Assembly (NCBI GenBank): GCA_016217935.1
Contig: JACRFJ010000024.1
Location: 1 to 44,152, forward strand
Direction: 5' to 3'
Origin: Candidatus Kaiserbacteria bacterium
GTDB taxonomy: Bacteria > Patescibacteriota > Minisyncoccia > Phycocordibacterales > UBA2100
Length of the DNA stretch: 44,152 nt
Made by a program: the position numbers and the translations under genes. Under the pieces are notes generated by a model, which made no database searches, was not told where the DNA came from, and saw only the letters and a list, made by a program, of their open reading frames with translations. Shown here piece by piece: positions 1-44,152 of this stretch. How positions within the stretch are numbered: the stretch's first letter is position 1; each line of letters begins with the position of its first letter.

Positions 1-32
1 AATGTACACGGGCTGGTCTTCCGGAGGCGAAC

Positions 33-440
33 ATGTTTTCGACAGCGCGTATCGTTACGCCACTTCTCGTTCTTGCGTATGCGCACGTGGCGGGTGCGCT
101 CGAAGTCAAAGAAGGTGAGGAGTTCGTTCTCCAGAGTGCTGTAACCGTCAAAGTGAAGGTCGCTGGGAGAAATTACGATCGTCACTTTACCGTCAACGAC
201 TCGTGCAAGCTACGGCAAGGATCGCGGCTCAAAGTTGTGACGCTTACCGAGATCGAGGTTGTCGTGAGACACATCGGACACGGATTCGAGCGCGGGGATA
301 TCTGCTATACCGGAGTCTATGCGATCATTTCTCGATCGGAAGCTCAGGAGCTCTACTTTGCGCATGCGCGCAAGACGGCGGTCGATTTCGAGAAGATCCT
401 CCAGGAGGATTACATGAGGAAATATCCCCAGGGGCCCTAG
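33..440 (+). CDS. orphan secreted protein, 135 aa
   Basis: I do not recognise the family. The N-terminal ~22 residues are hydrophobic and end in VAGALE, a plausible signal peptide, so the mature ~113-residue protein would be exported. Two cysteines (C58, C91) could form one disulfide. The middle (residues 55-100) is rich in beta-type hydrophobic alternation with RQGSRLKVV and ERGDICYTG, which looks like a small beta-barrel or SH3-like fold; that is inference. The ATG is chosen because a classical GGAGG (23-27) lies 5 nt upstream. The stop codon lies inside a strong hairpin, so the gene is a self-contained unit with its own terminator, unlike the leaderless genes downstream. Confidence 0.6.
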   Translation: MFSTARIVTPLLVLAYAHVAGALEVKEGEEFVLQSAVTVKVKVAGRNYDRHFTVNDSCKLRQGSRLKVVTLTEIEVVVRHIGHGFERGDICYTGVYAIISRSEAQELYFAHARKTAVDFEKILQEDYMRKYPQGP

Positions 441-448
441 GCCCCTTT
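431..448 (+). terminator. intrinsic terminator overlapping a stop codon
   Basis: A 6-bp GGGGCC/GGCCCC stem with a 3-nt loop (431-445) is followed by TTT and, after ACC, TTTT. The TAG stop of the preceding gene is in the hairpin. Confidence 0.6.
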
Positions 449-490
449 ACCTTTTACCCGAGACGTCCTGGAAAGAAATAATCAAATCTA

Positions 491-496
491 TATACT
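491..496 (+). promoter_or_regulatory. -10 element of a leaderless promoter
   Basis: TATACT ends 7 nt before the ATG at 504; there is no Shine-Dalgarno sequence. Confidence 0.55.
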
Positions 497-503
497 TACC
501 CGA

Positions 504-1184
504 ATGACAAATTACCAAAAGCTGCTTGCGGTGGTTTTCCTCGCCGCGTGGTTCATCACTTCCATCAACCCGGTCTACCGCGAGGCGTGGTTCCTGGAAA
601 ACATTCTCGTTTTCATTTTTGTACCTGTACTCATCGTGGCGGCGCAGTATTTCAAACTTTCTGACGTTTCCTACACATTCATTACGCTCTTCATGGTAAT
701 TCATCTCGTGGGTGCGCACTATACCTACGGTGAAGTACCCTTTGGTTTTACGCTACAGGAGTGGCTCGATGCAAGTCGCAACATGTACGATCGATTCGCG
801 CATTTCAGTTTCGGTTTTCTTATGGTGTACCCGATACGCGAAATGTTTGTCCACGCGACAGGAGCGCGCGGATTTTGGGCATACTACTTTCCACTCGACA
901 TCATCCTCTCGTTCTCAGCGATCTACGAAATTCTGGAATGGGCCGCGGTCAACATCATCGATGCGTCAAATGGCGTGCTTTTTCTCGCGACGCAAGGTGA
1001 TGTCTTCGATTCGGCCAAAGACATGGGCTCCGCACTGCTTGGCGCGACAATCGCAATGGCGATCGTGCTCGCACTCAATTGGGCACTCAATAGGGAAGAA
1101 TTCCGAGGAGAGATGAAAGAGAGCCTCCGCATCAAGGGGCAGCGACGCACCGGCCGCATACCGATTCGCGAGCTTGTGCGCTAG
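504..1184 (+). CDS. YjdF/DUF2238-family integral membrane protein
   Basis: A 226-residue multi-spanning membrane protein with five or six hydrophobic segments (about 6-21, 32-48, 57-72, 101-113, 128-148, 176-195). Family hallmarks are visible: H67 followed by G70-AHYTYGE, the RFAHF block at 97-101, E142-xx-EW at 142-146, and TQGDVFDSAKDM at 163-174. The conserved His, Asp and Glu sit at membrane edges, as is usual in this family, but no biochemical function is established for it. The length is typical. The tail (197-226) is basic and probably cytoplasmic. It stands alone between an orphan secreted gene and a hydrolase, so context says nothing on function. Confidence 0.8.
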   Translation: MTNYQKLLAVVFLAAWFITSINPVYREAWFLENILVFIFVPVLIVAAQYFKLSDVSYTFITLFMVIHLVGAHYTYGEVPFGFTLQEWLDASRNMYDRFAHFSFGFLMVYPIREMFVHATGARGFWAYYFPLDIILSFSAIYEILEWAAVNIIDASNGVLFLATQGDVFDSAKDMGSALLGATIAMAIVLALNWALNREEFRGEMKESLRIKGQRRTGRIPIRELVR

Positions 1185-1295
1185 CTGCTCAAACCCAAAA
1201 TCCGTGGCATAGTTTCGTTGTGATACTTTTGCAAGACACTGGGTTTACCGTCATGTTGCTTGTACGAAGGTGGCAGCTTCGCAGGACATAAAAAT

Positions 1296-2072
1296 ATGGG
1301 AAAAATAACGATCAAAAATCGAAAAGGGCAGAAGATGGTGGTGGTCGTCGATCATGCCGAGCATCCGAAAGGTCTTGCGTTCGTGATGCATGGACTAGGG
1401 AGTTCCAAAGATTCTCCCCGCATCCAGCTCATCGCGCAGACGTTCAACGAAAAAGGATTTACCGCAGTACGCTTCGACACGACGAATACGTTCGGGGAGA
1501 GCGACGGCAACTACGAAGATGCAACGATTACGAATTACTACGAAGATCTCGAAGATGCCATTGCATGGGCGAAGAATCAACCGTGGCACCAGGAGCCATA
1601 TATCCTCGCCGGCAGCAGTCTCGGCGGGATTTGTGTAACTCTGTATGCAGAGGCTCATCCACAAGAAGTTCGCGCGCTCGCGCCTATTGCCCCGGTCATC
1701 TCCGGAGCACTCCGCATCGAGGCGAGCAATCGACGAGATCCGGGCCGCTTCGAGCGCTGGAAAGCGGCGGGATACGAAGATGAGCAAAGCGAGAAGGTGC
1801 CAGGTTTGATGAAGCGTTTGAAATATAGTCACGTTGAAGACAGCATGCAGTACGACACGTTGCCCGGAGCGAAGAAACTCACGATGCCCGTCCTCCTCAT
1901 CGTAGGAAGTGAAGACGACATTACGCCGCCCGATCACGTGCAAAAGCTTTTCGATGCAATTCCCGCGGGCAAGAAAGAGCTCCATGTGATCAAGGGGATG
2001 GGACACGCGTTTAAAGAGGAGTATTTCCCGCAGGTGCGCGCGATCTTCGAGCGCTGGATCGATACCGTCTAG
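1296..2072 (+). CDS. alpha/beta-hydrolase (serine esterase/peptidase-like)
   Basis: A 258-residue alpha/beta-hydrolase fold enzyme. The nucleophile elbow is GSSLGG with Ser108; the likely acid is Asp207 or Asp208 in GSEDD and the base His237 in GMGHAF; HG at 32-33 belongs to the oxyanion loop. All triad members are present, so it should be active on an ester or amide, but the substrate cannot be read from sequence. There is no signal peptide, so it is cytoplasmic. The ATG at 1296 is chosen because AGGA lies 9 nt upstream; an in-frame TTG at 1260 would add 12 residues with no supporting signal. It ends 18 nt before pyrF, which has its own -10 element. Confidence 0.85.
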   Translation: MGKITIKNRKGQKMVVVVDHAEHPKGLAFVMHGLGSSKDSPRIQLIAQTFNEKGFTAVRFDTTNTFGESDGNYEDATITNYYEDLEDAIAWAKNQPWHQEPYILAGSSLGGICVTLYAEAHPQEVRALAPIAPVISGALRIEASNRRDPGRFERWKAAGYEDEQSEKVPGLMKRLKYSHVEDSMQYDTLPGAKKLTMPVLLIVGSEDDITPPDHVQKLFDAIPAGKKELHVIKGMGHAFKEEYFPQVRAIFERWIDTV

Positions 2073-2073
2073 C

Positions 2074-2082
2074 TGCTACAAT
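2074..2082 (+). promoter_or_regulatory. extended -10 of pyrF
   Basis: TGcTACAAT ends 8 nt before the pyrF ATG (2091). It is squeezed between the hydrolase stop and pyrF. Confidence 0.65.
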
Positions 2083-2090
2083 GTCGCGCA

Positions 2091-2918
2091 ATGACTGATC
2101 GAGATTTTTGGGAACTCGTGCGTGCCAAGTGGAGAGAGAATAAATTCCTCTGCGTTGGACTTGATCCCGATTTCGAAAAGATTCCGGAAGGTGCACGCGT
2201 CGGCGGGGTGAGGGAGTCATTCATGACTTTCAACCGCGCCATTATAGACGAGACAAAAGACATCGTATGCGCGTACAAGCCGAACAGCGCCTTCTACGAG
2301 GCGCATGGTGATGAAGGATGGCAAGCACTTCGCGAGACCATCATGTATGCGCGCGAGCAAGCACCTGATGTGCCAATTATCTTCGATGCGAAGCGTGCCG
2401 ATATCGGGAACACGAATAATGGATACGTCGCCGCAGCGTTCGACAATCTCCGCGCGGATGCAATCACTGTGCATCCGTACATGGGAGGGGAGTCGCTCAA
2501 AGAATTCTTTGCGAGAAAAGAAAAGGGCGTGTTTGTAATGTGTCGCAATTCGAATCACGGCGCAGGTGAATTCCAGGATCTCGACGTAAATGGTGAACCG
2601 TTCTACGTATATCTTGCCCGAGCGTTTGCTCAAAAATGGAACAAGAATGGAAATTGCGGGCTCGTCGTCGGCGCGACGTTTCCGGAGGAAGTCAGACACG
2701 TACGCGAAGTTGTGCCTCAGATGCCGATCCTCATTCCTGGTACGGGAGCTCAAGGAGGGGATCTCGCATCATCGGTCAAAAATGGCAAAAATGCAGAGGG
2801 CGGATTCATTCTTTCGACCTCGCGTGCAATTATCTACGCATCGGCGGAAGGAGATTACAGGGACGTAATACGGGCCAAAGCGAAGGAGTTCGACGCAGCT
2901 ATACGCGCTGGGCTATAA
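2091..2918 (+). CDS. pyrF: orotidine 5'-phosphate decarboxylase
   Basis: Decarboxylates OMP to UMP, the last step of de novo pyrimidine synthesis. This is the longer type-2 form at 275 residues. The substrate-binding start CVGLDPD lies at 21-27, the catalytic D-x-K-x-x-D at 99-104 (Asp99, Lys101, Asp104), and the phosphate-gripping GTGAQGG at 217-223 together with STSR at 242-245. TIM-barrel strands are regular and no key residue is missing. pyrE follows after 9 nt but has its own -10 element inside the pyrF 3' end, so the two may be partly independent. No pyrB, pyrC or pyrD lies in the window. Confidence 0.95.
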   Translation: MTDRDFWELVRAKWRENKFLCVGLDPDFEKIPEGARVGGVRESFMTFNRAIIDETKDIVCAYKPNSAFYEAHGDEGWQALRETIMYAREQAPDVPIIFDAKRADIGNTNNGYVAAAFDNLRADAITVHPYMGGESLKEFFARKEKGVFVMCRNSNHGAGEFQDLDVNGEPFYVYLARAFAQKWNKNGNCGLVVGATFPEEVRHVREVVPQMPILIPGTGAQGGDLASSVKNGKNAEGGFILSTSRAIIYASAEGDYRDVIRAKAKEFDAAIRAGL

Positions 2919-2919
2919 T
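2914..2919 (+). promoter_or_regulatory. -10 of pyrE
   Basis: A consensus TATAAT overlaps the last codons and stop of pyrF and ends 8 nt before the pyrE ATG (2928). Confidence 0.7.
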
Positions 2920-2927
2920 CTTGTTTT

Positions 2928-3563
2928 ATGGCAGAAGAAGTACTTGCAACGTTGCAGAAAGTTGGTGCGTTCAGATCAGGCCATTTTGTCCTCACTTCGG
3001 GGCGGCATTCAGATTCGTATGTCAACAAAGATGCGATGTATGCGTATACCCATGATCTCTCGGCCCTTTGTAAACGTATGGCCGATCTGTACAGGGATAA
3101 GAAAGTCGATGTGGTGATTGGTCCTGCAGTGGGCGCCGCGATTCTTGCGCAGTGGGTTGCATTTCATCTTACCGAAATGAATGGCAGAAGTGTCTACAGT
3201 GTCTACGCAGACAAAGACGGCAATGGGGGATTTGTGATCAAGCGTGGATACGATCAGCTGGTAAAAGGAAAAAATACACTGATCGTAGAAGATCTCACGA
3301 CGACCGGCGGCTCAATCAAAAAAGTCGTCGACGCCGTACGCGTCGCTGGGGGTACAGTCGTCGGTGCGATTACGATCTGTAATCGAGGTGATGTGACCAA
3401 GGAAATGGTAGGGAATCCAGCCGAATTTAGTGAACTTGCCAAAGTGCATCTCGAATCATGGGACGAAGACGAGTGTGATTTGTGCAAACGAGGAATCCCG
3501 GTTAATACCGATGTCGGCCACGGCAAGGCATTCTTGGAAAATAAGATCTCTCCGGATAGATAG
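2928..3563 (+). CDS. pyrE: orotate phosphoribosyltransferase
   Basis: Condenses orotate with PRPP to OMP, feeding PyrF. The protein has 211 residues. The orotate loop LTSGRHSDSYVNKD lies at 22-35 and the PRPP-binding signature LIVEDLTTTGGS at 118-129, with the acidic pair E121-D122. The C-terminal extension has a CxxC (C183, C186) followed by GIPVNTDVGHG; this cysteine pair may bind metal or simply be structural. It forms a functional pair with pyrF. Because the earlier pathway genes are not seen here, the cell may take up orotate or encode the rest elsewhere. Confidence 0.93.
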   Translation: MAEEVLATLQKVGAFRSGHFVLTSGRHSDSYVNKDAMYAYTHDLSALCKRMADLYRDKKVDVVIGPAVGAAILAQWVAFHLTEMNGRSVYSVYADKDGNGGFVIKRGYDQLVKGKNTLIVEDLTTTGGSIKKVVDAVRVAGGTVVGAITICNRGDVTKEMVGNPAEFSELAKVHLESWDEDECDLCKRGIPVNTDVGHGKAFLENKISPDR

Positions 3564-3662
3564 TTGGATTACTATTTACATTATCTCTACGCATACGCGG
3601 TGATTTAGTGTAGAAAGACGAGGAGAAAGGATTGATCATCGGGTCTTCATGAATGATCGTGC

Positions 3663-3668
3663 TATACT
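3663..3668 (+). promoter_or_regulatory. candidate -10 for the cupredoxin-like gene
   Basis: TATACT preceded by GTGC lies 35 nt before the ATG at 3704. A second candidate, TAAAAT (3689-3694), ends 9 nt before the ATG and would make the mRNA nearly leaderless. I cannot decide between them. Confidence 0.35.
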
Positions 3669-3703
3669 TTCCATTCAATAGTTATTCCTAAAATATCATT
3701 CAT

Positions 3704-4189
3704 ATGAGATCAAGTGCATGGGTTTGGATCGTAATTCTTATCATCGTAATCGGCGGTGGCATCTGGTGGTGGATGGCAAATGCGCAGACGCCCGCAGTCA
3801 ATCAAAATACGAATGCTCCCGCGACGAGTACTTCAGTCACCGTTTCCACGACGACTTCGACAAGCACGAGCAATGCACCGATGACAGCGACAGTCACTTA
3901 CAACGGCACGAGCTTTTCCCCATCGGCGGTCACCATCAAAAAGGGCGGCACGGTGAGCTGGCGCAATTCGGGAAGCGGACAAATGTGGGTCGCTTCAGCG
4001 CAACACCCCACGCATACGGTGTACGACGGTACGTCGCGAACGGAACACTGCCCGAATGCATCGAATACAGCGTTTGATCAGTGTGCGGGAGGTAGCAGCT
4101 ACTCATTCACATTTAACAAAGTGGGTACCTGGAACTATCACGACCATCTCAACTCGTCGGCGTTTGGTTCTGTAAAGGTAGTAGAGTAA
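3704..4189 (+). CDS. membrane-anchored cupredoxin-like protein
   Basis: A 161-residue protein with one N-terminal transmembrane segment (7-23), a Thr/Ser/Asn-rich linker (30-60) and a cupredoxin-like beta-sandwich (61-161). SFSPSAVTIKKGGTVSWRNSG (71-91) is the classic cupredoxin entry strand. The ligand positions are unusual: where type-1 copper proteins have YxCxxHxxM, this one has Y145-H-D-H148 with no Cys and no Met. Histidines at 101, 104, 115, 146 and 148 could still bind a metal, and C116/C127 may form a disulfide. The domain would face outside the membrane. It may bind copper in a non-blue site or have lost electron-transfer function. Confidence 0.75.
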   Translation: MRSSAWVWIVILIIVIGGGIWWWMANAQTPAVNQNTNAPATSTSVTVSTTTSTSTSNAPMTATVTYNGTSFSPSAVTIKKGGTVSWRNSGSGQMWVASAQHPTHTVYDGTSRTEHCPNASNTAFDQCAGGSSYSFTFNKVGTWNYHDHLNSSAFGSVKVVE

Positions 4190-4322
4190 GAGTGACGAAA
4201 CTCCGTCGGCAGAGACTTTTCAGGGTCGCTATCTGCCGCTGCTGCTGCGGCGCTGCCTCTCGGCTCTTCAGCCTGCGAGACACCCAGAAAAGCCTTGCCT
4301 CGCACGTTTCCAGGAGAGAAAG

Positions 4323-4331
4323 TGGTAAAGT
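4323..4331 (+). promoter_or_regulatory. extended -10 of the AICAR transformylase gene
   Basis: TGgTAAAGT ends 6 nt before the ATG at 4338. The 148 nt upstream hold small hairpins (a CGGCAGA/TCTGCCG pair and a GCCGC/GCGGC pair) but no open reading frame I can support. Confidence 0.5.
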
Positions 4332-4337
4332 GGTGCA

Positions 4338-5306
4338 ATGAATAGCGGAGATTTTCCGGAAGAACTACTGCTGCATTTCAAACGCACAGAAGTTCTTCGC
4401 TACGGAGAGAATCCGCATCAGAAGGCCGCCGTGTACCTCGACGAAAGGGACAGGCGGCCTTCTGCTTTGCGCGCACGGAAGGTGCAAGGGAAGGATTTAA
4501 GCTACAACAATATCATCGATGCAGACGCGGCCTTTGAATGCGTAGCAGAGTTTGAAGAGCCAGCGTGCGTGATTGTAAAGCATACGAATCCTTGTGGAGC
4601 GAGCATAGGTGAAAATGTGCACGAGGCGTACCTGCGCGCGCTTACATGCGACCCCGTCTCGGCTTTCGGTGGCATCGTTGCACTCAACTCCGCGCTCACT
4701 GGTGCGATCGCTGCGGAGCTTGTCAAAATATTTCTCGAAGTTGTGATCGCACCGGACGCAGACGACGATGCGCTCGCGATACTATCGGCAAAGCCCAACG
4801 TACGTATCCTGCTCACGGGTAGTATGCCTGACCCTCTGGAATCACGGACAATCGTTCGCACCCTTGCGGGCGGTTCGCTCGTCCAAGAAGTCGACAATCG
4901 AGTTTTTGATGGGAAATTGAAAACAGTATCGAAACGGATGCCGACGGTCAAAGAGCTCGCAGACCTTACATTTGCATTCACAATCTGCAAGCACGTAAAA
5001 TCGAATACGATCGTGTACGCAAAGAATGGTGCGACGGTCGGGATCGGAGCAGGGCAGATGAGCCGGATTTATTCTGCCAAGATCGCAGCACTCAAAGCCA
5101 CGGAATCGAATCTCTCACTCGCCGGATCGGTGATGGCATCGGATGCATTCATGCCGTTTCCCGATTGCGTACATGCTGCGCACGAGGCGGGAGCGACGGC
5201 GATCATTCAGCCCGGCGGCTCGATCAAAGATCAAGATTCAATCGATGCGGTCGACTCGCTCGACATGGCGATGGTTTTTACCGGTACTCGTCATTTCAGA
5301 CATTAA
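4338..5306 (+). CDS. purH: AICAR transformylase, stand-alone PurH C-terminal domain
   Basis: Transfers a formyl group from 10-formyl-THF to AICAR, giving FAICAR. The 322 residues match only the C-terminal transformylase half of bifunctional PurH (normally about 520-530 aa). Motifs in order: RYGENPHQ (21-28), GKDLSYNNI (51-59), catalytic Lys81-His82 in VKHTNPCG, the SAFGGI block, [11 protein letters not shown], and the family-typical end GTRHFRH. The IMP cyclohydrolase half is absent, and nothing in the 148 nt upstream could encode it, so this is not a recent frameshift. Ring closure to IMP would need a separate enzyme. It starts leaderless and ends at a palindromic terminator. Confidence 0.88.
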
Positions 5307-5314
5307 AAAGTTAC

Positions 5315-5360
5315 GCCGCCTCGAGCTCGAGGCGGCACGACTCGCGTTTTCTACGCGAGT
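5315..5360. terminator. two adjacent hairpins between convergent genes
   Basis: A perfect 22-nt palindrome (5315-5336, arms GCCGCCTCGAG) lies 9 nt after the purH stop. It is followed by ACTCGCG/CGCGAGT (5340-5346 and 5354-5360) around TTTTCTA. The second hairpin overlaps the stop codon of the minus-strand gene ending at 5351, so the pair probably separates the convergent genes. Confidence 0.5.
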
Positions 5361-5677
5361 TCTATCACACGGAATCCGCATGACTGGTTACTTGGCAATG
5401 CACGCGATGCGAACTCGGCCACTTCGTTGATCGATTTCGCCCGTGGTGAGTTTGGCGCAAACTCGCAGATCCTCACTCGCGAGAAAATTTGAGCCGCTGA
5501 CTCAAAATCTTGGACCGCTTTCACTGATCGTCCCAGGGATCCGTTGAAAGTGATCACGTGCCCGCTCCGGATTTGTCTGAGGCCTTCGGTCTTCGCCACG
5601 ATAATTTTCCGTACCGTATTCCGCCTCAAATGTGCCAGCATGCCCTTCTTCACTGAAAGTTGATGTTCACGCATCAT
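5351..5677 (-). CDS. hypothetical basic protein, 108 aa
   Basis: Not recognised. The frame is open over the whole gap between purH and the next gene. The sequence is basic at the N terminus (KKGMLAHLRRNTVRK) and has a compact alpha/beta look (IIVAKTEGLRQIRSGHVITFNG, residues 30-52). IRSGHVITF loosely recalls ASCH/PUA-like modules, but I cannot support that. The start is uncertain: an ATGATG at 5677/5674 is preferred, while an in-frame TTG at 5698 would add 7 residues. Neither has a clear -10 or Shine-Dalgarno. It is convergent with purH and shares the double hairpin with it. Confidence 0.45.
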   Translation of the reverse strand: MMREHQLSVKKGMLAHLRRNTVRKIIVAKTEGLRQIRSGHVITFNGSLGRSVKAVQDFESAAQIFSRVRICEFAPNSPRAKSINEVAEFASRALPSNQSCGFRVIELA

Positions 5678-5776
5678 GCTCTCGCGTTGTGCGGACAATC
5701 CCGCCTACGTGCAAGTATTACTGGTTTGCATTTATTAGCCAAATTTTTCGGCAATATTTACAGATTCATATCATTT

Positions 5777-5785
5777 TGTTATATA
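5777..5785 (+). promoter_or_regulatory. extended -10 of the ACT-domain gene
   Basis: TGtTATATA ends 6 nt before the ATG at 5792; the upstream stretch is A+T-rich. Confidence 0.55.
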
Positions 5786-5791
5786 TAGAAC

Positions 5792-6442
5792 ATGAGAACG
5801 GTGAGTCAGGCAGTAGAGAGAATACTTGAGAAAACTCCTTTTTTGGCAGAAGTAGTGGCTGAGGGCGTGGGCAACAATGCTGCAATTGCACGCAAACTTC
5901 GTCCGCACGTGGAAGAATATCTTTTCGAAAATGTATCAGAGTCATCGATATCGATGGCACTGCACCGCGTATCCAAAAGACGAGGGGTACAACCGTACGG
6001 TACAAAACTTCTAAAACTGATGAAGGATATTACCGTGCGTTCAAACCTCATAGAATTCACGTGCCCCAACTCACTCGCGAGTGTTGAACTGTTTGAAGCA
6101 CTCTCAAAAAGCGCGAAGCGGCATAAAGATGCATTCCTCAATTACTCGCGTGGTCTGCATGAATCGATTCTCATTGTGAGTCGCGACCTCGAGGGTGAGG
6201 TCGCGGCGATACTCAAAGGCCAGAAAGGAATCACGCGCAAAGACGGTCTCTCGGCAATTACGATGCGCTTGCCCGAGAACTCACTTACAGTGCCCGGAGT
6301 GTACTACCCAATCTTGAAAGCAATCGCGCTCGAAGGCATCAGCCTCGTCGAAGTGATGTCTGTTCTTACTGAATTCAGCATTATTTTCGAAGACCGAGAC
6401 GTCGATCGCGCGTTTTCCGTGATTAAGCGAATCACTTCCTAG
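5792..6442 (+). CDS. putative HTH plus ACT-domain protein
   Basis: 216 residues, cytoplasmic. Residues 15-65 form a helical region resembling a winged helix (NNAAIARKLRPHV, SSISMALHRVSKRRG). Residues 154-214 match the pattern of an ACT domain as found in aspartokinases: AITMRLPENSLTVPGVYYPILKAIALEGISLVEVMS, then FSIIFEDRDVDRAFSVI. ACT domains usually sense small ligands such as amino acids, so a ligand-responsive regulator is plausible, but this is inference and no target is known. The 3' end overlaps the 3' end of the convergent trxB by 4 nt. Confidence 0.6.
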   Translation: MRTVSQAVERILEKTPFLAEVVAEGVGNNAAIARKLRPHVEEYLFENVSESSISMALHRVSKRRGVQPYGTKLLKLMKDITVRSNLIEFTCPNSLASVELFEALSKSAKRHKDAFLNYSRGLHESILIVSRDLEGEVAAILKGQKGITRKDGLSAITMRLPENSLTVPGVYYPILKAIALEGISLVEVMSVLTEFSIIFEDRDVDRAFSVIKRITS

Positions 6443-7371
6443 GCCTCAGACTTGTTTTTCCGAATAGACATATAGATGTCTTCAAGTGCTTTCACTGCGT
6501 CGCCTGCGGCGATGTTGTTTTGGTGGTAGAGACCATCAGTGATGTCACCCGCTGCCCAGACACGCGGATGCGATGCACGCTGCGTCTTTGGATCAACCTT
6601 GATTTGCTTCACTGCGTTGAGCTCGAGGGCATCGCCGAGCCAGCCGCTGTTGGGCAACAGTCCAATTTCTACGAAAATGCCGGCGACCGGAAGGAGCGAT
6701 TCAATGCCTTGTGCGTCCTTCCATTTGAGTCCGGTCACGAATTTTTCACCCACCACTTCGGAAGGAGTAGCGTTGGTGATGATGCGCATATTCGCGTGAG
6801 ATTTTGCTGCTGCGATAGTGATTTCATCTGCGCGAAAATCTTCGGTGCGATTGAGGAGCGTCACACTCTTGCAGTAAGCGAGGAGCTGGAGCGCAGTCTC
6901 GAACGCTGCATTGCCCCCACCGATGACCGCTACATCCTGGCCCGCAAAGAGCGGTCCGTCGCACGAGGCACAGTAGGTGAGGCCCTTGTTGTCGAATTCC
7001 GCTGCTCCAGGAACCTCGAGCTTTCGACGCTGCGCACCCGTGGTCACGAGCGCGGTGAGAGCCGAGTAGACGTCCCCTTTTTTAGTCATGACTTCTACGT
7101 GATCATCGAAGGTCTTCAGCGAGATAGCTTGCGACGGCGAGACAATCTGGAGCACGTCACCCTTGTATGCTTCGACGTGTTTTTTGAGGTTGTCGGCCAG
7201 GTCAGCACCCATGATCGCAGGCGTGCCGATCCAATTCTGGATTTCGGATGAGACCGCACTTTGTCCTCCCCATTCACTCGTGAGGAAAATGGTTTTCAGC
7301 CTCTTGCGCGCAGCATAGACCGCCGCTGAGGTGCCTGCGGGCCCACCGCCGATGATAATCAAATCGTGCAT
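6439..7371 (-). CDS. trxB: thioredoxin-disulfide reductase-like flavoprotein
   Basis: A 310-residue low-Mr thioredoxin reductase fold. FAD-binding GGGPAG lies at 8-13, the redox-active C134-x-x-C137 in YCASCDG, a second nucleotide-binding GGGNAAFE at 151-158, and the FAD-binding AAGDITD at 273-279. The usual NADPH 2'-phosphate motif HRRxxxRA is changed to NRTEDFRA (174-181), keeping only the second and last Arg, so coenzyme preference may be shifted. It would reduce thioredoxin or glutaredoxin-like proteins; the window encodes a glutaredoxin and a TlpA-like protein further on. It lies downstream of ftsZ on the same strand, separated by a structured 94-nt spacer. Confidence 0.88.
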   Translation of the reverse strand: MHDLIIIGGGPAGTSAAVYAARKRLKTIFLTSEWGGQSAVSSEIQNWIGTPAIMGADLADNLKKHVEAYKGDVLQIVSPSQAISLKTFDDHVEVMTKKGDVYSALTALVTTGAQRRKLEVPGAAEFDNKGLTYCASCDGPLFAGQDVAVIGGGNAAFETALQLLAYCKSVTLLNRTEDFRADEITIAAAKSHANMRIITNATPSEVVGEKFVTGLKWKDAQGIESLLPVAGIFVEIGLLPNSGWLGDALELNAVKQIKVDPKTQRASHPRVWAAGDITDGLYHQNNIAAGDAVKALEDIYMSIRKNKSEA

Positions 7372-7464
7372 AGTTCGTAGTTATGTAGAACGTAGAATGT
7401 AGTCGGAAACAATACACATAATCTCCGTATCTTACTACGAACTACGTACAACGATCTACGTTCT
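7372..7464. repeat. interleaved inverted repeats between ftsZ and trxB
   Basis: The spacer holds two inverted-repeat pairs built from related words: AGTTCGTAGT (7372-7381) with ACTACGAACT (7434-7443), and AGAACGTAGA (7387-7396) with TCTACGTTCT (7455-7464). The pairs interleave A-B-A'-B', which would form alternative hairpins or a pseudoknot in RNA. Confidence 0.6.
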
Positions 7465-7465
7465 G

Positions 7466-8674
7466 TTATTTCCTTCGCAGGAAGGAGGGAAGTCCTCCCC
7501 AGCTGTCGTCATCGTCGAGACCGTCAGCGACGCGCACGGGCTCGTGCTTCTGCATTTCAGATTTATCTTTCATCTCCTTTTTGTCCATTTTATCGTTTGC
7601 GAGCGCATCGATTATTTTCTTTGGCTCACGGTCAGCGCGTGCGACCGGAGGGACGTCAGCGTCTTTGCGGGATGGTGTGATGCGAGAAGCAAATACACTC
7701 GGGCTTCGTGTCGTGGTCTCCGGAAAGCCAGTTGCGATAACGGTGACGCGGACCGTCCCTTTCTTGAGGTTCTCGTCGGTAACGGCTCCGAAGATGACCT
7801 TGGCCTCTGGATCGATCGCTTCGGTAATGACATTGGCCGCGTCCTGCACTTCGAGCATACCGAGATCCTCGCCACCAGCGATCGAGAAGAGGACTCCCTT
7901 GGCACCGGTGATTGCGACTTCGAGAAGCGGGGAATTGATGGCCGCTCGAGCGGCATTCTCTGCGCGCTTTTCGCCGATTGCGGTTCCGATACCCATAAGT
8001 GCCGAGCCGGCATTGGCCATGATCGTACGGACATCGGCGAAGTCGACGTTGATGATCCCGGTCTGCGTGATGAGATCCGAGATTCCTTCGACCGCTTGCT
8101 TCAAGATGTCGTCGCACATCGCAAAGGCATTCTTGATTCCGGTCTCGCGAGAGACAATCGTGAGCAATTTATCATTCGGAATTACGATCGAGGCATCTAC
8201 CGCCTTGCGCAACTCAGCGAGGCCGAGTTCGGCGAGGCGAATGCGCTGTTGGCCTTCAAACGCAAAAGGGCGCGTGACGACGCCAACGGTGAGCGCGCCC
8301 AAATCGCGCGCGATTTTCGCGATGACCGGTGCAGCACCCGTGCCGGTACCACCGCCCATGCCGCAGGTGATGAACACCATGTCGGATCCTTTGATCGCAT
8401 CCTGGATTTCTTCCCGCGTTTCTTCGGCGGCTTGCTTGCCCATGTCTGGGTTCATGCCGGTGCCGAGACCGCGCGTGATCGTTTTACCTATGTGAATCTT
8501 TTTCTTGGCCTTTGATTTGTGGAGGTCCTGCGCGTCGGTGTTGATCGCGATGAAATCGACACCCTGCACATTGGAGGCAACCATGTGATTCACGGTATTA
8601 CCCCCTGAGCCACCGACGCCGATAACCCGGATCCGTGCGAACGATTCTACGTCGGGCTTTACCTGCTTGGACAT
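7466..8674 (-). CDS. ftsZ: cell division protein FtsZ
   Basis: Tubulin-like GTPase that forms the division ring. The 402 residues contain the GTP-binding tubulin signature GGGTGTGAAP (107-116), the T7 catalytic loop NVDFADV (209-215), a variable charged linker (about 320-386) and a conserved C-terminal tail ending LPSFLRRK, which fits FtsA binding. The start at 8674 (MSKQVKPD) is preferred over the first in-frame ATG (8686) because an extended -10 (TGaTATGAT) overlaps the upstream ATGs and ends 7 nt before it. ftsA lies immediately upstream on the same strand. Confidence 0.95.
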   Translation of the reverse strand: MSKQVKPDVESFARIRVIGVGGSGGNTVNHMVASNVQGVDFIAINTDAQDLHKSKAKKKIHIGKTITRGLGTGMNPDMGKQAAEETREEIQDAIKGSDMVFITCGMGGGTGTGAAPVIAKIARDLGALTVGVVTRPFAFEGQQRIRLAELGLAELRKAVDASIVIPNDKLLTIVSRETGIKNAFAMCDDILKQAVEGISDLITQTGIINVDFADVRTIMANAGSALMGIGTAIGEKRAENAARAAINSPLLEVAITGAKGVLFSIAGGEDLGMLEVQDAANVITEAIDPEAKVIFGAVTDENLKKGTVRVTVIATGFPETTTRSPSVFASRITPSRKDADVPPVARADREPKKIIDALANDKMDKKEMKDKSEMQKHEPVRVADGLDDDDSWGGLPSFLRRK

Positions 8675-8681
8675 TGGCGAC

Positions 8682-8690
8682 ATCATATCA
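8682..8690 (-). promoter_or_regulatory. extended -10 of ftsZ
   Basis: On the minus strand TGaTATGAT ends 7 nt before the ATG at 8674. It decides the start codon. Confidence 0.6.
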
Positions 8691-8842
8691 CTTTCAGCAA
8701 AAGGACAAGGTTGACTATTGCACAGTAAAGTGCTTTAGTATCTCTGGCGCTGAGTGGATAAGCGCACGAACGGAGGCGCTGATGTCCCGCTCAACTACAA
8801 TATCGCACCGACCCTGCTGACACGTGCAGGAGGGTTAATCTT

Positions 8843-10015
8843 TTATGGAAGCAGCGAGCGGAAATTTTGTATAAACGAATTCCAACCGCGAGATATCACC
8901 TCGCCGAGGGTATGACCACGATTCGAGGAGTCCTCGGCGTATGCCCAGCGACAGAGGCCATAGGCAACTGCCCAGGTGGCGTCGACCGATGCGGTGCGCG
9001 CAAGGTGACCGACCTGGCCGATCTGGGAGGGAAGCTTCAGGATGGTTTTAGCTATGTCAGAGGCCGAAATGAGGCCTGATCCGCCGCCGGTGAGCACGAC
9101 GCCAGCAGGAAGAAGGCGAGAACGACCGATAGATTTAAGATGTCCGTTAACAAGTGTAAACATGTCCTTGAGACGGCCAGCGATGATCGCGTGCATTTTT
9201 TTTACCGGTACATCACTTCCCGTAACTGCACCGCGCTTCATTTGCTCGGCCTCAGGAAGCGGAATCTGAAACGAGAGTGCGATTGTGTTTGTGATGTCTG
9301 CCGCGCCGATCGGGAACACCTTTATTGAAACGGGAGTGTCGTCGTCAAACACGATTATCGAAAGTGTTTCGGATCCGATGTTGGCAAGAACGACGCCGGC
9401 CATTTTTTGCGCTTTCGAAAGTGTTACAAAACTTGCAGCGAGCGGTGCAGCCATCACACCCTCCACCTCGACCCCCGCTGCTTCCACCGCGTCGATTAAA
9501 TCATCATGATGCTGTGTAAGTGTCGTAATGAGAAGCGTGTCTGCAGAAAATTTCGTACCCATGAGGCCGACGGGCTTCCCGAAGACTTTCGCTCCGTCGA
9601 CGCGATACTCGAGGGGAATTGTGTGGATGACCGTGCGATTGGTGAGTTTGGCGGAAGCACGCATCTGACTGTCACGAAGCGCTTTCTCGAGATCGCGATC
9701 TTGCACAATGCCTCCTGAGGCAGCGAGTGATATCTCGCCGGTCGATTTGATTTCGTCGATTCCGACGCCACCGATTGCAAGTCGTGCTTCGCGCACCGCT
9801 ACGTGCGCGGCACTCTGTGCACGTGCAAGCGCCTCACGGATGCTTCGTGTCGCTTCAGCGCGATCGATGATGTAACCGTGCCGCATACCCTTGGATATCG
9901 CGGTGCCAGTTCCGAGAATCTGCATTGGGTTTTCCGGATTCTCTGCGGGCGCCGCTATCACGACCTTCACGTGGTATGTGCCGATGTCGATGCCAGTATA
10001 AAACTTTCGCGCCAT
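8843..10015 (-). CDS. ftsA: cell division protein FtsA
   Basis: Actin-like ATPase that tethers FtsZ to the membrane. The 390 residues start with the phosphate-1 motif TGIDIGTYHVKVVI (8-21). A 1C/SHS2-type insertion follows (about 85-165), then the adenosine motif VVLTGGGSGL near 305-314. The last ~16 residues (RGWNSFIQNFRSLLP) form an amphipathic helix, the expected membrane-targeting sequence. The length is slightly short of the usual 420. Gene order ybeY-ftsA-ftsZ links rRNA maturation and division. It has its own -10 element in the 51-nt ybeY-ftsA gap. Confidence 0.93.
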   Translation of the reverse strand: MARKFYTGIDIGTYHVKVVIAAPAENPENPMQILGTGTAISKGMRHGYIIDRAEATRSIREALARAQSAAHVAVREARLAIGGVGIDEIKSTGEISLAASGGIVQDRDLEKALRDSQMRASAKLTNRTVIHTIPLEYRVDGAKVFGKPVGLMGTKFSADTLLITTLTQHHDDLIDAVEAAGVEVEGVMAAPLAASFVTLSKAQKMAGVVLANIGSETLSIIVFDDDTPVSIKVFPIGAADITNTIALSFQIPLPEAEQMKRGAVTGSDVPVKKMHAIIAGRLKDMFTLVNGHLKSIGRSRLLPAGVVLTGGGSGLISASDIAKTILKLPSQIGQVGHLARTASVDATWAVAYGLCRWAYAEDSSNRGHTLGEVISRGWNSFIQNFRSLLP

Positions 10016-10022
10016 TCTCTCT

Positions 10023-10028
10023 ATTGTA
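10023..10028 (-). promoter_or_regulatory. -10 of ftsA
   Basis: TACAAT on the minus strand ends 7 nt before the ftsA ATG. Confidence 0.55.
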
Positions 10029-10066
10029 GCGCGATTTTTCTGCTCTGGTGAGCCGTATTTCGTGGA

Positions 10067-10456
10067 TTAGTCCACGTCGTATCCGAAACGGCGGAGTGTC
10101 ACGCGCTCCTTACTCGTCATTGCTTTCCCGTGATCGAATCCAAGAAGGTGATAGAGTCCATGGACAAACAGGAGTGCAATTCGAGATTCATATTTCACAC
10201 TGAGCTTTTTTGCTTCGCGTGCCGCAACATGCAGATTCAAAAAGATTTCACCTTCGTTCGCGTCGAGCTCGAATGAGAGGACATTTGGCGCATATTTCTT
10301 TTTGCGGTACTTGATATTGATCGTACGTGCAAGGGTATCACCGCAGAGTACGAGGGAGAGCTGGTAACCACGTGGGAGCACTGCTCGCGCGATTTTCTCA
10401 AATGGAACACGAGGGCTGCGGCCGCGCACCGTTTTGCGTATTGCTATCCTCAGCAT
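10067..10456 (-). CDS. ybeY: endoribonuclease YbeY (rRNA maturation)
   Basis: Zinc-dependent RNase involved in 16S rRNA 3'-end maturation and ribosome quality control. The 129 residues carry the family motif HGLYHLLGFDH (99-109), whose His99, His103 and His109 bind zinc, and the upstream KYRKKKYAPNVLSFE (49-63), the family's NxxYRxxxxxTDVLSF block with TD changed to PN. The ATG abuts the rpsU stop without a spacer, so translation is probably coupled to rpsU. Confidence 0.92.
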   Translation of the reverse strand: MLRIAIRKTVRGRSPRVPFEKIARAVLPRGYQLSLVLCGDTLARTINIKYRKKKYAPNVLSFELDANEGEIFLNLHVAAREAKKLSVKYESRIALLFVHGLYHLLGFDHGKAMTSKERVTLRRFGYDVD

Positions 10457-10771
10457 CTAGCGGGCGATTGGGGTTGATTCTCCAAATCGAGAAGGAACGG
10501 AATCAGTCTTTTGTTCACGAGGTACATAACCGCGGCGCACCGGCGCCTCTACCACCTTGCCTTCCTTGACGAGTTGTCTGTAGTCTGCGCGTCGTTTGAT
10601 CAATTTCAGCGCGCGCTTTTTCTGCACGGTCTTGGACGCGTTACGCTCGTAGTAACGGCGTTTGCGCGCACCTTTGACCAAACCCGTACCCTGGACGCGG
10701 CGGCTAAACTTGCGTATGACCGAAAGAGAGCTTTCGTTGCCGCTTTTCGTTACCTCTGCATTGATAGACAT
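10457..10771 (-). CDS. rpsU: small ribosomal subunit protein bS21
   Basis: A 104-residue bS21. The S21 core runs from about residue 3 to 68: AEVTKSGNESSLSVIRKFSRRVQ, then GLVKGARKRRYYERNASKTVQKKR. It is followed by a ~35-residue basic and Pro-containing extension, longer than the ~70-residue E. coli protein. The ATG at 10771 is preferred to an upstream TTG (10801) because an extended -10 (TGgTAGACT) lies 8 nt before it, inside the TTG-extended frame. It sits directly upstream of ybeY and ftsA on the same strand. Confidence 0.9.
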   Translation of the reverse strand: MSINAEVTKSGNESSLSVIRKFSRRVQGTGLVKGARKRRYYERNASKTVQKKRALKLIKRRADYRQLVKEGKVVEAPVRRGYVPREQKTDSVPSRFGESTPIAR

Positions 10772-10779
10772 GTCGCGGG

Positions 10780-10788
10780 AGTCTACCA
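10780..10788 (-). promoter_or_regulatory. extended -10 of rpsU
   Basis: TGgTAGACT on the minus strand ends 8 nt before the rpsU ATG at 10771. Confidence 0.55.
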
Positions 10789-10845
10789 CTCGCACTCTCA
10801 AAAGTCAAAATCTTCTTCAGAGACTATCCTCCGCATTTTTTACTT

Positions 10846-12060
10846 TTATAGATTGGCAGCAAGGGATTTCCAACTGCCCATCCTTCGTCGACGCAGGTAG
10901 TTGGGAAGTTCGTCGAGCGGGATCGCCTCTTGCGCGTTGGTCGCAACCTCACGGACAAGGATTGTATTTTCCATCGCCTCTTTATATCCCATGATGAGGA
11001 TGTACGGCACCGCTAATTCTTTTGCGCGCGTCATCTGCTCGGCGATCCGATCATAGAGGAGCGACTGATGCACGGGTATTTCGGCGCGACGAAGTCCCTC
11101 AAGGACGCTGAGTGATTTTCGTCGGGCTTCGGGTCCGAGGTGCGCATAATAGATAGAAGGAACACCGCGTACCTCCCGGACAACACGCGTTTTCCCTCGG
11201 ATTTCGCAATTGATCGATATCATGGCTGCGGGCATCGGTGAAACTGCAAAGCGACTTGCAAGCGGATCGTATCGTCCTCCGGAAGCGATCGCGAACTGCG
11301 CACCCGTTTCTTGATCGCTTATATTGATTTCGTAGAGGGAATGTGACCAGCAGTCGCGGCTTCCGAGCACGTGCGGGGAGAGCTCATATGAAAGACCGTA
11401 GATTTCCAAATACTCGAGCAGATCCCAAAAGCGGCGGCGCTCTTCTTCTGTAAGATACTCCATCGATTGTGGTGCGCGCGGCGCTGCGGGGTGACCTTTT
11501 TCTATCAGCTGTACGAGCGTGCCGAGTGGATCAATCGCCGCGCGCGGACGCAGTGTAGGCGAGATCGATTCGATGTGCTTGCGCAGGTATGATCCCACGT
11601 CGCGGACAAACCGATTCGAGGATTCGTAGGAGCCAATGTTGTTGATCGCGAGGCTGCGCGCAGTGAGCCCCGCTTCTTCCGCAATGGCGTTTACGATCAC
11701 GAGGAGAAGTGCCTCGGCGATTGCCGAAGGGGAGCCGAGTACATGGAGCTCGAGAGTTGCCGACGGCATGCCTGATGCGCCCATCGATGTCCGCCAGATG
11801 AGCGTGCCGCCGCGATCACTTCCTCGCGCGCATGCAACGCATTTGCGTGCGATCTGCGCGAGGCCGCGTTCATCGCGTCGCGCAAACGCGATTTCGTTTT
11901 CATTTTTTGCTGCGGCGGCGCGGCGCTTCTCGTCCTCTCTGGACATGCGCGTGGGTTTCATCTCGTCGAGCGAGGTGAATCCGTAGTACTCGGCAATGCG
12001 AATTGCGGAATTGAGAAACTCTGCAGTGTTTGCATGTTTCGTATCCTTGAGACGAATCAT
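10846..12060 (-). CDS. histidyl-tRNA-synthetase-like protein, degenerate catalytic motifs
   Basis: 404 residues with the HisRS layout: a class II core (about 1-295) and a C-terminal HGTP anticodon-binding domain (about 300-395, with GLRRAEIPVHQS and YILIMGYKEAMENTILVR). The catalytic signatures are eroded. No FRxERPQ-type motif 2 is present, the histidine-A motif RGLDYYTG is replaced by GSRDCWSHSLYEI, and only SGGRYDPLASRFA near 275 still resembles its counterpart. It is therefore probably not an active tRNA ligase but a paralogue with a regulatory or RNA-binding role; unlike HisZ it keeps the anticodon domain. The start at 12060 lies 28 nt after lepB. Upstream in-frame codons overlap lepB. 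Confidence 0.7.
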   Translation of the reverse strand: MIRLKDTKHANTAEFLNSAIRIAEYYGFTSLDEMKPTRMSREDEKRRAAAAKNENEIAFARRDERGLAQIARKCVACARGSDRGGTLIWRTSMGASGMPSATLELHVLGSPSAIAEALLLVIVNAIAEEAGLTARSLAINNIGSYESSNRFVRDVGSYLRKHIESISPTLRPRAAIDPLGTLVQLIEKGHPAAPRAPQSMEYLTEEERRRFWDLLEYLEIYGLSYELSPHVLGSRDCWSHSLYEINISDQETGAQFAIASGGRYDPLASRFAVSPMPAAMISINCEIRGKTRVVREVRGVPSIYYAHLGPEARRKSLSVLEGLRRAEIPVHQSLLYDRIAEQMTRAKELAVPYILIMGYKEAMENTILVREVATNAQEAIPLDELPNYLRRRRMGSWKSLAANL

Positions 12061-12088
12061 ACAAAAAAGTTGATGTTCATATGTCTTG

Positions 12089-12706
12089 CTATTTTTCCGA
12101 ATACCGTGCCTCGCCGGGCAGCACGTCGATCTTATTGAAAGGATAGAGGCGCAAGAACACGCGGCCATTGATGTCCTCACGCGGAAGTGTTCCCCATAAG
12201 CGAGAGTCGGCGGAGACCTTGCGGTTATCACCGAGAACAAAAAACTGATCGGGGCCGAGTGTGACTTTCATATTGGTTGCTCCACCGAGGTTGCCGGATG
12301 AAAGATAGCTCTCATCGATAGTAAATCCTTCTGGATGTTCGGGATTGATAATGCGGACTACGTTGCCACTGAGGACGACGGTCTCTCCCGGAAGGCCAAT
12401 GACGCGTTTAATGAGCGCACGGCTCGTATTTTGGGGCAGCTTGAAGACGATGACATCACCGCGCTTCGGGTCATCGATCTTGTAGATAACTTTATCGATA
12501 ATGAGGTAGTGGAAATTGTCGAAGGTGGGCTCCATCGAGGCACCTGAGACGATATATGGGGCCGCAATGTAGAAGCGAATGATGAGCGCAAGCCCGAGCG
12601 CTATGATTGTGTACGCAATGAGGGATCGCTGCGACGATGCTTCCCTCATAACAGGACCGTTCACCCCGTTAGAAAAATCGTTTCTATTGCCGGGGGTGTT
12701 GTTCAT
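12089..12706 (-). CDS. lepB: signal peptidase I
   Basis: Membrane serine protease that cleaves signal peptides of exported proteins. The 205 residues hold one transmembrane anchor (29-46), the nucleophile Ser57 in SGASMEPT and the general base Lys100 in ALIKRVIGLPG, then box D/E VLGDNRKVSADSR (157-169). Residues 1-19, ending FSNGVNGPV, are encoded by one arm of a 99-bp palindromic element, so they are probably not ancestral. An alternative start at M20 (12649, MREASSQRS) gives a more usual N terminus. The ATG at 12706 overlaps the stop of a 20-codon ORF as ATGA, which suggests translational coupling. Confidence 0.9.
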   Translation of the reverse strand: MNNTPGNRNDFSNGVNGPVMREASSQRSLIAYTIIALGLALIIRFYIAAPYIVSGASMEPTFDNFHYLIIDKVIYKIDDPKRGDVIVFKLPQNTSRALIKRVIGLPGETVVLSGNVVRIINPEHPEGFTIDESYLSSGNLGGATNMKVTLGPDQFFVLGDNRKVSADSRLWGTLPREDINGRVFLRLYPFNKIDVLPGEARYSEK

Positions 12707-12761
12707 AGGCGCAACACCCTCTTTTCCTGTAAGAGCCCATCAGAATCTTTTCTAACGGGGT
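12663..12761. repeat. 99-bp palindromic element on the lepB start
   Basis: Perfect 14-bp inverted arms, ACCCCGTTAGAAAA (12663-12676) and its complement (12748-12761), enclose an inner hairpin GGGTGTTG/CAACACCC (12694-12701 and 12712-12719). The lepB ATG lies in the 10-nt apical loop. Read on the minus strand, the arms encode NPVRK on entry and FSNGV on exit. Confidence 0.75.
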
Positions 12762-12765
12762 TCAT
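12703..12765 (-). CDS. 20-codon leaderless ORF upstream of lepB
   Basis: Starts MNPVRKDSDG and ends with a TGA overlapping the lepB ATG (ATGA). Its own ATG lies 8 nt after a TAGAAT -10 element with no leader, so it is probably the first thing translated on the lepB mRNA. Apart from the ATG it lies within the palindromic element. My reading is that this ATG was the original leaderless lepB start and that the element landed just behind it, breaking the frame; re-initiation at the overlapping ATG would rescue lepB. The peptide itself probably has no function. Confidence 0.5.
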   Translation of the reverse strand: MNPVRKDSDGLLQEKRVLRL

Positions 12766-12773
12766 GTGGCAGC

Positions 12774-12779
12774 ATTCTA
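12774..12779 (-). promoter_or_regulatory. -10 of the lepB operon
   Basis: TAGAAT on the minus strand ends 8 nt before the ATG at 12765. It would drive the 20-codon ORF, lepB and the HisRS-like gene. Confidence 0.5.
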
Positions 12780-12986
12780 CAGTGGGCACGGTGTTGACGC
12801 AAAGTGGTTTGAGTGGTGCATCTCGTCTCAACATGTATTTCGCAAAGCCGAATAATTTTTTGGTAAAAAATTTCTCTGCTCGCGCCGTCGCGCTGCGCAA
12901 GGCTTCACTCAATACGTGTCTCACGAGCTGCTGTGTGGGCAGCTAAGGAATTCCGGTACTTTCGTTATTATTTTACGAACAAGTGA

Positions 12987-12995
12987 TGCTAGAAT
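12987..12995 (+). promoter_or_regulatory. extended -10 of pth
   Basis: TGcTAGAAT ends 8 nt before the ATG at 13004. Confidence 0.6.
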
Positions 12996-13003
12996 ACTTT
13001 CTC

Positions 13004-13594
13004 ATGGCATGGATTATTGTCGGTTTGGGGAATCCCGGAGAGGAATACACGAATACGCGGCACAATACTGGCCGCATGGCGGTACAATATTTTGCAAAAA
13101 AGCAGGAATTGCCGGCGTGGAAGGAAGATAAGAAATCAAACTCACTGACGGCAGGTGCCACAATGGGCAAAACGATCGTCGCGCTCGTATTGCCGAACAC
13201 ATTTATGAATAAATCCGGCACCGCTGTTGCGAAATTTGTGAAAAGCATGAAGGCGGCAGAGAGCATGGTCGTGGTCTACGACGATCTTGATCTCCCGGTC
13301 GGCAAAATGAAAATTTCTTTTGATCGCGGCTCGGGCGGACACAAAGGAATTGAATCGATCGCGCGTGCAGTCAAGACAAAACGATTCGTTCGTGTGCGCA
13401 TCGGCATCTCGCCGGAAACTTCGGGAGGAAAACTCAGAAAGCCATCGGGAGAGAAAGAGGTCAACGATTTCATTCTTGGTCGTTTTCGTGACACCGACAT
13501 GAAAGATCTCACGCATGTCTTCAAAGAAGTCGCGATCGCGATCGAATGTATCATTCGAGATGGGCGCGAGATCGCGATGAACCGATTCAACTGA
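13004..13594 (+). CDS. pth: peptidyl-tRNA hydrolase
   Basis: Recycles peptidyl-tRNA released from stalled ribosomes. The 196 residues are typical. Active-site residues are all present: His20 in NTRHNTG, Asp93 in YDDLDLP, Asn69 in TFMNKSG, and GSGGHKG with His113. VGLGNPG (6-12) is the family start. In-frame GTG and ATG codons 21 and 18 nt upstream are rejected because the extended -10 overlaps them. It is divergent from the lepB block, and the shared 12780-12980 region carries promoters in both directions. Confidence 0.95.
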   Translation: MAWIIVGLGNPGEEYTNTRHNTGRMAVQYFAKKQELPAWKEDKKSNSLTAGATMGKTIVALVLPNTFMNKSGTAVAKFVKSMKAAESMVVVYDDLDLPVGKMKISFDRGSGGHKGIESIARAVKTKRFVRVRIGISPETSGGKLRKPSGEKEVNDFILGRFRDTDMKDLTHVFKEVAIAIECIIRDGREIAMNRFN

Positions 13595-13621
13595 ATATGG
13601 GCACGGACATTCGGGCCGCTC

Positions 13622-14296
13622 TCAGTGTCGAGGTGTCACCTTGACATCGCGATAGTACTCAAATGCCTCCTGGATCATCTTGCGCGGTGGTAATTGTGTC
13701 TCAATCTCGAATATTGAAGTGTCGAGAATAGCACGTAGTCGGTGCTTGGGATCTGAGAAAGCGCCAAAACTTGAATACTGATATGTCTTCAGACGATCTG
13801 TGAGCCTATGTATGTTTTTTGCGTGCCCTTGCTTCCACCGCTGCTCAAATAGTTCCGCTGGGTTGCAATGAATGTATTGCAGTACTCGCTGCAGATAGCG
13901 ATCATTATCAATGTGACGTGATCGGAATGGTTTTGCAAAGAGATTCCCGGATCTCTCGTATTTGATATTGAAGTACATAGCATATGAGGTTCCAACTTTC
14001 CTCATAAACGATGTAATTCCGTTCCCCGAGATTTCTCGAAGGAGTAGATGGAAGTGATTTGGCATCAAGCAAAATGCACCAACTCCAACCAAAGAGCCTT
14101 TTCTTTCTATGGAGAGCAGATCCGCAAGCGAGACTGCACGTCGATCACTTCTGTGCGTTGAAACAGTGTTATTGCAAAGATAGAGCAGACTCAAGAATCG
14201 TTCGTAATCGGCATAGTTAGTAAATGTTTTCCGTTTATCGATACCGCGGGTGTAGCAGTGATACCACTCTTCTGAAGAAAAACGATCTCTGTTCAT
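13622..14296 (-). CDS. Y1/HUH REP-associated transposase (RAYT type)
   Basis: 224 residues of the IS200-like Y1 transposase fold. The HUH metal motif is H81-F-H83 in LMPNHFHLLL, and the catalytic tyrosine lies in SYAMYFNIKYERSGNLF (Y105 or Y108). WYHCYTRGIDKRKTF (11-25) is the usual RAYT opening. Such enzymes cut single-stranded DNA at palindromes (REP sequences). Both ends carry matching palindromes, and the right one forms the last codons and stop of the gene (KVTPRH). A TGcTATATT -10 element ends 7 nt before the ATG, so it is probably leaderless. Confidence 0.88.
   Translation of the reverse strand: MNRDRFSSEEWYHCYTRGIDKRKTFTNYADYERFLSLLYLCNNTVSTHRSDRRAVSLADLLSIERKGSLVGVGAFCLMPNHFHLLLREISGNGITSFMRKVGTSYAMYFNIKYERSGNLFAKPFRSRHIDNDRYLQRVLQYIHCNPAELFEQRWKQGHAKNIHRLTDRLKTYQYSSFGAFSDPKHRLRAILDTSIFEIETQLPPRKMIQEAFEYYRDVKVTPRH
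13626..13646. repeat. REP-like palindrome, 3' copy of RAYT 1
   Basis: TGTCGAGGT-GTC-ACCTTGACA: 9-bp arms with one G:T pair. It is inside the transposase's final codons. Confidence 0.65.
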
Positions 14297-14303
14297 ATTC
14301 CTA

Positions 14304-14312
14304 AATATAGCA
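14304..14312 (-). promoter_or_regulatory. extended -10 of RAYT 1
   Basis: TGcTATATT on the minus strand ends 7 nt before the transposase ATG (14296). It abuts the upstream palindrome. Confidence 0.5.
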
Positions 14313-14334
14313 TGTCAAGGTGTCACCTTGACAT
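14312..14334. repeat. REP-like palindrome, 5' copy of RAYT 1
   Basis: ATGTCAAGGT-GTC-ACCTTGACAT: perfect 10-bp arms with the same GTC loop as the copy at 13626-13646. Confidence 0.7.
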
Positions 14335-14417
14335 CGACGCGGTTGACAATACGTTCATACTTTGTTTTTCTGCAAATGGTAGACCGGTTTCTTTGGTCGA
14401 GCCAGGGAGAGTGTCCA

Positions 14418-14720
14418 GTGCGTGCAGCAGATTTCTTTGAACAATTGGCCGCTGAGACAAAAGCAGCTTTCGAGGATTGTCCCGACGAGACTTCCGAGGA
14501 AGCGATTCTGGCAGGAGTGCACACACAGATCGCGCTCTCGCTCAGGGACTACCGTCCTGATGCGCAGATTGGTCCGGAGGGACAGGAGCACATCAGGGTT
14601 CGTGTTCAAGATGCTGTTGCGCACTCCGAACATCGCGCACGAGATATCGGCGAGATCAAGGCGATCCTTGACCTTTTGCAGAAAGTCGCGGCGGCTCCGC
14701 TCCCGAAAGCAGCGGAGTAA
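14418..14720 (+). CDS. orphan acidic/helical protein, 100 aa
   Basis: Not recognised. Soluble, no signal peptide, rich in Ala, Glu and Arg and probably all-helical: AADFFEQLAAETKAAFEDCPDETSEEA near the start and AHSEHRARDIGEIKAILDLLQKVAAAP at the end. The GTG at 14418 is chosen because GGGAG lies 8 nt upstream; an in-frame ATG at 14376 has no supporting signal. It is followed by a strong terminator. It is one of several single-gene units here with a Shine-Dalgarno and terminator but no relation to the neighbours. Confidence 0.5.
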   Translation: MRAADFFEQLAAETKAAFEDCPDETSEEAILAGVHTQIALSLRDYRPDAQIGPEGQEHIRVRVQDAVAHSEHRARDIGEIKAILDLLQKVAAAPLPKAAE

Positions 14721-14738
14721 TCGATGGGGAAATCAAAA

Positions 14739-14777
14739 GGCCCGACTGACAGAAGATCAGCGGGCCATTCGATTTTT
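14739..14777 (+). terminator. intrinsic terminator
   Basis: GGCCCGaCTGA pairs with TCAGCGGGCC (14739-14766, one bulge), followed by GATTTTT. It terminates the orphan gene ending at 14720. The ~180 nt from here to the rpsA stop hold nothing I can support. Confidence 0.7.
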
Positions 14778-14952
14778 CAGCACTTGCCTAGAATTTCTTA
14801 CTACTCCAAACTGCTCGGGCCTTTTGGCTCATTCGGTGGGTCAATACGCATACTCGTAAGAATTATTCTCGCTAAATATGCGGACCACGACCGAGAGATC
14901 CGCACAGGTCAAATAAGTCTACCGAGTGCGAAATGAAAGTTTTGTGATGAGC

Positions 14953-16080
14953 TCAGGCGGCGGGCTTCAGGGTCATTCTGCGCTCCTTGGGCTCGAAGAA
15001 TGTGATGGTGAATGGGTATACTTTGCCAAGCTCGAGCTTCGAACGGAGCTCTTCTTCACTTCCGAATTCTGATATGTGTACGAGTCCCGCAACGCCCTCT
15101 TCGATCGAAGCGAGTGCGCCATGTTTGTTGTATTTGATGACGACCGCGTCTACGCGCTGATCCTTCGTATATTTTGCGGCAGCCGCTTTCCACGGATCAT
15201 CGACGAGTGCTTTAATCGAGAGCGAAACTTTGTCGTCTTTGATTTCGATGACCTTCACCTGAACCTTGTCGCCGACTTTGTAACGAGTTTTCGGATTTTC
15301 GACAAGTGCCCAATCCATCTCCGAAATGTGTACGAGGCCCTCAAGACCATCTTCGAGTTTGACAAAGACACCGAATTCGGTCGCACCGGTTACCACGCCA
15401 TCGAGCACGTCGCCCACATGATATTTTTCGACAAGTGTCGCGCGCTCTGATGTACCTGCACCTTTCTCAGAGAAAATAAGTTTCTGTTCTTTCGGATTTG
15501 CAGTAATGATGAGCACTTCGAGCTTCTGGCCGACCATTTTCTTGAGCTCAACGAAAATTTTGTCCTTGTCTCCGTCGGGCACTCGCGGATAATGTGCGGG
15601 CGCAAGCTGTGAAGCGGGGAGGAATCCTTGAATGCCGTTCCACGCGATGATGAGTCCGCCTTTGTTGGCATCGGTGACCGACAATTCGAATACTGTTTTC
15701 TTCTGGCTCGCGGTTTCTGCTTCGTTCCAAATGAGTGCCTGGCGCGCTTCGCGCAGCGACAACTCAATGTAGCCCTCGGTATTTTCAGTACCGACGACTT
15801 TCGCGGTGATCGTGTCCCCGATGTGTACGTTTTTGAGCGTCTCGCGTGCCGAGAGATATTCGCGACCGTAAATGATACCTGTGCCGAAGGGATGGAGATC
15901 GACGAACACACGAGCACGCCCCAGTGCGACCACTGGTCCCTCGACCACATCATCGATCGCGGGGGATTTGGGGGCCGTCGCGAGGAGCTCGGCCATCGGG
16001 CCGGCTTCTGCGACGATTTCCGTTGTCTCTTCGTCCAGATCAACCGACGCGCCTTTCTTACCAATAGTATCTACTGTCAT
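14953..16080 (-). CDS. rpsA: small ribosomal subunit protein bS1 (four S1 domains)
   Basis: RNA-binding protein that helps mRNA dock on the 30S subunit. The 375 residues contain four S1 (OB-fold) repeats at about 45-110, 128-204, 223-290 and 308-373. The third is the most canonical (GDVLDGVVTGATEFGVFVKLEDGLEGLVHISEM). E. coli S1 has six repeats, so this is a short version. In a genome where most mRNAs seem leaderless, an S1 that works on Shine-Dalgarno-poor or structured mRNAs is worth noting. No -10 lies close to the ATG; a GGGAGG sits about 17 nt upstream and TTAATACT ~50 nt upstream, so this gene may have a real leader. Confidence 0.9.
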   Translation of the reverse strand: MTVDTIGKKGASVDLDEETTEIVAEAGPMAELLATAPKSPAIDDVVEGPVVALGRARVFVDLHPFGTGIIYGREYLSARETLKNVHIGDTITAKVVGTENTEGYIELSLREARQALIWNEAETASQKKTVFELSVTDANKGGLIIAWNGIQGFLPASQLAPAHYPRVPDGDKDKIFVELKKMVGQKLEVLIITANPKEQKLIFSEKGAGTSERATLVEKYHVGDVLDGVVTGATEFGVFVKLEDGLEGLVHISEMDWALVENPKTRYKVGDKVQVKVIEIKDDKVSLSIKALVDDPWKAAAAKYTKDQRVDAVVIKYNKHGALASIEEGVAGLVHISEFGSEEELRSKLELGKVYPFTITFFEPKERRMTLKPAA

Positions 16081-16230
16081 GGAATGGTGGTTCGGGCCTC
16101 CCTGCTTGCGCTACCGTTTCTGTCGGCAGGAGAAGTATTAACCGAACACTCTACATTAAATGAATAATCTGCCGTGAGGCAGGTCGGCACACTATATATT
16201 GAATATCCGGGAAATGCAATGAAGATAGCA

Positions 16231-16239
16231 TGGTAGAAT
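16231..16239 (+). promoter_or_regulatory. extended -10 of mscL
   Basis: TGgTAGAAT ends 7 nt before the ATG at 16247. Confidence 0.6.
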
Positions 16240-16246
16240 CGCGACC

Positions 16247-16699
16247 ATGCGGAGAATCGCCGAATTGCAAGAGCGGGTTGATCGCAACGTGGGAGGGTTT
16301 CTTTCCGAATTTTGGAAATTTGCCGCGAAGGGCAACATATTCGACCTTGCGGTCGGTGTCGTCATCGGTACGGCATTCGGGCAGGTAGTGAACTCGCTCG
16401 TGGCCGACATCATCACACCGCTCATTGCACTTTTTACCAACAACGTCGATTTCAGCGAATGGAAATACAGCTTTCACGGTGCGTCGCTCAATTATGGTCA
16501 TTTGATCCAGGTTTCGGTCAATTTCCTGATCGTCGGCCTCTCGATTTTTATTTTCTATAAATTCTTTTCGAATATTCGTAAGCGTCTTGAGCGCAAAGAA
16601 AGCAAGGAGCCACCAGTGCCAGTATCAACTGAAGAAAAATTGCTCTCTGAAATTCGCGATATTTTGAAAGAGCAAAAGCACGAATCGCACACTCCATAA
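16247..16699 (+). CDS. mscL: large-conductance mechanosensitive channel
   Basis: Membrane-tension-gated channel that releases solutes during osmotic downshock. The 150 residues contain the family signature FAAKGNIFDLAVGVVIGTAF (25-44), pore helix TM1 (32-63), a short external loop with NNVDFSEW, TM2 (84-107) and a charged cytoplasmic helix ending in KLLSEIRDIL. The N terminus is ~10 residues longer than in E. coli. No key residue is missing. Confidence 0.93.
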   Translation: MRRIAELQERVDRNVGGFLSEFWKFAAKGNIFDLAVGVVIGTAFGQVVNSLVADIITPLIALFTNNVDFSEWKYSFHGASLNYGHLIQVSVNFLIVGLSIFIFYKFFSNIRKRLERKESKEPPVPVSTEEKLLSEIRDILKEQKHESHTP

Positions 16700-16732
16700 A
16701 AAACGGAACCCCGAGCGAGATGCCAGGGGTTC
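16698..16732 (-). terminator. intrinsic terminator, minus strand
   Basis: GAACCCC/GGGGTTC (16706-16712 and 16726-16732) followed on the minus strand by CGTTTTTT. It ends the secreted-protein gene at 16748 and overlaps the mscL stop. Confidence 0.7.
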
Positions 16733-16747
16733 TTCGCCGCGCCGGAT

Positions 16748-17146
16748 TCAGTGATCCGGTTCGCAGGAACCGCTCGGTTTGCCGAATTGATCGACGCATG
16801 CACGAATCGCGGGTGTGACCCCGAGTTCGATCGCTGCGGTGGGGTCGGCCACAGTCTTGACCGTGGCGCCATGTTTCGCAGCTTCGATCTGTGCGTTCAC
16901 CTGCGCCGCAAGTTGCGCCGATCGCATTGCTTCGCGCAGTCCGGCGAGCACCCCAGCAATCGAGTTCGAATAGTTGCCGACGGTCACGCCTTCGACCTTG
17001 TATTCGCGCCCGTCGATCACGGTCGTCATTGTGTACGTGACAACTGTCGGTGGGTTCTTCGGAACGACTGTCGTCCCGCCTTCCTGAGCCAATGCGGCTC
17101 CTGCCCCGCAAATCAGGGCAAGGGCCGCGAGTGCTGCCATTCTCAT
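16748..17146 (-). CDS. orphan secreted protein, 132 aa
   Basis: Not recognised. A clear signal peptide (MRMAALAALALICGAGAALAQ, cleavage after ALA) is followed by a ~112-residue mature domain with YTMTTVIDGREYKVEGVTVGNY (about 37-58), an Ala-rich amphipathic helix (LREAMRSAQLAAQVNAQIEAA, about 70-90) and a C-terminal Cys pair (CVDQFGKPSGSC). The ATG at 17146 is chosen because AGGAGGA lies 4 nt upstream, one of the best Shine-Dalgarno sequences in the window. It is followed by its own terminator and lies in tandem with a second secreted gene (17338-17712). The Ala-rich, SD-led style differs from the surrounding genes. Confidence 0.6.
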   Translation of the reverse strand: MRMAALAALALICGAGAALAQEGGTTVVPKNPPTVVTYTMTTVIDGREYKVEGVTVGNYSNSIAGVLAGLREAMRSAQLAAQVNAQIEAAKHGATVKTVADPTAAIELGVTPAIRACVDQFGKPSGSCEPDH

Positions 17147-17269
17147 GGCTTCCTCCTGCGACCCATCAATTGTATTGAAACCAGTCCCTGAAGGCGATGG
17201 TAAACCATCAGGGTACCTAGCGATCACGATATGCTTCCCACGAAGGGAGTCAAGGAAAAGTGAGGGAGA

Positions 17270-17306
17270 GAAAAAAGTCCGCCCCGAGCGCGGCACGCGC
17301 TCGGGG
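17270..17306 (-). terminator. strong intrinsic terminator, minus strand
   Basis: A perfect 11-bp stem CCCCGAGCGCG/CGCGCTCGGGG with a 3-nt loop, followed on the minus strand by GGCGGACTTTTTT. It terminates the gene at 17338-17712. Confidence 0.8.
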
Positions 17307-17337
17307 GTCTCGATAGACGCTTGTCTGGTCGTCGAGA

Positions 17338-17712
17338 TCAGTCGATCAGCAACCAGTTGTTCGGCCGCACCTTGGGAAGGTCGCTTGGCTCGAAATACAT
17401 CAGGCCGCCGTATGGTGTCTGAACAGACGATGTTGGCACATCACCGCTTTGTCCCTTTTCGACCCGAGGCGCAGCGCGAGGAACGATCGCAGTCTCTGGA
17501 TCGATTTGGTCGTTGAGCACGTCGGATCCCATCGGCACCGCCTTCGTCTTTTTCGGCGTTTGTTGGGGAGCCACAACGGGTGCGCGCTTCGTGAACTTCT
17601 TTGGATGCTTCTTGAGACTTTCGATTGCCCCATAGATCTCTCTGGGTGGGGCAGCGATCGCCGGGGTGTAAGTGAGCAGGAGACACGCTGCGAGAATTAC
17701 TCGTATTATCAT
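17338..17712 (-). CDS. orphan secreted protein, 124 aa
   Basis: Not recognised. A signal peptide (residues 1-20, ending TPAIAA) is followed by a Lys/Pro-rich, probably disordered region (residues 25-95: KKHPKKFTKRAPVV, QQTPKKTKAVP) and a short C-terminal block GGLMYFEPSDLPKVRPNNWLLID. There are no cysteines in the mature part. The ATG at 17712 is chosen because AAGGTGG lies 5 nt upstream; a GTG 9 nt upstream would bury that signal. It has its own terminator and no functional link to its neighbours. Confidence 0.55.
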   Translation of the reverse strand: MIIRVILAACLLLTYTPAIAAPPREIYGAIESLKKHPKKFTKRAPVVAPQQTPKKTKAVPMGSDVLNDQIDPETAIVPRAAPRVEKGQSGDVPTSSVQTPYGGLMYFEPSDLPKVRPNNWLLID

Positions 17713-17857
17713 GGCAACCACCTTGCCTGTATCAGAATGTCCGCGCCGTCACCAAGATATGTAAAGGTGCGGAACCTACTTACACGCTATACCTGTATCA
17801 AAATCGGTCAATCGAATCTGTGTATAGTCCAAAAAAGCGAAATAAGGACATTTGAAG

Positions 17858-17863
17858 TATACT
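17858..17863 (+). promoter_or_regulatory. -10 of the MBL-fold gene
   Basis: TATACT ends 6 nt before the ATG at 17870. Confidence 0.6.
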
Positions 17864-17869
17864 ATCCGC

Positions 17870-18490
17870 ATGATTTTGACATACCACGAAGGTGCGTCGG
17901 TCCGCGCGAGCGCGGGAGACACGACACTCGTTTTGGGTCCTGTTTCAAAGCAGTCCAAGAAATTCAAAGCCAATAATTTCGGTGCCGATGTGGCGTTCAT
18001 CTCGCTCAGTCATCCCGATATGAATGGCTCTGGTGAGGCGGGGCGGGGCGACAAGCAGCCGTTTGTGGTATTTGGGCCGGGGGAGTATGAAGTCAAAGAA
18101 ATCACCGCATCAGGATTTCCATCGAAATCCAATTACGGTGGTGATGAACGAATCAATACAATTTACTCGATTCACTTCGATGGGCTTTCGGTCCTGTACC
18201 TCGGAGCACTCGCCGATGGCAACCTGCCGAAAGAAGTGCTCGAGATGGATTCGCCAGACATTCTCGTTATTCCCGTCGGTGGCGAGGGAGTTTTGAGTCC
18301 CGCAGAGGCGGAGAAACTTGCAGTAAAACTCGAGGCGAAAATTATCATCCCAATTCTCCACGACGATAAATCCCTCAAGCAATTCATCAAAGAATCTGGC
18401 GCTGAGGGTGTGAAGCCAATCGATAAGCTCACGCTGAAGCTCCGCGATGTTTCCGGCAAGCAGAGCGAGGTGGTCGTGCTGAGCTCATAG
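17870..18490 (+). CDS. metallo-beta-lactamase-fold protein, degenerate metal site
   Basis: 206 residues with the UlaG-like MBL pattern: TYHEGASVRASAGDTTLVLGP near the start, VFGPGEYEV (67-75), SVLYLGAL (107-113), DILVIPVGGEGVLSPAEAEKLA (130-151) and a late His164 in PILHDD. The family HxHxDH motif is replaced by SLSHPDMNG (45-53), keeping one His and one Asp, so binuclear metal binding and hydrolase activity are doubtful. It may be a binding or structural relative. The next gene (18503) follows after 12 nt and probably shares its transcript. Confidence 0.75.
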   Translation: MILTYHEGASVRASAGDTTLVLGPVSKQSKKFKANNFGADVAFISLSHPDMNGSGEAGRGDKQPFVVFGPGEYEVKEITASGFPSKSNYGGDERINTIYSIHFDGLSVLYLGALADGNLPKEVLEMDSPDILVIPVGGEGVLSPAEAEKLAVKLEAKIIIPILHDDKSLKQFIKESGAEGVKPIDKLTLKLRDVSGKQSEVVVLSS

Positions 18491-18502
18491 TAGAGAGCGC
18501 GT

Positions 18503-18781
18503 ATGGTTATTGAACGAACATTGAGACGCATAGAGAACCTCAAAGAGCGCCCACATCACGAGCGCCGCGCCCTCGCCGCATCGATCGCGATCGGACTGGT
18601 CGCAACATTATTCCTTGGCTGGAGCGTTCTTTTTTTTAAACGTCTTGCGAAGTATCCTGCAGCGACCTCGGGGTCAGCGAGTCAAGAAGCGATCGCTGCA
18701 ACCGCATCCGCCCGCGCGGCTTTTGAAGCCTCATATGCAAGCTCATCCGATGGCTACGTCGACCTCGCTCCAAGAGAATAA
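18503..18781 (+). CDS. small single-pass membrane protein, 92 aa
   Basis: Function unknown. The protein has a basic cytoplasmic N terminus (RTLRRIENLKERPHHERR), one transmembrane helix (about 25-46) and an Ala/Ser-rich exterior tail ending DGYVDLAPRE. The KERPHHERRA-TM arrangement, one helix directly after a charged juxtamembrane stretch, suggests a small anchored subunit. It is 12 nt downstream of the MBL-fold gene and probably co-transcribed. Confidence 0.6.
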   Translation: MVIERTLRRIENLKERPHHERRALAASIAIGLVATLFLGWSVLFFKRLAKYPAATSGSASQEAIAATASARAAFEASYASSSDGYVDLAPRE

Positions 18782-18809
18782 ATCTTCGAGTCGTCACCTC
18801 TACAACTAC

Positions 18810-18832
18810 ATAATGACATCGGATGTCGTTAT
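18810..18832. repeat. REP-like palindrome, 5' copy of RAYT 2
   Basis: ATAATGACATC-G-GATGTCGTTAT: 11-bp arms with one G:T pair. It ends at the transposase -10 element. Confidence 0.7.
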
Positions 18833-18837
18833 ATACT
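18832..18837 (+). promoter_or_regulatory. -10 of RAYT 2
   Basis: TATACT ends 6 nt before the ATG at 18844 and overlaps the last base of the palindrome. Confidence 0.5.
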
Positions 18838-18843
18838 GATGAG

Positions 18844-19500
18844 ATGGAGTTGTGGCACGTACTCAATAGGGGAGTTGAAAAGAGAAATATCTTTCTCGAT
18901 GTTCGCGACCGGTTTCGCTTTGTTCACGGCCTGCTTCTTTTCAACACAAAACGACCGGCCAATAACACAACATATATTTTGTCCGACAATCATAACGACT
19001 TCCGAAGTCGTTATGATCCCGAAGAACGAATCGTCGATGTCCACGGCTGGTGTCTTATGAAAAATCATTACCATTTGCTTCTTTCTGATAAAGTTGATGG
19101 GGGCCTGACATTATTTCTGCGAAAATTAAACATCGGATACGCAAAATATTTTAACGAACGCTACGATAGAGATGGAGCACTGTTTCAAGGGAAAACCAAA
19201 AAAGTCCCAATTCGTAAAGACGCACACTTTCTGCATATACTCAACTATATTCACTTGAATCCTCTGGATTTTGACTCCGCTAACAAAGGTTGGCGAAACG
19301 TCGGAATTAAAGATTTGAGAGGTGCATCGACCTACTTGGCGAAGTATCGTTGGAGTAGTTATCAAGATTACTGTGGACACAAAAATTTCCCTTCTGTCAC
19401 GAACACTGAATATTTTTCAGGTTTTTTCAAAAATGTGAAATCGTCGACTGAGAAATATCTCAAGGATATTCAGCTCGATTCCAGCCATATGCTGGAATAA
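18844..19500 (+). CDS. Y1/HUH REP-associated transposase (RAYT type)
   Basis: 218 residues, a second Y1 transposase only distantly similar to the one at 13622-14296. It starts with the RAYT opening WHVLNRGVEKRNIF (4-17). The HUH motif is H75-Y-H77 in LMKNHYHLLL, and the tyrosine lies in GYAKYFNERYDRDGALF (Y99 or Y102). The ATG at 18844 fits the -10 position and the family start; an ATG 21 nt upstream lies in the palindrome. Palindromes of the same type flank it on both sides, and a third copy is inside the frame, encoding residues 49-58 in a variable loop just before the HUH strand. The gene is A+T-richer than its neighbours. Confidence 0.88.
   Translation: MELWHVLNRGVEKRNIFLDVRDRFRFVHGLLLFNTKRPANNTTYILSDNHNDFRSRYDPEERIVDVHGWCLMKNHYHLLLSDKVDGGLTLFLRKLNIGYAKYFNERYDRDGALFQGKTKKVPIRKDAHFLHILNYIHLNPLDFDSANKGWRNVGIKDLRGASTYLAKYRWSSYQDYCGHKNFPSVTNTEYFSGFFKNVKSSTEKYLKDIQLDSSHMLE
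18989..19017. repeat. REP-like palindrome inside the RAYT 2 coding region
   Basis: A perfect 29-nt palindrome: 14-nt arm ATCATAACGACTTC, 1-nt centre, complementary arm. It shares the ATAACGAC/GTCGTTAT ends with the flanking copies and keeps the transposase frame open. Confidence 0.75.
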
Positions 19501-19512
19501 TGAGAAATATAT

Positions 19513-19533
19513 TAACGACATCCGATGTCGTTA
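19513..19533. repeat. REP-like palindrome, 3' copy of RAYT 2
   Basis: TAACGACATC-C-GATGTCGTTA: perfect 10-bp arms, 12 nt after the transposase stop. Confidence 0.7.
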
Positions 19534-19540
19534 TGCGAAC

Positions 19541-19570
19541 ATAAAAACAAGGGAGCACGCGAGTGCTCCC
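19541..19570 (-). terminator. intrinsic terminator, minus strand, without an obvious gene
   Basis: GGGAGCAC-GCGA-GTGCTCCC (19551-19570), followed on the minus strand by TTGTTTTTAT. It implies a minus-strand transcript arriving from 19571 to about 19880. Confidence 0.65.
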
Positions 19571-19873
19571 CCTGGAACCATTGCTGGCGGGCTCAGTGGA
19601 ATCCACATCGGGCTTTGGGCCCGGTCAGAGATCTCTCCGGCTTTCTCGGCGGAGTCCTCGTCAGCAGATTCATCGACTCTCGGTTCCGTGCCCGCTATGC
19701 ATTGGATGTAAAGGCTGCATAGCGCCCCTGCTCAGAGCACTGAGGCTCGATCACTTATGCACGCGTATCTCCTTGTTGAGGTTGGTCAAGGCCGGCGCTG
19801 GGCCGGGTTTATGTCAAGTACGTATGATCCCGATGCGGGTGCGTTTTTCATGCTGGAATATTCGCGTATTTTC
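19571..19873 (-). other. gene-free stretch upstream of a minus-strand terminator
   Basis: Between RAYT 2 and gyrA I find no credible protein gene. On the minus strand an AAGGAG (19769-19774) is followed 6 nt later by GTG CAT AAG TGA, a dead frame; only ORFs below 30 codons follow. Several short stems (for example CTATGCA/TGCATAG and CTCCG/CGGAG) precede the terminator. It may be a decayed single-gene unit or a structured RNA; I cannot tell which. Confidence 0.3.
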
Positions 19874-19882
19874 TGGTAAAAT
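19874..19882 (+). promoter_or_regulatory. extended -10 of gyrA
   Basis: TGgTAAAAT ends 9 nt before the gyrA ATG (19892), leaving at most a leader of about 2-3 nt. Confidence 0.6.
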
Positions 19883-19891
19883 TGCCAGATC

Positions 19892-22390
19892 ATGGCGCGT
19901 GCAAAAGATGATAATTCCGGAAATTCGGAAGCTCCGAAGGCTGCGCGTGCGAGCATCATTGCGCGCAACATTTCGACGGAGATGCGCGAGTCGTATCTTG
20001 ATTACGCAATGACGGTGATCACCGCTCGCGCACTTCCCGATGTGCGCGACGGACTCAAACCTGTGCACCGGAGAATTCTCTTTGCGATGCAGGAAGCGGG
20101 CCTCACGGTCTCGGCGAAGACGCGCAAATCGGCGACGGTGGTCGGCGACGTACTCGGCAAATATCACCCGCATGGCGATGCGTCGGTCTACGACGCGATG
20201 GTGAAGATGGCGCAGGATTTTACGATGCGTTACCCACTCATTGTCGGCCAGGGCAATTTCGGATCGATCGATGGCGACGATGCGGCAGCGTATCGCTACA
20301 CAGAGGCCAAAATGTCGCGCCTCGCTGGGGAGATTTTGCGCGACATCGATAAAGACACCGTCGATTTTCGCGCCAACTACGACAACACGCGGCAAGAGCC
20401 GACCGTCCTTCCCGCAGCGATCCCAAATCTTTTGCTCAACGGTACGCTCGGCATCGCCGTTGGCATGGCCACCAACATCCCACCGCATAATGTGCGCGAA
20501 GTCTGCGAGGCGACGATCCACATGATCGAACACCCAGACGCGACCACCGAAGATCTGCTGCAGTTCGTGCAGGGACCGGATTTCCCGACAGGCTGCATGG
20601 CCTTCAATCAGAAAGATATCGCGCACGCGTACGCGACAGGGCGCGGTGGAGTGGTAGTGCGTGGCAATGCGGAGATTACCGAGGGCAAGAAAGGTGATTA
20701 CCAGATCGTGATTACCTCGATCCCGTTCCGTGTCGTCAAAGCCGATCTTCTTACCAAGGTCGCTGATCTCGTGCATGAGAAGAAGCTCGAAGGCATCCGC
20801 GACATCCGCGATGAATCGACCAAAGATATCCGCGTCGTCGTCGAATTGAAGAACAATGCACATCCCCAGACGGTCCTCAACTATCTCTATAAACACACGC
20901 AGCTCGAAGAGACCTTCCACTACAATATCGTGGCACTTGTCGACGGCGTCCCGCAGACGCTCTCCCTCAAAGCGATGCTCGAATATTTCATCGAGTATCG
21001 CAAAGAGGTGGTGACGCGTCGCACAAAATACGATCTCACGCGCGCCCGTGAGCGCGAGCACATCTTGATCGGGCTCAAAAAGGCGCTCGATCACATCGAC
21101 GAGATCATCGCACTCATCAAGAAGTCGAAAGATGTCGACGATGCGCGAGCGCAGCTCATGGCCAAATTCAAGTTCTCGGAAATTCAGGCGAACGCCATCC
21201 TCGACATGCGCCTCCAAAAGCTTGCTGGCCTCGAGCGCAAGAAAATCGAGGACGAATTAAAGCAGGTGCAGGCGCTCATCGAAGAGTTGGAATCGCTCCT
21301 CAAGAGCCCGAAAAAGATGATGGAGCTCATCAAGAAGGAGATTCGCGAAATCATCGCAAAATATGGCGATGATCGCCGCACCATGATCGTGAAGCGCGCG
21401 GCGACGATACTCTCGGCAGAAGATTTGGTCGCCGATGAAGATTCGGTCCTTGTTCTCACCTCCGGTGGATACATCAAGCGCACAAATCCTGCAGAATATC
21501 GCCGCCAGAAGCGTGGCGGCGTCGGTGTTGTCGATTTGGATACCAAAGAAGAAGATTTCGTCACACAATTTTTGACGGCTTCTGCGCACTCAGACCTCCT
21601 CTTCTTCTCGGATCGCGGCAAAGTCTACCAGCTCAAAATGTACGAGCTCCCTGAAGGCAAGCGCGCGACCAAGGGTAAATCAATTATGAATTTCATCTCT
21701 CTCGAGCAGGGCGAGCAAATCACGTCGGTCCTCTCGATGCCGAAGGCTATGAAAGCGAGCGAGGGGCTCGCACTTATGATGGTGACCAAGGACGGCACCG
21801 TAAAGAAAACATCTGCTGATAAATTCAAAGAGGTCCGTCGTTCGGGATTGATCGCGATCACGCTTGACACGGGGGATTCGCTTATCTCGGCGCAGTTCGT
21901 ACGCAAGGGCGATGACGCGATCGTGGTGACAGCCAAAGGCCAATCAATCCGCTTTGCGGAAAAAGATGTGCGCGAGATGGGCCGGCAAGCTGCCGGCGTG
22001 CGTGGTATCAAACTTGGCAGCGCTGATGCGGTCGTCGGTGCCGGCGTCGTACCCAAAGATGCGAAAAATGCCGAGCTTCTCGTACTCTCGTCGACTGGGT
22101 ATGGCAAGAAAACGAAACTTTCTGAATACAAAACACAGGGTCGTGGGGGCTCCGGTGTAAAGACCATGTCGATTACTCCGAAAACCAAGCAACTCGTCGG
22201 CGCCTCGGTGCTCACCGGGACAGGGGAACTCGTCGCGATGTCAAAAAAGAGTCAGACGATTCGCACGGGTCTCGACGAGATTCCGACACTCTCCCGCGCG
22301 ACACAGGGGGTGCGCGTCATGAAATTATACGAAGGGGATTCGGTGGCATCGTTTGTTGTATTTGAGGCCGATGACGATTCTCGAGAATAA
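19892..22390 (+). CDS. gyrA: DNA gyrase subunit A
   Basis: Breaks and rejoins DNA in the gyrase A2B2 complex, introducing negative supercoils. The 832 residues are a normal length. The catalytic tyrosine is Y136 in [12 protein letters not shown]. The quinolone pocket [12 protein letters not shown] (92-103) has Ala at the position of E. coli Ser83 and keeps the Asp87 equivalent (D101). The tower and coiled coil follow to about 490. The C-terminal pinwheel (from about 515) holds a GyrA-box variant QKRGGVG near 542-548, versus QRRGGKG, and a repeat-like QGRGGSG near 750. The box argues for gyrase rather than topoisomerase IV. gyrB is not in the window. Confidence 0.96.
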
Positions 22391-22455
22391 GGAGGCATAG
22401 ATGTTTTATTTCCCCACCGTGAGCGTTTTTTAAGCATCAAGTCGAACAAACCATA

Positions 22456-22461
22456 TATAAT
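22456..22461 (+). promoter_or_regulatory. -10 of the methyltransferase operon
   Basis: A consensus TATAAT ends 7 nt before the ATG at 22469. It overlaps an alternative ATG at 22460 and so argues against that start. Confidence 0.6.
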
Positions 22462-22468
22462 GGAGGGA

Positions 22469-23032
22469 ATGCAAACGCATACTCCGTTGAAGACGGAAGG
22501 TTTTTCGCATCCGGTCCGCAATGTTGCGATGCTCGGAGTCGAGCCGGGAATGGAGGTCGCGGATTTTGGAAGTGGATCCGGTGTGTATGTGCTCGCGATT
22601 GCAGAGCGGCTTGAAAATAGTGGGCACGTGTACGCGATTGACGTGCAGCAGGATCTTCTGCGGCGCATAAAAAACGAAGCACACAAACGCGACTACAAAA
22701 ATGTCGAGGTTATTTGGAGTGATTTAGAGCGGCCGAATGGCTCGAAGATTGCGGACAGTCACGTCGATCTCGTGTTCATCTCGAACCTTCTCTTTCAAAT
22801 CGAAAACAGGGATGCAATCTTTATCGAAGCGGCCCGCATTCTCAAGAAAATGGGGCGACTCGCGGTCATCGATTGGTCAGATTCCTTTCAGGGTATCGGG
22901 CCACAAAAACGCGATGTGGTATCCAAAAATAAGGCACTGGAGCACGCGCAGTCTGCTGGATTTGAGTTGCAGCGGGAATTCAACGCTGGCGCGCATCACT
23001 ACGGTCTTATCTTGAGAAAGAAAAAGGTATGA
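22469..23032 (+). CDS. class I SAM-dependent methyltransferase
   Basis: 187 residues with a Rossmann-type methyltransferase fold. SAM motif I is VADFGSGSG (30-38), the acidic end of strand 2 is YAIDVQQDLL, and the post-motif strand is VDLVFISNLLFQ. The pattern resembles UbiE/ArsM-type small-molecule methyltransferases, but the substrate is unknown. The last codons overlap the next gene start as ATGA, so it is translationally coupled to the solute-binding protein gene. Confidence 0.8.
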   Translation: MQTHTPLKTEGFSHPVRNVAMLGVEPGMEVADFGSGSGVYVLAIAERLENSGHVYAIDVQQDLLRRIKNEAHKRDYKNVEVIWSDLERPNGSKIADSHVDLVFISNLLFQIENRDAIFIEAARILKKMGRLAVIDWSDSFQGIGPQKRDVVSKNKALEHAQSAGFELQREFNAGAHHYGLILRKKKV

Positions 23033-24330
23033 AAAGACTTTCGATGTTTCAAATTATACTGCTGTGTACCTTTGGCGCACTTGCGATCGCGGGTGTCCTC
23101 ATCTTCTCCCTCGCGCTCGGTGGTGGAAAATCCAACACGACAGGGCCCGTCGTGATCTGGGGCACACTCGACAAAAATACGTTCGCACAATCGATTCAGC
23201 AGCTCGCCGATGGCAACCCCGACTTTTTGCAGGTGAGCTACGAGCAAAAAGATCCCGATACGTATATCGCCGAACTCACCAACGCACTCGCGAGTGGGCA
23301 AGGGCCAGATCTCGTGCTCCTCTCCGACGAGTACGCGTATTCGCAATCGACGCGCGTAACCCCGATCCCATACACGTCATTCTCACGGGAGCAATTTGGA
23401 AGTGTGTTTGCGGACGCAGGATCGCCGTTTCTCGGGATAGATGGCGTGATTGCGATACCATTTGTGATTGATCCCATGGTGATCTATTGGAATCGCGATC
23501 TCTTGAATAGCGCGGGTTTTGCGAAAGAGCCACTGTATTGGGACGAGCTCTATGGCATGGCGAAGACGATCACGAAGCGCACCGATACGGGCTCGATTAC
23601 ACGTGCGACCATCCCCTTCGGTCAATACAAAAATTACACGAATGCAAAATCTATTCTCGCGATGCTCATGATGCAAGCGGGGGGTACGGTGACTGCGCGC
23701 AATGCTGAGGGCGATCTGATTTCCGCACTTGGTTCTCCCGCAGGCGATGCGTCGCAAGCTTCGACGGCTGCACTGCGTTTTTACACGGAGTTTGCGGACC
23801 CATCGAAAGAAGATTATTCCTGGAACGGCTCGCTCCCAAATGCGCGCGAAGCATTTGCAGCGGGAACCCTTGCAATCTACGCAGGGTATGCGAGCGAAAA
23901 AGCAATGATTACGCGCATGAATCCCAACCTCAGTTTCTCTGTCGCCCCGATGACGCAAATTCGCTCATCGCCGAAAAGCGTCACCGCGGGTCGCGTCTAC
24001 GGACTCGCAATACCGCGAACCAGCAAAAACCAGAGTGGTGCGATCACGGTTGCCTACCTCTTGGTCGGCAAGGATATCAATACAGTCTTCAGCAAGGCGC
24101 TTGGCTTGCCTTCCGCTCGCCGAGATCTCCTCGGAGAAAAAGCAGAGGGGGATCTCGTACTTTTCAACAAGCAAGCGCTCATCGTACGCACGTGGATCGA
24201 TCCTGATCCTGATCGGACCGGCCAAGTATTCCGAGGCATGATCGAGGATAGTGTGAGTGGCGCGATACTGCTTCCCGACGCTGTGCAGCGGGCGGACAGG
24301 CAAATGAGTAGTATCATAGGGGGACAATAA
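23029..24330 (+). CDS. membrane-anchored extracellular solute-binding protein (family 1-like)
   Basis: 433 residues. One N-terminal transmembrane segment (8-30) without a lipobox anchors the protein outside the membrane. The rest follows the maltose-type periplasmic-binding fold: VVIWGTLDKNTFAQSIQQL, DTYIAELTNALASGQGPDLVLLSDE, AIPFVIDPMVIYWNRDLLNSAGF, and FAAGTLAIYAGYASEK. Sugars or other small molecules are the usual ligands. No ABC permease or ATPase is next to it; instead a row of VirB2/TrbC-like membrane proteins follows within 4 nt. It may deliver a ligand to an unrecognised transporter or act as a surface receptor. Confidence 0.8.
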   Translation: MKRLSMFQIILLCTFGALAIAGVLIFSLALGGGKSNTTGPVVIWGTLDKNTFAQSIQQLADGNPDFLQVSYEQKDPDTYIAELTNALASGQGPDLVLLSDEYAYSQSTRVTPIPYTSFSREQFGSVFADAGSPFLGIDGVIAIPFVIDPMVIYWNRDLLNSAGFAKEPLYWDELYGMAKTITKRTDTGSITRATIPFGQYKNYTNAKSILAMLMMQAGGTVTARNAEGDLISALGSPAGDASQASTAALRFYTEFADPSKEDYSWNGSLPNAREAFAAGTLAIYAGYASEKAMITRMNPNLSFSVAPMTQIRSSPKSVTAGRVYGLAIPRTSKNQSGAITVAYLLVGKDINTVFSKALGLPSARRDLLGEKAEGDLVLFNKQALIVRTWIDPDPDRTGQVFRGMIEDSVSGAILLPDAVQRADRQMSSIIGGQ

Positions 24331-24334
24331 TCGT

Positions 24335-24712
24335 ATGAGACACGGAGCTCTGCATGCATTGAGACGAATACTCCTTATTGCGCTTGTCTCCATCCTCGCC
24401 GTTTTCATCTGTGCAACACTCGTACATGCGCAACAGGGAAGCGGCGCACAACTCCAGAATCCAGTGCGCTATCCGGACATCACGCAATTTCTTGCGGGGG
24501 CGCTCCGCGTCATGGTGATGATTGCACTTCCGATCATCAGCCTCTTTATTGTCTACTCGGGATTTCTCTTTGTCGCTGCGCGTGGCAACGAAGGCAAGCT
24601 CACCGAAGCGAAGCAAAACTTTGTATACGTGATTATCGGCGCGACGCTTATTCTCGGCGCGTGGGTACTTGCGACCTTAATCGGGGGCACGGTTTCCCAA
24701 TTGACAGGGTAA
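24335..24712 (+). CDS. VirB2/TrbC-like small membrane protein 1
   Basis: 125 residues: a signal peptide (1-32, ending LVHAQ), a short exterior segment, and two transmembrane helices (about 56-78 and 93-116) separated by a charged loop AARGNEGKLTEAKQN. This signal plus two-helix layout with a conserved basic loop is that of VirB2/TrbC pilins of type IV secretion systems. Family membership is by architecture, not by a diagnostic motif. It follows the solute-binding protein by 4 nt with a GGGGGA stretch upstream and is followed by the next paralogue after 2 nt. Confidence 0.6.
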   Translation: MRHGALHALRRILLIALVSILAVFICATLVHAQQGSGAQLQNPVRYPDITQFLAGALRVMVMIALPIISLFIVYSGFLFVAARGNEGKLTEAKQNFVYVIIGATLILGAWVLATLIGGTVSQLTG

Positions 24713-24714
24713 GT

Positions 24715-25116
24715 ATGCGACGAATGGCATACCTTGCGGCAATAGTATTTCTCCCGACTATCACACTTGCAGCGGCGCCCAAAACGCTCAAGGAACTCGC
24801 GAACTTGCTCGTCACGATACTAAATAGTGCAACTGCACTCCTTGTTTTCGCCGCACTCGTGATGTTCCTTCTCGGGGCTTCGCTCAATATTTGGAAGTCG
24901 AACGAGCGTGGCGGCAAAGTACTGACAACCTATCTCATGTGGGGGATTCTCACGCTCTTTGTGATGGTTTCGATCTGGGGGATCCTCAGGCTCTTGCAGG
25001 GTACACTCTTCGAAAACAGTCCCTACAATCCAACGACGGGCGGCGCAAATACCAACGGCACCACACAAAACACAGGTCCACGACCAACCTTCCCAGCAGC
25101 CCAGGGATTTGAGTGA
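24715..25116 (+). CDS. VirB2/TrbC-like small membrane protein 2
   Basis: 133 residues: signal peptide (1-19, ending TLAAA), two transmembrane helices (about 29-55 and 70-93) with the loop NIWKSNERGGKVLTT, and an Asn/Thr/Pro-rich tail of ~35 residues. The second helix, MWGILTLFVMVSIWGILRLLQ, is nearly repeated in the genes at 25511 and 25965, so these are paralogues from duplication. The start 2 nt after the previous stop is preferred to an upstream ATG at 24661 inside that gene. Confidence 0.62.
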   Translation: MRRMAYLAAIVFLPTITLAAAPKTLKELANLLVTILNSATALLVFAALVMFLLGASLNIWKSNERGGKVLTTYLMWGILTLFVMVSIWGILRLLQGTLFENSPYNPTTGGANTNGTTQNTGPRPTFPAAQGFE

Positions 25117-25121
25117 TCTCT

Positions 25122-25445
25122 ATGGCGATTGCAAACTTTATCGGCATCTTCAATATTTTTGTTGGGCTCATGCTCGTAGCCTCACTCCTTTTTATGGGCG
25201 CTGGCCTCGTGCTCTGGTGGGTACGACTCGGTGCATGGCCTTCGTATCGAAATGATGCGATCGACATAATGAAATGGGGCGTTACGATCATGTTTGTTCT
25301 CGTCGTGCTCTTGGGAATTGCCCAGCTGGTCAACCGCCATACGGCAGCATTCATGCTTATTCTCGGTACCGCCATCGTACTCGCGGTCGTTTTCTTCGGG
25401 GTGAAGCTTTTTATGGAGAGCAGAGGAGAAGAAGAGGAGCATTAG
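25122..25445 (+). CDS. VirB2/TrbC-like small membrane protein 3 (three helices, no signal peptide)
   Basis: 107 residues with three hydrophobic segments (about 7-31, 46-64, 70-92) and an acidic end (ESRGEEEEH). The middle element, DIMKWGVTIMFVLVVLLGIAQLV, aligns with the paralogue motif MWGI-x4-FVMVSIWGI-RLL but is the most diverged. It lacks the N-terminal signal and may be a scaffold rather than a pilin-like subunit. The ATG lies 5 nt after the previous stop. Confidence 0.55.
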   Translation: MAIANFIGIFNIFVGLMLVASLLFMGAGLVLWWVRLGAWPSYRNDAIDIMKWGVTIMFVLVVLLGIAQLVNRHTAAFMLILGTAIVLAVVFFGVKLFMESRGEEEEH

Positions 25446-25510
25446 TGCTCAGATGGATATCCACATTCACCTATAAAGCTCCCTTGGAGATACACGCTGA
25501 GGGCCGTACG

Positions 25511-25951
25511 ATGAAGGTACTTACGAATAAACATGCTGTAGCTATTTATATGCGCGCAAACGTTATTGGAATCGGTTCGATGCTCCTTGTGTTTGCTCTC
25601 GCGGTTGTGTTCGCCGTCATTCCCGCACTTGCAGAGGCTCAGAGCGGAGTTGGTGGATCGAGCGGTACTGCATCGGGACTTTTGGGGACGCTTGCGCTTG
25701 CCAATAGAATCCTCAACGGGCTGGTGGGTTTGGCAGTCCTTGCGGCGATCCTTGCCTTCTTCTGGGGTCTGCTCAAATACCTCTTCCAGGGTGGAGGGGA
25801 AAACAAGAGCGAAGGACTCAAGATCATGTTCTATGGCGTGATCGCAATTTTCGTCATGGTATCAATCTGGGGCATCATCCGGCTCCTCCAGAACACCTTC
25901 GGTGTCACACAAAATACCTCCATCACACCAGCAGGCATTCAGTCCTTCTAG
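25511..25951 (+). CDS. VirB2/TrbC-like small membrane protein 4
   Basis: 146 residues: a signal-type hydrophobic segment (about 18-41, ending ALAEAQ), a Gly/Ser-rich exterior stretch (GVGGSSGTASGLLG), then helices at about 62-86 and 100-124 with the loop FQGGGENKSEGLK. The last helix, MFYGVIAIFVMVSIWGIIRLLQNTF, matches protein 2 closely. An alternative start at M14 (25550) gives a better-placed signal peptide; neither has a clear signal. 65 nt separate it from the previous gene. Confidence 0.6.
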   Translation: MKVLTNKHAVAIYMRANVIGIGSMLLVFALAVVFAVIPALAEAQSGVGGSSGTASGLLGTLALANRILNGLVGLAVLAAILAFFWGLLKYLFQGGGENKSEGLKIMFYGVIAIFVMVSIWGIIRLLQNTFGVTQNTSITPAGIQSF

Positions 25952-25964
25952 CACGTAGACCACA

Positions 25965-26279
25965 ATGGAACAAGCTGCGAGCCAGGTGGTCGGGCGCTTG
26001 GTGGATCTTGTCCTCAATCCGATCATTCTCGTACTCTTTGCCGCGGGCTTCTTCCTTTTCATGTGGGGTCTCGTGCAGTTTCTATGGGGATTGCGCAGCG
26101 GTGAAGTGGGAGATAGCGGCAAACAGCACATGCTCTGGGGCATTGTCGGGATGCTCATTATGGTTTCTGTCTATGGAATTCTCCGCATCATCAACGATAC
26201 GCTAGATCTCAACGCGCAGAATCCTGATGTTTCGCGGCTCAACGATGTCGGCAAACCCTTCAATTTCACCGGCAAATAG
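25965..26279 (+). CDS. VirB2/TrbC-like small membrane protein 5
   Basis: 104 residues with two transmembrane helices (about 17-40 and 55-78) and no signal peptide. The loop LWGLRSGEVGDSGKQ and the helix MLWGIVGMLIMVSVYGILRII repeat the cluster motif. The TAG stop abuts the TTA (complement of TAA) of the convergent EamA gene with no spacer, so nothing further of this cluster lies downstream. Confidence 0.6.
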   Translation: MEQAASQVVGRLVDLVLNPIILVLFAAGFFLFMWGLVQFLWGLRSGEVGDSGKQHMLWGIVGMLIMVSVYGILRIINDTLDLNAQNPDVSRLNDVGKPFNFTGK

Positions 26280-27155
26280 TTAGTTCGCGAGGGTTGCGGA
26301 GAGTCCTACGATGCAGGCAACTGTAAGCATCACGCCCGCAATTTGCCAATACTCCATTCGTTCGCGATTGGCAAAGACGCCGATGAGAACGGAGAGTCCG
26401 ATGTAGCTCTCGGTGATTGCCGTCGAGATCGAGATTGGAATGAGCGTCATCGAATAGGCGTATGAAAACCACGCAAGATTATCAAAGATACTCTCGCCCA
26501 GTATCGAACCGTAAAATGTGCGGATATCGCGAAGGAAGTGAAAATCACGCTGAATAATAATGACCGCAAGTGAAGCGGCGGAAAGAAATGCATTGATAAA
26601 CCAAATCGTTGCAAAGGGGTCTACTTCGCGTGAACCCACACCGGTGAGAAAGTTGGTGAGCGCCATAGCGGCGGCCCCGATACCCGCGAGGATCACCCCT
26701 TTTTCAAAAGAGTATTTACGTGTGCGTGTATTCCTCCGATCGATCACTGCGAGGACGACGCCAATACCGGTTGCGAGCACGAGCATTTGCTGGAGGAGCG
26801 TAATGTGATCAAACCCGAGCGAAACGGCAAGACCAAGCGTAATCGGGATCTCAAGGCCAAAAACCGGCTCAATGATAGAAAGTTTTCCGCGCTTGAGCGC
26901 TTCGAATTCGAAAAGCGCTGCGAGAAAAATCACGAATCCAAGCGTCGAAAGAAGGAGCAGGCCGGTCGTGCCATCCCAGATGAGTGCAATACGGTCAATG
27001 AGAAAAGGAAGCGGGATAATAGTCCCGAAGAAGCTGATCGCAAAGAGCGATTTCCATATACCAATCTGGCGAGATGATCGCTGGATAAAAAAATCGCCTG
27101 CGCCCCAGGCAATAAGTGTCAGGAACGCAAGTGCGAGGCCAATCAGGCTCTGCAT
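26280..27155 (-). CDS. EamA/DMT-family transporter
   Basis: 291 residues with about ten hydrophobic helices arranged as two EamA repeats (about 5-137 and 153-290). LSIIEPVFGLEIPITLGLAVSLGF ends repeat 1, and SISTAITESYIGLSVLIGVFANRERMEYWQIAGVMLTVACIVGL ends repeat 2. Such proteins are drug/metabolite exporters or uptake carriers, and the substrate cannot be predicted. It is convergent with the VirB2-like cluster and has its own TATAAT promoter. Confidence 0.85.
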   Translation of the reverse strand: MQSLIGLALAFLTLIAWGAGDFFIQRSSRQIGIWKSLFAISFFGTIIPLPFLIDRIALIWDGTTGLLLLSTLGFVIFLAALFEFEALKRGKLSIIEPVFGLEIPITLGLAVSLGFDHITLLQQMLVLATGIGVVLAVIDRRNTRTRKYSFEKGVILAGIGAAAMALTNFLTGVGSREVDPFATIWFINAFLSAASLAVIIIQRDFHFLRDIRTFYGSILGESIFDNLAWFSYAYSMTLIPISISTAITESYIGLSVLIGVFANRERMEYWQIAGVMLTVACIVGLSATLAN

Positions 27156-27161
27156 CGCGGC

Positions 27162-27167
27162 ATTATA
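27162..27167 (-). promoter_or_regulatory. -10 of the EamA gene
   Basis: A consensus TATAAT on the minus strand ends 6 nt before the ATG at 27155. Confidence 0.65.
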
Positions 27168-27212
27168 CCCCTCTTCATCTATTCTTACCTGCTGTCGTAG
27201 AGAATGTAGACT

Positions 27213-27842
27213 ATGCGGAGAATGTCCCTGGCTTTGGCGCTTTCATCGATACTTATCGCGATGCCGTTTGCGGTCTCTGCCGCAACGGTGCCGGTTTCGA
27301 TCGTCGACGATGCGTACGTTGATGACTATGTGACCGTGCAAGCGGGGGGTACTGTCGTGTGGAGAAATTCAGGGATGATGAACCACACGGTGACTTCTGA
27401 CAACAATTCGTTCAGTAGCGGCACCATTACGCCTGGCGGGCAGTACAGCTATACCTTCAACACACCGGGTACGTATACGTATCACTGTAATTTCCACAGC
27501 AACATGCACGGCACGGTTGTGGTGACTGGCTCTAATCCAAATCCCAACCCAAACCCGAATCCGAACCCAAATCCCAACCCGAATCCAAATCCGTACCCGC
27601 AGCAGCAATACTACTGGTGCGGGAGCTATTACTCGTTCTATCCGTGCTACAACGATAATTACAATTACGGCTACTCGTACCACCCGTACGATTATTATTA
27701 TCCGTATTCATATTCTTATTCGTACTATTATCCCTATACATATAGCTACGGATACAATAATAGTTACAATTATGAATACAACTATTACGACCCATATTCC
27801 TATTCATACTACTCGCCGTATTCCTACGATTGGTGGTATTAA
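27213..27842 (+). CDS. secreted blue-copper cupredoxin with NP-repeat and tyrosine-rich tail
   Basis: 209 residues in four parts: signal peptide (1-23); cupredoxin domain (25-106) with all type-1 copper ligands visible (His58 in MMNHTV, Cys92, His95 and Met98 in YHCNFHSNMHG); about nine Asn-Pro repeats (108-126); and a low-complexity tail (127-209) with 36 Tyr in about 80 residues, mixed with Ser, Asn, Pro and a C134/C143 pair. The domain should bind copper and transfer electrons outside the cell. Tyr-rich tails can cross-link through dityrosine or bind surfaces; pairing one with a copper domain is unusual, and its function is inference. The repeats are encoded by varied codons. Confidence 0.82.
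   Translation: MRRMSLALALSSILIAMPFAVSAATVPVSIVDDAYVDDYVTVQAGGTVVWRNSGMMNHTVTSDNNSFSSGTITPGGQYSYTFNTPGTYTYHCNFHSNMHGTVVVTGSNPNPNPNPNPNPNPNPNPNPYPQQQYYWCGSYYSFYPCYNDNYNYGYSYHPYDYYYPYSYSYSYYYPYTYSYGYNNSYNYEYNYYDPYSYSYYSPYSYDWWY
27560..27840 (+). repeat. low-complexity coding repeats (NP repeat, then Y-rich)
   Basis: AAYCCN hexamers encode the Asn-Pro run and TAY-rich triplets the Tyr tail. It is A+T-richer than the flanks and prone to length change. Confidence 0.6.
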
Positions 27843-28360
27843 CGAGTGACTCTATACAACCACGCTCGAACCTATTTTTTTACCGACCCCTGACCATTCG
27901 CCGCTCGGCGCGCGCTGTGGCTCTCTACTCTGCATCACGATTCGATTCGGCTGTAACTCGTCCGCTCCCACGCGGAGTACCGCGCGGGCAGCACCTCCAT
28001 TTGGGGAGAGGAAGGAATCCTCTCCCCAGCGTCGGTCTCCTCCTCGCATTGCCGTATCAATATGTATCGTTGTGTCCGCTTGTCGTGGTCATACAGATTT
28101 GTGCGGCTCGCATTAACGGGCCTTCGGATTCCGCCCTCGCACAACCCCTCTCCACGTTTCCAATCTTTCTTTCGTGGTGTCGCTTCCGCTACTAGATTTC
28201 TGATTCTCCGATTTTCGGCGGCGCTCATCCATAGGGCGTGGACGCCCTAGCAAAAACGCCCGAGGCGCAAACTGCCTACGCTTGACCCGCCCGCCCATTC
28301 GCGCACAAATATCCGCCGCGAGGAAAAGACACGGCGGAAGACTCCCATTTTTTTGTTGTA
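27843..28360. other. 518-nt gene-poor interval with hairpins
   Basis: No protein gene is convincing. A minus-strand frame (27935-28228) is open but has no start signal and odd composition. Structures seen: GGGGAGAGGA/TCCTCTCCCC around AGGAA (about 28003-28027), TAGGGCGT/ACGCCCTA (about 28231-28248) followed by CAAAAA, and CCGCCG/CGGCGG followed by ATTTTTTTG near 28350, which would terminate plus-strand transcription. It may hold an unrecognised RNA. Confidence 0.35.
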
Positions 28361-28540
28361 CTATTTTCCGCATCCACAGTCACAGGTACCGTCATCATTC
28401 TTATGTTCGTGATTACACATAGTGCACACTTTTGTTTTGTCCATCTTTGTATCGTCCACCATTCCTTTGCACCCGCAGACGCAGGCACCATCCTTTTCTT
28501 TATGCTCATGATTGCACGTTGAGCATGTTGTTCCTTGCAT
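28361..28540 (-). CDS. small Cys/His-rich protein with two metal-binding repeats
   Basis: 59 residues made of two copies of C-x2-C-N-H-E-H-K-x2-D-G-x-C-x-C-G-C (residues 6-24 and 39-57), giving 10 Cys and 4 His. Each copy has enough ligands for one or two Zn or Cu ions, so it is either a tandem zinc-knuckle protein or a metallothionein-like buffer. There is no signal peptide, so it is cytoplasmic. The ATG at 28540 is preferred over an in-frame TTG (28549). It is the most downstream member of a minus-strand run of thiol and metal genes, but 113 nt separate it from the next one. Confidence 0.7.
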   Translation of the reverse strand: MQGTTCSTCNHEHKEKDGACVCGCKGMVDDTKMDKTKVCTMCNHEHKNDDGTCDCGCGK

Positions 28541-28662
28541 AGTATTCAATCCGTAATTATTTTGATAATTCTCGACCTTATAACGGCCAGCGTAGATCCC
28601 CGCAGATAAACCGCTACCCCGGTGCCCAAAATGACAAGGTCAAAGTGGTTTGCAGGCATATG

Positions 28663-29157
28663 CTATTTACCAATCCGCGCGGAGTTGAACAACACACCAA
28701 ATGTTTTACACCATGTGAGAATGTACGGGTAATCAGTCGGATTGACGCCGTCGGGAATTTCGTAATTGATGTTGCCCTCAGTCGCCTTTACTTTTCCAAG
28801 ATTCACGAATTCGTGGGCGTCGATGTCTTTCGCCAAGTATACGTAGATGTCCGGGCCGTTTATGGTCTTGAAGTTCTCGTATCGCACATACTGCTTCCGG
28901 TCAGCGCTCACGATGCGTACGGTACCGCTCGCCGGATGTCCTAATGTCCCCGTAACTGGGGTAGGTGGCTTTTCTGCGGCAGTCGGAGTCGTGATCGGAG
29001 ACGGAGTATTACCTTGCGTCGGTTTAACTGTCTCTTGGGCAGATTGCGGAAGCGCGTCATTCACACGGATGTTGCGGAAGAGAGGAGAGATTGCCCAATA
29101 ACCGAAACCGCCTAAGACAAGGATAATAACGCCGATGAGAATGTACGTAGCCTTCAT
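28663..29157 (-). CDS. membrane-anchored DM13-domain protein
   Basis: 164 residues: one N-terminal transmembrane helix (5-23), a Pro/Thr-rich linker (35-72), and a DM13 domain (75-162) with GTVRIVSADRKQYVRYENFKTINGPDIYVYLAKD, then EGNINYEIPDG and YILTWCKTFGVLFNSARI. The conserved Cys150 in the WCK block is the proposed redox-active residue of the DM13 family, which is predicted to take part in extracellular electron transfer or disulfide chemistry. It starts 15 nt after the glutaredoxin gene and is probably co-transcribed with it. Confidence 0.82.
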   Translation of the reverse strand: MKATYILIGVIILVLGGFGYWAISPLFRNIRVNDALPQSAQETVKPTQGNTPSPITTPTAAEKPPTPVTGTLGHPASGTVRIVSADRKQYVRYENFKTINGPDIYVYLAKDIDAHEFVNLGKVKATEGNINYEIPDGVNPTDYPYILTWCKTFGVLFNSARIGK

Positions 29158-29172
29158 AGCCTGGTTGTGTTG

Positions 29173-29415
29173 TTACGCAGCAATACCCAATTTTTCTACC
29201 ACTTCATCACGGTCGAAACCGACCGTTGCTTTTCCGTCTATAACGATAACGGGTACGCCAAGCTGTCCCGTCAAATCGATTATCTCCTTTCGTTTTGCCG
29301 CGTCGCTCGCGACATCATGTTCGGTATACTCGATTTGTTTCTCCGCAAAGAATTCTTTCGCTTCCTTGCAGAAGTGACAGGTCGGCGTGCTGTATATAGC
29401 AACGGTTTTTGACAT
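29173..29415 (-). CDS. glutaredoxin/NrdH-like thiol reductant
   Basis: 80 residues, a complete thioredoxin-fold mini-protein. The active site is C13-H-F-C16, the cis-proline loop is GVPVIVI (53-59), and the C terminus has VGFDRDEVVEKLG. It would reduce disulfides in the cytoplasm. The HFC dipeptide is not the usual CPYC or CVQC, so I do not assign a subclass; reduction by the TrxB-like enzyme at 6439 is plausible. It probably forms a two-gene unit with the DM13 protein. Confidence 0.88.
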   Translation of the reverse strand: MSKTVAIYSTPTCHFCKEAKEFFAEKQIEYTEHDVASDAAKRKEIIDLTGQLGVPVIVIDGKATVGFDRDEVVEKLGIAA

Positions 29416-29460
29416 AGGATTCGTGAATTATCGTGTGTCGTTTGTTACCACGACTCAATT

Positions 29461-30060
29461 TTATTGAGTCTTTTTCATCATTGCATCGTCTTTCTTCATC
29501 GAGTCACCCTCTATCATGGCACCGTCCTTTTTCATCATCATTGCTTTGGACATCATTGCGCGTGTCAGTGGACCATAGAATCCAGCGGCATTAAGTCCAA
29601 CTGATTTCTGGTACTTTGCAAGTGCCGCTTTCGTAAGTGGTCCGAAGTATCCTTTTGCAACGCCTGCCGGGATCATCAGATATCCATGTTCCTCCAAAAA
29701 GGTCTGGAGTGTCATTACTGCATCTCCCCGAGAGCCTTCCGTGAGATCGTCCGACATCATAGTGTCTGTATGCATCATACTGTCACTTCCCATAGCATCC
29801 TTTTTCATCATCGTGTCACCTGACATCGTTGCGCCGTCCTTCTTCATCATTTTGTCCTTCTCCATCATGATCTGCGCGTTGAGTGCCTCAACTTGCTTCA
29901 TCAACTCCATAACCTTGGCGTCTTTCTGCATCACGCTATCAGTTCCCATTGCATCTTTTTTCATCATCGTGTCACCCGACATTTCCATCGCCTGCGCTGC
30001 GCCTGCAAACGATGCGGAAGTCGCGAGCACAAGTCCGAGAACCATCATTTTCTTTTTCAT
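29461..30060 (-). CDS. secreted Met/Lys/Asp-repeat protein with peptidoglycan-binding domain
   Basis: 199 residues: signal peptide (1-24, ending AQA), a repeat region (25-104) with at least three copies of DTMMKKDAMG-x-DS, a peptidoglycan_binding_1 domain (106-170: LTEGSRGDAVMTLQTFLEEHGYL, GYFGPLTKAALAKYQKSVGL, GFYGPLTRAMM), and a second Met-rich tail. Such Met clusters (MxKDx-type) are typical of periplasmic copper or silver binding; I infer metal capture at the cell wall. Expression is likely controlled: a 20-bp palindromic operator sits at the transcription start. Confidence 0.75.
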   Translation of the reverse strand: MKKKMMVLGLVLATSASFAGAAQAMEMSGDTMMKKDAMGTDSVMQKDAKVMELMKQVEALNAQIMMEKDKMMKKDGATMSGDTMMKKDAMGSDSMMHTDTMMSDDLTEGSRGDAVMTLQTFLEEHGYLMIPAGVAKGYFGPLTKAALAKYQKSVGLNAAGFYGPLTRAMMSKAMMMKKDGAMIEGDSMKKDDAMMKKTQ

Positions 30061-30094
30061 ATGTTCTTACATTATTTGATAACTAATAATGAAT

Positions 30095-30114
30095 ATGTAA
30101 AGATGACTTTACAT
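30095..30114. promoter_or_regulatory. operator site 1 of the thiol/metal island
   Basis: On the minus strand ATGTAAAG-TCAT-CTTTACAT, a perfect palindrome with 8-bp arms, starting right at the predicted transcription start of the Met-rich gene. Confidence 0.7.
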
Positions 30115-30121
30115 TTTCATT

Positions 30122-30130
30122 ACTATAGCA
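30122..30130 (-). promoter_or_regulatory. extended -10 of the Met-rich gene
   Basis: TGcTATAGT on the minus strand; predicted start of transcription near 30115, so this gene has a leader of about 55 nt, unlike most genes here. Confidence 0.55.
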
Positions 30131-30133
30131 TAC

Positions 30134-31345
30134 CTATCCAAATGTAAAGGTATATGCTTTGAGACCAGGGGTGTTGATAATCACTTCAAGCGTGTGTTCG
30201 CCATAGTTTGTGCCCTGTACGAGCGTGTACAATTTATTTTCTTTGATCGTTTGATGTCCGGTAATCTTGCCGTCAAGCATGATCGTGATGTCGACCGGCG
30301 CATCCGCACTCGCTACGAAATACACATTTTTTGCATTGTACTTGTAGGTGAACTTTCCTCCTGAGCCTACGTTTTCTGCATATTCGTTCTTGAAGTTCCA
30401 ATTGCCTCCAAGATACAATGTATTTGCCTCTATTGTGGAAGGGATGGAAAGCTGCTGCGAACCAGTTACGCCCTGCGTTCCGTTTCCGAGATATTCGTTG
30501 CGCGAAGCTCCAAAATACGCCTCGCGACTCTGGACTTTTCCGGAATCAAAGGTTATGACGTTGTTCGGATTTGCTATATCGCTTGAAATAGTAGCACTTG
30601 TTCCGAGTACCTGCGCACGCTCCTTGAGAGCTGCCTGTATGAGGCGTTCTGTCTCGTCATAACCACCCTCACCGATGTGATCATGCACGATGTAGCCGTC
30701 GATGTCGATGAGATACTCGCGCGGCCAGAATTGGTTTTCGTACGTCTGCCAGGTCGCGTAATTATTGTCCTGCACGACGGGATACTTGATGCCCGCCTCT
30801 TTCACCGCGTTCGCGACATTGTCGTAGACTTTTTCAAAATCAAACTCTGGCGTATGAACTCCTACGATCACGAATCCCTGATCCTTATATTTCTGATACC
30901 ACGCATTGAGATAGGGAGTGGTGCGCTTGCAATTGATACAACTGTATGTCCAGAAATCGAGCAATACTACCTTTTTGCCGATTAGGTCTTTGAGCTTGAA
31001 AGGTTCGGTGTTGATAAATCCGCCGCCCGGCGTTATCTCGCGTGCTGATTTGTATTTTTTTGCTTTTTCGGCTTTGCTCATGATCCTTGCATTTGTTGCG
31101 ACCGATGCAGAAGCGGATGGCTTAGAAGATGCAGCGATTTCTTCTTTTGCTTTTGCCGATAGAGTTCCGTCGGGCGAAACATCAGGCACGGAATCTACAT
31201 CTGCGGGATTAGTTGGTGCATCTGTAAGTACATCTCCTTTTACGCCCGCTTCGGGGCGCACTTTGCCCAACTGCAAATACCAGATTGATCCGGCAATAAG
31301 GACAAGGACGACTCCGAGCAGAATGTTTTTGCCGAGGATATTCAT
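30134..31345 (-). CDS. membrane-anchored TlpA/DipZ-like thioredoxin protein
   Basis: 403 residues: an N-terminal membrane anchor (7-24), a low-complexity linker (40-100), a TlpA-type thioredoxin domain (about 105-245) with active site C136-I-N-C139 in FWTYSCINCKRTTPYLN and the DipZ hallmark VVQDNNYATWQTYENQFWPREYLID, and a C-terminal jelly-roll-like domain (about 275-400) also found in DipZ. It should sit outside the membrane and exchange electrons with CcdA, whose gene overlaps it by 4 nt (ATGA). Together the two genes equal a split DipZ. Confidence 0.88.
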   Translation of the reverse strand: MNILGKNILLGVVLVLIAGSIWYLQLGKVRPEAGVKGDVLTDAPTNPADVDSVPDVSPDGTLSAKAKEEIAASSKPSASASVATNARIMSKAEKAKKYKSAREITPGGGFINTEPFKLKDLIGKKVVLLDFWTYSCINCKRTTPYLNAWYQKYKDQGFVIVGVHTPEFDFEKVYDNVANAVKEAGIKYPVVQDNNYATWQTYENQFWPREYLIDIDGYIVHDHIGEGGYDETERLIQAALKERAQVLGTSATISSDIANPNNVITFDSGKVQSREAYFGASRNEYLGNGTQGVTGSQQLSIPSTIEANTLYLGGNWNFKNEYAENVGSGGKFTYKYNAKNVYFVASADAPVDITIMLDGKITGHQTIKENKLYTLVQGTNYGEHTLEVIINTPGLKAYTFTFG

Positions 31346-32115
31346 GATTCCTTGTGCTCAATACTGGTTTGTGCCAAATATGACAGAAATCCAGGTATTA
31401 TCGGTAATACGCAGGGAGAAAGAAACGATGCAAGGCCCGCAAAAAGCGCTACGGCAAAATTTGTAATGGAAAGAGAAGAGATACTGCCACCGGCACTCGT
31501 TCCTAAATTGAGTGAGAGAAGTACATTCGTGAGCAACTGAAAGTTAGCAATCTTGCTCAACTCTCCGACAAATATCAATACTCCGATTGCGACCAACAGC
31601 ACGCCGAATACATATTCCACATAGCGCAACCACGGCCCTGCCTTATTGATAAACTCCTGCGCTTGATTTGTAAACGCACCCACAATTAAAAATGGCACGC
31701 CGATGCCGAGCGTGTATGCAAAAAGGAGAAGGAATGCGCTCGTTGCGTTGGTAGCGGCAAGTACCAGGATTGCGCCGAGGGCGGCAGATACGCACGGCGT
31801 CCAGCCGACGGCAAAGGCGGCACCAAAGACAAAAGAAGTCACATATTTTGAGCCGAATTTCATCTTCACGGCCATTTTGTGGTCGCGCTTCAAAAATTTC
31901 GGCGTAAATAATCCGAGTACGAAAAGCCCAAAGAGAATGATAATAACGCCACCAATTCTTCCGAGCCACGCCTGCACTGCGTACGAAGAATGAGCAAGCA
32001 CAGTCTGGAGAAGTACACCGACGAGAGAAAAAATTATCGAAAAACCGAGCACAAAGAAAACGCTGCTCAAAAATACGCTCCAATCTTTTTTTACAGGCAT
32101 CACTTCTTGATCCAT
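31342..32115 (-). CDS. ccdA: CcdA-family thiol electron transporter, apparently circularly permuted
   Basis: Moves electrons from cytoplasmic thioredoxin across the membrane to exterior thiol proteins. The 257 residues contain both CcdA cysteine motifs but in reversed order. The protein begins with what is normally TM2 (FLSSVFFVLGFSIIFSLVGVLL, 15-36), then WTPC with Cys108 (normally TM4), AYTLGIGVPFLIVGA (133-147) and the TM6 region (165-184). After a ~28-residue linker it ends with the normal TM1, FAGLASFLSPCVLPIIPGFLSYL (225-247, Cys235). The break matches the canonical TM1-TM2 loop. It has its own -35/-10 promoter and operator and is coupled to the TlpA-like gene. Confidence 0.88.
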   Translation of the reverse strand: MDQEVMPVKKDWSVFLSSVFFVLGFSIIFSLVGVLLQTVLAHSSYAVQAWLGRIGGVIIILFGLFVLGLFTPKFLKRDHKMAVKMKFGSKYVTSFVFGAAFAVGWTPCVSAALGAILVLAATNATSAFLLLFAYTLGIGVPFLIVGAFTNQAQEFINKAGPWLRYVEYVFGVLLVAIGVLIFVGELSKIANFQLLTNVLLSLNLGTSAGGSISSLSITNFAVALFAGLASFLSPCVLPIIPGFLSYLAQTSIEHKES

Positions 32116-32121
32116 GCATTC

Positions 32122-32150
32122 ATACTAGACGCATGCTTAAGCGATGTCAA
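32122..32150 (-). promoter_or_regulatory. ccdA promoter (-35 and -10)
   Basis: TTGACA (32145-32150) and TAGTAT (32122-32127) are spaced by 17 nt on the minus strand; the -10 ends 6 nt before the ATG, so the mRNA is probably leaderless. Confidence 0.75.
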
Positions 32151-32163
32151 GCAAGCTTTACAT
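32144..32163. promoter_or_regulatory. operator site 2 of the thiol/metal island
   Basis: On the minus strand ATGTAAAG-CTTGC-TTGACAT. Its right half is the ccdA -35 box, so a bound protein would block RNA polymerase. Confidence 0.7.
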
Positions 32164-32178
32164 TAGCGTTGTGGAAAA

Positions 32179-32544
32179 CTACCAATTTCTGTCACTGTAG
32201 AATCGAGTGCCGACTTTTGCAAGCAACATTCCAACAAGTACGACAACGAGCCACACGTCGAGCGTGTCGGTGTAGCCCTGGTACATAATGCCGAGAATGA
32301 GAAGCCCGGCGCCAACGAGAAATGCGGAGCGGCCAGCCAGCATACGATGCTCGCTTTCGCGCTCATCTCCTGCGGCTTCACGTAACATGAAGGTCGCAAA
32401 CAGTCCGAACACGACGACCGCAGCGCCGAGAAGTGTCATATGTGCCATGGTCGGCATCCAAAAATGCAAAGGATTGAGAATAAGTATCAACAGGAGTACA
32501 AGAACCCCCGCTGTGACTGTTTGTTTAAGATCGTTTTTTGTCAT
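32179..32544 (-). CDS. small multi-pass membrane protein co-encoded with an XRE regulator
   Basis: 121 residues with four hydrophobic helices (about 9-27, 34-55, 71-88, 94-110) and a charged cytoplasmic loop REAAGDERESEHRMLAGRS (55-73). Small membrane proteins of this shape (DUF2178-like) often accompany XRE-type repressors. It may sense the membrane or metal state and relay it to the regulator; that is inference. Its start lies inside the regulator gene (20-nt overlap), so the two are translationally coupled. Confidence 0.65.
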   Translation of the reverse strand: MTKNDLKQTVTAGVLVLLLILILNPLHFWMPTMAHMTLLGAAVVVFGLFATFMLREAAGDERESEHRMLAGRSAFLVGAGLLILGIMYQGYTDTLDVWLVVVLVGMLLAKVGTRFYSDRNW

Positions 32545-32746
32545 ATGAAATCTTGAAAATTTTCTCTACAGGCATTTTAAAGAATTGTGCAATTTTTATA
32601 GCCAGAAGAACCGAAGGGGTATAGTGTCCCTTTTCAATAGCAATGATTGTCTGACGACTAACTGTAACATGCGCAGCAAAATCTTCTTGCGTTATACCGC
32701 TCTCCGTTCTCAATCTGTTTACCTCGTTCGTAATATATTCACTCAT
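32525..32746 (-). CDS. XRE-family helix-turn-helix regulator
   Basis: 73 residues, almost entirely an XRE/Cro HTH domain (10-64): NEVNRLRTESGITQEDFAAHVTVSRQTIIAIEKGHYTPSVLLAIKIAQFF. The recognition helix is VSRQTIIAIEK. There is no effector domain, so any sensing must come from the partner membrane protein or from another factor. It is the obvious candidate to bind the 20-bp sites at 30095, 32144 and 32786, one of which overlaps its own -35, implying autoregulation. Confidence 0.85.
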   Translation of the reverse strand: MSEYITNEVNRLRTESGITQEDFAAHVTVSRQTIIAIEKGHYTPSVLLAIKIAQFFKMPVEKIFKISYDKKRS

Positions 32747-32753
32747 ATGTTGA

Positions 32754-32769
32754 GTAGACCTCAGTCTAC
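32754..32769. promoter_or_regulatory. palindrome over the -10 of the XRE gene
   Basis: GTAGAC-CTCA-GTCTAC covers the minus-strand extended -10 (TGgTAGACT, 32763-32771). It is unrelated to the 20-bp operator, so a second regulator or a second mode of binding is possible. Confidence 0.45.
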
Positions 32770-32785
32770 CACTACCTAGTAAAGA

Positions 32786-32805
32786 ATGTCAACCTGACTT
32801 TACAT
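32786..32805. promoter_or_regulatory. operator site 3 of the thiol/metal island
   Basis: On the minus strand ATGTAAAG-TCAGG-TTGACAT. Its right half is the -35 (TTGACA, 32787-32792) of the XRE gene, with an 18-nt spacer to TAGACT. Confidence 0.7.
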
Positions 32806-32828
32806 AACGATAACACAAGTAACTCGTC

Positions 32829-32929
32829 CGCCCCCGAATCGGGGGCGCACGATTAGGTACAAAGCAACCTCGCACGCGGCGTGCCCGCGAATCATTGGTT
32901 TTCCATCGTAGCCGCGCTGGAAAACCAAT
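32829..32929. repeat. two hairpins in the tRNA-Leu/XRE intergenic region
   Basis: CGCCCCCGA-A-TCGGGGGCG (32829-32847) and ATTGGTTTTCC/GGAAAACCAAT (32894-32904 and 32919-32929, 14-nt loop). Neither has a T-tract. Confidence 0.55.
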
Positions 32930-32956
32930 CCGAAACCGACCTTGTCTCTTGTCTTG

Positions 32957-33039
32957 TGGGCAGGGAGAGACTCGAACTCTCAATCCCTTGCGGGACGTGG
33001 TCCTAAGCCACGCGCGTCTACCAATTTCGCCACCTGCCC
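32957..33039 (-). tRNA. tRNA-Leu (TAG anticodon)
   Basis: The minus strand folds as a class II tRNA: acceptor GGGCAGG/CCTGCCC, D arm with GGTAGAC, anticodon loop CTTAGGA on a CGTGG/CCACG stem, a long variable arm TCCCGCAAGGGA, and T arm GAGAGTTCGAGTCTCTC. The 3' CCA is not encoded. Confidence 0.95.
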
Positions 33040-33150
33040 GTATCGCTATCCTATAGTATTTTCAAACTTTGTCCGCACCATTCACTACTTGTAATTCTCA
33101 AACCGAGTTATAAGCTTGCGGAAGCTTTCGTGGAAAGTAGGAGATGCGGC

Positions 33151-33552
33151 ATGCGCCTGCTCATTTCGACCTGTGTGCTGCTCTGTGTGTATGCACAGTG
33201 CGTATGCGGACATGTTGTGGATCCGGTGAGCGCATACAGAGATGGTCAGTTGCCTCTGTGCGACTCCGTAGAGGTGAGTCAGCAGCGCCAACCAACCTCG
33301 TCTCAAATTGTAGCGCTGCTCGAGCCAGCGGACGTGACAGCGATGGCGGCCTGGAGCTCAGGGAAATTGGAACATCCTTCAGGCGGAATACTTTTTGTCT
33401 ACGAAGATCGGAGTGGGAGCAGCTCGCACGATGTTCGTTTCAGCTATCTGTACCTGAAGAAGACCGATGAGGGTTATTGCGAAAGCGAGGTTGTGAACGG
33501 CTATACATCGTTCAATCTTCTGTTTCTCGAGAAATACAAAAGGCGCAACTAG
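33151..33552 (+). CDS. orphan secreted protein, 133 aa
   Basis: Not recognised. The signal peptide (1-20, MRLLISTCVLLCVYAQCVCG) is itself Cys-rich. The mature part has two cysteines (C37, C110), a beta-rich core (GGILFVYEDRSGSSSHDVRFSYLYLKK, 78-104) and ends NLLFLEKYKRRN. The ATG at 33151 is chosen because AGGAG (33139-33143) lies 7 nt upstream; the in-frame GTG at 33130 would leave that signal unused. It lies between tRNA-Leu and tRNA-Lys, a common landing zone for acquired genes. Confidence 0.55.
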   Translation: MRLLISTCVLLCVYAQCVCGHVVDPVSAYRDGQLPLCDSVEVSQQRQPTSSQIVALLEPADVTAMAAWSSGKLEHPSGGILFVYEDRSGSSSHDVRFSYLYLKKTDEGYCESEVVNGYTSFNLLFLEKYKRRN

Positions 33553-33596
33553 CGCCCATCAAACGCCACGCGCAGTGCACGTGACGCTACTTTTTT

Positions 33597-33614
33597 GTCC
33601 GCCCAGTAGGATTC
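33597..33614. repeat. duplicated 3' end of tRNA-Lys
   Basis: An 18-bp direct repeat, identical to 33759-33776, which is the discriminator, acceptor 3' strand and part of the T arm of tRNA-Lys. It resembles an attachment-site remnant. Confidence 0.65.
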
Positions 33615-33759
33615 TCCTTCGACTAAATCTTTGCCGTCGCAAAGATTTGTCTAGGCACCGCCTCGCACCCGCATCGACTGATGCAGGACCCGCTCCGGCG
33701 TTCGAATCCTAACAAAAAACGCCCCGCGTTTTTCTCTGGACGTACTTCGCTTCGCTCAG

Positions 33760-33832
33760 TCCGCCCAGTAGGATTCGAACCTACGACCGTTCGCTTAAGA
33801 GGCGACTGCTCTACCAACTGAGCTATGGGCGG
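33760..33832 (-). tRNA. tRNA-Lys (CTT anticodon)
   Basis: Acceptor CCGCCCA/TGGGCGG, D arm GCTCAGTTGGTAGAGC, anticodon loop CTCTTAA and T arm GTAGGTTCGAATCCTAC on the minus strand. The CCA is not encoded. The top pair of the anticodon stem appears mismatched (G-A). Confidence 0.93.
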
Positions 33833-33876
33833 TGATGTGCCGATTTTACACGAAAAAAAGTAATTTCAATATACAC

Positions 33877-33913
33877 AAAAAAATAAAAGGATCCCGGGCA
33901 GCAGTCCGGGATC
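33877..33913 (-). terminator. intrinsic terminator, minus strand
   Basis: GATCCCGG/CCGGGATC (33890-33897 and 33906-33913), followed on the minus strand by CTTTTATTTTTT. It ends the orphan gene at 33979. Confidence 0.7.
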
Positions 33914-33978
33914 TGATGGGCTCGAATCTAGCACCGAGACCACGGAGCACATGATGTCGTCGCCATGACGTCTTGCTC

Positions 33979-34458
33979 TTATGTCGCGAGTTGTTCGCGT
34001 GCCATCTCGCCGAAGAAGCGGTCGAGCGGCATGCGAATCTCGGGACGCAGCGTGGGGACGGTCTCGGCCATGTAGACGAACATGCGCGGGATTGCCGTGC
34101 AGTCATCGTCGTCCTCGTCCGCGGACTCGGCTTCGATTCGCCGCTCGTGCTCGCTGTACCTTGTCTCGACGGTCGCGCAGAGTTCTTTCCACGCCACCTT
34201 CAACTCCGAGGTCTCGTCGGTGGCCATGATACGCACATCGGGCAATTCCTCGAACACCATTTGTTTGCGCGCGAGAAACGCCTTAGATATCTGGTTGATG
34301 CAGGCGAGCAGCCCACTGCAACCAGCCTCCTCCGCTTGGCGACGAAGCCGCGCCAAGTGGACGGGTGGAATTTCCGACTGAGTTTCATCTGCTATGTACG
34401 GCAGTTTTGCTGCCGTTCCCTGGTTGAAGAACCATGTTGAGTTATGCCACAGAATCAA
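33979..34458 (-). CDS. orphan acidic protein, up to 159 aa, start uncertain
   Basis: Not recognised. Soluble, probably helical, with a basic N-terminal half (HLARLRRQAEEAG, ISKAFLARKQ) and an acidic stretch ESADEDDDDC (about 113-122). Three cysteines lie at about 47, 53 and 94. The longest frame begins at a TTG (34458) and contains a hairpin ACGGCAG/CTGCCGT (34398-34416) near its 5' end, so the real start may be further in, but no in-frame start has a clear signal. The strong terminator just downstream supports a real minus-strand gene. Confidence 0.45.
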   Translation of the reverse strand: MILWHNSTWFFNQGTAAKLPYIADETQSEIPPVHLARLRRQAEEAGCSGLLACINQISKAFLARKQMVFEELPDVRIMATDETSELKVAWKELCATVETRYSEHERRIEAESADEDDDDCTAIPRMFVYMAETVPTLRPEIRMPLDRFFGEMAREQLAT

Positions 34459-34602
34459 AAGTATTACAACTCAAAATTGTATGACAAAAAGTTTTCTTTT
34501 TCCCAAAAGCGAAATCGCCAATTTGAATTCAGCCCGAAACTGCAATACGCGCGAGCCGCCACGCCCTGCGTGGCGGCGAGCTCCACCTTGCAATTTCCTA
34601 CT

Positions 34603-34688
34603 TGGTGCCGGGGGTGGGATTCGAACCCACAAACCCTTTCGGGTCAAAGATTTTAAGTCTTCCGCGTAAACCATTCCGCCACCCCGGC
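34603..34688 (-). tRNA. tRNA-Leu (TAA anticodon)
   Basis: Class II tRNA on the minus strand: acceptor GCCGGGG/CCCCGGC, anticodon loop with TAA (GACTTAAAATC), long variable arm GACCCGAAAGGGTTT and T arm GTGGGTTCGAATCCCAC. The 3' CCA is encoded (34603-34605). Confidence 0.95.
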
Positions 34689-34721
34689 TTCTCGTCCCTC
34701 CGAGCTTACGCGAAGGGGGAC

Positions 34722-34797
34722 TGGAGGCCACAGTGGGAGTTGCACCCACCCAGTAACGGTTTTGCAGACCGTCGCGTTGCTACTTCGCCATGTGGCC
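34722..34797 (-). tRNA. tRNA-Cys (GCA anticodon)
   Basis: Acceptor GGCCACA/TGTGGCC, anticodon loop with GCA (GGTCTGCAAAACC), U73 discriminator as expected for tRNA-Cys, and an encoded 3' CCA. Confidence 0.94.
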
Positions 34798-34872
34798 ATC
34801 GAATTTCGATACTATAGCATCGTCTCATTCAATTGTTCACACTCTGCATTACACTATCTATCCGCGCATGCG

Positions 34873-34878
34873 TATAAT
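34873..34878 (+). promoter_or_regulatory. -10 of the PaaX/Cas2-like gene
   Basis: A consensus TATAAT ends 6 nt before the ATG at 34885. Confidence 0.65.
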
Positions 34879-34884
34879 TAGTGT

Positions 34885-35451
34885 ATGGGTACTCTAGAAG
34901 AGAAGAGCAGGAAAAGGGCAAAACGCGCGAACATCAAGATGGCAATTCTTGAGACCGCGAAGCTTGCGGGGATGCTTTCTTTACTCGCATTTGCACCAAA
35001 TGTGATTTCTGGACTGGCAAAGCTGGGGATCATCGAGACTAAAAGACGGGAAGAGTCCATTCGAGTCGCTCGTTCTCGAATGATTCGGCAAGGGTTATTA
35101 AGGATCAGAAATGGAATGATTTCGCTTACCCCAAGAGGAGAAAAAGAATTTCGTAAGATAACTCTCTCGCATCGTGTGTTGAATTATCCTAAGAAGTGGG
35201 ATGGAAAATGGCGCGTACTCATTTTTGATATTCCCAATCATCGGAAGAGTCTCCGTGATAAATTGCGTCTCTCGCTCAAATCGGCAGGATTCGTGCGATT
35301 TCAAAATAGCGTGTGGGTGTTTCCATACAATTGTGAGGATTTCGTTGCTCTTTTGAAATCAGAGCTAAAGATCGGAAAAGATATGCAGTACCTCATTGTC
35401 GATGTTATAGAAAACGATAAGTCACTATTGGAAACTTTCAAGCTAGAATAG
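34885..35451 (+). CDS. PaaX-like regulator with Cas2-type C-terminal domain
   Basis: 188 residues. The N-terminal half (about 15-95) is a winged-helix region ending SRMIRQGLLRIRNGMISLTPRGEKEF. The C-terminal half (about 105-185) has the ferredoxin-like pattern shared by PaaX and Cas2: WRVLIFDIPNHRKSLRDKLRLSLKSAGFVRFQNSVWVFPYNCEDFVALL. The conserved Asp after strand 1 (FDIP) is present. No cas genes or repeats lie in the window, so a DNA-binding regulator is more likely than a CRISPR function; a toxin-like nuclease cannot be excluded. Confidence 0.72.
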   Translation: MGTLEEKSRKRAKRANIKMAILETAKLAGMLSLLAFAPNVISGLAKLGIIETKRREESIRVARSRMIRQGLLRIRNGMISLTPRGEKEFRKITLSHRVLNYPKKWDGKWRVLIFDIPNHRKSLRDKLRLSLKSAGFVRFQNSVWVFPYNCEDFVALLKSELKIGKDMQYLIVDVIENDKSLLETFKLE

Positions 35452-35511
35452 CGCTACACTATCTTATCGCATACGCGTAGAGTTAGTGGGGGATGGACGT
35501 TCCGGAAAGCG

Positions 35512-35835
35512 TCAGGAACGAGTCAGATCATCGATGCGTTGGCGGTTTTTCTCGCCGTAGTCGATTTCAAAATCGATATTTGGTAAATGCTGCAACCGAC
35601 TTTTCGATTTGAGATATTCACGATACTCAGTCCGCATACGCTTCGCAAAGTTGAGCGCGGATTGTTCGAATCTGTCTGGAATGACCGTGATAAAGATGAG
35701 TGCATTCTTGAGATCGGGGGAGATATCCGCACGTGTCACCGTGATGAGCGATTTCCGATTTGATTCGCGCGCAAAGAAATCCGCCGCAAGGTGCGCGATC
35801 GTTTCTGCGACTTGGATTTGGCGCTTACTCGGCAT
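35512..35835 (-). CDS. rbfA: ribosome-binding factor A
   Basis: Late 30S maturation factor with a KH-like fold. 107 residues from MPSKRQIQVAETIAHLAADFF. Family features are VTRADISPDLKNALIFITVIPD (about 34-55) and LPNIDFEIDYGEKNRQRIDDL at the end. The start at 35835 is chosen because it lies 2 nt after the infB stop; the longer frame would overlap infB. infB-rbfA is a conserved pair. Confidence 0.9.
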   Translation of the reverse strand: MPSKRQIQVAETIAHLAADFFARESNRKSLITVTRADISPDLKNALIFITVIPDRFEQSALNFAKRMRTEYREYLKSKSRLQHLPNIDFEIDYGEKNRQRIDDLTRS

Positions 35836-35837
35836 AA

Positions 35838-37340
35838 CTAGCTGGCTGTGGTCGTAAAGCACTCAAGCGTGTCTCCCTCAGCGATTTCATGGGACGCATC
35901 GATCTGGGCCCCGAATTCGCTGCCTTCTGACGCTCGGTCGACGTTTTGCTTGTTCGTTTGAATGTTGCGGATTTTCCCTATGCCGACCTCGACGTTTCTA
36001 CGCAGCACGCGCACCTGCAAGCCCTTGCCAAGATATCCTTCGAGCACCTTGCCGCCTACCACATGCTCTTCTTTGCGGCTCGAGAATTGTTTGAGGATTC
36101 GTGCGCGACCGATCTTCTCTTCAACCGTTCGTTTGGGACGCGCCTCTTTCAGAATCTCTTCCAGGCGCTCTGTCAATTTGTAGATGATGGTAAACTTTTC
36201 GATTGAGACTCCTCGCTCCCGTGCAAGTGCATCTGCTACCGGGTCTATGCCGACATTGAAGCCGATTACTACTGCGTGTGCAGAACCGGCGAGTGCTGCC
36301 TTGATATCATTTTCTGAAATGTCGCCAATCCCGCTCTGTACGATCGAGATGCGAGAAAATTCGTCACCGAGTCGGGACACCTCCGAGAGGATTGCTTCGA
36401 GCGAACCGCTCGCATCTGCGCGCACAATAACTGGCATGAAAAACGTCTCACTTGTATCCGCGTCAGGAGGAAGTGTCGTACGACGCTCCACCTTCGTTTC
36501 TTGCCGAGCCGCCTCGGCATCGCGCTTGTTTTTAAAGGTCTGAAATTCTGCGCCGACCGCGGGCAGCTCATCAAATCCGACGAGCTGTACCGGACTTGAG
36601 AATGTCGCACTTTTGAGTGCTTTGCCCGTGTGATCTTCCATAATTCTCACAGGCGCGATCGCGTGCCCCGCGAGCACCGCTCCACCCGATTCGAGCGTGC
36701 CTTCCGAAATAATGAGTGTCGCAGCGATGCCTCGCCTTTGATCGCGGTGTGCCTCGATCACGTATCCTCTGGCGGGTTTCGAAGCGTCCGCTTTGTATTC
36801 CTGTATTTCCGCGACGAGCACAATGAGATCGAGGAGTTCCTCGACGCCCGTCCCGACCTTGGCAGAAATTGCTGTCCAGGGGATGTCGCCGCCGAATTGC
36901 TCGAGGTAGACATGCTGTTCGAGGAGCGAACCCTGCGTGCGCGAGAGATCGGCATGTGGCTTGTCGATTTTATTGATCGCGACAATAAAAGGAATTTTGG
37001 CTTCTCGAATTTGCTGTAGCGCTTCGAGCGTTTGCGCCTTTACGCCATCGTCCGCTGCGACGACGAGAATTGCGATGTCGGCGATATTGGCGCCGCGCGC
37101 TCTGATTGCGGAAAAAGCAGCATGACCAGGAGTATCAATAAACGTAATTCGTTTCGTATCTCCGTTTTTCTCCCGTTCAAGCTCGTAGGCCGCGACGTGC
37201 TGGGTGATACCGCCGTGCTCGCTCGCGACGGTATTGGTCTTGCGAATGAAATCAAGAAGGGTCGACTTACCGTGATCGACGTGCCCCATGACCACCACTA
37301 CCGGCGGTCGCTCCGAAAGATTGTGCGTTTCCTTTGCCAT
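35838..37340 (-). CDS. infB: translation initiation factor IF-2, short form
   Basis: Brings initiator tRNA to the ribosome as a GTPase. Only 500 residues: the G domain begins almost at once, with GHVDHGKS (19-26), DTPGH (69-73) and NKID (123-126). It is followed by domain II (about 190-280), domain III and the fMet-tRNA-binding C2 domain (about 400-495). The long N-terminal region of E. coli IF-2 (890 aa) is missing. IF-2 is also the factor most tied to leaderless mRNA initiation, which fits the promoter pattern here. Confidence 0.95.
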
Positions 37341-37345
37341 AGTTT

Positions 37346-37351
37346 GTTATA
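37346..37351 (-). promoter_or_regulatory. -10 of infB
   Basis: TATAAC on the minus strand ends 5 nt before the infB ATG; divergent from the cysteine desulfurase promoter. Confidence 0.5.
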
Positions 37352-37391
37352 GGGGTCATACCCGAAAGATTGCGGCAGTATAGGCGAGAAG

Positions 37392-37400
37392 TGGTACACT
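37392..37400 (+). promoter_or_regulatory. extended -10 of the cysteine desulfurase gene
   Basis: TGgTACACT ends 7 nt before the ATG at 37408. Confidence 0.6.
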
Positions 37401-37407
37401 CGCAAAC

Positions 37408-38613
37408 ATGAATTGGTTTCGCAAACAAAGGATATATCTCGACTACGCGAGTGCACCGCCGGTGCTTCCTGCAGCCGAGAAAGCGGTCCGAGATGCATCG
37501 AAATTCGTCGGTAATCCAGGCGCGATTCATGCAGAAGGCGTCGAAGCGAAACGCGCGCTCGACGACGCTCGCGCACGCATCGCACGGATTCTTGGTGCCA
37601 AGGCGCGTGAGATTATTTTCACATCAGGTCTCACAGAGGCCAACAATCTCTGCATTCTTGGATTCGCACGCGCTCTTGAACGGAAGAAGCGCACCCTTGC
37701 GGACAGCCACTGGATCGTGAGTTCAATCGAACACACGTCAGTCCTTGACTGTTTTGCAGAAATTGAACGGCTCGGTGGATCGGTTACGCATGTTGATCCC
37801 AATGAAAAAGGAATCGTAACTGCGGAATCGATTGGGAAAGCACTACGTCCTGAGACAGCGTTCGTCTCGGTCGGTTGGGCCAACAACGAGATTGGGACGA
37901 TTCAGCCCCTCTCAAGGATTGCAGAGACGCTGCACACTCACCGTGAGAAGCACGGATCAGCGGTAATTTTTCACTCCGATGCCGGCCAGGCACCCTTATA
38001 CCTCTCTACGACCGTCAATAGTTTGGGTGTTGATCTGCTCGCGCTCGGGGGCAACAAATTGTACGGACCGCATGGGGTGGGTGCACTATTTATAAAAAAT
38101 AGCGCCGATCTCGTACGCGTCATTCAGGGCGGTCCACAAGAGCGCGGACTCCGACCAGGTACTGAGAATGTGGCACTCGCATGCGGATTTGCTGCAGCAT
38201 TTGAAGAAATTGTGCGCACTCGGGAGAGAGAAGCGAAGCGGATCGCTGCACTGCGTGATCAATTCGCATCAGAATTGATGGACAAGATCCCGGGGCTCGT
38301 CGTAAACGGCGATCTGAGGCATGCGCTTCCACACATGCTGAATGTTTCGATCCCGGAATCCGCTAGCTGGCGGAAGAGCGAATACCTCACGCTCCAACTC
38401 GACCAAAAGGGTGTTGCTGTCTCCACCAAAAGCGCGTGCCGCGAAGGCGAGGAGAGTCGTTCGCATGTCGTCGAAGCGCTCATACCGCTTGCCCTGAGAG
38501 AAATCGAAGGGTGGCGTGCGGTAAATACAATCCGGTTTTCCCTTGGTCAAGAGACAACTCTCCTAGATATCGAGCGGGTTTCCGACATCCTCGGACTACT
38601 CGTTAAGGCTTGA
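37408..38613 (+). CDS. cysteine desulfurase (NifS/IscS-like)
   Basis: PLP enzyme that takes sulfur from cysteine for Fe-S clusters and tRNA thiolation. The 401 residues contain YLDYASAPP (10-18), His110 in SSIEHTSVL, the PLP aspartate D191 in HSDAGQAP, Lys217 in GGNKLYGPHGVGAL (the usual His before this Lys is Asn216), RPGTENV (249-255), and the catalytic Cys344 in STKSACREGEESRSHVV. All core residues except the His-to-Asn change are present. No scaffold gene (iscU/nifU) is adjacent. Confidence 0.9.
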   Translation: MNWFRKQRIYLDYASAPPVLPAAEKAVRDASKFVGNPGAIHAEGVEAKRALDDARARIARILGAKAREIIFTSGLTEANNLCILGFARALERKKRTLADSHWIVSSIEHTSVLDCFAEIERLGGSVTHVDPNEKGIVTAESIGKALRPETAFVSVGWANNEIGTIQPLSRIAETLHTHREKHGSAVIFHSDAGQAPLYLSTTVNSLGVDLLALGGNKLYGPHGVGALFIKNSADLVRVIQGGPQERGLRPGTENVALACGFAAAFEEIVRTREREAKRIAALRDQFASELMDKIPGLVVNGDLRHALPHMLNVSIPESASWRKSEYLTLQLDQKGVAVSTKSACREGEESRSHVVEALIPLALREIEGWRAVNTIRFSLGQETTLLDIERVSDILGLLVKA

Positions 38614-38627
38614 GTTTTATATAGGGG

Positions 38628-38636
38628 TGATATTAT
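38628..38636 (+). promoter_or_regulatory. extended -10 of the HtrA-like gene
   Basis: TGaTATTAT ends 6 nt before the ATG at 38643. Confidence 0.6.
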
Positions 38637-38642
38637 GCGCCT

Positions 38643-39449
38643 ATGGATATAGAGCAGCTTTCTAAATCTCAAATCGTACTGTTGACGCTGCTCGTTAGTT
38701 TCGTGACTTCCATTGCTACGGGCATCGTCACGGTCTCTCTTATGGACCAGGCGCCGCCAATTGTCGCGCAGACGGTCAACCGTGTAATTGAGCGTACCGT
38801 CGAAACTGTCGCGGCGGATAGCGGCAAAGGTCAAACTGCTGCGACGATCGTGACACAAGAGAAAACGGTTGTCGTAAAGGAATCCGACCAGATTTCTCAA
38901 GCGGTTGAGAAAGTAAGTCCTTCCCTCGTGCGAATGTACACGACCGCGGAATCAGATGCGCTCTTCCTCGGGATGGGGATTGTCCTCGATGCGGGCGGCA
39001 CGATTGTGACGGACTCCGCTGCACTCGGTGAGCGTGCGGAAGCGACGCTCGCACTTGCCGATGGGTCACGTGTGCGTGCATTTGTGACAGCGAGAGATGC
39101 CGATGCGGGACTCGCATTTCTACGTGCGACATCCTCTGCGGGAACAAAAACTCCGATGTGGACTCCGGCAAAAATCGCAGCGGATAGGCCCGTTTTAGGC
39201 GCGTCAGTGGTTGCTATTTCGGGGAAAACAATTCCCCGTATTGCAAGTGGCCTTGTCACGGCTCTCATTCAAGGGGGAGTCGTGATAGATACCAATGTCT
39301 CTGAAGCAACGATCCTGGATGGAAGTCCGCTTATCGACACGAGTGGCAATATTGTCGGTGTAAGCACCTCTGTCGCGCGTGCGTCTTCAGGTCAGGGCTT
39401 CATAACCGCATCGGTACTTTTACCCGCTCCCCTGAGTGCTAAGAAGTAA
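38643..39449 (+). CDS. membrane-anchored HtrA/trypsin-like protein, probable pseudoprotease
   Basis: 268 residues: transmembrane helix (about 11-33), a Val/Thr-rich stalk (34-78), and a trypsin-fold domain (about 85-265). The fold is evident from GMGIVLDAGGTIVTDSAAL, RVRAFVTARDADAGLAFLRA and ILDGSPLIDTSGNIVGVSTS. In active HtrA these would be TNxHV, DxxxDLA and GNSGGPL. Here the His position is in TDSAAL, the Asp is a Gly and the Ser motif has lost its glycines, so the triad looks dead. A binding or scaffold role outside the membrane is likely. There is no PDZ domain. Confidence 0.75.
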   Translation: MDIEQLSKSQIVLLTLLVSFVTSIATGIVTVSLMDQAPPIVAQTVNRVIERTVETVAADSGKGQTAATIVTQEKTVVVKESDQISQAVEKVSPSLVRMYTTAESDALFLGMGIVLDAGGTIVTDSAALGERAEATLALADGSRVRAFVTARDADAGLAFLRATSSAGTKTPMWTPAKIAADRPVLGASVVAISGKTIPRIASGLVTALIQGGVVIDTNVSEATILDGSPLIDTSGNIVGVSTSVARASSGQGFITASVLLPAPLSAKK

Positions 39450-39517
39450 TTGTTCAAGGAGCATGACCTGGCCTCGGATTGCCGAGATTTTTTCTGGATC
39501 TTCATCTGTATTTACGT

Positions 39518-39523
39518 TATACT
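39518..39523 (+). promoter_or_regulatory. -10 of clpB
   Basis: TATACT 50 nt before the clpB ATG; one of the few genes with a real leader. Confidence 0.45.
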
Positions 39524-39539
39524 GGGTACGGTTATAAGT

Positions 39540-39557
39540 CTATCGATTGTCCGATAG
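39540..39557. promoter_or_regulatory. palindrome in the clpB leader
   Basis: CTATCG-N6-CGATAG lies about 17 nt after the -10 element. It may be a stress-regulator operator or a leader hairpin; it does not match CIRCE. Confidence 0.4.
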
Positions 39558-39572
39558 CCAATTCATATACGT

Positions 39573-42257
39573 ATGACACCATTCAATAACTACACTACCA
39601 AAGCGAAAGAAGCGATTCATCGCGCACACCAGCTTGCGGTCGAACGGGGTCACAACCAGGTTTCGACTCTCCACCTTCTTGCTGCACTCCTTACACAAGA
39701 GGAGAGTATGGTGGTGCCGATGCTCGAGCAGGTAGATATCGACGTGACACACCTGACTGATTCTGTGCTCGAGCAGATCGAGGGTACCACCGGATCGACG
39801 ACCGTCTCTCCCTCGTTTCAGCTGTACCTCACACCGGAACTCGTACGGGTCTTTGAGGCGGCGCCAAGAATTGCAGCATCGTTCAATGATCAATTCGTTT
39901 CTCCCGAGCACTTGCTCCTCGGAGTTGCCGAGCACCCAGGTCCGGCGTCTGACACGCTCGCACGTTTCCGGATTGACCGCACCGCGCTCGCCCGAGTGCT
40001 CACTGACATCAAGGAGGGTAAGATTCGCGATACCGAAGATACCAAGAAACCTCGTGCACTCTCGCGCTTTGCTCGATCACTCACCGAACGTGCTCGCGAG
40101 AACAAGCTCGACCCTGTGATCGGGCGCGACACTGAAATCACACGCGTGATTCAGATTCTTTCTCGTCGTACGAAGAATAATCCGATCCTCATCGGAGAAG
40201 CGGGGGTGGGTAAGACGGCAGTTGCCGAAGGTCTCGCATCGCGCATGGCCTCGGGTGATGTGCCGGAGAGTTTGCGCGGCAAGGAATTGATCCAGCTCGA
40301 TCTCGGGCTTCTCATCGCGGGGACCAAATACCGTGGTGAATTCGAAGAGCGTTTGAAGGCGGTTATGAAAGAGGTAGAGAAATCGGAAGGCAGAATTATT
40401 CTTTTTATCGACGAGATTCATACGCTGGTCGGTGCCGGCGCCGCAGAGGGTTCGATGGATGCATCAAATATGCTGAAGCCCGCGCTCGCGCGTGGAGAAA
40501 TTCGCGTCATTGGAGCAACGACACTCAAGGAATATCAGAAACATATCGAACACGACCCCGCTCTCACTCGTCGTTTCCAGCCCGTCTATGTCAACGAACC
40601 GTCTGTCGATGATGCGGTTGCAATTTTGCGCGGACTCAAAGAGCGCTACGAGCTCTATCACGGTGTACACATAACCGATGATGCGATCGTTGCAGCAGTG
40701 CAGCTTTCAACCAGATACATCACCGAGCGATTCTTGCCGGATAAGGCAATTGATTTAATCGATGAGGCTTCATCGGCGCTTCGTCTCTCGCTCGAAAACA
40801 AACCTCCCGCACTCGAAGAAGCTCACCGCAAGATCACCCGACTCGAAATCGAACGCGAAGCGCTCAAGAAAGAAGCTGAGGAGGGTGAGGGCAAAGCGCA
40901 CACGCGGGTGAAATCGATCGATAAAGAGATCGCAGATCTACGCGACGCAACTCGCGAACTTGAGATGAAATGGAAGAACGAGAAAGAAACGTTGACCGAA
41001 ATCAAGCGCGCGAAAGGCGAGCTTGAAAAGGCTCGTGTCGAAGCCGATACGGCGGAAAACGCTGCCGATCTCACCAAGACTGCAGAGCTCCGCTACGGCA
41101 AGATTCCGCTTCTCGAAAAAGAAATCGAGACAGCAACCAAGCGACTGAAAAAATTGCAGCAGACACGCCGCGTGCTCAAGGAAGAAATCACGAGCGAAGA
41201 TATTGCGGCCGTCGTCTCGCGCTGGACCGGCGTCCCTGTATCTCGCATGCTTGAAGAAGAGGCAGAGAAACTCTCGCGTATGGAGGCGGAACTCAAGAAG
41301 CGTGTGGTCGGCCAAGACGAAGCGGTACAGAAAATCTCGGACGCGATCAAGCGCTCGCGCGCAGGCATTGCCGATCCACTTCGTCCTGTCGGCTCCTTCC
41401 TTTTCCTTGGCCCCACTGGTGTGGGTAAAACGGAGCTCACGCGTGCGCTCGCGGAATTCCTCTTCAACAGCGAGAAGTCACTCATCCGTGTGGACATGTC
41501 CGAGTACATGGAGAAGCACTCGGTTTCGAAAATGATCGGCTCACCTCCTGGCTATGTGGGCTACGACGAGGGTGGCGGGCTCACCGAACTGGTGCGTCAC
41601 CGCCCGTATTCGGTCATTCTTTTCGACGAAATCGAGAAGGCGCATCCGGAAGTATTCAATATATTGCTGCAGGTCCTCGACAATGGCCGACTCACCGATG
41701 CCAAGGGGCGTGTCGTGAACTTCAAAAATAGCGTCATCATCATGACCTCAAACATCGGTGCAGAGCACATCGATCGTATGTCGGCGCTCGGGTTTGGCGC
41801 AGGTGCATCGAAGACGGAAGACGAACGCTACGAGCAGGTGAAAGACAAGGTCATGGATTCGCTCAAAGAATACTTCCGCCCCGAATTTCTCAACCGTCTC
41901 GATGAAATCGTGCTCTTCAACATCCTCTCTCCTGAGAGTGTGCGCGGTATCGTCAAGATGCAAATCGATCTCGTCGGCAAGCGTCTCGAAGAGAAGCACA
42001 TTTCGCTCACGCTGAGCTCCGCAGCACTTGAGCACCTCGGTAAAGAAGGCTACAACGCGCAGTATGGTGCGCGACCGCTCAAGCGTTTGATTCAGACAAA
42101 GATCCTCACTCCGATCGCCAACATGATGGTCGCTCGCGGCATAATGGAAGGTGGCAAAGTGTCGATCGATGTAAAGGACGGTGAATTTACTTTTGACGTA
42201 CGCAAAGGCCCGGAGCGAGAACGCTCGGTCCGCGCTCGCGCCGCTGCACGGGTATAG
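39573..42257 (+). CDS. clpB: ClpB-type AAA+ disaggregase with a ClpP-loop-like tripeptide
   Basis: Hexameric unfoldase. The 894 residues have an N domain of two Clp_N repeats (about 1-150), AAA-1 with Walker A GEAGVGKT (208-215) and Walker B LFIDEIH, a long coiled-coil middle domain (about 410-535), AAA-2 with Walker A GPTGVGKT (613-620) and [10 protein letters not shown], and a C-terminal D2-small domain. The ~120-residue middle domain is that of ClpB, not ClpC. However, the loop after [11 protein letters not shown] carries L739-G-F741, in the position of the IGF/VGF loop by which ClpA and ClpC dock on ClpP and which ClpB normally lacks. Confidence 0.9.
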
Positions 42258-42258
42258 T
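42253..42258 (+). promoter_or_regulatory. -10 of the kinase-like gene
   Basis: TATAGT overlaps the clpB stop and ends 6 nt before the GTG at 42265. Confidence 0.45.
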
Positions 42259-42264
42259 GAGTAG

Positions 42265-42825
42265 GTGGAGGCGTACGACGAAAAGAAAATCGGCGCCATT
42301 CTCTCGTGGACGGGAGAAAATCTTGTACGCAGATACGGCGATGAGGAGGTGATTAAATTCTCGCGGTTTTCCGGAATCTTCAGGCGGAGTTTTAAGGATC
42401 GGCCTGCATCTGACATCACTATTGCGCAGAAATTCTTCGGAGATTGCATGGTTCCCGCACGAGTCGTTCAAAAAGGCACGCTACGCGCAATCGTTCAGCC
42501 CTTTGTACATGGTCGTCTTCTCGAGAAGAAAGATCTTCTCAATCCTCACGTGTACCAGCAATACCAAGGCATCATGCAAATGCATCAGACGATGATCGAG
42601 GCAGGGCACGCTCCGCTCGATCTTGCAGGTGCGCTCGGACTCTTGCGCGGCCAGCTCGATAACCTATTCCTTCTCAACGATGGAAGCGTGAAGATTATAG
42701 ACACGCTTCTAATTGACGTGCGCGGATTAGGGCTGCTCGGAAAACTTCTCAAGCCGCTCGCATCGCTCGTCATCTTGTGGCAAAACTGTATCATACATTC
42801 GTACAGTATGTATCGGTCGCGCTGA
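42265..42825 (+). CDS. kinase-fold-like hypothetical protein
   Basis: 186 residues starting with GTG. The C-terminal half has the arrangement of a protein-kinase or aminoglycoside-phosphotransferase fold: YQGIMQMHQTMIEAGHAPLDLAG (catalytic-loop-like), then DNLFLLNDGSVKIIDTLLIDV, where IID takes the place of the DFG-type Asp. Upstream, ARVVQKGTLRAIVQPFVHGRLL resembles the hinge strand. There is no Gly-rich loop, so ATP binding is doubtful. A hydrophobic stretch (157-175) lies at the end. Function is unknown. Confidence 0.5.
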   Translation: MEAYDEKKIGAILSWTGENLVRRYGDEEVIKFSRFSGIFRRSFKDRPASDITIAQKFFGDCMVPARVVQKGTLRAIVQPFVHGRLLEKKDLLNPHVYQQYQGIMQMHQTMIEAGHAPLDLAGALGLLRGQLDNLFLLNDGSVKIIDTLLIDVRGLGLLGKLLKPLASLVILWQNCIIHSYSMYRSR

Positions 42826-42839
42826 TTACCTCCGGATTA

Positions 42840-43346
42840 CTACCTGCCTATCACACGGCGCATGCGCTCGGGCATGAGTGCAAGATCTTCCCATGCCCAA
42901 TCATCTATTGGAATGCCGCGATGAAAAATGTAACCCACATCGACAAGGACAAAATTCATGTGGTTGAGCGGGAAGGTCAACGCCGAAGCAACTCCGAGTT
43001 CGCCGCCTTGTGGCGCATAGACGGCAATACCGAGGGCACGCGCTCGCTGCCAGAGCATACTCTCGATACCATCGATCTCTTCAACAAATGCTTTCAGAAT
43101 CGAAGGGGTGTTGAACCAGTACGTCGGGGTCGCAATAAAGAGCGCATCGCATGCCAAGACTTCGCGCTGGTACATCGTCTCTATCATTGACGGCGCATTG
43201 TCGCCTCGGGAATACGCAGGAGGACTATCGTGCAGATTAAGGACCTTTACCTCACCCACTTTCTTTGCTGCTTCGGTGAATGCATGCACAAACTTCGACG
43301 TGCCACCGTTCTCGTGTGGAGAGGCATTGATAACCAAATACTTCAT
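42840..43346 (-). CDS. NAD(P)H-dependent FMN oxidoreductase (flavodoxin-like fold)
   Basis: 168 residues with the flavodoxin_2 / NADPH-dependent FMN reductase pattern: VINASPHENGGTSKFV (5-20) binds the FMN phosphate, CDALFIATPTYWFNTPSILKAFVE (66-89) packs on the flavin, and APQGGELGVAS follows near 112-122. It would reduce quinones, nitro compounds or flavins in the cytoplasm. The ATG lies only 2 nt beyond the 3' end of tRNA-Tyr on the same strand, so tRNA 3' processing would release a nearly leaderless mRNA. The longer upstream frame runs through the tRNA and is rejected. Confidence 0.85.
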   Translation of the reverse strand: MKYLVINASPHENGGTSKFVHAFTEAAKKVGEVKVLNLHDSPPAYSRGDNAPSMIETMYQREVLACDALFIATPTYWFNTPSILKAFVEEIDGIESMLWQRARALGIAVYAPQGGELGVASALTFPLNHMNFVLVDVGYIFHRGIPIDDWAWEDLALMPERMRRVIGR

Positions 43347-43348
43347 TG

Positions 43349-43431
43349 TGCGCCGGGCAGGATTCGAACCTGCGTAGCCCGAAGGCGCTTGGTTTACAGC
43401 CAAGTGCGTTTGACCACTCCGCCACCGACGC
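43349..43431 (-). tRNA. tRNA-Tyr (GTA anticodon)
   Basis: Class II tRNA on the minus strand: acceptor GCGTCGG/CCGGCGC (one T-G pair), anticodon loop CTGTAAA on a CTTGG/CCAAG stem, a long variable arm GCGCCTTCGGGCTAC, and T arm GCAGGTTCGAATCCTGC. The CCA is not encoded. Confidence 0.94.
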
Positions 43432-43536
43432 GTGCTGTCATGCGATACGATACCGAACTTGCACATTACGCAAACTCCCCGCCCTGTGACCGCCGCCACC
43501 GACGCGAGTCGCATCAGTATGCCGCATTTTCGCTCG

Positions 43537-43545
43537 TGCTACAAT
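43537..43545 (+). promoter_or_regulatory. extended -10 of VirB2-like gene 6
   Basis: TGcTACAAT ends 6 nt before the ATG at 43552. Confidence 0.6.
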
Positions 43546-43551
43546 TCTTCC

Positions 43552-43962
43552 ATGTCGCGAAGCATCTCTCGCGTTGGAGCTACGATCGCAGTTTTTTGGT
43601 TCTTCTCGCTACCGCTTCTTTCGAGTGCCGCGGGGATTCCTACGATCGTCCCACAGCAATGCAATGAGGTTGGCGGGTGCAAATCCATCTGTGATATCGC
43701 ACAGCTCGCCCAAAACATATTGAACGCCGGCATCTACATCGCGGTGATTCTCTCCGCCATACTTTTTGCGTGGGCTGGCTGGAACATGCTCACAGCTGGT
43801 GGTAATTCGGAACAATATACGAAAGGGAGAAAAATATTCGCGAATGTTTTTATCGGACTCGTCATCATTCTTGTCGGCTGGATCGTGATCGATACCTTGA
43901 TGCGGTCTTTCATTCCGGATTCTTCAGGATTTGGGCCATGGAATAAGGTCTGCAAGAATTAA
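43552..43962 (+). CDS. VirB2/TrbC-like small membrane protein 6
   Basis: 136 residues: signal peptide (1-27, ending LLSSAAG), an exterior segment with three clustered cysteines (C37, C43, C47) and C134 near the end, and two helices (about 56-78 and 97-118) around the loop AGGNSEQYTKGRKIFAN. The KGRKIFANVFIGLVIILVGWIVID helix is the most pilin-like of the six such proteins in the window. It stands alone, 17 kb from the other five. The cysteines could lock the exterior part by disulfides, perhaps made by the CcdA/TlpA system. Confidence 0.68.
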   Translation: MSRSISRVGATIAVFWFFSLPLLSSAAGIPTIVPQQCNEVGGCKSICDIAQLAQNILNAGIYIAVILSAILFAWAGWNMLTAGGNSEQYTKGRKIFANVFIGLVIILVGWIVIDTLMRSFIPDSSGFGPWNKVCKN

Positions 43963-43992
43963 TCGAGGGTTGCAAAACAGAACGCAATTCGC

Positions 43993-43998
43993 TATAGT
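43993..43998 (+). promoter_or_regulatory. -10 of rpmG
   Basis: TATAGT ends 8 nt before the ATG at 44007. Confidence 0.55.
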
Positions 43999-44006
43999 CA
44001 GCCCTC

Positions 44007-44152
44007 ATGTCGCAAGATCAACTGATAATGCTCAAACATGCGGCCACCGGAGAGGTGTATTGGACACGCAAAAACAAAAAGCTTGTCACACGTAAAATCG
44101 AGCTTAAAAAGTATTCCAAGAAACTCCGCAAACACGTATTGTTTAAGGAGGT
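44007..44152 (+). CDS. rpmG: large ribosomal subunit protein bL33 (partial, cut by window edge)
   Basis: The first 48 codons are present. MLKHAATGEVYWTRKNKKLVTRKIELKKYSKKLRKHVLFKE matches bL33 (YxTxKN, then LELKKYxxxxRKHxxxKE). The zinc-binding cysteine pairs of the C+ form are absent, so this is the zinc-free form. The next codon is cut; the gene normally ends within a few residues. Confidence 0.85.
   Translation, partial: MSQDQLIMLKHAATGEVYWTRKNKKLVTRKIELKKYSKKLRKHVLFKE

Follow-up and report, generated by a model that had tools for sequence, protein, structure and literature searches.

We estimate at about 65% the probability that the palindrome covering the start of lepB, an essential gene of secretion that encodes a signal peptidase, in the 44,152-nucleotide stretch of Candidatus Kaiserbacteria DNA analyzed here (the window), is a non-autonomous copy of a mini-transposon that in its full-length form encodes a GIY-YIG nuclease, and that the interrupted gene was rescued by translational coupling. 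As the sequences show, the elements form a widespread family bounded by 12-bp terminal inverted repeats (TIRs; CCCCGTTAGARR and variants); its insertions target TNNA, of which all four bases become duplicated. In the mechanism that we propose, the nuclease would recognize the TIRs and make a 4-nt staggered cut at TNNA, host repair and ligation would finish the insertion, and the short palindromes would be moved in trans. At lepB, the old promoter and the old ATG would now drive a 20-codon leader with a TGA overlapping the new lepB ATG inside the element, and lepB would have acquired an N terminus ending in FSNGV.

On the minus strand of the window, the -10 element TAGAAT is followed by 8 nt, ATGAA, the 97-bp palindrome, TGAA and the remaining lepB (Table 1). 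The TIRs match at 12 of 12 positions over 12 bp and the 4-bp duplication is perfect on both sides, as expected of a MITE. The original prediction had described a 99-bp element with perfect 14-bp inverted ends; that repeat is real (12663-12676 and 12748-12761), but its outer A/T pair belongs to the 4-bp target duplication and the element proper measures 97 bp. The -10 element, the ATG at 12765, the 20-codon reading frame and the TGA overlapping the lepB ATG (12706) are all as it had described, and the FSNGV codons, which it had placed at lepB residues 14-18, had to be moved to residues 11-15.

Table 1. Features of the lepB start region, in window coordinates.
Feature	Position	Strand	Basis or remark
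Non-autonomous palindromic mobile element, 97 bp (proposed)	12664..12760	-	TIRs and 4-bp duplication; joined flanks align with 16/16 uninterrupted relatives
Terminal inverted repeat (TIR) CCCCGTTAGAAA, right end in lepB orientation	12664..12675	+	
TIR CCCCGTTAGAAA, left end in lepB orientation	12749..12760	-	
Target duplication, TTCA on the + strand = TGAA on the lepB strand	12660..12663 and 12761..12764		TNNA rule
-10 element TAGAAT, putative ancestral lepB promoter	12774..12779	-	28 direct-start lepB loci of the genus have a -10-like motif with a spacer of 6-9 nt to the ATG
Ancestral leaderless lepB start codon, now leader ORF start	12763..12765	-	Empty sites in relatives
20-codon leader ORF MNPVRKDSDGLLQEKRVLRL*, stop overlapping the lepB ATG	12703..12765	-	
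lepB, signal peptidase I (Peptidase_S26), putatively restarted within the element	12089..12706	-	Pfam PF10502 E=2.9e-41
FSNGV codons, lepB residues 11-15, from TIR and target duplication	12662..12676	-	
Inner hairpin, lepB ATG in loop	12694..12719 (arms 12694-12701 / 12712-12719)	-	

The lepB genes of relatives preserve the site as it was before the insertion. Among 52 genomes searched, 48 contain lepB and 48 loci were examined, duplicates of loci already included (L226, L227) being omitted. The joined flanks of the window element align across the junction with each of the 16 uninterrupted relatives compared, and in one of these (L183) the -10 element is followed by 8 nt and ATGAATGTTCCTGTGATG. 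A direct ATG behind a -10 element is found at 29 of the 48 loci, in 28 of them with a spacer of 6-9 nt; no -10 call was made at L179, L190, L205 and L213, and L223 contains unknown bases. Two direct-reading loci (L202, L209) retain arm remnants that are read through. By these empty sites it is shown that the insertion hit the TGAA of a leaderless ATGAA start of lepB, which is where the insertion had been predicted.

The palindrome folds strongly (-39.3 kcal/mol for the window strand, z = -3.46, with 1 of 200 shuffles equally good), and arms stay matched where interiors diverge, for example in L012/L047. Both would suit a non-mobile regulatory hairpin or protein-binding site that lepB inherited vertically, yet the occurrence in unrelated genes and phyla, the nested copies, the target duplications and the empty sites make that reading extremely improbable; the last two rule out a conserved lepB hairpin as the whole explanation. 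As had been claimed for an apical loop, the lepB ATG is indeed situated in a hairpin loop, that of the inner hairpin, but local folding around it is no better than that of shuffles, both in the window and at the eight other loci with coupling (z between -1.11 and +1.23), so that its position in the loop looks incidental and a conserved ATG-in-loop structure is unsupported. An identity as integron attC site was set aside on account of how the attC core sites are oriented.

At 12 lepB loci of the genus, a leader ORF begins 6-9 nt downstream of the -10 element, and at nine of these its TGA overlaps the lepB ATG as ATGA, namely at the window locus itself (L178) and at L185, L186, L187, L191, L193, L198, L214 (which has no recognizable arm) and L215. 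At the other three, leader and gene are 4 nt apart (L212), 22 nt apart (L210) or neither (L195). L211 and L216, which also have the ATGA overlap, were excluded from the count for an implausible -10 element. From this conserved arrangement we infer that ribosomes finishing the leader would restart on lepB, and at the level of sequence the predicted rescue by translational coupling is thus supported. It is rather unlikely that translation of lepB begins at an internal codon past the element (M20, window 12647-12649), which would make leader and coupling irrelevant: the in-frame ATG at lepB residue 20 does correspond to a methionine common in relatives (PVM), but the ATGA overlap is present even at L186 and L193, where this methionine is absent, and the uninterrupted relatives have a leaderless ATG upstream of it. 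The nine coupled loci are partly kin by descent (L187 and L198 are sisters). On the tree, the insertions at the lepB start require three changes, at least two of them forced by well-supported branches, and since most of the tree is unresolved, single and repeated insertion events are not fully separable.

Comparison across genomes confirmed the lepB palindrome as a mobile element, as had been suspected: lepB orthologs exist in which the N terminus is uninterrupted, and there are many further genomic copies with target duplications. The sequence ACCCCGTTAGAAA was found in 32 of the 98 genomes of the relatives search (own genome counted), mostly as inverted pairs, and the reversed pattern, used as control, in 0 of 98. 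A species scan of 84,980 genomes gave at least 116 stretches with the TIRs, and among the matches listed the hosts are Parcubacteria, Deltaproteobacteria, Omnitrophota, Nitrospirae, Nitrospinota, Phycisphaerae and other Planctomycetota, Stahlbacteria, KSB1 and Elusimicrobia, a range much wider than the Parcubacteria named in the original prediction; a single genome can have as many as 189 arm matches. Known phages, plasmids and IMG/VR viruses gave no match, one of these searches being limited to exact arms and a restricted length range. No second exact copy of the palindrome exists in the own genome, which is 94% complete at 764 kb; one further, diverged copy lies at C38:122-237 (L387), with arms CCCCGTTAGAGA and flanks TGTA/TTGT.

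An exact 4-bp target duplication flanks 119 of 205 distinct copies, and duplications of 1, 2, 3 and 5 bp were found in 5, 5, 7 and 6; after this count, the duplication of 2 bp considered earlier was superseded. The 119 exact duplications begin with T in 117 cases and end with A in 116. Among 322 copies, exact duplications flank 184 of the 285 short ones and are rarer around the long ones (17 of 37). In 430 scanned loci, which were mostly chosen through this TIR, 12/12 inverted repeats starting with [CTG]CC within an exact TNNA duplication belong almost solely to this TIR family, and eight other repeat starts gave none. Copies are also nested in a 67-bp member, with duplications CAAG and CTTG (L011, L024). 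The arms vary in concert, being identical in 166 of 207 copies, 54 of which carry the same change in both arms.

Several minor features of the family may be added. L012, L038 and L047 apparently represent a common insertion in different species, with strongly diverged interiors and with arms that persisted, apart from one altered end base in L038. Mismatched 4-bp flanks occur as TTYA...TRAA in 25 and as TRAA...TTYA in 0 of the 322 copies, for which we have no explanation. Copies with a TTGA duplication (L028, L037, L039, L097 and others) often split a -35-like TTGACA, and one side restores the box.

Start codons are frequent targets. Exact-duplication copies whose duplication covers an ATG number 19 of 59 in a Nealsonbacteria genome (G102), 20 of 36 in the window's own order (window included) and 21 of 88 in the species scan, and in 19, 20 and 19 of these, respectively, the covered ATG is followed by an in-register open frame (60 codons or more, or 30 or more where the frame runs off the contig). 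In the Nealsonbacteria genome, 318 of 118,562 strand-counted TNNA sites, or about 0.5% of the physical sites, coincide with the first ATG of an ORF that is 60 codons or longer. Compared with random TNNA sites, insertion in start codons is enriched about 60-fold there, and part of this enrichment must come from the survival of harmless insertions. The fates of the interrupted genes differ. NPVR.../...SNGV peptides were repeatedly seen at gene starts, in line with the suggestion in the original prediction of NPVRK...FSNGV peptides at protein ends, and at L013, L053 and L090 they form in-frame read-through fusions. At the window copy there is no read-through but an overlapping stop-start, as at L048, L060 and L159; a GTGA overlap is found at L011, L027 and L050, and most copies in the Nealsonbacteria genome provide a new internal ATG.

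The same TIRs also bound copies of 276-290 bp in which a single ORF encodes a GIY-YIG nuclease of about 85 residues, a form absent from the original prediction. The Nealsonbacteria genome has two such copies of 278 bp with exact duplications (enclosed ORF PF01541, E=1.5e-16). The catalytic motif is conserved among full-length copies; the L338 copy lacks the conserved Glu. The nuclease ends in ...RFLSLTG, its final residues being contributed by the right TIR and the stop usually by the duplication. Within the genus of the window, L011 has a 277-bp full copy with an exact duplication in a start codon, and its nuclease frame begins at the ATG of the target gene and ends in a TGA overlapping GTG. 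Among the first loci, no long TIR pairs (180-4000 bp) were found by a filter confined to near-GAAA arms that had no partner close by, and this filter missed the coding copy of L011, which emerged among the 322 copies.

The association of the TIRs with the nuclease depends on the similarity of the protein. Flanking inverted repeats match at 12/12 and 11/12 positions in 21 and 1 of 27 GIY-YIG loci with at least 60% identity to the query, in 7 and 5 of 16 loci with 50-60% and in 1 and 2 of 24 loci below 50% (edge loci L310 and L323 dropped), and shuffles gave 0 and 5 of 335. Protein similarity also correlates with left-TIR similarity (r=0.49, as high in 0 of 2000 permutations), with five loci without CC motif omitted and the left TIRs of L347, L362 and L324 out of register; L348 and L402 carry GAAA-type TIRs like the lepB copy. 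Within the phylum, 252 of 379 genomes contain GIY-YIG homologs. Forty further regions, composed of 20 from among the remaining PF01541 hits in chosen genomes and 20 lower-ranked phylum homologs, contained 37 GIY-YIG hits, nine of them with 12/12 repeats and five of these of the CCCGTTAG type.

In our reading, the lepB palindrome derives from this GIY-YIG-encoding mini-transposon and is non-autonomous (MITE-like); the nuclease would then be what moves the elements. We know of no GIY-YIG enzyme that acts as a strand-transferase. The TIR elements could also be MITEs moved in trans by another enzyme, with the GIY-YIG ORF as a homing-type passenger in some of them, which we regard as a serious alternative but an unlikely one. 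GIY-YIG copies that match are present in G101, G102, G106, G107, G109, G118 and G119, and the heavy carriers G098 and G099 (both Deltaproteobacteria) and G117 yielded no GIY-YIG ORF with CCCCGTTAG TIR among the hits examined, G099 being partly masked; nor was a TIR-bracketed GIY-YIG seen among the loci viewed in the own genome. The rarity of exact duplications in full-length copies likewise fits a passenger, and Y1_Tnp genes are present in 11 of 11 genomes searched. Against a passenger, the full-length copies, whether from Patescibacteria, Nitrospinota, Planctomycetota or Omnitrophota, contain no gene but the GIY-YIG ORF, and TIR variants track protein variants. Y1_Tnp is unsupported as partner in the manner of REP/RAYT, as 0 of 30 loci are bracketed by the TIRs (L245 has a copy adjoining), and so is a DDE transposase of an IS4/IS5-type MITE, with DDE_Tnp_1 in just two of eight heavy carriers and a TIR pair at 0 of 6 loci. 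The window contains two Y1_Tnp (IS200-like) ORFs (13622-14296 and 18823-19500, the second below the Pfam cut-off), and the own 0.76-Mb genome has 13 Y1_Tnp hits.

With movement by the GIY-YIG nuclease as the preferred reading, we lean slightly towards the view that the copies of about 280 bp represent a new class of DNA transposon, present in many phyla, inserting in start codons and among the smallest autonomous ones, whose sole enzyme would be the nuclease of about 85 residues; at least one copy (L011) would borrow the ATG of its target and hand translation back via the overlapping stop. Free-standing or intron-encoded GIY-YIG homing endonucleases of the I-TevI type have the same catalytic domain and are tiny mobile nuclease genes. 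GIY-YIG ORFs are reported from CPR rRNA insertions that seem to lie outside spread by homing (PMC11270868). The full-length form shares the catalytic domain with homing elements, but its ORF is bounded by TIRs and it occupies many unrelated TNNA sites, with an exact duplication in 17 of 37 long copies, whereas homing elements occupy one allelic site without duplication.

According to published descriptions, MITEs such as Correia/NEMIS, RUP and ERIC are short, non-coding, TIR-bounded, multicopy and often gene-adjacent, with target duplication, and Rickettsia palindromic elements (RPE) are palindromes of about 100 bp that are read in frame in unrelated protein genes (PMC2229807, PMC10969869). 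The short elements described here resemble those MITEs in size, lack of coding sequence, TIRs, target duplication, copy number and frequent position beside genes, but differ in duplicating TNNA rather than having the TA ends typical there, in the full-length partner encoding a GIY-YIG nuclease, in the entry into start codons and in one TIR being shared across many phyla. In-frame peptide insertion (L013, L053, L090) is common to them and RPE, from which they are set apart by description through other host phyla, the start-codon site, the clear TNNA duplication and the coding relative. REP/RAYT (Y1_Tnp) elements are likewise small palindromes in Y1_Tnp-rich genomes, but here the TIRs are symmetric with a 4-bp duplication and the Y1_Tnp genes are unbracketed. 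Among the matches listed for the open PMC literature, taken by their titles and abstract openings, PMC12455944 included, there is no description of a prokaryotic GIY-YIG element with TIRs.

If the GIY-YIG protein mobilizes these elements, a nuclease class known from homing would have given rise to a transposon with TIRs and target duplication of less than 300 bp, and a minimal transposition system would become testable. The recurrent NPVR...SNGV peptides at the ends of Parcubacteria proteins would then be explained as footprints of a mobile element, which calls for caution against annotating such N termini as real conserved sequence, and the elements would offer a natural series of gene survival after start-codon insertion, by read-through, stop-start overlap or new internal start.

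GIY-YIG ORFs without these TIRs often abut pieces of tRNA genes (L304, L312, L319, L321, L325, L329, L333, L421, L426, L427), and in some loci these pieces, as read by eye, are seemingly duplicated on both sides. Judged from this arrangement, such small GIY-YIG genes seemingly have another insertion habit of their own.

Follow-up and report, generated by a model that had tools for sequence, protein, structure and literature searches.

Natural circular permutation of the six-helix membrane protein CcdA, traced by sequence comparison

Circular permutation is well known among soluble proteins. For helical membrane proteins, it was proposed in 2015 that VKOR and DsbB, four-helix thiol oxidoreductases, are related by circular permutation, and this was called the first report of its kind; the connection between these distant families is hypothetical and its direction unknown (PMC4555120). 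The author of a 2020 review of helical membrane proteins was aware of no circular permutation observed in a membrane protein (PMC7162841). CcdA, a membrane protein of six helices (PMC3884852), hands electrons received from thioredoxin in the cytoplasm to a thioredoxin-like protein on the extracytoplasmic side (PMC3842002, PMC3884852). The reducing power that crosses the bacterial membrane in this way passes from dithiol to disulfide. In DipZ of Mycobacterium (2HYX, 5CYY), CcdA, a thioredoxin and a C-terminal domain are joined in one chain, which carries the SCINC motif (PMC6107167).

Here we report a ccdA gene of rearranged helix order on a 44,152-nucleotide stretch of DNA from Candidatus Kaiserbacteria, hereafter the window; the gene occurs in a group of tiny uncultured bacteria. 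The encoded protein resembles ordinary CcdA (PF02683; 5VKV) in its six helices, two catalytic cysteine motifs, size, and pairing with an extracytoplasmic thioredoxin gene, but it runs from TM2 to TM6 and then to TM1, whereas 5VKV runs from TM1 to TM6, and it has an extra linker of about 15-20 residues. The partner gene product is a homolog of the extracytoplasmic part of DipZ, the SCINC site being common to both; unlike the single chain of DipZ, the system in the window consists of two separate overlapping genes, and its membrane part is permuted. The nearest precedent is the VKOR/DsbB pair, also a membrane thiol-disulfide protein with re-threaded helices. In contrast to that pair, the permutation of CcdA is seen directly, at 48-59% identity, with a direction, a single origin and an unchanged gene partner.

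No description of a permuted CcdA or DsbD was found in the open-access literature, and its unreported status is thus unproven. We consider it likely that the gene represents a single-origin natural permutation of a six-helix membrane protein that functions in cells, its termini having moved across the membrane with the helices left in place. If true, such a permutation would for the first time have been seen between close homologs, beyond folds alone, and it would offer a rare natural test of how freely membrane proteins can be re-threaded. Given the close identity, clear direction, single origin and unchanged partner, it would become testable how the insertion order, end position and connectivity of a membrane protein affect its folding and its electron transfer. 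In other membrane families, too, matches recorded as "partial" may conceal permutations of this kind.

Layout of the permuted gene and its homology to ordinary CcdA

The permuted ccdA (31342..32115, minus strand) starts with ATG and encodes 257 amino acids, with the helix order TM2-TM3-TM4-TM5-TM6-linker-TM1, as delineated from the open reading frame and its translation, Pfam, and the alignment with 5VKV. All of its parts lie on the minus strand. The new N-terminus (residues 1-13, 32077..32115) has its counterpart in the cytoplasmic TM1-TM2 loop of ordinary CcdA, and the TM2-TM6 core that follows (residues 14-201, 31513..32076) corresponds in blastp to ordinary CcdA from TM2 to the C-terminal end. 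A linker (residues 202-219, 31459..31512), predicted to be periplasmic and mostly without an ordinary counterpart, joins the old C-terminal end to the old N-terminal end and leads into the final helix, TM1 with SPCVLP (residues 220-248, 31372..31458), which matches residues 5-33 of 5VKV and the ordinary relatives. The two predicted catalytic cysteines are Cys108 of GWTPC in TM4 (31792..31794) and Cys235 of SPCVLP in TM1 (31411..31413).

In a phmmer comparison with CcdA 5VKV, two stretches were aligned in swapped order: residues 220-248 on chain positions 5-33 (i-E 0.0024) and residues 16-194 on positions 41-211 (i-E 1e-26). The same picture emerged in blastp with eight close ordinary CcdAs of the window's phylum. 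The TM2-6 piece, from residues ~7-14 to 200/201, is 51-60% identical to them, and the TM1 piece, residues 211/223-257, is 55-71% identical to their first helix over matches of 30-42 residues (E 1e-9 to 1e-12). When the protein was rotated at 213/214, the two pieces merged into one alignment of 236-244 residues with 48-59% identity (E 1e-80 to 1e-98) to the same eight proteins. By these alignments the protein in the window is confirmed as a naturally circularly permuted CcdA. The TM1-to-TM6 helix order of CcdA/DsbD_TM is absent, TM1 coming last; since all six helices are homologous, we classify the protein as a permuted variant and not as a standard DsbD_TM member. It scores 77.6 bits against the PF02683 (DsbD_TM) profile, over the curated cut-off of 27.1, with a main stretch that places residues 14-181 on profile positions 45-214, i.e. 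from TM2 onward, and standard annotation recognises only a partial CcdA here.

The first-pass annotation had proposed that the protein starts at TM2 and ends in the SPCVLP helix, and the open reading frame and its translation bear this out: the first helix is TM2 and the final one carries FAGLASFLSPCVLPIIPGFLSYL. It had also placed a linker of about 28 residues behind TM6. The linker is present but longer, with about 36 residues (184-219) from the end of TM6 to TM1, of which only some 15-20 are without a counterpart in ordinary CcdA; on the profile of the permuted members, ordinary members end at about position 201 and begin at about 215. The overlap with the partner gene was found as described and comprises four bases (31342-31345). 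What was described as an intact promoter comes down to a consensus match, and the region holds four such sites where chance alone would give 5.8. This promoter-like sequence, TTGACA-17-TAGTAT at 32150-32122, ends 7 bases ahead of the ccdA ATG, so that a transcript started from it would be nearly leaderless. No hidden second TM1 lies upstream of ccdA, because the frame is open for just three codons before the ATG (open frame 260).

Recurrence, single origin and selection

With a profile built from six permuted members, we screened sampled genomes from the family (70), order (397), class (384) and phylum (380) of the window, as well as from three further orders. Permuted genes scored 377-496 bits in a single stretch spanning positions ~5 to 256, versus 260 bits for the best ordinary CcdA, which matched in two stretches with TM1 upstream, leaving a clear score gap between the two groups. 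The permuted gene was detected in 23 genomes, in 21 of them intact (window included), in one with an in-frame stop and in one frameshifted. Those genomes that have a family code represent 17 families, 13 in the order of the window and 4 spread over three further orders of its class; in the 380-genome sample of the phylum, no permuted gene was found outside the class. TM1 comes first in all 80 ordinary-order rows, no mixed order was seen, and none of the 21 intact permuted and 80 ordinary-order rows carries TM1 twice, once at each end, or consists of fused copies, as a duplication intermediate would.

Outside the phylum, the search for permuted CcdA covered a plasmid collection and a scan of one genome per species, the latter detecting close relatives only. 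The scan yielded four full-length relatives with the permuted helix order, at 71-84% identity, named Sungiibacteriota, Taylorbacteria, Paceibacterota and uncultured bacterium. Partial matches were obtained in 301 plasmid records, none covering 80% of the query in the permuted order, and no relative was found in viral contigs. The two broken copies differ in kind. In genome G214 (locus L050, ~2042-2046, minus strand), one in-frame TAA in the TM3-TM4 loop divides the gene into a two-helix and a four-helix piece, which may reflect a real split, decay or a sequencing error. In G545 (L152, C12:3000-9390), frameshifts turn the gene into overlapping open reading frames, with the DipZ-type partner downstream intact.

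For phylogenetic analysis, all rows were rotated to match the ordinary order, and columns with few residues, such as those of the linker, were removed. The 21 permuted rows formed one clade in a tree of 97 rows (SH-aLRT 100), and in a tree of 67 rows the permuted clade had a support of 100/100 and was present in 100% of bootstrap trees. When the 67-row tree was rooted on distant CcdAs, this clade was nested in the close ordinary group, and the distribution of permuted and ordinary order required one change. A single clade nested among ordinary CcdAs implies that the permutation happened once and from the ordinary order, and the permuted order is judged to be derived because the outgroup and 5VKV also have the ordinary order. 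On these trees, then, the permutation of CcdA arose once, from the ordinary order. As to how, tandem duplication with subsequent trimming of both ends is a guess.

Among pairs of eight permuted members, nonsynonymous differences per site were 0.09-0.23 and synonymous differences 0.69-0.94, the latter near saturation. The relocated TM1 segment, with nonsynonymous values of 0.03-0.24, is as constrained as the rest. Judged by these substitution patterns, the intact permuted copies are under strong purifying selection.

Topology, partner gene and predicted electron route

Both cysteine motifs, GWTPC with C108 in TM4 and SPCVLP with C235 in TM1, are kept in all 21 intact permuted members; SPCxLP with its catalytic cysteine stands in the final helix of each, and the spacing between the two cysteines is 127 residues throughout (108 and 235 in the window). 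No further cysteine is shared in the six-row alignment of permuted members. The new N-terminus (..KKDW or ..KRDW) and C-terminus (..SYLASTAVKK) each represent one half of the ordinary TM1-TM2 loop, of which AYLAGS....KRRDIF is an example, and the ordinary C-terminal end (..ANFELLNRFLLK) continues into the linker. The density of Lys plus Arg over 23 rows, including two broken copies with parts missing, was 0.188 in the N-terminus, 0.224 in the TM3-4 loop, 0.138 in the TM5-6 loop and 0.142 in the C-terminus, as compared with 0.011 in the TM2-3 loop, 0.011 in the TM4-5 loop and 0.037 in the linker (184-219). By the positive-inside rule these values fit an ordinary topology with both ends predicted to be cytoplasmic, whereas the termini of ordinary CcdA lie outside, on the extracytoplasmic side. 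The earlier proposal that the new ends fall in the cytoplasmic TM1-TM2 loop, so that the topology can be kept, thus agrees with both the sequence comparison and the loop charges.

The partner gene (30134..31345, minus strand) encodes a 403-residue protein with a membrane-anchored DipZ-C-type thioredoxin domain, containing SCINC, and a Thioredoxin_10 domain, as assigned by Pfam and by homology to the C-terminal portion of DipZ from mycobacteria (2HYX, E 2.3e-58; 5CYY, E 2.4e-58). In 21 of the 22 permuted loci examined (L132-L152 and L006, L003 being a duplicate of L147), the permuted ccdA is directly followed on its own strand by this partner, L151 being the exception. Almost all of the closest ordinary CcdAs are followed by the same DipZ-type partner, and the permuted gene hence occupies the position of its ordinary relatives. 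The genes upstream of permuted ccdA vary and often include a secreted, CPxC-containing thioredoxin (PF00085 by Pfam in L138). In the window they are, on the minus strand, a small membrane protein (32179..32544), whose homologs precede several ccdA genes of either order, and at the head of the cluster an HTH_3 regulator (32525..32746; Pfam) with homologs in L133 and L147.

The evidence on the gene, its relatives and its partner also bears on other explanations of the locus. The draft genome is fragmented into 47 contigs, and an assembly or binning error might have fused pieces of two ccdA genes; misassembly, which the first-pass annotation had called unlikely, is excluded because 20 other intact genes from independent assemblies, at 62-84% identity, share the order. 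These copies emerged from the search for the same helix order in relatives that it had suggested, they bring the total to 17 families, and the cysteine spacing is identical in all intact copies, so that we give such an error next to no chance. It is very improbable that we are dealing with a decaying pseudogene family, of which the copies with an in-frame stop and with frameshifts might be taken as signs, against 21 intact copies under strong purifying selection. Equally improbable is a five-helix CcdA fragment (TM2-6) with an unrelated or chance anchor helix at its C-terminus: the main Pfam and 5VKV stretches do span TM2-6 only, but the final helix matches ordinary TM1 at 55-71% identity with E-values of 1e-9 to 1e-12, has SPCxLP with the catalytic cysteine in 21 of 21 members, and is constrained like the rest of the protein.

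A true permutation could also have its last helix domain-swapped into a neighbouring subunit, or a changed function. A conserved linker of fixed length could serve swapping, and the structure models leave the packing of the last helix unsettled: the two AlphaFold models built from five eligible sequences have mean pLDDT values of 56.8 and 58.1, too weak to place this helix. For both of these low-confidence models the top Foldseek match was 5VKV (probability 1.00; 183-198 columns, mainly TM2-6), at modest E-values of 0.003-0.004, and the VIA-align Z of 4.8 to 5VKV does not stand out from assorted membrane proteins with Z of 4-6. However, the partner gene is the same as that of ordinary CcdA, both cysteines are invariant, and by loop charge the linker both starts and ends on that face of the membrane where the old termini lay; we therefore regard a swap or a changed function as unlikely. 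The explanation we favour, and hold to be very probable as a whole, is a CcdA permuted once, with helix orientations and partner kept and ordinary CcdA function predicted.

Under this explanation, an ordinary ccdA located beside a DipZ-C-type thioredoxin gene would have been permuted once with its partner retained, TM1 and one catalytic cysteine moving from the front to behind TM6 via a short extracytoplasmic linker. As the new ends derive from the former cytoplasmic TM1-TM2 loop, the orientation of each helix could be kept and the Cys108-Cys235 pair could form as usual, preserving the fold. The permuted protein is thus most likely to work like an ordinary CcdA, a prediction drawn from conserved residues and gene context, and the DipZ-C-type partner is the most likely candidate for its electron acceptor. 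Electrons would pass from a thioredoxin-reductase-like protein to a redoxin in the cytoplasm, for which the nearby glutaredoxin-like protein is a candidate, then to Cys108/Cys235 of the permuted CcdA, and finally to the SCINC site of the partner. The putative donor is encoded by 29173..29415 (minus strand; Pfam) and the putative electron source by 6439..7371 (minus strand), the latter matching TIGR01292 with 246.7 bits, below the curated cut-off of 343.45. A glutaredoxin-like protein and a thioredoxin-reductase-like protein, again below the curated cut-off, were each found in 10 of 10 permuted genomes tested, versus a PF00085 thioredoxin match in only six of the ten, several of these being secreted neighbours; we therefore propose a route via the glutaredoxin-like redoxin.

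Several further proteins are encoded in the window, namely a secreted DM13 domain protein (28663-29157) near the cluster of redox genes; a secreted protein (29461-30060) with a peptidoglycan-binding domain flanked by Met/Lys/Asp-rich repeats (MMKKDAM); a secreted protein (27213-27842) that looks like a cupredoxin by eye and carries an Asn-Pro repeat as well as a tail very rich in Tyr; and a small Cys-rich open reading frame (28361-28549) with a TTG start and CNHEHK..G.C.CGC repeat units, possibly metal-binding. On another contig of the same genome (G000 C17, L002, 376-2127, minus strand) lies a gene for a 583-residue DipZ-like fusion of ordinary helix order, in which AAC replaces SPC and SCSPT occupies the TPC region, and which falls below the DsbD_TM cut-off.
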